From a virus, in IMG/VR virus record IMGVR_UViG_3300030202_000269, positions 8,953 through 31,029 of that record: DNA of 22,077 bases; one strand, given 5' to 3'. The notes under the pieces were generated by a model, which was not told where the DNA came from, made no database searches, and saw only the letters and a program-made list of their open reading frames with translations. Both the position numbers and the translations under genes were made by a program. Shown in pieces: positions 1 through 22,077 of this stretch. Each line of letters opens with the position of its first letter. Position 1 is the first letter of the stretch.

Positions 1-1
1 A

Positions 2-655
2 AAAGAAGGTAGCAAAGGAAAGCAATATAATTTAACTCAAATGGATAAATTAAGGCAAAAGCTATCTCAAAAATATAATCAAAATCCTGACCAAGTAGCT
101 CTATTAGATATGATTAATCTTATTGATGATATGATAGCAAGTAAAGCAGTAAAGGGTTTTCCCGATTTAGAATTAGCTAGGGTTGCCAATCAAAGATATA
201 AGAAAGCAGAACTATTAGATAGAGCCATTAATAATGTAAAACTAGATATGAAAGCAGGCTCTCAGATGTCTGAATCAAAACTATACAAGACTGCTATAGT
301 TAGTATATTAAAAGACCCAAAGTCTAGTAAGTATTTTTCAAAAGAAGAATTAGACCTTATGGAGAATGTTTTACAAGGAAATATTATGGATAGAGTAATT
401 GGTAGAACTGCTGATTTGTCTCCAAATGTTCAAAAAGTTATGACTGCTTTGGCTTTTGCAGGTTCTTACGCACAGCCGTTATGGTTGATACCTACTACTG
501 TTGGTCTTTTTGCTAATAGAGCCGCTAACAGAAACGTAAGAAATAAAGTAGATGAACTTGCTGATAAGATAGCAGACATAGCCAAACCTGAAGCTGTTAT
601 GTCTGAGGCAATTACTCCTTCAACTGCAGTAACTTCTGCTGTAATGGCTCAATAA
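2..655 (+). CDS. Probable internal virion / DNA-ejection protein, C-terminal part (5'-truncated)
   Basis: The reading frame is open to the left edge of the window, so the ATG at 41 is only an internal methionine and this is the last ~217 residues of a larger protein. It is rich in charged helices. It has a segment DPKSSKYFSKEELDLMENVL followed by GRTADLSP, a pattern I associate with the C-terminal domains of podovirus internal/ejection proteins (DPK..FF..EE..... then LSP). A more hydrophobic stretch (AFAGSYAQPLWLIPTTVGLF) follows and could contact a membrane. It sits directly before the tail lysozyme gene, one base apart, as expected for the end of a late virion module. The family assignment is inference from pattern and position. 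Confidence 0.6.
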   Translation, partial: KEGSKGKQYNLTQMDKLRQKLSQKYNQNPDQVALLDMINLIDDMIASKAVKGFPDLELARVANQRYKKAELLDRAINNVKLDMKAGSQMSESKLYKTAIVSILKDPKSSKYFSKEELDLMENVLQGNIMDRVIGRTADLSPNVQKVMTALAFAGSYAQPLWLIPTTVGLFANRAANRNVRNKVDELADKIADIAKPEAVMSEAITPSTAVTSAVMAQ

Positions 656-656
656 T

Positions 657-1232
657 ATGGGAATGTTAACAAACAACGAGCAGGAAACTATTGATGCTTT
701 ACTAGCGGTAGGTTTTCCTCCTAGGGATATACCCGCACTAATGGGTAATATAGATGTTGAAACAGGCGGCAGTTACTCTCACACTCAGAAAGAAAGAGGC
801 GGTAAAGGTTACGGATTATTTCAGTTTACTGGTAGCCATAAAAGAGACTATTTTGACTGGCTTAAAGACTCAAATTTAAACGATAATAAGACGAGCCAAG
901 CTAAGTTCGTGTTTGACAATATCTACGGAAATAGAGGCTATGGTAGAGAGCTAGGATGGAGAGACAGAAGTAAGTTACAGACTATGTTCTCAGAAAGTAT
1001 GTTAGCCAATCCCCACATAGATGACCCTATAAAGAGAAAGGCTAAGATATTCTCAGATGTCTATGAGAAGCCCGGAGTCCCACATAACGAGAGACGTATG
1101 GAGTCTGCTAAGAAGTGGGAACAAAAACTAATGGACACAAAAAAACCGCCACCACCAAAACCTGCAACAGGTATGATGAGTAGCGGTCCTATGAGACGCG
1201 GTAGTAGACGTGGTCGTAAGAGACCTTCTTAA
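657..1232 (+). CDS. Phage tail lysozyme-like virion muramidase
   Basis: 191 aa. The N-terminal ~150 residues resemble the phage tail lysozyme family: an early helix (LLAVGFPPRDIPALMGN), then IDVETGG with a candidate catalytic Glu35, then GYGLFQFTGSHKRDYFDWL, a signature of lysozyme-fold glycan hydrolases that cut peptidoglycan during DNA entry. The last ~35 residues are a proline-rich linker (KKPPPPKP) and a very basic RRGSRRGRKRPS tail that could bind DNA or the virion interior. It starts one base after the preceding stop with no clear Shine-Dalgarno, so translation is probably coupled; an alternative ATG lies at 663. Its TAA overlaps the stop of the convergent minus-strand gene. Family call fairly secure, catalytic residue inferred. 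Confidence 0.75.
   Translation: MGMLTNNEQETIDALLAVGFPPRDIPALMGNIDVETGGSYSHTQKERGGKGYGLFQFTGSHKRDYFDWLKDSNLNDNKTSQAKFVFDNIYGNRGYGRELGWRDRSKLQTMFSESMLANPHIDDPIKRKAKIFSDVYEKPGVPHNERRMESAKKWEQKLMDTKKPPPPKPATGMMSSGPMRRGSRRGRKRPS
1139..1187 (-). terminator. Possible leftward terminator inside the lysozyme gene (antisense)
   Basis: Read on the minus strand, ACCGC (1187-1183) can pair with GCGGT (1149-1145) across a loop that itself holds CCTG-TTG-CAGG, and is followed by seven T residues. It lies ~45 bases past the last leftward gene. The outer stem is short and the T-run is also the reverse of Lys codons, so this is a weak call. Confidence 0.25.
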
Positions 1233-1663
1233 TGATTAGTCTTTATATGTAATACTGCGAGAGCGTCCTTAACATTCAAATATCCAACTTCTTTGTCTAT
1301 CCACTCAGTTCTAGAGAATTCTGTCTGAGCGGGTAGCTTTCGTGTGTGCCACTTAAAGTCATACTCTTCATCCCTCTCCATAATTATAGGGTCAAACAAA
1401 TAGACCTTATGTCCGCCTTTGTGAGGCATACTTACAGCATACATAAACTCTAAATCGTTTTCTTCGGCGTATTGTTTATTCCAATCATACTTCATCTTTT
1501 CTAAGAGAGTATCATCATAATGTTTATTACGACATTTAATCTCTAGCATAATGCCGTGCTCTGTATCAAAGGCATCATACCTAGCAAACTTATCGTCCAT
1601 AGCGACGAAGTTATAATCTTCTCCTGAGTTGAGCAAATCTATCAGCTTCTTCTCATTCATCAT
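1229..1663 (-). CDS. PD-(D/E)XK nuclease-like protein
   Basis: 144 aa from the chosen start. Near residue 30 it shows RYDAFDTEHG then IMLEIKCR, giving D...(x)n...E-x-K, the metal-binding core of the PD-(D/E)XK nuclease fold, followed by a helix with conserved-looking LLEKMKYDW. No further domain is recognised; target unknown. An ATG at 1669 gives two more residues, but the AAGGAGA motif lies almost on top of it. The ATG at 1663 is 7 bases from GGAG and overlaps the upstream FmdB-like stop in an ATGA, so I chose 1663. It is the last gene of the leftward module and meets the rightward lysozyme gene tail to tail with a 4-base stop overlap. Confidence 0.6.
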   Translation of the reverse strand: MMNEKKLIDLLNSGEDYNFVAMDDKFARYDAFDTEHGIMLEIKCRNKHYDDTLLEKMKYDWNKQYAEENDLEFMYAVSMPHKGGHKVYLFDPIIMERDEEYDFKWHTRKLPAQTEFSRTEWIDKEVGYLNVKDALAVLHIKTNH

Positions 1664-1851
1664 TTCCATTCTCCTTTGTGACCTGCGCCTCTGCCGTGTC
1701 CGTCTCCTGACGTCCTAAACATAGGTGTGCTTATCTTATGTTCACCTTCGCCGCCACAGGCTTCACAGTCTATAGGGTCTAAGCGTTCTGACATCTTACG
1801 CATTTCTGAGAATACTAATCCACAGTCTTTGCACTTATATTCATATATCAT
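1660..1851 (-). CDS. FmdB-type zinc-ribbon small protein
   Basis: 63 aa. It begins MIYEYKCKDCG and has a second pair CEACGG, a CxxC...CxxC zinc ribbon with the YEYxCxxCG start typical of the FmdB regulatory family, which is common in bacteria and phages but of unknown biochemical role. The glycine/histidine-rich C-terminus (GDGHGRGAGHKG) is also typical. The open frame extends 6 codons further upstream to 1869, but only the ATG at 1851 has a good ribosome binding site (GGAG, 8 bases upstream). The stop overlaps the start of the nuclease-like gene (ATGA). The dispersed palindrome at 1899 lies ~48 bases upstream. Confidence 0.75.
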   Translation of the reverse strand: MIYEYKCKDCGLVFSEMRKMSERLDPIDCEACGGEGEHKISTPMFRTSGDGHGRGAGHKGEWK

Positions 1852-1898
1852 ACTATTTTCTCCAATCACTCTTCCATAAATCTCTAGGCTGAGTTTTT

Positions 1899-1912
1899 GT
1901 TAAATGTTTAAC
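1899..1912 (-). repeat. Dispersed palindrome GTTAAATGTTTAAC, copy 1
   Basis: Fourteen-base inverted repeat found six times in the leftward module (others at 7859, 9792, 11974, 13796, 14430). This copy is intergenic, upstream of the FmdB-like gene. The left flank on the + strand is TTTTT instead of the AAAA seen at copies 2-5, so only the core is conserved here. The asymmetric centre (TG on the + strand) points the same way as in four other copies. Confidence 0.8.
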
Positions 1913-1930
1913 TTTTAGTGAGTAGTATAG

Positions 1931-1972
1931 CTTGGAAGTCCCGTCCATACGAACGAGACCCCAAGTTTTTTT
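1931..1972 (+). terminator. Rightward intrinsic terminator candidate
   Basis: CTTGG..GTC.CGT pairs with ACG.GAC.CCAAG (1931-1965) and is followed by seven T residues on the + strand. The stem is interrupted by small internal loops. It would stop rightward late transcripts that run past the lysozyme gene, after ~700 bases of antisense transcription through the last leftward genes. Read leftward, the hairpin has no U-tract. Confidence 0.55.
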
Positions 1973-1976
1973 AGCC

Positions 1977-2219
1977 TTAGTCTTTGAGCTCATTGACTAT
2001 ATCTTTGTCAAGTAGCCTCCAAATGATAAGCGCTGTGATTATACCAGCTAATCCAGCATTACCCAAAGTCCAAACTATATCGAGTACAGCACCGATTACA
2101 TTGCCCGTAAGGAAAGCTACCTTTGTACCAAAGATAATCTGCAATATAATTGATAAGCTAACCAGTTTGATGCCAATGTCAATTGCACCGTCAGCACCAT
2201 TCTTGATTTTCTCTAACAT
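1977..2219 (-). CDS. Small membrane protein, possible holin
   Basis: 80 aa with a charged N-terminus (MLEKIKNGADGAID) and two hydrophobic segments, roughly residues 16-38 (IGIKLVSLSIILQIIFGTKV) and 43-67 (GAVLDIVWTLGNAGLAGIIT), followed by a charged tail WRLLDKDIVNELKD. Two transmembrane helices and size fit a class II-like holin or another small membrane effector. No holin family is recognised and it lies far from the lysozyme module, so function is open. The start has GGAG 8 bases upstream. It follows NrdJ and a tiny hydrophobic ORF in the same transcript. Confidence 0.6.
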   Translation of the reverse strand: MLEKIKNGADGAIDIGIKLVSLSIILQIIFGTKVAFLTGNVIGAVLDIVWTLGNAGLAGIITALIIWRLLDKDIVNELKD

Positions 2220-2277
2220 ATTTCTTACTCCTATATTAAATGTAACACATCGGCTATACTAGCCACCCTTTGCAACT

Positions 2278-2346
2278 TCACAAATCACCTGTTAATTTTA
2301 ACACAAGTAACTGTAAAGCTAACACCAACAATATACCTTCTATCAT
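2278..2346 (-). CDS. 22-aa hydrophobic microprotein coupled to NrdJ
   Basis: A 22-codon frame encoding an almost wholly hydrophobic peptide (EGILLVLALQLLVLKLTGDL after the first two residues), long enough to span a membrane once. Its ATG overlaps the NrdJ stop as ATGA, and GAGAGGGA lies just upstream, so translational coupling is plausible. Nothing else is coded between NrdJ and the 80-aa membrane protein. It could be a small membrane partner of that protein or a chance frame. No homologue is recognised. Confidence 0.4.
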   Translation of the reverse strand: MIEGILLVLALQLLVLKLTGDL

Positions 2347-4310
2347 TCCGTGTCCCTCTCTTCTTCAACTAAATCAACTAACTCACATACACTACCAGTA
2401 CAGGCTAGTGTCTTAGTACCTACTGTTGAGTCGGTCAATTCATACTCACTAATTAAATCCCAATCTACAGCCTTTGGCATCTTCTTAGCCAATTCTGTAT
2501 AAGTTTTCTTATCACAGTCTTCGTAAGGAGCTTGTTGATATGTATGGTCTGAGTGCGGTAGGAAACTAACACCCGATACTTCATCGAAGTGTTTGTACAC
2601 CCACGCTCCCACTTCCATCCATTCGTGCTCTCTAACGCTCACAGTAACACTAGGCTTATGCTCACAGTAATGTCTCTGATACTTAAGCCACAGCTCTAAC
2701 TGCTCGATAGCGGTTCTCTCGTTCCTAGTAATAGCACCATCAGGAGCTTTCATAGGGAAAGAGAATACCTTAACACTATTAGGTTTCATAACATCAGGCT
2801 CACAAGGAATGCCTTGGTCTTCCATAAGTTGTGCTATAGGGTCTTTAGCGTCTGCTCTAACCCTACGGATATAATAATCACTATGTCTAGTATGTATACC
2901 ACTAGCACTATCAACTAACTGGCTTACCGTACCACTAGGCTTAATAGCAGTAGTAGCAGTAGCTTGTTGAATTCCCAGTAGCTCTGACCAATGCTCATTA
3001 GTCTTAACTGATTCTTTTCTAAGGTCTACTAAAAAGTCAGATAAACTTCTCTTGCCATAGTATCCTCTACTGTCATCACTACTACCGTTCATAAAAGCAT
3101 TATCCATAATACCAGTAAGAGATACACCTAGTAGTGCTTCCTCTTCTGTATTGTGTACCCACTTAGGACGTAAGCGTTTAATGTTAGTTAGTGACGCTTG
3201 GAACGTACCTAATATAGTAGCTAGTCTAACTTTACGGAGTATATCCTTCTGCGTGTCCTCCGCTCTTACCACAACCTCAGTCAAGTTACAGAACTGACCA
3301 TCTCTAAGAATGATTTCACTACAAGGATTACAACCAAAGTCGTGGTCTGTATCGCGTCTACCGATAGACTCTACTTGTTTGATAGCGGCTTCCCTGTTAA
3401 AGATACCACGCTCACCTGACTTAGACTCATATAAAGACGTCCACTCTTTCATAAAGATACCCATATCAGGCTTCTCTGTATAACATACACTATTATTACT
3501 TAGAGCCATCTCAGGAGTATCTGACCACCATTGACCACTCTTAGCATTACGCATACGCTCATCAGTAAGATTAGATAGAGAGATAAGTGCTGACCTACGT
3601 ACACCACCCACAACTACAACCTCAGCAATCTTACACATCATCCGGTGACATTCGTACGACGTAAGTTTACGCCCTCCTGCTTCTTTAAATATGTTAGTAG
3701 CAAAGTTAAACAAATCAAGAAGAGGCTCAGGACCACTAGCTCTACCACCGAATGTCTGTAGTCTAGCACCTTTAGGTCTCACCTTAGAGAAGTCCCATTT
3801 AGGCATCTCACCGTCATATAAATAAGTAATCAGCTTACGGAATGCAGACTGCCATCCCTCCTTGCTATCCTGTACGACAATAACATCTTCTACGTCTACC
3901 ATATTCTCAGGAACTTCAGGTAGTTTATTAACGTGCTGTCTCTCTACGCTGAAACCTACACCAGTACCGTGCATAAGTATAAACAATGTTTCATCAAATG
4001 CTTTAGGATGGTCTACACTAAGATAAGCGCAGTTATACCCTGCAATATTATTCTTAGCTAGAGCAGGTCCTGCGGTCATAAGAGCTCTCATACTAGGCAT
4101 AACTTCTAAGTTACATACTGCATCCTCAAGTATCTTCCTAGTCTTAGGCACTAACTCTTGATTAGTATTTTCTTTTAGGTGCTGTTCCATAAAGTCGAAG
4201 TACCGAGCTACAGTCTCCTCCCAAGTCTCTCTACGGTTCTTCTCAGGTAGCCACCTTGCGTACCTGCTAAGAGCGATAAAGTTTTGGTAATCATTAGGTA
4301 ATTTATTCAA
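2343..4310 (-). CDS. nrdJ: Adenosylcobalamin-dependent (class II) ribonucleoside-triphosphate reductase
   Basis: 655 aa. It makes deoxyribonucleotides from ribonucleotides with a B12 radical, supplying phage DNA synthesis. Seen: the N-terminal YARWLPEKNRRETWEETVAR block of the monomeric class II type; GYNCAYLSVDHP with the first redox cysteine (about residue 94); NPCSE and FCNLTEV with cysteines about 330 and 341, the same 11-residue spacing as Cys408/Cys419 of the Lactobacillus leichmannii enzyme, plus the adjacent Glu; and a C-terminal CTGSVC (C-x4-C) that would be re-reduced by thioredoxin. No ATG fits the N-terminus. The TTG at 4310 is preceded by AAGGAG at 9 bases and follows the upstream stop by one base, so I take it as the start; a longer TTG frame to 4343 lacks a ribosome binding site. 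Confidence 0.92.
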   Translation of the reverse strand: MNKLPNDYQNFIALSRYARWLPEKNRRETWEETVARYFDFMEQHLKENTNQELVPKTRKILEDAVCNLEVMPSMRALMTAGPALAKNNIAGYNCAYLSVDHPKAFDETLFILMHGTGVGFSVERQHVNKLPEVPENMVDVEDVIVVQDSKEGWQSAFRKLITYLYDGEMPKWDFSKVRPKGARLQTFGGRASGPEPLLDLFNFATNIFKEAGGRKLTSYECHRMMCKIAEVVVVGGVRRSALISLSNLTDERMRNAKSGQWWSDTPEMALSNNSVCYTEKPDMGIFMKEWTSLYESKSGERGIFNREAAIKQVESIGRRDTDHDFGCNPCSEIILRDGQFCNLTEVVVRAEDTQKDILRKVRLATILGTFQASLTNIKRLRPKWVHNTEEEALLGVSLTGIMDNAFMNGSSDDSRGYYGKRSLSDFLVDLRKESVKTNEHWSELLGIQQATATTAIKPSGTVSQLVDSASGIHTRHSDYYIRRVRADAKDPIAQLMEDQGIPCEPDVMKPNSVKVFSFPMKAPDGAITRNERTAIEQLELWLKYQRHYCEHKPSVTVSVREHEWMEVGAWVYKHFDEVSGVSFLPHSDHTYQQAPYEDCDKKTYTELAKKMPKAVDWDLISEYELTDSTVGTKTLACTGSVCELVDLVEEERDTE

Positions 4311-4311
4311 T

Positions 4312-4533
4312 TTATTCGTCTCCTTCAATTGGGTCGATTTCAATGTTTATCATCTTGCTACCATTGTCATCTTCATAAGTATTATATTTTAATCTTCCAT
4401 TTCTGTGCATAAGTATCGCATCAGTTATCCCTCTATCATAACACTTCTGTCCGTGTCTCCATATTAAGATTGCTCCTAATGTAAGAAAGGCTAGTGTCAT
4501 CATAAGAAAGTTTTCAGTAGGTATCATCAACAT
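4312..4533 (-). CDS. Small single-pass membrane protein, unknown function
   Basis: 73 aa. One hydrophobic segment near the N-terminus (LMMTLAFLTLGAILIW, about residues 10-25) is followed by a charged, probably cytoplasmic region ending in an acidic tail (IEIDPIEGDE). The ATG at 4533 has GGAGGAG at 7 bases; the frame also opens with a TTG two codons earlier, without a better ribosome binding site. It overlaps the preceding 55-aa gene by 20 bases and ends one base before the NrdJ start, so all three are probably translated as a coupled set. Not recognised. Confidence 0.6.
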   Translation of the reverse strand: MLMIPTENFLMMTLAFLTLGAILIWRHGQKCYDRGITDAILMHRNGRLKYNTYEDDNGSKMINIEIDPIEGDE

Positions 4534-4681
4534 CGTCAAACTCCTCCCGTTTGTCTATTAATTTATCCTCGAACTCGTGTAAGATATCTTCTGTTGTTAT
4601 ATCTAATACCTCACACAGAGTACAAGGGTCTATTGCTTCTTGAACTATACGTTCTTTAAGTTCATTTAAAGTTAGAGCCAT
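4514..4681 (-). CDS. 55-aa conserved-looking phage protein, unknown function
   Basis: Encodes MALTLNELKERIVQEAID, then PCTLCEVLDITTEDILHEFEDKL and an acidic end. The layout (helix, D-P/C-x-x-L-x-E-x-L-x-I-T-x-E-D-I-L-x-x-F-x-D-K-L) resembles small uncharacterised proteins that I recall beside replication genes in T7-like and marine phages. GGAGGG lies just upstream of the ATG. It overlaps the genes on both sides by 20 bases, a dense phage-style arrangement. Probably a small helical protein; function unknown. Confidence 0.6.
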   Translation of the reverse strand: MALTLNELKERIVQEAIDPCTLCEVLDITTEDILHEFEDKLIDKREEFDDVDDTY

Positions 4682-4883
4682 ACTGCCCTCCCTCGTGTTC
4701 TATAAGTTTATCTAAGAACCAACGAGCTTTCTTTAAATCTTCAACGCCGTTTTTAAATCGCCATCGACAGATGTATTTAGTTATCGAAGCAGTTAGGTAG
4801 TCCATATCTTGGTCTAGTATAAAGTCTATGACCTCAATGTTACCTTGCTTATAATGGTTAGGATTTATTTTATCTTCGTCCAT
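4662..4883 (-). CDS. DUF3310-family protein
   Basis: 73 aa. NPNHYKQGNIEVIDFILDQ, then TASITKYICRWRFKNGVEDL and KKARWFLDKLIE match the DUF3310 pattern (HYxxGxIEvIdfI, KYicRwr.KnG.eDLkKA.wyLdkLI), widespread in phages and sometimes annotated as nucleotide kinase without proof. AAGGA lies 9 bases before the ATG. It overlaps the upstream endonuclease gene by 19 bases. Its place among nucleotide and DNA metabolism genes agrees with a nucleotide-related role, which remains inference. Confidence 0.8.
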   Translation of the reverse strand: MDEDKINPNHYKQGNIEVIDFILDQDMDYLTASITKYICRWRFKNGVEDLKKARWFLDKLIEHEGGQYGSNFK

Positions 4884-5230
4884 TTCTTTAGTTCCTTTAT
4901 CTCTTTAGTTGAAAATATTTTGATGCCATATTTCTCACACCATTTCCTGTAAGTAATTTTATTACCCTTAGCTACTTTGGAATCGGGGCGGGGCATCAAG
5001 AATATTAACTCCTTGCCTTCAAACTTAAGTTGTTCAGCAATTGATTTATATTTCTGTCTATCCCCACTCCGAAAGAACCCTTTAACTTCTATGTGAAACT
5101 TGCCTTTAACGAAATCAGGCGTATAGTTTTTACGGATAGTATAGGCTATCCTACAAGGTTCATACTTCCATTCCTTACCAAGAGCTTCGGAACATTCTTT
5201 CTCTAGCTTACTGCGAAACTTTATTGCCAT
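4865..5230 (-). CDS. T7 endonuclease I-like Holliday junction resolvase
   Basis: 121 aa. It matches the order of T7 gp3: FRSKLEKE (candidate Glu10), YTPDF (Asp39), then IEVKG (Glu48 and Lys50), i.e. the catalytic E...D...E-x-K of endonuclease I, followed by KYRK-like and WCEKYGIK blocks that parallel T7 gp3 (YGEFCEKHGIKF). It would cut branched DNA, resolving junctions and helping host DNA breakdown or packaging. It is slightly shorter than T7 gp3 (149 aa). The start overlaps the upstream exonuclease gene by 23 bases; ribosome binding site weak (GGATAGAG). Confidence 0.88.
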   Translation of the reverse strand: MAIKFRSKLEKECSEALGKEWKYEPCRIAYTIRKNYTPDFVKGKFHIEVKGFFRSGDRQKYKSIAEQLKFEGKELIFLMPRPDSKVAKGNKITYRKWCEKYGIKIFSTKEIKELKKWTKIK

Positions 5231-6092
5231 CTCTATCCACCTCTATTACGTTAGGTAAATGTACAACCTGCGTCAAGTAACGAGGTCCATTAGAGTATAA
5301 GAATGTTCTTAGGTCTTCACCCCAACAATCGTGCTTATATGCACAGTAACTACAGCCAACAGGAAGTTTCATATTTCCTGACTTACCGTCGGGTATAGCC
5401 TTATAACATCTCTCAGGCGGTGTATCAGATTCAACTACTTTCTTTATATTCTTTATTCTTTCAGGTATAGAGAAAAAGTTTAACTTCGACCAGTACCATT
5501 GAGACTCATCAGCCATATCATACTTTAGATATGTAAGATGTCCGTTGGTCTTATCCATAACTAACCAACCAATATCTGTCGTACCCTCAGCGTGAGCATA
5601 GCCTTTGATTTGGTCTATATATCCAAAGGGGTCATCATTAACTAACGAACCATCTTTGAACTTCTTAAAGCCATAAGATGACGCTGATTTAACATCAGTC
5701 AATACACCATCAATCTTACAGTCCATAGAGCCTTTAATACCATCTACTTCTACTTGCTTCTGTTCGTGTGTCACATCGTGACCTGCAAGTTTAGTAAGAG
5801 CTAGTACCATCTCTTCAATCAAGTGACCATATAGAAACTTGATTCTTGTATGGGGCAATAGTTTCTCACCCTCATAGCCATTATAAGAATACCACAACTG
5901 TCTATCTTTCTTACCTATGTTAGACATACGGAGCTTACGCTTATCAAACTCGTGTTCTGTGATATTGTTTCTTAGTATCTCTTTGACATTCTCACCGAAG
6001 TCATTGATTACTTGTTCGACAGGTACACCTTCAGGGATTTCCTTGGTGTCAATCATACGATATATGTCGCTTACTAAAGTATCTGTACTCAT
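5208..6092 (-). CDS. RecB/Cas4-like PD-(D/E)XK exonuclease
   Basis: 294 aa. Core: GSMDCKIDGVLTDVKSAS (D...D-x-K) about residue 125, then GYIDQIKGYAHAEG, the Q-x3-Y motif of RecB-family nucleases. Near the C-terminus cysteines at ERCYK and GCSYCAYKHDCW form a four-cysteine pattern like the Fe-S cluster site of Cas4/AddB-type nucleases. Such enzymes take the place of T7 gp6 exonuclease in many marine podoviruses and would digest DNA ends for recombination or nucleotide recycling. The start has GGAGG at ~8 bases. It overlaps the next gene in both directions, so it is part of the replication operon. Confidence 0.82.
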   Translation of the reverse strand: MSTDTLVSDIYRMIDTKEIPEGVPVEQVINDFGENVKEILRNNITEHEFDKRKLRMSNIGKKDRQLWYSYNGYEGEKLLPHTRIKFLYGHLIEEMVLALTKLAGHDVTHEQKQVEVDGIKGSMDCKIDGVLTDVKSASSYGFKKFKDGSLVNDDPFGYIDQIKGYAHAEGTTDIGWLVMDKTNGHLTYLKYDMADESQWYWSKLNFFSIPERIKNIKKVVESDTPPERCYKAIPDGKSGNMKLPVGCSYCAYKHDCWGEDLRTFLYSNGPRYLTQVVHLPNVIEVDRDGNKVSQ

Positions 6093-6496
6093 TGTACTTC
6101 CTCCTTTAAAATTTTATCAACTAACTCTTTTATTTTTAAAAGATAAATTCTACTAGCATTATGGTCTCCTCCTTTAACTGGATAACCTTGCTTGTATATT
6201 TTCTTTAGGGTTTCTGTAGGAATTATAAAACCTAATACAAACTCATCATTAGATGTTAAATTGTGTATCCAAACATCTGACTCAGTAGCTTCAATACCAC
6301 TAGCTTTACCGTAGCTTTCGTATTCTACACAAATATTCCCTGTTTTTTTCCACATATCTTTTTCAGTTTTAACTTCAGCAGTTGTTAGCTTGTCTGCAAT
6401 AAAGTCTTCCCACTTTTCTCCAAACTTTAAATCTAAATCAAACTTTTTGAATGATTTACCTCTATTGTTTGGTGCTATTAGTGTGTCTGTTGCCAC
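6089..6496 (-). CDS. Possible PD-(D/E)XK-type protein, unknown function
   Basis: 135 aa, GTG start. KFDLDLKFGEKWEDFIADKL, then AEVKTEKD and KTGNICVEYESYGKASGIEA with SDVWIHNL. The order (N-terminal Glu helix, E-V-K-x-E-x-D, N-x-x-x-E-x-E, SGI..T.SD.W) resembles nuclease-fold proteins seen in phage replication modules, with candidate acidic residues and Lys around 42-47. I cannot be sure of the fold. It overlaps the end of the DNA polymerase gene by 19 bases and the start of the exonuclease gene by 4, so it probably acts with them. Upstream AAGGTAGG is a modest ribosome binding site. Confidence 0.5.
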   Translation of the reverse strand: MATDTLIAPNNRGKSFKKFDLDLKFGEKWEDFIADKLTTAEVKTEKDMWKKTGNICVEYESYGKASGIEATESDVWIHNLTSNDEFVLGFIIPTETLKKIYKQGYPVKGGDHNASRIYLLKIKELVDKILKEEVQ

Positions 6497-8301
6497 GTTT
6501 CACCTACCTTATATTCACCGTCCAAAGGACAGTTTAGTTTAAAAGATTTACCTGCTTGTACGATAGACCCTACCGCTAGACCACCGAAGAAATCTGCTTG
6601 GTCTTCTCTGACCTCACATTGAAATTCATCGTGTACATTCAAAACAAACTTATAATCTATATTGTATTGCTTTGCATACTGGTCTAGTAATACCAACGCT
6701 TTCTTCATAATCACCGCACCTGCACTCTGTAGTAGAGTGTTTAGTGCTGAGTGTTGTGAGCGTATGTGTAGCTTACGTCCATCTAATCCAGTAACCCAAC
6801 CCTTACCACTTGATTGAGTAACTTTCTCTCGCAGTTGTTTTAGTGCGGGAGTATTGTCAAGAAAGTTCTTCTTAAGTATACGCCCACGTTTAGCACCACC
6901 TCCTGCTACCTCGCCAATCTTACTATCACCTGCTCCGTAAAGGAACGCATAGATAAAAGTCTTAGCTTGGTCTCTAGTCTGTAGTCCTGCTGACTTCTGA
7001 TTAGCAGAATGAATGTCACCGTTAAGTATCTCATTAGTGTATTTATCATCATTCATATAGTGTGCTAACATTCTTAACTCTAGCCCACTAGCATCACAGC
7101 CTACTAACTTGTAGTCTTTAGGAACAGTCCATAAGTTTCTACAGTCAGCACCATAGCCACCCTCAAAACCCCATAAAACCTTTCCGTCTTTTCCGTGCTT
7201 AGTCGCAGGGACTTGAGCGCAGTTAGGGTTAGAATGTGTCATCCTACCAGTCACAGCGCCGCAAGGGTTTACCTTACCGTGTACTCGACCAGTACGCTCA
7301 TCTATCGCATCAACCCAACTCTTTACCATAGCTATACGCTTGGTTAGTGTTAAGTAGTCTACAATCAATTGTGCTTCAGGTATATTAACAGATTTAAGTA
7401 CCTTCTCGTCTACGATAGGATTGCCCTTTTCAGTAAATGCTTTAGGCTTCCAACCGAAGTGCTGTAGATACTTAGCTATCTGTTGACGAGAGCCTAAGTT
7501 AAACTCAGGATAATCAAAGTATCCCCAAGCACATTGCTTTACCTCGCACTTAGCTATAGCAGGGTCTCCCTCAGCATCTAACTCATCATAAAAGTGAGCA
7601 CCTTTGTCTAGTTGTGCTTGATACCTCTTAGAGATACTGCCGTCTTTATTCTTCATCTTGTCTTTAGGGTGAACTAAGTCTACCCATACAGGAAGAGGCT
7701 TAAATCTTTCGTGTACCTCATCCTCTATATCCAACACTTTCTCTTTCATCTCAGCTAGTAGTTCATACGCACGTTCTTCATTAAGTATCATACCGTTGTC
7801 GGTCTGTTGCTTAATAATCTCAGCCGTCGTATGTTCTAAATCAACTGCCTCAGAAAAAGTTAAATGTTTAACAAAATGATTGTAAAGAGCTTTAGTAACT
7901 CTTACGTCTTGCTGACAATAAGTCAACATATCGTGGCTATACTCTTCCCAACCACCTTGATAGTCATCCTTATAATCACCGAGCCTCTCGCCCCAAGACC
8001 TTAGAGAGTGACCACCGTCAAGGCTAGGGTTAAATAATCTACTAAGAACGAGAGTGTCCCGTAAATTAAAATCCCAATCCATCCCAGTAAGCCTACGCAG
8101 AACAGGAACATCAAAATTAATAATGTTGTGTCCCACAAGAGTGTCGACACTTTCCGATGCCAACCATTTACGAAAAAGTCCATTCGCTTCTCCTCCTATA
8201 AAGTTGTATACAGTATCCTCGCCATCGTCAAGCATTGCACAGATGCAATGTACTCTATTAGCTTCGAGACCGTCAGTTTCTATATCAAAAAAAGCTCTCA
8301 T
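6478..8301 (-). CDS. Family A DNA polymerase with 3'-5' exonuclease
   Basis: 607 aa, T7 gp5-like replicative polymerase. Exonuclease: FFDIETDG (Asp6, Glu8) and GHNIINFD. Polymerase: motif A VGCDASGLELRMLAHY (Asp403), motif B RDQAKTFIYAFLYG, motif C NVHDEFQ (His557, Asp558). The motif B residue aligned with E. coli Phe762/T7 Tyr526 is Tyr451. The frame opens upstream to 8337, but the ATG at 8301 lies 6 bases after GGAGG and directly before the exonuclease motif, so I chose it. Start overlaps the helicase stop by 17 bases. Residues 144-149 (VKHLTF) are encoded by a copy of the dispersed palindrome. Shorter than T7 gp5 (704 aa), partly because the thumb insertion region looks reduced. Confidence 0.95.
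   Translation of the reverse strand: MRAFFDIETDGLEANRVHCICAMLDDGEDTVYNFIGGEANGLFRKWLASESVDTLVGHNIINFDVPVLRRLTGMDWDFNLRDTLVLSRLFNPSLDGGHSLRSWGERLGDYKDDYQGGWEEYSHDMLTYCQQDVRVTKALYNHFVKHLTFSEAVDLEHTTAEIIKQQTDNGMILNEERAYELLAEMKEKVLDIEDEVHERFKPLPVWVDLVHPKDKMKNKDGSISKRYQAQLDKGAHFYDELDAEGDPAIAKCEVKQCAWGYFDYPEFNLGSRQQIAKYLQHFGWKPKAFTEKGNPIVDEKVLKSVNIPEAQLIVDYLTLTKRIAMVKSWVDAIDERTGRVHGKVNPCGAVTGRMTHSNPNCAQVPATKHGKDGKVLWGFEGGYGADCRNLWTVPKDYKLVGCDASGLELRMLAHYMNDDKYTNEILNGDIHSANQKSAGLQTRDQAKTFIYAFLYGAGDSKIGEVAGGGAKRGRILKKNFLDNTPALKQLREKVTQSSGKGWVTGLDGRKLHIRSQHSALNTLLQSAGAVIMKKALVLLDQYAKQYNIDYKFVLNVHDEFQCEVREDQADFFGGLAVGSIVQAGKSFKLNCPLDGEYKVGETWQQTH
7859..7872 (-). repeat. Dispersed palindrome GTTAAATGTTTAAC, copy 2, inside DNA polymerase
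   Basis: Exact core within the polymerase gene, with AAAAA to the left and AAAA to the right. Read in frame on the minus strand it is GTT AAA CAT TTA AC, coding V-K-H-L-T at residues 144-148 between the exonuclease and polymerase regions. Confidence 0.85.
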
Positions 8302-9955
8302 CAAGTACCTCCGAAAGTCTTCCAGTTTCACTATCATACTGTAACCTACAAGCCTTGCCAGTCAAACCCGAAAACCTATTCTTTATAACTCGTAGTGTTG
8401 TTTGATTACGAATTATAGGGTCATCATCCTGTTGGTTACGCTCCAATCCGATAACTATATCAGAAAGTTGAGCGATTGCCGCAGAGCCTCTTAACTCAGA
8501 TAGCGATACTTGTCCGCCCTCTTCGTGTGCTTTACCTTGTGGTCGTCTGAGATGAGAGATAAGGAATAATCCTATGCCCGTCTCTTGGACTATCTTTCTA
8601 AGGTTTGTCATAATTGCGTCAATTGCTTTCCTTTCGTCTAGTATACCATCTTGGTCAGAAACTACAATAGATAAATGGTCTAAAACTATCCACTTACAAT
8701 CGAAAGATTTAGCGTAAGTTCTAATCACATTGAGTAGTGAGTCTTCCGACATACTACCGAAGTGGTCATAGAAGTATACATTCTTGTCGCCTACCGATTT
8801 CTGCCATAGAGCCTTTTTGTCTTCGGGGCTTAACTCTCTCTCATACTGTGGTATGTGAATAGGTGAGTTAGCTTCGATAGACATCAAGCCTTTAACAGTA
8901 CGCTCGATAGATTCCTCTAGGTGAATGATAGCTAGGTTATCGTCAGTCTTATCAAGTATGTATGATTCTAACTCCTTAACAACGCTAGTCTTACCCATAC
9001 CCGAACCACTCGTTATAGTTACCAATTCCTTAGACCTAAAGCCGTAGGTTAGTTTATTAAGACCTGCCCAAGGATAGTCAATATTGACGAGGTTCTCATC
9101 TTTTATAAGATGTTCCCACGTATCCTCACCTTTGACTATTCCCGCAGGTGTGTAAGACTCAGCAGACCACCACGCATTGGTGAACTCTTTAATCTTACCG
9201 TTAATCAACATATCACTAGCGTCTTTCATAGGCAACCTGCAGACCTTTAGCTTACCGACAGATATAATATCCTGTACGTCTTTAACTGCTTGAAAACCTG
9301 CTTGGTCTTGGTCGAAACATAAGACCACATTATCAAAGGACTCGATGTATTCTAAGTTATCTTTGACGTCCCTAGCGGCTGAATTAGCCCCGTTCTTAAG
9401 TGAGACAACCTGCCACTTGCCGTCAAACATTTCGCTCACAGAAAGGGCATCTAGTTCGCCCTCACAGATAGTTAAGTATTTACCTCCCGAACGGTTAGCA
9501 TTCTGCCCGAATAAACCTGCACCTTTATTAGTCCCAATAATTTGAAACTCTTTAGTTGCGACAGTTCTCTCTTTGTAGCCAATTAAGTTATTGCTATCTT
9601 TTGAGTCGTAGTATGGATAGTAGTGTTTGTCTATCTTACCACCTTTGTCGTAGCTTACCGTTACACCAAATTTCTTGGTGATGTTAGAGGAAATCCTTCT
9701 ATCCTTAATCATAGCCCCACTTGTACCTCGTGGTGTTACACTTTGCATAGAATTATTCTCCAAATTAAAATATTCGCTTGTGACATCAAAAGTTAAATGT
9801 TTAACTTTTTTCTCATAGTGACCACAAGCATTACAATAACCGTGTCCGTCAGAGTAGACCGAAAGGTTATCACCTGCTCTGTCCCCACCCGTCTCACGAC
9901 AGGCAGGGCAGGGCTTATGCTCTACAAAAGTAGAGGGGTTATGCGAAGAACTCAC
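8285..9955 (-). CDS. T7 gp4-like primase-helicase
   Basis: 556 aa, GTG start. N-terminal zinc ribbon CPAC...CNAC (Cys16, 19, 41, 44); TOPRIM primase core with ICEGELDAL (Glu165) and CFDQDQAG (Asp215, Asp217); C-terminal RecA-like helicase with Walker A SGSGMGKT (316-323), Walker B WIVLDHL, then LISHLRRP and ELRGSAAIAQLSD, as in DnaB/gp4 hexameric helicases. It would unwind DNA and make primers for the polymerase next door. The GTG lies inside the SSB gene's last codons (17-base overlap) with only GAAGAG upstream, so translation is probably coupled to SSB. A palindrome copy encodes VKHLTF (residues 51-56) in the linker just after the zinc ribbon. Confidence 0.95.
   Translation of the reverse strand: MSSSHNPSTFVEHKPCPACRETGGDRAGDNLSVYSDGHGYCNACGHYEKKVKHLTFDVTSEYFNLENNSMQSVTPRGTSGAMIKDRRISSNITKKFGVTVSYDKGGKIDKHYYPYYDSKDSNNLIGYKERTVATKEFQIIGTNKGAGLFGQNANRSGGKYLTICEGELDALSVSEMFDGKWQVVSLKNGANSAARDVKDNLEYIESFDNVVLCFDQDQAGFQAVKDVQDIISVGKLKVCRLPMKDASDMLINGKIKEFTNAWWSAESYTPAGIVKGEDTWEHLIKDENLVNIDYPWAGLNKLTYGFRSKELVTITSGSGMGKTSVVKELESYILDKTDDNLAIIHLEESIERTVKGLMSIEANSPIHIPQYERELSPEDKKALWQKSVGDKNVYFYDHFGSMSEDSLLNVIRTYAKSFDCKWIVLDHLSIVVSDQDGILDERKAIDAIMTNLRKIVQETGIGLFLISHLRRPQGKAHEEGGQVSLSELRGSAAIAQLSDIVIGLERNQQDDDPIIRNQTTLRVIKNRFSGLTGKACRLQYDSETGRLSEVLDESFF
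9792..9805 (-). repeat. Dispersed palindrome GTTAAATGTTTAAC, copy 3, inside primase-helicase
   Basis: Exact core with AAAA/TTTT flanks (9788-9809), so the symmetric element is 22 bp apart from its central two bases. Coding for V51-K-H-L-T-F56 in the same reading frame as copy 2 in the polymerase gene, although the two proteins are not related here. Confidence 0.88.
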
Positions 9956-10346
9956 TTGTCTCTTCGTCAGCAGATTTATAACCCTCAGTACGCTTCATAA
10001 CCTTAACCGCAGTCAGGTATGTAGCGAAACCGTGTTGGGGGTGTTCATTCCCCTTTTTCCAAAGTACCTGTACCTCAGACTCAGCACCGAAATCGTGTCC
10101 GATAGCCTCGCCGTCAGCAGTCTTTACCATATCAAAGGATAAAGGATACTTAGTAGAGAATTTACGGGCTTTGTAAGACCCACCATCCTCTGTCTGAATA
10201 GTCCTAACCTTGACACCCTCTGCTTCTAGTGCCTTGGCTTCCTTATCGTCAACAGCGACAGTAAGCGTATACTTACCAGTATCTTCACCGTTGAACTTTT
10301 CTGTACTGTCTAGATAGACGTACTTTGCTGTACCTGTAGTTATCAT
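9939..10346 (-). CDS. Single-stranded DNA-binding protein, T7 gp2.5-like
   Basis: 135 aa. Strand-rich OB-fold-like pattern (AKYVYLDSTEKFNG, KYTLTVAVDD, ARKFSTKYPLSFDM, EVQVLWKKGN) and an acidic C-terminal tail ending SADEETSEFFA, the hallmark of gp2.5-type SSBs in which the acidic tail with aromatic end contacts polymerase and helicase. Here one alanine follows the two phenylalanines. It is the first replication gene behind a strong leftward promoter and a structured leader, and it overlaps the primase-helicase start by 17 bases. AAGGAA lies 9 bases before the ATG and can be covered by leader pairing. Family call from pattern, tail and position. Confidence 0.82.
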   Translation of the reverse strand: MITTGTAKYVYLDSTEKFNGEDTGKYTLTVAVDDKEAKALEAEGVKVRTIQTEDGGSYKARKFSTKYPLSFDMVKTADGEAIGHDFGAESEVQVLWKKGNEHPQHGFATYLTAVKVMKRTEGYKSADEETSEFFA

Positions 10347-10356
10347 AATTATTATT

Positions 10357-10412
10357 TCCTTGAGACCTAGAAAAATAAACCTAAGTTAGCGGTCTCAAAG
10401 GACTAACTTAGG
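10357..10412 (-). promoter_or_regulatory. SSB mRNA leader: hairpin plus Shine-Dalgarno-covering helix (possible pseudoknot)
   Basis: On the transcript, CCTAAGTTAG (10412-10403) pairs perfectly with CTAACTTAGG (10389-10380). The loop holds TCCTTTGAGACC (10402-10391), which can pair with GGTCTCAAGGA (10367-10357) except for one bulged U. The latter strand includes the AAGGA of the SSB ribosome binding site. The two helices interleave, giving an H-type pseudoknot order. The first hairpin is followed by TTTATTTTT, so it could also act as an attenuator. This arrangement could allow autogenous control by SSB, as known for T4 gp32; that is inference. Confidence 0.7.
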
Positions 10413-10417
10413 TCTTT

Positions 10418-10466
10418 AGATTTACCTAAAGTGATAATCATTATAATTACCACTTTAGATGAATCT
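10418..10466 (-). promoter_or_regulatory. 5'-terminal hairpin of the SSB transcript
   Basis: AGATT-cat-CTAAAGTG-g-TAAT pairs with ATTA-t-CACTTTAG-gta-AATCT around a 7-base loop, starting right at the predicted 5' end of the leftward transcript. An alternative short stem (CTTTAG/CTAAAG, 10414-10431) competes with part of it. It could protect the RNA 5' end or take part in a switch with the next helices. Confidence 0.6.
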
Positions 10467-10467
10467 A

Positions 10468-10503
10468 TAGTAATATTTTATCATACTTATTAATCAGAGT
10501 CAA
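10468..10503 (-). promoter_or_regulatory. Leftward sigma-70-type promoter for SSB and replication genes
   Basis: TTGACT (10503-10498), 17-base spacer, TAAAAT (10480-10475), then ATTACTATAGATT around the predicted start near 10468. The -35 lies inside the 3' end of the upstream zinc-ribbon gene. It shares 36 of 42 positions with the rightward promoter at 15108, including all 13 bases after the -10. Confidence 0.8.
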
Positions 10504-10669
10504 CCCTAATATCTTCTTTATTTATGACCTCATCATCATCTAACCAAGTATAAGGGTTAGAGTGATACCTACAGACAGAGCATAAATCAACAAACTTAGA
10601 CTTATCTGTAGGCTCTCTAGCTTTAGACTCCCATTCGTTGAGTACGGCATCGCAACATTTACATCTCAT
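10490..10669 (-). CDS. Small zinc-ribbon protein, unknown function
   Basis: 59 aa. MRCKCCDAVLNEWE...FVDLCSVCRYHS holds two CxxC pairs (CKCC and CSVC), a likely zinc ribbon of a type common in T7-like phages, followed by an acidic C-terminus (DDDEVINKEDIRVDSD). The frame extends 7 codons upstream to 10690, but the ATG at 10669 has GGAG 7 bases upstream and overlaps the preceding stop as ATGA, so it is the start. The gene's last codons contain the -35 box of the SSB promoter. Confidence 0.7.
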   Translation of the reverse strand: MRCKCCDAVLNEWESKAREPTDKSKFVDLCSVCRYHSNPYTWLDDDEVINKEDIRVDSD

Positions 10670-10887
10670 TTTTGTACTCCATCTAACCACTCATTATACT
10701 CTTTCTGAAATTCCGGGGAATTTAAGATTTCTTGAGTTTTGGTGTACTCGTCTACACCTGCTCTTCTCTCTCTTTCTTCCTCGTACAGTTGGTCAAATAG
10801 AAATTCATTATTATCTACTTCGCCTCCTTCCCAGTCATACTCATCCTTATTAGCATAAGTTCTTTCTACTCCGTTAATGTCTGCCAT
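10666..10887 (-). CDS. Small acidic protein, unknown function
   Basis: 73 aa, strongly acidic (DEYDWEGGEVDNNEFLFDQLYEEE), with a helical C-terminus (LNSPEFQKEYNEWLDGVQK). GGAGG lies 6 bases before the ATG, inside the previous 56-aa gene, which it overlaps by 14 bases. The stop overlaps the next start as ATGA. Small acidic early phage proteins often bind host enzymes or mimic DNA, but nothing here proves that. Not recognised. Confidence 0.6.
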   Translation of the reverse strand: MADINGVERTYANKDEYDWEGGEVDNNEFLFDQLYEEERERRAGVDEYTKTQEILNSPEFQKEYNEWLDGVQK

Positions 10888-11044
10888 TTAGTGCCTCCTT
10901 TAGGTCGTGTAAATATTGTAAATGTTCGTTAGATTCTAGTAGCTCATCAACTATTGCATTAGCTCTATCAATTCTTCTCTTTAAATCTCTATTGATTATT
11001 AATGCTTGGTTATAAGCGTTCATATTGTTATTAGGGTTAGCCAT
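10874..11044 (-). CDS. 56-aa predicted coiled-coil protein
   Basis: MANPNNNMNAYNQALIINRD then LKRRIDRANAIVDELLESNE and a helical end. Residues 14-50 show heptad-like leucine/isoleucine spacing, so a short coiled coil is likely. A full AAGGAGG Shine-Dalgarno lies 6 bases upstream, which is the main evidence for expression. It overlaps the previous gene by 8 bases and the next by 14. Function unknown. Confidence 0.6.
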   Translation of the reverse strand: MANPNNNMNAYNQALIINRDLKRRIDRANAIVDELLESNEHLQYLHDLKEALNGRH

Positions 11045-11216
11045 CGTTGACCTCCTTTCGTCCTACAGACCACCCGTGCTTCATAGCATACACACGGGCG
11101 TCAATTTCTGCCATATCTTCAGCCATACAGTTACCCTCACCATCAGTCACAAAGTAAGTGTATTTCTGTTCCTCGTACGCCTCAGTAAGGCGTTGCATAA
11201 AAGGTTTATCATTCAT
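11037..11216 (-). CDS. 59-aa hypothetical protein
   Basis: MNDKPFMQRLTEAYEEQKYT followed by YFVTDGEGNCMAEDMAEIDA and a basic end. GGAG lies 8 bases before the ATG. The ATG overlaps the previous stop by one base (TAATG), and its own stop overlaps the next start by 8. Predicted small mixed alpha/beta protein; no family recognised. Confidence 0.55.
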   Translation of the reverse strand: MNDKPFMQRLTEAYEEQKYTYFVTDGEGNCMAEDMAEIDARVYAMKHGWSVGRKEVNDG

Positions 11217-11395
11217 TATATTTTCTCCTCTAAATCTTCTACCTCTATAGACTCAGCCGTATAAGACCAGTCATTATTAGGGGCTTCAAATATTTTAATT
11301 GTCCCGTCATCATTTAGGACTTCGTTACCGTCTTCGTCCATCAAGTAAAAAGTACAGTCCCAAACATAGATAGTATGGTTTTTATATTTTTTCAT
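11216..11395 (-). CDS. 59-aa acidic hypothetical protein
   Basis: MKKYKNHTIYVWDCTFYLMD, then a D/E-rich second half (EDGNEVLNDDGTIKIF...). AGGAG lies ~9 bases upstream of the ATG. The stop shares one base with the next start, so the two are coupled. Likely a small beta-rich protein; not recognised. Confidence 0.55.
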   Translation of the reverse strand: MKKYKNHTIYVWDCTFYLMDEDGNEVLNDDGTIKIFEAPNNDWSYTAESIEVEDLEEKI

Positions 11396-11409
11396 TTTAT
11401 ATTTTCTCC

Positions 11410-11613
11410 TTAAAAGTTTACTGTGTGTTCAATCCCCTCGTCAAACAGGGCTTTATAGTAGTCAGCTTTACCCTTATAGAATAAAGCTAACTCCATTTTA
11501 TCATCAAAGTCTGCGTCTAGGTAAAGATTTTTCATCTTCTTATATTCCGTCGCACAGTCTATTAGGGATACCTCTTTTAGAGGCGTCCAGTTTCTACCGC
11601 TTAGATTATTCAT
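11410..11613 (-). CDS. 67-aa hypothetical protein
   Basis: MNNLSGRNWTPLKEVSLIDC followed by two probable helices (ATEYKKMKNLYLDAD, DDKMELALFYKGKADYYKALFDEG). GAGGAA lies upstream within the end of the previous gene, which it overlaps by 8 bases. Part of the run of small accessory genes; function unknown. Confidence 0.55.
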   Translation of the reverse strand: MNNLSGRNWTPLKEVSLIDCATEYKKMKNLYLDADFDDKMELALFYKGKADYYKALFDEGIEHTVNF

Positions 11614-11890
11614 CGTCGTCTTCCTCAGCGTTTACCATCTTTTCTAAACACTCAGGACACTCGTCCTCAAAGATGTCATAAGTCGCACAGCAATCATCAC
11701 ATTCGATATGAGTTGCTTCGTAATCTTCGTCAGTAATCTCTAGAGACCATTTTATTTCGTCGTCATAATCGTCTGCCCAAACTTTCTCTTGGGCGATTCT
11801 TTCAGCCTCTTCGTAATCTTCAGCCATTATGTCAACATCAAAAGATGACTCTTGAGTAAGTGTTACTCGTACAAAATAATTTTTTTTCAT
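11606..11890 (-). CDS. Small acidic zinc-ribbon protein
   Basis: 94 aa. The N-terminal half (KKNYFVRVTLTQESSFDVDI, then AEDYEEAERIAQEKVW) resembles small proteins with a strand-strand-helix and an EEAIxxA motif. The C-terminal half has CDDCC...CPECLEKM, a likely zinc ribbon, and a very acidic end (NAEEDDDE). An ATG 5 codons upstream (11905) has no ribosome binding site; the ATG at 11890 has GGAG 9 bases upstream, so I chose it. First gene after the palindrome copy 4 and the candidate extended -10 promoter. Confidence 0.6.
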   Translation of the reverse strand: MKKNYFVRVTLTQESSFDVDIMAEDYEEAERIAQEKVWADDYDDEIKWSLEITDEDYEATHIECDDCCATYDIFEDECPECLEKMVNAEEDDDE

Positions 11891-11918
11891 TATAAATATC
11901 TCCATATAGTTATTTTTT

Positions 11919-11968
11919 TAGGTACTCTTCCGTATTACTAGTAAGAATAAGAAAAAGAAGAGTATATC
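11919..11968 (-). promoter_or_regulatory. Leader hairpin next to palindrome copy 4
   Basis: TACTCTTC on the + strand (about 11922-11929) is perfectly complementary to GAAGAGTA (about 11958-11965); the loop holds the palindrome TTACTAGTAA. Read leftward it lies between palindrome copy 4 and the ribosome binding site of the 94-aa gene. No U-tract follows, so it is more likely a leader structure than a terminator. Confidence 0.4.
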
Positions 11969-11973
11969 AAAAA
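11961..11973 (-). promoter_or_regulatory. Possible extended -10 promoter (TGATATACT)
   Basis: Read leftward, TGATATACT (11969-11961) fits an extended -10 box (TG-n-TATAAT, one mismatch). No good -35 exists; the palindrome copy 4 occupies the spacer and -35 area. A promoter is expected here because an intrinsic terminator lies just upstream at 12047-12086. Confidence 0.4.
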
Positions 11974-11987
11974 GTTAAACGTTTAAC
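11974..11987 (-). repeat. Dispersed palindrome GTTAAACGTTTAAC, copy 4 (perfect)
   Basis: The only copy with a symmetric CG centre. With AAAA and TTTT flanks it is a perfect 22-bp palindrome (11970-11991). It lies between a terminator and the candidate extended -10 promoter of the 94-aa gene. Confidence 0.9.
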
Positions 11988-12046
11988 TTTTCTTGAGCCT
12001 TACTACAAAAACCACTAGAAATAGCGATTTTTGGACTAAAGCCGAC

Positions 12047-12086
12047 AAAAGAGAGTCCGTAGAATTCGATTCTAGCGGACTTCTCT
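12047..12086 (-). terminator. Leftward intrinsic terminator
   Basis: On the minus strand AGAG-a-AGTCCG-c-TAGAAT pairs with ATTCTA-CGGACT-CTCT around a 3-base loop, 16 pairs with two single-base bulges, followed by TTTT. A small GGG/CCC hairpin (AAGGG-CATA-CCCTT) lies just before it. It follows the 43-aa basic gene. Confidence 0.7.
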
Positions 12087-12109
12087 AGTGTAGGAAGGGT
12101 ATGCCCTTG

Positions 12110-12241
12110 CTAAAAATTATACTTCAGCTTACGGTGTACCCTGTGGTCTCTCAGCCGTTGCCGTCTCTTTTTGCGTGAGATTTGAACGGTAATACCCCTC
12201 TCTTTGACAGGTATTTTAATTATTTTTCTTGATTGTTGCAT
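12110..12241 (-). CDS. 43-aa highly basic protein
   Basis: Starts MQQSRKIIKIPVKERGITVQ and continues with ISRKKRRQRLRDHRVHRKLK; about two fifths of residues are Lys, Arg or His. GAGG lies 6 bases before the ATG and overlaps the end of the preceding gene; a terminator follows the stop. Such a peptide would be expected to bind nucleic acid, or to act on a host target, but no family is recognised. Without this gene the stretch 11992-12250 would be unexplained. Confidence 0.6.
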   Translation of the reverse strand: MQQSRKIIKIPVKERGITVQISRKKRRQRLRDHRVHRKLKYNF

Positions 12242-12250
12242 AGTATGCCT

Positions 12251-12526
12251 CTATTTAGTATTCCACCCGTGGTCATCATAACCGCTAACCCAGTCGGATT
12301 TGTGCTTCAACTGCTCGACAGTCTGTGTTAAGTTGTCAATTTGCTCTTGCATTTGAATTAAGATTGCAATGTATGTATCAGGCTCTATCGAATATTCATA
12401 ATTCTCTAGCGATAGCTTGCCTCTATCATCAAAAATGTTTGAGCCGAACTGGTCTTTAATATCAAACTTTCTGTCTACTTCGTTGTCAAAGTCTCTGATA
12501 TCACTTGAATATATACTAATTTCCAT
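12251..12526 (-). CDS. 91-aa hypothetical protein with C-terminal coiled coil
   Basis: Begins MEISIYSSDIRDFDNEVDRK. A strand-rich, acidic first half (IFDDRGKLSLENYEYSIEPD) is followed by a heptad-like helix YIAILIQMQEQIDNLTQTVE continuing to QLKHK, then a tryptophan/histidine-containing end. An ATG 5 codons upstream lacks a ribosome binding site; the ATG at 12526 has GGAG 9 bases before it. The leader shares the 17-base string ATCTCCATATAGTTATT (+ strand) with the 94-aa gene. Probably a multimeric small protein; unknown function. Confidence 0.6.
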   Translation of the reverse strand: MEISIYSSDIRDFDNEVDRKFDIKDQFGSNIFDDRGKLSLENYEYSIEPDTYIAILIQMQEQIDNLTQTVEQLKHKSDWVSGYDDHGWNTK

Positions 12527-12570
12527 TTTATTTATCTCCATATAGTTATTAAAATTAAGGTTCTTGCACC

Positions 12571-12594
12571 CAAAAACCCCCAGTTAAGGGGGTT
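12571..12594 (-). terminator. Leftward intrinsic terminator
   Basis: On the minus strand AACCCCC-TTAACT-GGGGGTT is followed by TTT, giving a 7-bp GC-rich stem. It lies between the 75-aa and 91-aa genes. A second small stem (CTAG.CCA/TGGCTAG, about 12601-12621) overlaps the stop of the upstream gene. Confidence 0.7.
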
Positions 12595-12617
12595 ATTAGG
12601 CTAGACCAAAAAAGTGG

Positions 12618-12845
12618 CTAGAATTGCATTTGTGGGACTTTGATTCTATCTTCTAATAGTTCATATACCTCAGTTGGTAGGTCGTAACAGTAATTCATAT
12701 CAACAACCGCCCAGTAAACGTCATTAATGGATATTTCAAAGTTGCCTGTTCCGCCGTCCTCGCCGTATTCGATATGCTCGAACCAACCCCAAGTATTATC
12801 CTCTCTTATCTCACCGTGATAATTTTCAGTTTCAAATCTAATCAT
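12618..12845 (-). CDS. 75-aa hypothetical protein
   Basis: MIRFETENYHGEIREDNTWG, then WFEHIEYGEDGGTGNFEISI and NDVYWAVVDMNYCYDLPTEV; aromatic-rich and acidic, likely a small beta protein with a C-terminal helix. GGAG lies 9 bases before the ATG. It ends at a stem overlapping the stop and is followed by an intrinsic terminator. Not recognised. Confidence 0.6.
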   Translation of the reverse strand: MIRFETENYHGEIREDNTWGWFEHIEYGEDGGTGNFEISINDVYWAVVDMNYCYDLPTEVYELLEDRIKVPQMQF

Positions 12846-12859
12846 TATATTTATCTCCT

Positions 12860-13120
12860 TTAGTTTAAGTTAGTCAAGATATATTCACCGCTTTTAATCT
12901 TGCGTCTAGTGTCTTTGATAGTCTCACACAACATCTGATTGCGATACTTGCCTGTTGTGACTGAGTAGTCCCAGTAATATTCGTCTAGATATACTTGACC
13001 ATCTTCCCATTTTATAATCAATGAGTCATAAGATTGAAACCAAGTTTTACCGCCGTCCTTGATAATAAATTGGTTTGGTACTGCGTTGTAATTATTATTT
13101 ATAATGTTTGATACTTTCAT
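12860..13120 (-). CDS. 86-aa conserved-looking phage protein
   Basis: Central block KDGGKTWFQSYDSLIIKWED then GQVYLDEYYWDYSVTTGKYR and NQMLCET. The combination QSYxSxIxxxxxGxVYLDxxYWDYSxTTxKYRNxFL is a pattern I recall from uncharacterised proteins of phages and plasmids in diverse bacteria. AAGGA lies about 9 bases before the ATG. Function unknown. Confidence 0.7.
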   Translation of the reverse strand: MKVSNIINNNYNAVPNQFIIKDGGKTWFQSYDSLIIKWEDGQVYLDEYYWDYSVTTGKYRNQMLCETIKDTRRKIKSGEYILTNLN

Positions 13121-13150
13121 TTTATTTTTCCTTATATTATTATTATTTGT

Positions 13151-13204
13151 GGGCTTCTCATCAGTAGCAACCTAGCCCGTGTTGCTAGACGCCCCGAAAG
13201 GCGT
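13151..13204 (-). promoter_or_regulatory. Possible H-type RNA pseudoknot between two leftward genes
   Basis: On the minus strand: TAGCAAC, 2 bases, GGGCT, 2 bases, GTTGCTA, 9 bases, AGCCC. The 7-bp and 5-bp helices interleave with loop lengths compatible with an H-type pseudoknot. An ACGCC/GGCGT hairpin (13189-13204) lies just 5' of it. No U-tract follows. It sits 3' of the cysteine-peptidase-like gene and in the leader of the 86-aa gene, so it may affect either RNA decay or translation. Confidence 0.5.
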
Positions 13205-13216
13205 TTCGATTGTATA

Positions 13217-13732
13217 TTATAAGTTGTCTAGTATAGCACCAAATCCGCCCATTTTGAAGACTTTTTCTTTCGGCTTGACCTGCACTTCATCGTTACAAGT
13301 AACCTCAACTATATCTTGAATTCTTCGCTTTGAGCCGTGAGTCCAATCGTGGACTATTCCGTTTTTAACTCCAATTGCGTGGTTTGTAGTGTAGAGGATG
13401 TATCTTTTCTTCGGGTTCAAATACTCCATACAATTATTAACCGTCATTGTCTTTCCATCTGTAAATTTACTTTTAATATCTCTAGTATCAAATACTTTAA
13501 TATTAAATTTATTGGGCGTATTTAAAAATCTATTGATTGCCTTATATCCTCTTATTGAGTCTCTACGATATAACCCTCTGCGGTGAGTTCTGTCTGCATA
13601 TTGAGTCATTAATTTATTACCTTTAGTGTAAGTCAAATCAAAGGCAACACAACCCGCCAATACTGTACAACTGTTATTATCATTATTATCTTTCGAATCT
13701 TGATGTAATTGTTTATATAAATCTGTTTCCAT
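13217..13732 (-). CDS. Possible papain-like cysteine-peptidase-fold phage protein
   Basis: 171 aa. After an Asn-rich N-terminus comes NNSCTVLAGCVAFDLTY (candidate nucleophile Cys22), then ADRTHRRGLYRR, and later YILYTTNHAIGVKNGIVHDW with His118, Asn124 and Asp129. The order Cys-helix, R-R-G, then H-A...-G-x-V-x-D-W matches a phage family that I recall as having a papain/NlpC-like layout. Whether it is an active peptidase is unknown. The leader has a long hairpin and palindrome copy 5. As a second gene of the early leftward unit, an effect on host proteins is conceivable but unproven. Confidence 0.5.
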   Translation of the reverse strand: METDLYKQLHQDSKDNNDNNSCTVLAGCVAFDLTYTKGNKLMTQYADRTHRRGLYRRDSIRGYKAINRFLNTPNKFNIKVFDTRDIKSKFTDGKTMTVNNCMEYLNPKKRYILYTTNHAIGVKNGIVHDWTHGSKRRIQDIVEVTCNDEVQVKPKEKVFKMGGFGAILDNL

Positions 13733-13749
13733 TTTTTTATCCTCTTTAG

Positions 13750-13795
13750 TTTTCAGGAGTTAGGACTCTATCGCTAAAGTCCTAAGTTCTGAAAA
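13750..13795 (-). promoter_or_regulatory. Long leader hairpin beside palindrome copy 5
   Basis: TTTTCAG-gag-TTAGGACT pairs with AGTCCTAA-gtt-CTGAAAA around a 10-base loop: 15 pairs with one 3x3 internal loop. It lies in the leftward leader of the 171-aa gene, directly next to the palindrome. No U-tract after it in either direction. Confidence 0.6.
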
Positions 13796-13809
13796 GTTAA
13801 ATGTTTAAC
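13796..13809 (-). repeat. Dispersed palindrome GTTAAATGTTTAAC, copy 5
   Basis: Exact core with AAAA/TTTT flanks (13792-13813), touching the stop codon of the 170-aa gene on one side and the 13750-13795 hairpin on the other. Confidence 0.88.
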
Positions 13810-13812
13810 TTT

Positions 13813-14325
13813 TTATTCCCCTGCGAAGTTATCGCAGAATACTCTCACATCTGCGACAGTCCTGCCGTGCTTGTCCATCAATTTCATCAACTCTTCTTCA
13901 AATGTCTTTGACTCAGTCTTCTTTGATGGTGTGATGATGACTTTGAATTTTCCTAGGTCATCCTGTGTGAACATTGGGAATTCATCAGAACCAATCATTG
14001 TTGACTTGACCTTTTTTACTGTCAACTTGAATTTCTTGTGACGCTCAGGCTCTTTAACTGTGTTCAGTAATTCCTTTTGTACTATTGGCATTTTAATTCT
14101 AGTTTGTAACTCGCCTTTAATACTTGCCTTGAGTGCTTTGAGTTTGTCACCTGTTAGTGTGTCCATCTGCTCTTCAATTTCTTGAGTTAATGGGTTCTCA
14201 AAATTCTCATCTGTAGCACCTAGTAAAACAATCAAATCTTCTGCGATTGAATCGCCTTTCTTTTGATTGCTCATTAAGTCTTTGATTGTTGCTTGTGCCA
14301 TTTGTTTTTGTTCCGCTTTTTTCAT
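13813..14325 (-). CDS. 170-aa charged early protein, unknown function
   Basis: First gene of the leftward module. Highly charged and mostly helical in appearance: MKKAEQKQMAQATIKDLMSN, an acidic centre (TQEIEEQMDTLTGDKL), then KKFKLTVKKVKSTMIGSDEF and a C-terminal helix with FEEELMKLMDKHG. AAGGA lies 9 bases before the ATG; a second ATG 8 codons in is possible. A sigma-70-type promoter with an operator-like palindrome is directly upstream. No family recognised; early position suggests host takeover or regulation. Confidence 0.7.
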   Translation of the reverse strand: MKKAEQKQMAQATIKDLMSNQKKGDSIAEDLIVLLGATDENFENPLTQEIEEQMDTLTGDKLKALKASIKGELQTRIKMPIVQKELLNTVKEPERHKKFKLTVKKVKSTMIGSDEFPMFTQDDLGKFKVIITPSKKTESKTFEEELMKLMDKHGRTVADVRVFCDNFAGE

Positions 14326-14349
14326 TTTATTTTATCCTTATATAGTAAA

Positions 14350-14363
14350 TGTCAAAATTGACA
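14350..14363 (-). promoter_or_regulatory. Operator-like palindrome TGTCAAAATTGACA
   Basis: Perfect 14-bp inverted repeat between the -10 box and the ribosome binding site of the first leftward gene. Its half-site TTGACA is the same hexamer as the -35 box of that promoter, so it may be an operator or a second -35 in each direction. Confidence 0.5.
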
Positions 14364-14369
14364 CCATCA

Positions 14370-14397
14370 ATAATACCTATATATACTCTAATGTCAA
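14370..14397 (-). promoter_or_regulatory. Leftward sigma-70-type early promoter
   Basis: TTGACA (14397-14392), 16-base spacer, TATTAT (14375-14370), expected start near 14363, i.e. at the TGTCAAAATTGACA palindrome. It would drive the 170-aa gene and the genes after it. Confidence 0.65.
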
Positions 14398-14429
14398 CCC
14401 CAATATACAAATAAATATATAAATAAATA

Positions 14430-14443
14430 GTTAAATGTTTAAC
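14430..14443 (-). repeat. Dispersed palindrome GTTAAATGTTTAAC, copy 6
   Basis: Exact core, T-rich to the right, A/T mix to the left. It lies 33 bases upstream of the early leftward promoter's -35 box, at the edge of the divergent control region. Confidence 0.85.
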
Positions 14444-14656
14444 TTTTTCTGTAATTGTTTAATAATGTAGCAATATGCTCTGAGAGTCCCAAATTCGCCC
14501 AAATTTGAACGATTGTTCTCTAGCCTAATGACTATATTACTCACCCAATAATAATTGATTTTGATTTCTGAGCCACTTTTTTTCTCTACCCTCTTATACC
14601 TAGTGCTTAAAGATAATCTCTTAAATACGGGCTATTCTTGAGCCTTACAGCTAACT
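14444..14656. other. AT-rich gene-free stretch of the divergent region
   Basis: No supported gene on either strand. It is AT-rich with a short inverted repeat CAAATT-cgccc-AAATTTG near 14490-14510 and a T-run near 14577-14583. It may form the easily melted part of an origin, which is inference. Confidence 0.4.
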
Positions 14657-14713
14657 TGTTGTATTTCCTCAACAAATCACCTAGTTTGTTGTGTGTCTGC
14701 AACATCTCTGTTG
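14657..14713. repeat. GTTG/CAAC repeat cluster
   Basis: TTGTTGTATTT (14657), CAACAAA (14670) paired with TTTGTTG (14685), and CAACA (14700) paired with TGTTG (14709), with GTTGTATTT repeated at 14710. The same motif returns at 14930-14954. Confidence 0.6.
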
Positions 14714-14742
14714 TATTTATACCACAGTATATTAAGTCTCAC

Positions 14743-14841
14743 ATAATGAGACAAGTGTTTCATATAATGAGACAACTACCTAAATATTCTCACTCACGGA
14801 TTCTTTCTTCTCAAATTCTCTTCAGTTCCAAATAATGAGAC
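14743..14841. repeat. ATAATGAGAC, three copies
   Basis: Exact copies at 14743-14752, 14764-14773 and 14832-14841; the first two are 21 bp apart. The first is also half of an inverted repeat GTCTCA-cataa-TGAGAC (14736-14752). The third runs directly into the CTTAGTCCC array. Confidence 0.75.
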
Positions 14842-14916
14842 TTAGTCCCTTGTTAATCCCCAGCTTAGTCCCAAGATTTCTCAGCTTAGTCCCTTACTTA
14901 GTCCCAGCTTAGTCCC
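14841..14916. repeat. Iteron-like array CTTAGTCCC, five exact copies plus one degenerate
   Basis: Exact copies start at 14841, 14864, 14885, 14897 and 14908, and GTTAATCCC at 14852 is a 7/9 match. Steps are 11, 12, 21, 12 and 11 bp, so sites fall near the same helical face. Three copies are preceded by CAG. The array lies between the early leftward and the late rightward promoters. Confidence 0.85.
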
Positions 14917-14923
14917 AATTATC

Positions 14924-14954
14924 ACTTATGCAACTTTTGTTGTACTTATGCAAC
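14924..14954. repeat. Direct repeat ACTTATGCAAC, two copies
   Basis: Exact copies at 14924-14934 and 14944-14954, 20 bp apart, with GTTG between them so that CAAC/GTTG inverted pairs also form. Confidence 0.7.
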
Positions 14955-15107
14955 ATAGGGAGGGACACCCCAAGAGGTTCTTATAATTTTAAATTTAGGC
15001 TCACTCGCAGATGAGAGGGAATTTGGGAAAAATAGCTGTTTACTAGAGTAATTCTAGAAATCTGGAGGTGCGGGGAGGGACTTTAGTAACTTATTTAGAG
15101 TTTACTC

Positions 15108-15149
15108 TTGACTTTTACTAAAAAGTATGCTATAATATTACTATAGATT
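15108..15149 (+). promoter_or_regulatory. Rightward sigma-70-type promoter of the late module
   Basis: TTGACT (15108-15113), 17-base spacer, TATAAT (15131-15136, perfect consensus), then ATTACTATAGATT, with the start expected near 15143. It is a near-twin of the leftward SSB promoter (36 of 42 positions). Confidence 0.85.
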
Positions 15150-15155
15150 AAAAAA

Positions 15156-15228
15156 AGATTCACCTAAAAAGGCTTCTCTTAGAAATAACCTTTTATTATC
15201 ATTCTAATTTACCATTTTAGTTGAAACT
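15156..15228 (+). promoter_or_regulatory. Structured leader of the late transcript
   Basis: AGATTCACCTAAAA (15156-15169) can pair with TTTTAGTTGAAACT (15215-15228), 12 of 14 positions, enclosing a second hairpin AAAAGG/CCTTTT. The terminase ribosome binding site (AAGGAG) lies just downstream and appears free. Confidence 0.5.
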
Positions 15229-15249
15229 ATAGTATACTAAGGAGCTAAA

Positions 15250-15648
15250 ATGAGTAAAAAGAATAGAGGTTCACCAAAGTTATACAAAGGTATGCCGTCT
15301 TTAAACCCGAGCGGTAGACCAAAAGGAAGTGTCAATAAGTATACAGCCTTAAGCAGAGAGTTAATGTCTGCAAAAGGTCCTGAGATTGTACAGAGAGTTA
15401 TAGATTTAGCACTCGAGGGTGACAGGACTTGTCTTAAAATGTGTATGGATAGAATCTTACCTACAACTAAGGCAGTAGAGTTAAGGTCACAAGAAGGTAA
15501 GGGCAATGTTGTAATTAATGTTGGTGGTCTTACTGAGAAAGTAATAAGTGAAGATAATAAAAAGCCTTTAGAGTATGAAGAAGGCGTAATAATCTCAGAA
15601 GAGAAAGTAGACGAGACTATTATAAAGATAGGCAAAGGGGATGAGTAG
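15250..15648 (+). CDS. Probable terminase small subunit (DUF5681-type)
   Basis: 132 aa. The N-terminus PSLNPSGRPKGSVNKYTALS is the DUF5681 signature (NPxGRPKGxxN), followed by a helical region with IVQRVIDLALEGDRTCLKMC and MDRILPTTKAVE, typical of small DNA-packaging proteins upstream of TerL. It would recognise phage DNA for packaging. AAGGAG lies 5 bases before the ATG; the stop overlaps the large terminase start by 8 bases. The C-terminal ~40 residues are acidic and may contact TerL. Call supported by motif plus position. Confidence 0.72.
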   Translation: MSKKNRGSPKLYKGMPSLNPSGRPKGSVNKYTALSRELMSAKGPEIVQRVIDLALEGDRTCLKMCMDRILPTTKAVELRSQEGKGNVVINVGGLTEKVISEDNKKPLEYEEGVIISEEKVDETIIKIGKGDE

Positions 15649-16909
15649 AGAGTTAGACGTCTCGCTACACCCGGCGCAGTTAGAAATCTTTAATAGTAAG
15701 GCAAGATTTAAAGTAGTAAGTGCGGGAAGACGCTTTGGTAAGTCTAGGTTAGCAGCTTGGATATTAATTATTAAAGCACTACAGTCGGAAGATAAGGATG
15801 TCTTTTATATAGGTCCTACCTTCCAACAAGCTAAAGATATTATGTGGGGTATGCTGAAGGAATTACTTCAGGATACAGATTTAATAGAACAGACCCACGA
15901 GAATACAGCTACTATGACTTTAGTCAACGGTAGAAAGATTAGCTTAAAGGGGAGTGACAGACCGGACACGCTGCGCGGCGTAGGATTGGCATATGTGGTC
16001 CTCGACGAGTACGCGAGTATGAAGGTAGAGGTGTGGGAACAGATTATAAGACCTACGCTTGCAGATGTAAAAGGTGGTGCGTTATTTATTGGTACGCCCG
16101 CAGGTAAGAACCACTTCTACGATATATGGAAAGAAGCGGATGATGAAAAGAATGAAGATTGGGAAGCATTCCAGTTTAATTCTACAGATAATCCGATATT
16201 AGACCCTGAAGAGATAAAGGTAGCTAGGGAGACTATGTCTACCCAAGCCTTCAGGCAAGAATTTGAAGCTAGTTTTGTCTCTTTTACTGGTGGTATATTT
16301 AAGCAAGACTGGATAAAATATGACACAGAAGAGCCAAAAGAAGGGAATTACGTTATTGCGGTTGACCCGGCTGGCTTTGAGAAGGTTGAAAAGGAACGTG
16401 GTCTTAAAGGGAGTAAACTGGATGAAACAGCTATATCAATCGTTAAAATCAACAATGATGAATGGTGGGTCAAAGATATACTCCACGGTAGATGGAATAT
16501 TAAACAAACTGCTTCTAAAATATTACAGGCTGCAATTGAAAATCAGGCAACTATTGTCGGAATAGAAGCCGGAGCTTTAAAGAATGCCATACTTCCTTAT
16601 CTAGAAGATGAGATGAGGGCACAAAATAGATGGGTAGTCATAACAGATGTAACCCACGGTGGTAAAAAGAAAGCAGATAGAATTACTTGGGCTCTACAAG
16701 GTAGAATGGAGCACGGAAAGATTTCCTTAAATAAGGGAAATTGGAATAGAGCCTTTGAATCACAGTTATTAGAGTTTCCTACAAGCGGAACACACGACGA
16801 TATGGTGGATAGTCTCGCGTATATAGACCAAGTGTCAGTTGCAGATTTTATGCACACTATAGATATTGATGAGGATTGGCAACCTTTTGATGAAGTAGCT
16901 GGATATTAA
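15641..16909 (+). CDS. terL: Terminase large subunit
   Basis: 422 aa packaging motor. Walker A-like VSAGRRFGKSRLAAW (residues 27-41) matches the GRRFGKS form of TerL; Walker B AYVVLDEYASM; a coupling-like FIGTPAGKNHFYDIW; then the RNase H-type nuclease domain beginning VIAVDPAG, with later acidic residues (GIEAGALK, THDDMVDSLAY). TerL cuts concatemers and pumps DNA into the prohead through the portal encoded next. The length is closer to P22-like TerL than to T7 gp19 (586 aa), though the other genes are T7-like. Confidence 0.95.
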   Translation: MSRELDVSLHPAQLEIFNSKARFKVVSAGRRFGKSRLAAWILIIKALQSEDKDVFYIGPTFQQAKDIMWGMLKELLQDTDLIEQTHENTATMTLVNGRKISLKGSDRPDTLRGVGLAYVVLDEYASMKVEVWEQIIRPTLADVKGGALFIGTPAGKNHFYDIWKEADDEKNEDWEAFQFNSTDNPILDPEEIKVARETMSTQAFRQEFEASFVSFTGGIFKQDWIKYDTEEPKEGNYVIAVDPAGFEKVEKERGLKGSKLDETAISIVKINNDEWWVKDILHGRWNIKQTASKILQAAIENQATIVGIEAGALKNAILPYLEDEMRAQNRWVVITDVTHGGKKKADRITWALQGRMEHGKISLNKGNWNRAFESQLLEFPTSGTHDDMVDSLAYIDQVSVADFMHTIDIDEDWQPFDEVAGY

Positions 16910-16923
16910 TAGAAAGGATATAA

Positions 16924-18858
16924 ATGGCAAATTACGATTCAGAAAACGATTATAGAGCTTTATCTCAATGGCTCTCCGGTAGACTAGAAAACTGGAGAAA
17001 CCATAGAGACAATAACTATTTAAAACAATGGGACGAATATTATCGTCTATGGCGCGGTATGTGGACCACAGAGGACCAAAACCGCAGGTCAGAAAAGTCT
17101 AAAATTATTACTCCTGCCTTACAACAAGCAGTAGAAGCTAGTGTAGCAGAGCTCGAAGAAGCCACATTTGGCAGAGGAAAATGGTTCGACATACAAGATG
17201 ATATGTTAGACCAAAATAAACAAGATATAGAGTATATACGTAACCTCCTACAAGAAGATTTAGAAGGAGCAGGATGTAAAGATGCTCTATGTGAGGTATT
17301 TCTTAATGGTGCGGTATATGGCACAGGTATTGCTAAGATTATTACCGAAGAAAAGATAGAGAGAAGACCTGTAGAAGTCCCTGTAGAGGGAACACTTACA
17401 ACAGCACGTCAAATAGAAGACTATGTTAGTGTAGATGTTAAAGTAGAAGCGGTATCTCCTAAAGAATTTATTATTGACCCTAGTGCTAATACTATTAATG
17501 AGGCATTAGGAGTCGCTCACGAGGTATATAAGCCGAGATATATCTTATCTGAGGGTATGGATAAGGGTATATACAGAGAAGTGGATATAACGGCAGATAC
17601 GGACGTCGTACAGGTAGGATATGACCCTGAATATATCCAAAAGGACGCTTCAGACCAAATTAAAATCTGTGAGTATTGGGGTAAAGTTCCTAGAAAGTTC
17701 TTAAACTCTAAAATTGACACAGATGATTTTGAATATGATGAAGATGAGCTAGTAGAAGCTGTAGTTACTCTAGCTAATGACTCTCATATACTAAGAGCTG
17801 AAGAAAATCCGTTTATGATGGTCGATAGACCGTTCGTAAGTTATCAGCACGACATCGTCCCAAACAAGTTTTGGGGTCGAGGGGTCTGCGAGAAGGGCTA
17901 TAATCCACAAAAAGCATTAGATGCAGAAATGAGAGCTAGAATTGACTCTCTAGCATTAACTACAACTCCAATGGTAGCCGCAGACGCTACTAGACTACCG
18001 CGAGGCATCAAACTAGAGGTGCGTCCCGGTAAAACTATCCTTACTAATGGAGACCCAAGACAGGCTATTATGCCTCTCACATTAGGTCAGACCGACCAAC
18101 ATACCTACAATCAGGTTGCGTCGTTGCAAAATATGATTCAGATGGGTACTGGAAGTGCTGATATGGGTGTTCCGGATAGAGCCACTTCAAGTGGTATGTC
18201 TATGATTCAGTCTGCAAGCATTAAGAGACAGAAACGTACTCTAATGAACTTCCAAAATACATTCCTTATTCCAATGATTAATAAGGCGATGTGGAGAAAG
18301 ATTCAGTTTGACGTAGACAGATATCCTGTTACTGATTATAAGTTCGTCCCTTACTCTACTATGGGTATTATGGCTAAAGAGCTTGAAATGCAGCAAATGG
18401 TACAAATGCTCCAGTCAATTCCGAAAGACTCTCCAGCTTTCAATGTCTTGTTGTTAGCTATCTTTCAGAACTCTAGTATCCATAATAGAGACCAAGTGGT
18501 ACAATCGCTTATGCAAGGCTTCCAGCCTAATCCTGAGCAACAGCAGATGCAACAAATGGGTATGCAATTACAGATTGAACAGGCTAAGGCAGACATACAG
18601 AAGACATTGGCAGAAGCTCAAGAGGAACAAGCTAAGGCTATTAAGCATCAAGCAGATGCAGGTTCTTCACAGCCACAAAATGAATTAGACGTTCAGGAAA
18701 GAATTCTATCATTACAGAAGAAACTAATGGAGCTAGAAAAAATGAAAGCTGACATTGTAAAACAAAATTCTGAAACAGCTAGAAATATACCTGAAATAGA
18801 GCACTTACAATCAGAAACAGTATTAAATTATGCAAACGCAGCTAGACGACCAAACTAA
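16924..18858 (+). CDS. Portal (head-tail connector) protein
   Basis: 644 aa, directly after TerL with AAAGGA before the ATG. N-terminal YRALSQWLSGRLENWRNHRD and YYRLWRGMWTTEDQNRRSEK, a central IIDPSANTINEALGVAHEVY and PFVSYQHDIVPNKFWGRGVC-type segments fit podovirus portal proteins, which form the dodecameric DNA gate. The last ~110 residues are glutamine-rich, with a long predicted helix (QQMQQMGMQLQIEQAKADIQ onward), as in portals with an extended barrel. Its end overlaps the next small gene by 29 bases. Confidence 0.88.
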   Translation: MANYDSENDYRALSQWLSGRLENWRNHRDNNYLKQWDEYYRLWRGMWTTEDQNRRSEKSKIITPALQQAVEASVAELEEATFGRGKWFDIQDDMLDQNKQDIEYIRNLLQEDLEGAGCKDALCEVFLNGAVYGTGIAKIITEEKIERRPVEVPVEGTLTTARQIEDYVSVDVKVEAVSPKEFIIDPSANTINEALGVAHEVYKPRYILSEGMDKGIYREVDITADTDVVQVGYDPEYIQKDASDQIKICEYWGKVPRKFLNSKIDTDDFEYDEDELVEAVVTLANDSHILRAEENPFMMVDRPFVSYQHDIVPNKFWGRGVCEKGYNPQKALDAEMRARIDSLALTTTPMVAADATRLPRGIKLEVRPGKTILTNGDPRQAIMPLTLGQTDQHTYNQVASLQNMIQMGTGSADMGVPDRATSSGMSMIQSASIKRQKRTLMNFQNTFLIPMINKAMWRKIQFDVDRYPVTDYKFVPYSTMGIMAKELEMQQMVQMLQSIPKDSPAFNVLLLAIFQNSSIHNRDQVVQSLMQGFQPNPEQQQMQQMGMQLQIEQAKADIQKTLAEAQEEQAKAIKHQADAGSSQPQNELDVQERILSLQKKLMELEKMKADIVKQNSETARNIPEIEHLQSETVLNYANAARRPN

Positions 18859-19072
18859 GCAGTTTTACAGAGCTAGACAAGATTTAATAGAGCAAGATGG
18901 ATGGAGAGACTTAGTTGAAGAACTAAAAAATCTCGAAGAAATCTATAATAAATTAGACTCAATAGAGTCTGACAAAGACCTTTGGTTCGCTAAGGGTCAG
19001 TTGTCAATTTTAAGGCAAATTATAGCTTTAGAAGCGACAACTAAACAAGCGGTGGAAGAACTAGACATATAG
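18830..19072 (+). CDS. 80-aa small virion-module protein, unknown function
   Basis: Helical and charged: LDDQTKQFYRARQDLIEQDG, WRDLVEELKNLEEIYNKLDS and KGQLSILRQIIALEATTKQA. Small helical proteins at this place, overlapping the portal gene, occur in several podovirus late operons. There is no clear ribosome binding site and the start is 29 bases inside portal, so translation probably depends on portal translation. Function unknown; head assembly is a guess from position. Confidence 0.6.
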   Translation: MQTQLDDQTKQFYRARQDLIEQDGWRDLVEELKNLEEIYNKLDSIESDKDLWFAKGQLSILRQIIALEATTKQAVEELDI

Positions 19073-19121
19073 CCCCACCATTTTTTAACTTCATAACCCA
19101 AATGGGCGGAGAATAACAATT

Positions 19122-19979
19122 ATGAGTAATATAGTAGTGGACGCTGAGGCGCAAGTACCAGCAGATGTAGAAATTTCTAATGTAGATGACAGTACGATAA
19201 CAGACACAACAGCATCAACAGCAGAAGAGATTATGGACCAAGTAGCTGAGGCAGTAGATGCCCCGGAAGCAGAAGAAAGTCCTGAAATACCTTCTAAGTT
19301 TGCCGGAAAGTCAACACAAGAAATTATAGATAGTTATACTAACCTCGAAAAGGAACTAGGTCGTAAGGCACAGGAAGTTGGAGAGCTAAGAAAATTATCA
19401 GATAGTTTCCTACAAGCTGAAGTATCGCGTAATACGCAAAATCCACAAGATAACACTCCATTAGAAACTAAAGACAATGATGTAGATTTTTTCGATGACC
19501 CTAATAAAGCGGTCAACGATATGATTGAAAATCACCCGAAGTTTCGTGAGTTTCAACAGTTTCAAGCTCAACAAGCACAAGCTGGAGCTGAAGCAAGGTT
19601 GAAACAAACACATCCTGATTTTACCGAAGTCGTACAAGACAAGGCATTTCAGGAATGGGTACAAGATAGTCCGATTCGTATGCAAATGTTTCAAGCGGCT
19701 GACGCTTATAACTTTGATGCGGCTAACGAGTTACTGACCAACTGGAAAGACAGGTCTATGATTAGTAAGACGCAAGAAGTCAAAGAAAAAGCGGAAGTAG
19801 AAAGAAAAGAAGCGCTTAAAGCAGGAACAGCAGAATCGAGAACATCTTCAGGCTCAAGCAAAGGAGGTAAGACGTTTAGACGTGCTGACCTAATTCGCTT
19901 AAAAATGGAAAACCCTAGTCGGTATGAGTCATTACAAGATGAAATCTATGCGGCTTATGCTGAAGGTAGGGTTGTTTAA
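19122..19979 (+). CDS. Capsid scaffolding protein
   Basis: 285 aa, between portal and capsid genes. Acidic, low-complexity N-terminus (DVEISNVDDSTITDTTASTA), long coiled-coil-like middle (EIIDSYTNLEKELGRKAQEV; FQQFQAQQAQAGAEARLKQT), and a basic C-terminal part (GSSKGGKTFRRADLIRLKME) that would bind the coat protein. This composition and place are typical of podovirus scaffolds that guide prohead assembly and leave before or during packaging. GGAG lies ~10 bases before the ATG. Confidence 0.85.
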   Translation: MSNIVVDAEAQVPADVEISNVDDSTITDTTASTAEEIMDQVAEAVDAPEAEESPEIPSKFAGKSTQEIIDSYTNLEKELGRKAQEVGELRKLSDSFLQAEVSRNTQNPQDNTPLETKDNDVDFFDDPNKAVNDMIENHPKFREFQQFQAQQAQAGAEARLKQTHPDFTEVVQDKAFQEWVQDSPIRMQMFQAADAYNFDAANELLTNWKDRSMISKTQEVKEKAEVERKEALKAGTAESRTSSGSSKGGKTFRRADLIRLKMENPSRYESLQDEIYAAYAEGRVV

Positions 19980-20014
19980 TAAAATGCTAATATGACTTAT
20001 AGGAGTTAATTGAA

Positions 20015-20845
20015 ATGGCAAATATGACAATCACGACCGCAGCAGCGTTCATTCCTGAAATTTGGAGTGATGAAGTTGTTGCGACGTATAAAGCAAACCT
20101 TGTTGCGGCTAATCTAGTTCGTAACCTAAACCACGCAGGCAAAAAAGGCGATACTATCAACATCCCAACACCGGGTCGTAACGCTGCAAGTGCCAAGGTT
20201 AAAGACGCTACTGTTACTTACGTTACTGATACAGCAACTAATACACCAGTAGTTATTGACAAGCACTTTGAATGGTCAACTCAAATTGAAGATATCGCAG
20301 AGCTTCAGGCGTTGACGTCAATGCGCAAGTTCTACACAGACGATGCTGGCTACGCTCTCGCGAAGCAAGTTGACTCTCAAATTATTACTGACCTAGATGG
20401 TGCTTCTGCACTAACTGGCGGTAATGCTGTAATTACAGGTGTAACAGATTGGGATGCTTCAATCCTAGTCGGTATTGAGAACCTTAACGACAACGACGTA
20501 CCTTTAGAAGGTCGTTCTCTAATTGTTACTCCTTCTTGTATGACTGCACTAATGACTGAGCAACGCTTTACTGAGCAATCTTTCATTGGTGATGGTAATG
20601 CAATTAAGACAGGTAAAATCGGTCAAATCTACGGCGTAGACGTTTATATGTCTACTCAAGTAGGTACTGGTAATACTGAGAAGGCGTTCTTGTTCCAAAG
20701 AGACGCTCACGTCTTAGCAACTCAGCAAGCGGTTCGTACACAGACACAGTATAAGCAAGAATATCTTGCAGATTTATTTACTGCTGATACTGTTTATGGT
20801 ACTAAGGTTATTCGTCCGAGTTCTATCCAAGAACTTACGTCGTAA
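20015..20845 (+). CDS. Major capsid protein
   Basis: 276 aa. ITTAAAFIPEIWSDEVVATY and LNHAGKKGDTINIPTPGR are the N-terminal features of a coat-protein group with the HK97 fold, followed by EWSTQIEDIAELQALT (spine helix region), SLIVTPSCMTALMTEQRF and an immunogenic-looking IYGVDVYMSTQVG block near the C-terminal third. TAGGAGTT lies before the ATG. Codon choice here is more regular than in the accessory genes, as expected for the most abundant virion protein. Stop codon lies in a palindrome followed by a GC-rich hairpin. Confidence 0.92.
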   Translation: MANMTITTAAAFIPEIWSDEVVATYKANLVAANLVRNLNHAGKKGDTINIPTPGRNAASAKVKDATVTYVTDTATNTPVVIDKHFEWSTQIEDIAELQALTSMRKFYTDDAGYALAKQVDSQIITDLDGASALTGGNAVITGVTDWDASILVGIENLNDNDVPLEGRSLIVTPSCMTALMTEQRFTEQSFIGDGNAIKTGKIGQIYGVDVYMSTQVGTGNTEKAFLFQRDAHVLATQQAVRTQTQYKQEYLADLFTADTVYGTKVIRPSSIQELTS

Positions 20846-20883
20846 GTTTAACCACGGAGCTCTCCTCTTTATGGGGAGAGTTT
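20832..20883 (+). terminator. Palindrome at capsid stop plus weak terminator/processing hairpin
   Basis: AACTTACG-T-CGTAAGTT (20832-20848) spans the capsid TAA. It is followed by CTCTCC (20860-20865) pairing with GGAGAG (20875-20880) and then TTT. The U-tract is short, so it may reduce rather than stop transcription after the capsid gene, as the terminator after T7 gene 10 does, or protect the capsid mRNA 3' end. Confidence 0.5.
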
Positions 20884-20908
20884 CACATTAAACTTAGGAG
20901 ATAGAGTT

Positions 20909-20971
20909 ATGAAATTAAGTAGAAGAAAAAGATGGGCTTTAGCGGTATTACGAAGAATTAGGAGATTGTAA
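20909..20971 (+). CDS. 20-aa cationic amphipathic peptide
   Basis: Encodes MKLSRRKRWALAVLRRIRRL: ten Lys/Arg among 20 residues, with a central WALAVL patch that would form an amphipathic cationic helix. GGAG lies 8 bases before the ATG, and the stop is 3 bases before the tail-fibre ATG, whose own ribosome binding site (GGAG) lies inside this frame. It may be a real microprotein or a translational leader for the fibre gene. No homologue recognised. Confidence 0.45.
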   Translation: MKLSRRKRWALAVLRRIRRL

Positions 20972-20974
20972 ACA

Positions 20975-22077
20975 ATGGCTATTGATAGAGGTTACGGAAT
21001 TGCTACATCATCAGTATTAGCTGACAGTTATGACTTAGATGCTCTAATTGCAGATACTGAAGCTGCTAAAGTTGCCGCACAAACAGCGCAAACTAACGCA
21101 GAAACAGCAGAAACAAATGCAGAAACTGCAGAGACTAATGCTGCCGCTAGTGCTACAGCAGCAGCCGCTAGTGCCGCAAGTATAACAGGAGATGAAGCAT
21201 CAGCAGCCGCTAGTGCTACAGCCGCCGCTAGTAGTGCAACTGCAGCAGCTAGTTCAGCCACAGCAGCAGCTACGTCTAAAACTGGAGCAGACACAGCTAA
21301 AACAGCAGCAGAAACTGCAGAGACTAATGCTGAAACTGCAGAGACTAACGCGACTACTCAAGCTACTAACGCAGCAACTTCAGCTACTAACGCAGCTAAT
21401 AGTGCTTCTAGTGCTTCTAGTTCAGCATCTACTGCTACTACACAGGCAAGTGCTGCTTCAACGTCAGCATCAGCCGCTTCAACATCAGAAACTAACGCTT
21501 CAAGTTCAGCGTCAGCAGCCGCTACAAGCGCAGCTAGTGCCGCAGGTTCAGCTACAACAGCTACTAATGAAGCGAGCACAGCAACTACAAAAGCTAGTGA
21601 AGCATCAACTTCTGCTACAAACGCAGCAGCTTCAGCCACTACAGCAACAACACAGGCTTCTAGTGCTTCTACAAGTGCTACATCAGCCGCCGCAAGTGCA
21701 GCCGCAGCAGCAGCCTCAGCAGACTCATTCGATGATACATATTTAGGTGGTAAGGCTAGTGACCCATCAGTAGATAATGATGGTGATGCACTAACAGAAG
21801 GCGATATGTACTTTAACACTACTTCGGATAGAATGAAAGTCTATACTGGTAGTGCTTGGGAAGACGTAGCGCTTGATTCAGCAACAGTAGTAACTAAGAC
21901 ATCAGCTACAGGTTCAGGAGCACTCCCCGCAGGTACAACAGCACAGAGAGATGGCTCACCTTCTGCTGGATTTATTAGATTTAACACAACAGACAGTAGT
22001 GCTGAAATTTACGATGGTTCAGCTTGGACAGCAGTAGGTGGTGGTAATACTACAGACAAAGGTTTGTATGAACACGC
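20975..22077 (+). CDS. Tail fibre protein, alanine-rich, N-terminal part (3'-truncated)
   Basis: Open to the right edge: 367 complete codons visible. After a ~25-residue N-terminus (MAIDRGYGIATSSVLADSYD) comes ~220 residues made almost only of Ala, Ser, Thr, Asn, Glu and Gln with repeats such as AETAETNA and ATSAASAA, a fibrous coiled-coil shaft. Then come DDTYLGGKASDPSVDNDGDA and MYFNTTSDRMKVYTGSAWED, motifs shared by many phage tail fibres, repeated in variant form as GFIRFNTTDSSAEIYDGSAW. The distal receptor-binding tip lies beyond the window. GGAG is 10 bases before the ATG. Other long frames over this segment are by-products of its codon repetition. Confidence 0.88.
   Translation, partial: MAIDRGYGIATSSVLADSYDLDALIADTEAAKVAAQTAQTNAETAETNAETAETNAAASATAAAASAASITGDEASAAASATAAASSATAAASSATAAATSKTGADTAKTAAETAETNAETAETNATTQATNAATSATNAANSASSASSSASTATTQASAASTSASAASTSETNASSSASAAATSAASAAGSATTATNEASTATTKASEASTSATNAAASATTATTQASSASTSATSAAASAAAAAASADSFDDTYLGGKASDPSVDNDGDALTEGDMYFNTTSDRMKVYTGSAWEDVALDSATVVTKTSATGSGALPAGTTAQRDGSPSAGFIRFNTTDSSAEIYDGSAWTAVGGGNTTDKGLYEH
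21119..21332 (+). repeat. 25-bp direct repeat in the tail-fibre shaft
   Basis: An exact 25-bp sequence (AETAETNA-coding) occurs at 21119-21143 and 21308-21332, 189 bp apart and in frame (63 codons). Recombination between copies would delete exactly 63 residues of shaft without a frameshift. Confidence 0.8.

Follow-up and report, generated by a model that had tools for sequence, protein, structure and literature searches.

Phased nine-base-pair sites between divergent gene blocks of marine phages match a paired site in bacterial Fic-like_C genes

A helically phased array of the nine-base-pair site CTTAGTCCC lies between two divergent gene blocks of an uncultured marine phage, and the same site is found as a pair in bacterial genes for the winged-helix domain Fic-like_C (PF21247). 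The phage sites almost certainly form a functional protein-binding array. With modest confidence, we favour the reading that they are sites for a host Fic-like_C protein, used by the phage as a regulatory platform or as a decoy. The window, that is the whole stretch analysed, has 22,077 nucleotides and covers positions 8,953 to 31,029 of the IMG/VR virus record IMGVR_UViG_3300030202_000269. The sequence-only reading had described five exact copies of CTTAGTCCC and one 7/9 copy with steps of 11, 12, 21, 12 and 11 bp, all in the same orientation, and this description was borne out. The array is non-coding and lies in an intergenic gap of about 920 bp:

14841..14849, plus strand: site 1, exact CTTAGTCCC; its first base overlaps the palindromic GTTCCAAATAATGAGAC element
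14852..14860, plus strand: degenerate site GTTAATCCC, a 7/9 sequence match
14864..14872, plus strand: site 2, exact CTTAGTCCC
14885..14893, plus strand: site 3, exact CTTAGTCCC
14897..14905, plus strand: site 4, exact CTTAGTCCC
14908..14916, plus strand: site 5, exact CTTAGTCCC

When the intergenic region was resampled by a Markov model with its dinucleotide frequencies preserved, 3 of 3000 runs gave five copies of any 9-mer within 100 bp; the comparison with relatives (see below) is stronger evidence. No exact CTTAGTCCC was found in the window outside the array, and a scan of the whole 31,029-base IMG/VR record gave no second array; all array matches of the 31-kb record are concentrated in one intergenic region. 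No Rfam match rose above chance, and a DNA-level search of isolate phages gave no match. A literature search for the 9-mer and the linker peptides (see below) returned no relevant paper; the 9-mer search was swamped by primers and is hence weak.

Related phages were collected by a scan with the terminase large subunit (TerL), which gave 80 loci of 83-99% identity. The 24 distinct arrays in these relatives contain 105 exact 9-mers, no copy with one mismatch and four copies with two mismatches. A purine always precedes the site, and the next base is T, A or rarely G. The spacers vary from genome to genome, the 14-bp spacer TTGTTAATCCCCAG at the degenerate site being found again in L001 and L051, and the copy number ranges from 2 to 7. 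Steps of 11, 21 and 12 bp predominate, with a Rayleigh R of 0.84 at 10.5 bp (p ~1e-16; the phages are related, so the steps are not fully independent). In three genomes (L014, L108, L114), the array is inverted. Because an invariant 9-mer is combined with 10.5-bp phasing across related phages, we read the array as a conserved protein-binding array, most naturally one in which, as proposed earlier, a single protein binds along one DNA face.

The leftward gene block encodes DNA polymerase A, helicase-primase, endonuclease I and ribonucleotide reductase, and the rightward block encodes a putative terminase small subunit (TerS), TerL, an SU10-like portal, scaffold and capsid. The nearest isolates are pelagiphages by the polymerase (48%) and HMO-2011-type phages by the portal (~25%). 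The label 'T7-like' given to the phage earlier suits the DNA polymerase and the helicase-primase but not the SU10/HMO-2011-like portal, and inspection of the ORFs in the 31-kb record revealed no phage RNA polymerase. The array is surrounded by the following features:

12110..12241, minus strand: 43-aa basic protein, the candidate binder of the sequence-only reading
13813..14325, minus strand: first gene of the leftward block, 170 aa, no family
14370..14397, minus strand: predicted leftward promoter-like site, TTGACA-16-TATTAT
14736..14841: second repeat family, palindrome-like GTCTCACATAATGAGAC, copies at 14736, 14757 and 14825; also in L005, L012, L049 and L068
14782..14822: block A, AAATATTC.CACTCACGC.CTCTTT, left of the array, recognised by eye; retained in array-less relatives
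14924..14954: third repeat, two copies of ACTTATGCAAC at a distance of 20 bp
14958..14971: block B, GGGAGGGACACCCC, with GGGGAGGCTCA as its second allele, a candidate packaging or origin core; the GC skew flips nearby
14990..15029: block C, TAGGCTCACTCGCAGATgagaggGAATTTGGG
15108..15136, plus strand: predicted strong rightward promoter of the sigma-70-like type, TTGACT-17-TATAAT with TG
15250..15648, plus strand: putative TerS (DUF5681), from its position before TerL
15641..16909, plus strand: TerL

One relative (L010) has no copy of the site, yet its flanking genes are kept (TerL 92% and TerS 98% identical to the window), and its next three genes to the left are 94, 82 and 89% identical. The array is also missing in L044, L046, L058, L060 and L065, and the array-less clades within L044 to L069 have a TerS that is 97-100% identical to that of the array-bearing L051 and L068. 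At the same place, other genomes carry substitutes that are phased at 11 bp, CTGTTGTGTCG in L018 and CACTCAGGTGT in L075, or that consist of a 21-bp unit (L080) or of TGTTGTATTTATACTACA-like units of ~20 bp (L008, L013). The TGTTGTATTTATACTACA-like units, with steps of ~20 bp also in L063, are related to the third repeat ACTTATGCAAC, and the substitute repeats of array-less relatives include TATTCTTAAGTAGTACCTGAT besides CACTCAGGTGT and TGTTGTATTTATACTACA. No phased repeats were found at the array position in L044, L046 and L058. The L018 substitute CTGTTGTGTCG had a single match, with 2 mismatches, in 369 gammaproteobacterial genomes. Blocks A, B and C remain in the relatives without the array. 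Judged from these comparisons, the array is gained and lost as a module among phages.

A scan of 84,980 bacterial and archaeal genomes for the pair CTTAGTCCC-N2/3-CTTAGTCCC gave 92 loci. At 74 of these (73 and L181, counted with a profile built from those same loci), the pair lies within ~220 bp upstream of a Fic-like_C domain on the same strand, in the linker coding sequence before the winged helix. Pfam independently names Fic-like_C in 9/9 proteins tested, and each of nine genomes tested had one array match, at the locus from the genome scan. The other 18 loci are close to the chance expectation of ~15, an estimate from sequence length alone. This bacterial match was not visible to the sequence-only reading, whose binding-array part was supported and whose origin part was not. 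Since no Fic-like_C gene was found in 34 viral records, including that of the window, the presumed binder would be a host protein. The phage array and the in-gene site are probably the same DNA element and not a coincidence. Most steps in the phage arrays measure 11 and 21 bp, those in the Fic-like_C gene arrays mainly 11 bp, and the purine before every phage site is not kept in the host genes.

The larger Fic-like_C proteins are composed of AlbA_2/Schlafen, HATPase_c_4 and Fic-like_C, in one case with DUF4062 replacing AlbA_2. In addition, Fic-like_C has a match to the C-terminal part of PDB 4rgl and a weak one to HTH_45. Many of the genes have a longer array, GGGAC(T/C)AAGTN per 11 bp, that is read through three frames and yields the 11-residue peptide GTKSGLSRDQV; in the third frame, GGGACTAAG would give a stop and GGGACCAAG is used instead. 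Genes of this kind occur in many phyla (L160-L251, e.g. L213, L225 and L181), with the 11-bp repeat GGGACTAAGTN just before the winged-helix domain coding for the peptide repeat in three frames. In a motif-blind sample of 200 Pseudomonadota genomes (L269-L298), the linkers carried other DNA repeats of 12, 21 or 36 bp, the 12-bp ones encoding TDQV, TPQV and TEQA. Repeats before the Fic-like_C winged helix are thus common in the family, and the repetition within the genes could come in part from selection at the peptide level.

The constraint on the DNA was analysed in the Thioglobaceae (SUP05/Thioglobus), where homologues were gathered by protein from 63 of 83 genomes. Thirty loci were fetched, 20 of which have the peptide GxKxGL(S/R)..H. 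The codons GGG ACT AAG nnG GGA CTA are invariant in 20/20 of these genes. A single codon was used at 4/4 site residues, compared with 0/22 of the other conserved residues that have four or more codons (p 7e-5). Since the site codons are invariant in genes that had been selected by protein, the DNA itself is constrained in this family. In the more distant members L321, L322 and L327, the sites are degenerate. At three Thioglobaceae loci examined, the gene encodes a stand-alone protein of 131-139 aa downstream of an amino-acid ABC transporter. A stand-alone Fic-like_C gene is conserved downstream of the aap amino-acid transporter genes in Thioglobaceae (L299-L319); in L185 and L194, a Fic-like_C gene is close to nrdA.

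We propose that a host Fic-like_C protein, for example the 132-aa Thioglobaceae protein, would recognise GGGACTAAGNNGGGACTAAG and probably also binds its own gene via the paired site in the linker. The phage would keep the sites in its switch region, where the leftward replication genes meet the rightward terminase and structural genes. As a platform, the sites would place the host protein between two promoters in a regulatory role, as CtrA on alphaproteobacterial phages. As a decoy, they would titrate the host Fic-like_C protein. Both the binding of the array by Fic-like_C and its effect on the phage are what we infer from the sequence comparisons. More tentatively, Fic-like_C proteins across phyla may bind phased arrays in their own coding sequence, and marine phages may have captured the site and now exploit or disarm the host protein. 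If the site was captured, the gain, the loss and the replacement of the array by other phased repeats would reflect host switching.

For the host, we infer a Fic-like_C-bearing marine gammaproteobacterium such as a member of the Thioglobaceae; a SUP05/Thioglobus-like host is suggested solely by the distribution of the perfect site among marine bacteria. The phage TerL was absent from 83 Thioglobaceae genomes, which is uninformative for a lytic phage, and a tetranucleotide host test gave correlations of 0.28-0.48, which had no usable controls and were set aside. A relative of the portal (L329, 58%) is located on a 4.9-kb contig in a gammaproteobacterial genome bin, in which no CTTAGTCCC array was found. 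It is possibly a hint at the host or a contamination.

The sequence-only reading had taken the array for an iteron-type replication origin, where a phage or host initiator binds cooperatively and opens the nearby DNA. Phased invariant sites and adjoining repeat families of ~20-21 bp would suit such an origin, as would the lack of a visible phage RNA polymerase for T7-type initiation. The intergenic GC-skew minimum also falls in non-coding DNA at or near the right edge of the array (~14934), next to block B, with the nearest strong rightward promoter 170 bp further on; this would be expected near an origin or a DNA end, but the skew is confounded with gene direction. In the relatives, the cumulative minimum is usually at or near block B, and the switch point may indicate an origin or a DNA end nearby. 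However, blocks A, B and C and the skew switch persist without the array, which is therefore not needed for the switch point. Absence of the array from a close relative with the same gene order had been named in advance as evidence against an origin, and this is what L010 and entire clades show. In agreement with the earlier remark that no initiator gene is evident, none was found by Pfam or PHROGs in the proteins scanned from the incomplete 31-kb record. An accessory, host-matched element fits the dispensability, the inversion and the variable copy number better than an essential origin, and we regard an iteron origin as unlikely.

The sites might instead be operators for a regulator of the phage left arm, such as the 43-aa basic protein. 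Among the left arms, 9/12 with the array and 0/10 without it encode this protein (Fisher p 0.0005, a count that ignores phylogeny and hence shared ancestry), but the array-bearing L016, L020 and L022 do not have it, and the match to the Fic-like_C genes would be left unexplained. We hold such operators to be quite unlikely. Much less probable is a packaging site with TerS-binding repeats as in lambda cosB. The array lies upstream of terS and adjoins block B, a conserved element with alleles that seem to track the TerS type; TerS is, however, 100% identical in the array-bearing L051 and L068 and the array-less L046, L058 and L065, and the TerS of the window is 98% identical to that of the array-less L010. 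Since TerS is identical with and without the array, it is not a dedicated partner of the array and was rejected as such. Packaging is thereby largely refuted for the array, while block B is still a packaging candidate. A non-functional tandem duplication would agree with the varying copy number, but no single-mismatch copy stands beside the 105 exact ones though the spacers differ, and the phase is maintained despite insertions. This difference between sites and spacers refutes a duplication, to which we give hardly any credence.

For the favoured reading, binding by a host Fic-like_C protein, several known systems can be compared. The iterons of the lambda O origin are palindromic and lie inside gene O, the gene of their own binder. 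Plasmid iterons and the lambda O origin share the phased direct repeats with the phage array, and the in-gene Fic-like_C arrays resemble the lambda O origin in having the sites inside the gene of the presumed binder. In contrast, the phage array is intergenic, dispensable and invertible, with no initiator gene found. The R sites of lambda cosB are bound by TerS and are likewise short repeated protein sites near terS, whereas here TerS is the same with and without the array. The Fic-like_C genes with repeats in their linkers have the same 9-mer pair at 11 bp; theirs is in bacterial coding sequence upstream of the winged helix, whereas the phage has an intergenic array of sites only. In alphaproteobacterial phages, CtrA sites are concentrated in a large intergenic region, and their binding and regulation have been shown experimentally (PMC9437464). 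The likeness to these clusters (PMC9437464) is that many sites for a host-encoded regulator, a presumed one in the present case, are gathered in one phage intergenic region. Here, the factor would be an uncharacterised Fic-like_C winged-helix protein, and the sites are head-to-tail 9-mers phased at 10.5 bp.

If our proposal is true, an abundant uncultured marine phage group would be linked to a specific host DNA-binding protein, and the array would give a sequence-based hint at phage hosts. In the widespread Fic-like_C family, found on Schlafen/AlbA_2-HATPase proteins as well as Fic proteins, the DNA of the linker forms a phased repeat array in its own right, an unexplained feature with nucleotide constraint seen in one bacterial family. 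In-gene arrays bound by their own product would, if true, be an undescribed autoregulatory architecture.

Sites were also seen in other phages. In a different phage group (L094, L096, L106, L122, L144), a cluster of five CTTAGTCCC sites with steps of 27, 11 and 15 lies beside a primase-like gene. Further arrays occur in L105/L124/L157, L098, L145 and L158; of all these arrays, those beside the primase-like gene included, some are likely due to chance. Many contigs of relatives (L011, L017, L031, L032, L043, L045, L071, L078) start ~780-825 bp upstream of TerL; such breaks in or near the array are consistent with assembly failure at the repeats, and physical ends are possible. Block B has two alleles, GGGAGGGACACCC and GGGGAGGCTCA, that appear to track the TerS type and make it a candidate packaging site. 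A hairpin-like block, GTCCCAAATTCGCCCATATTTGGAC (14487-14510), located towards the left of the intergenic gap, is conserved in relatives. Directly downstream of the leftward promoter is the palindrome TGTCAATTTTGACA (14343-14365), with GTCACCGGTGAC in its place in array-less relatives, and both are possible repressor operators.
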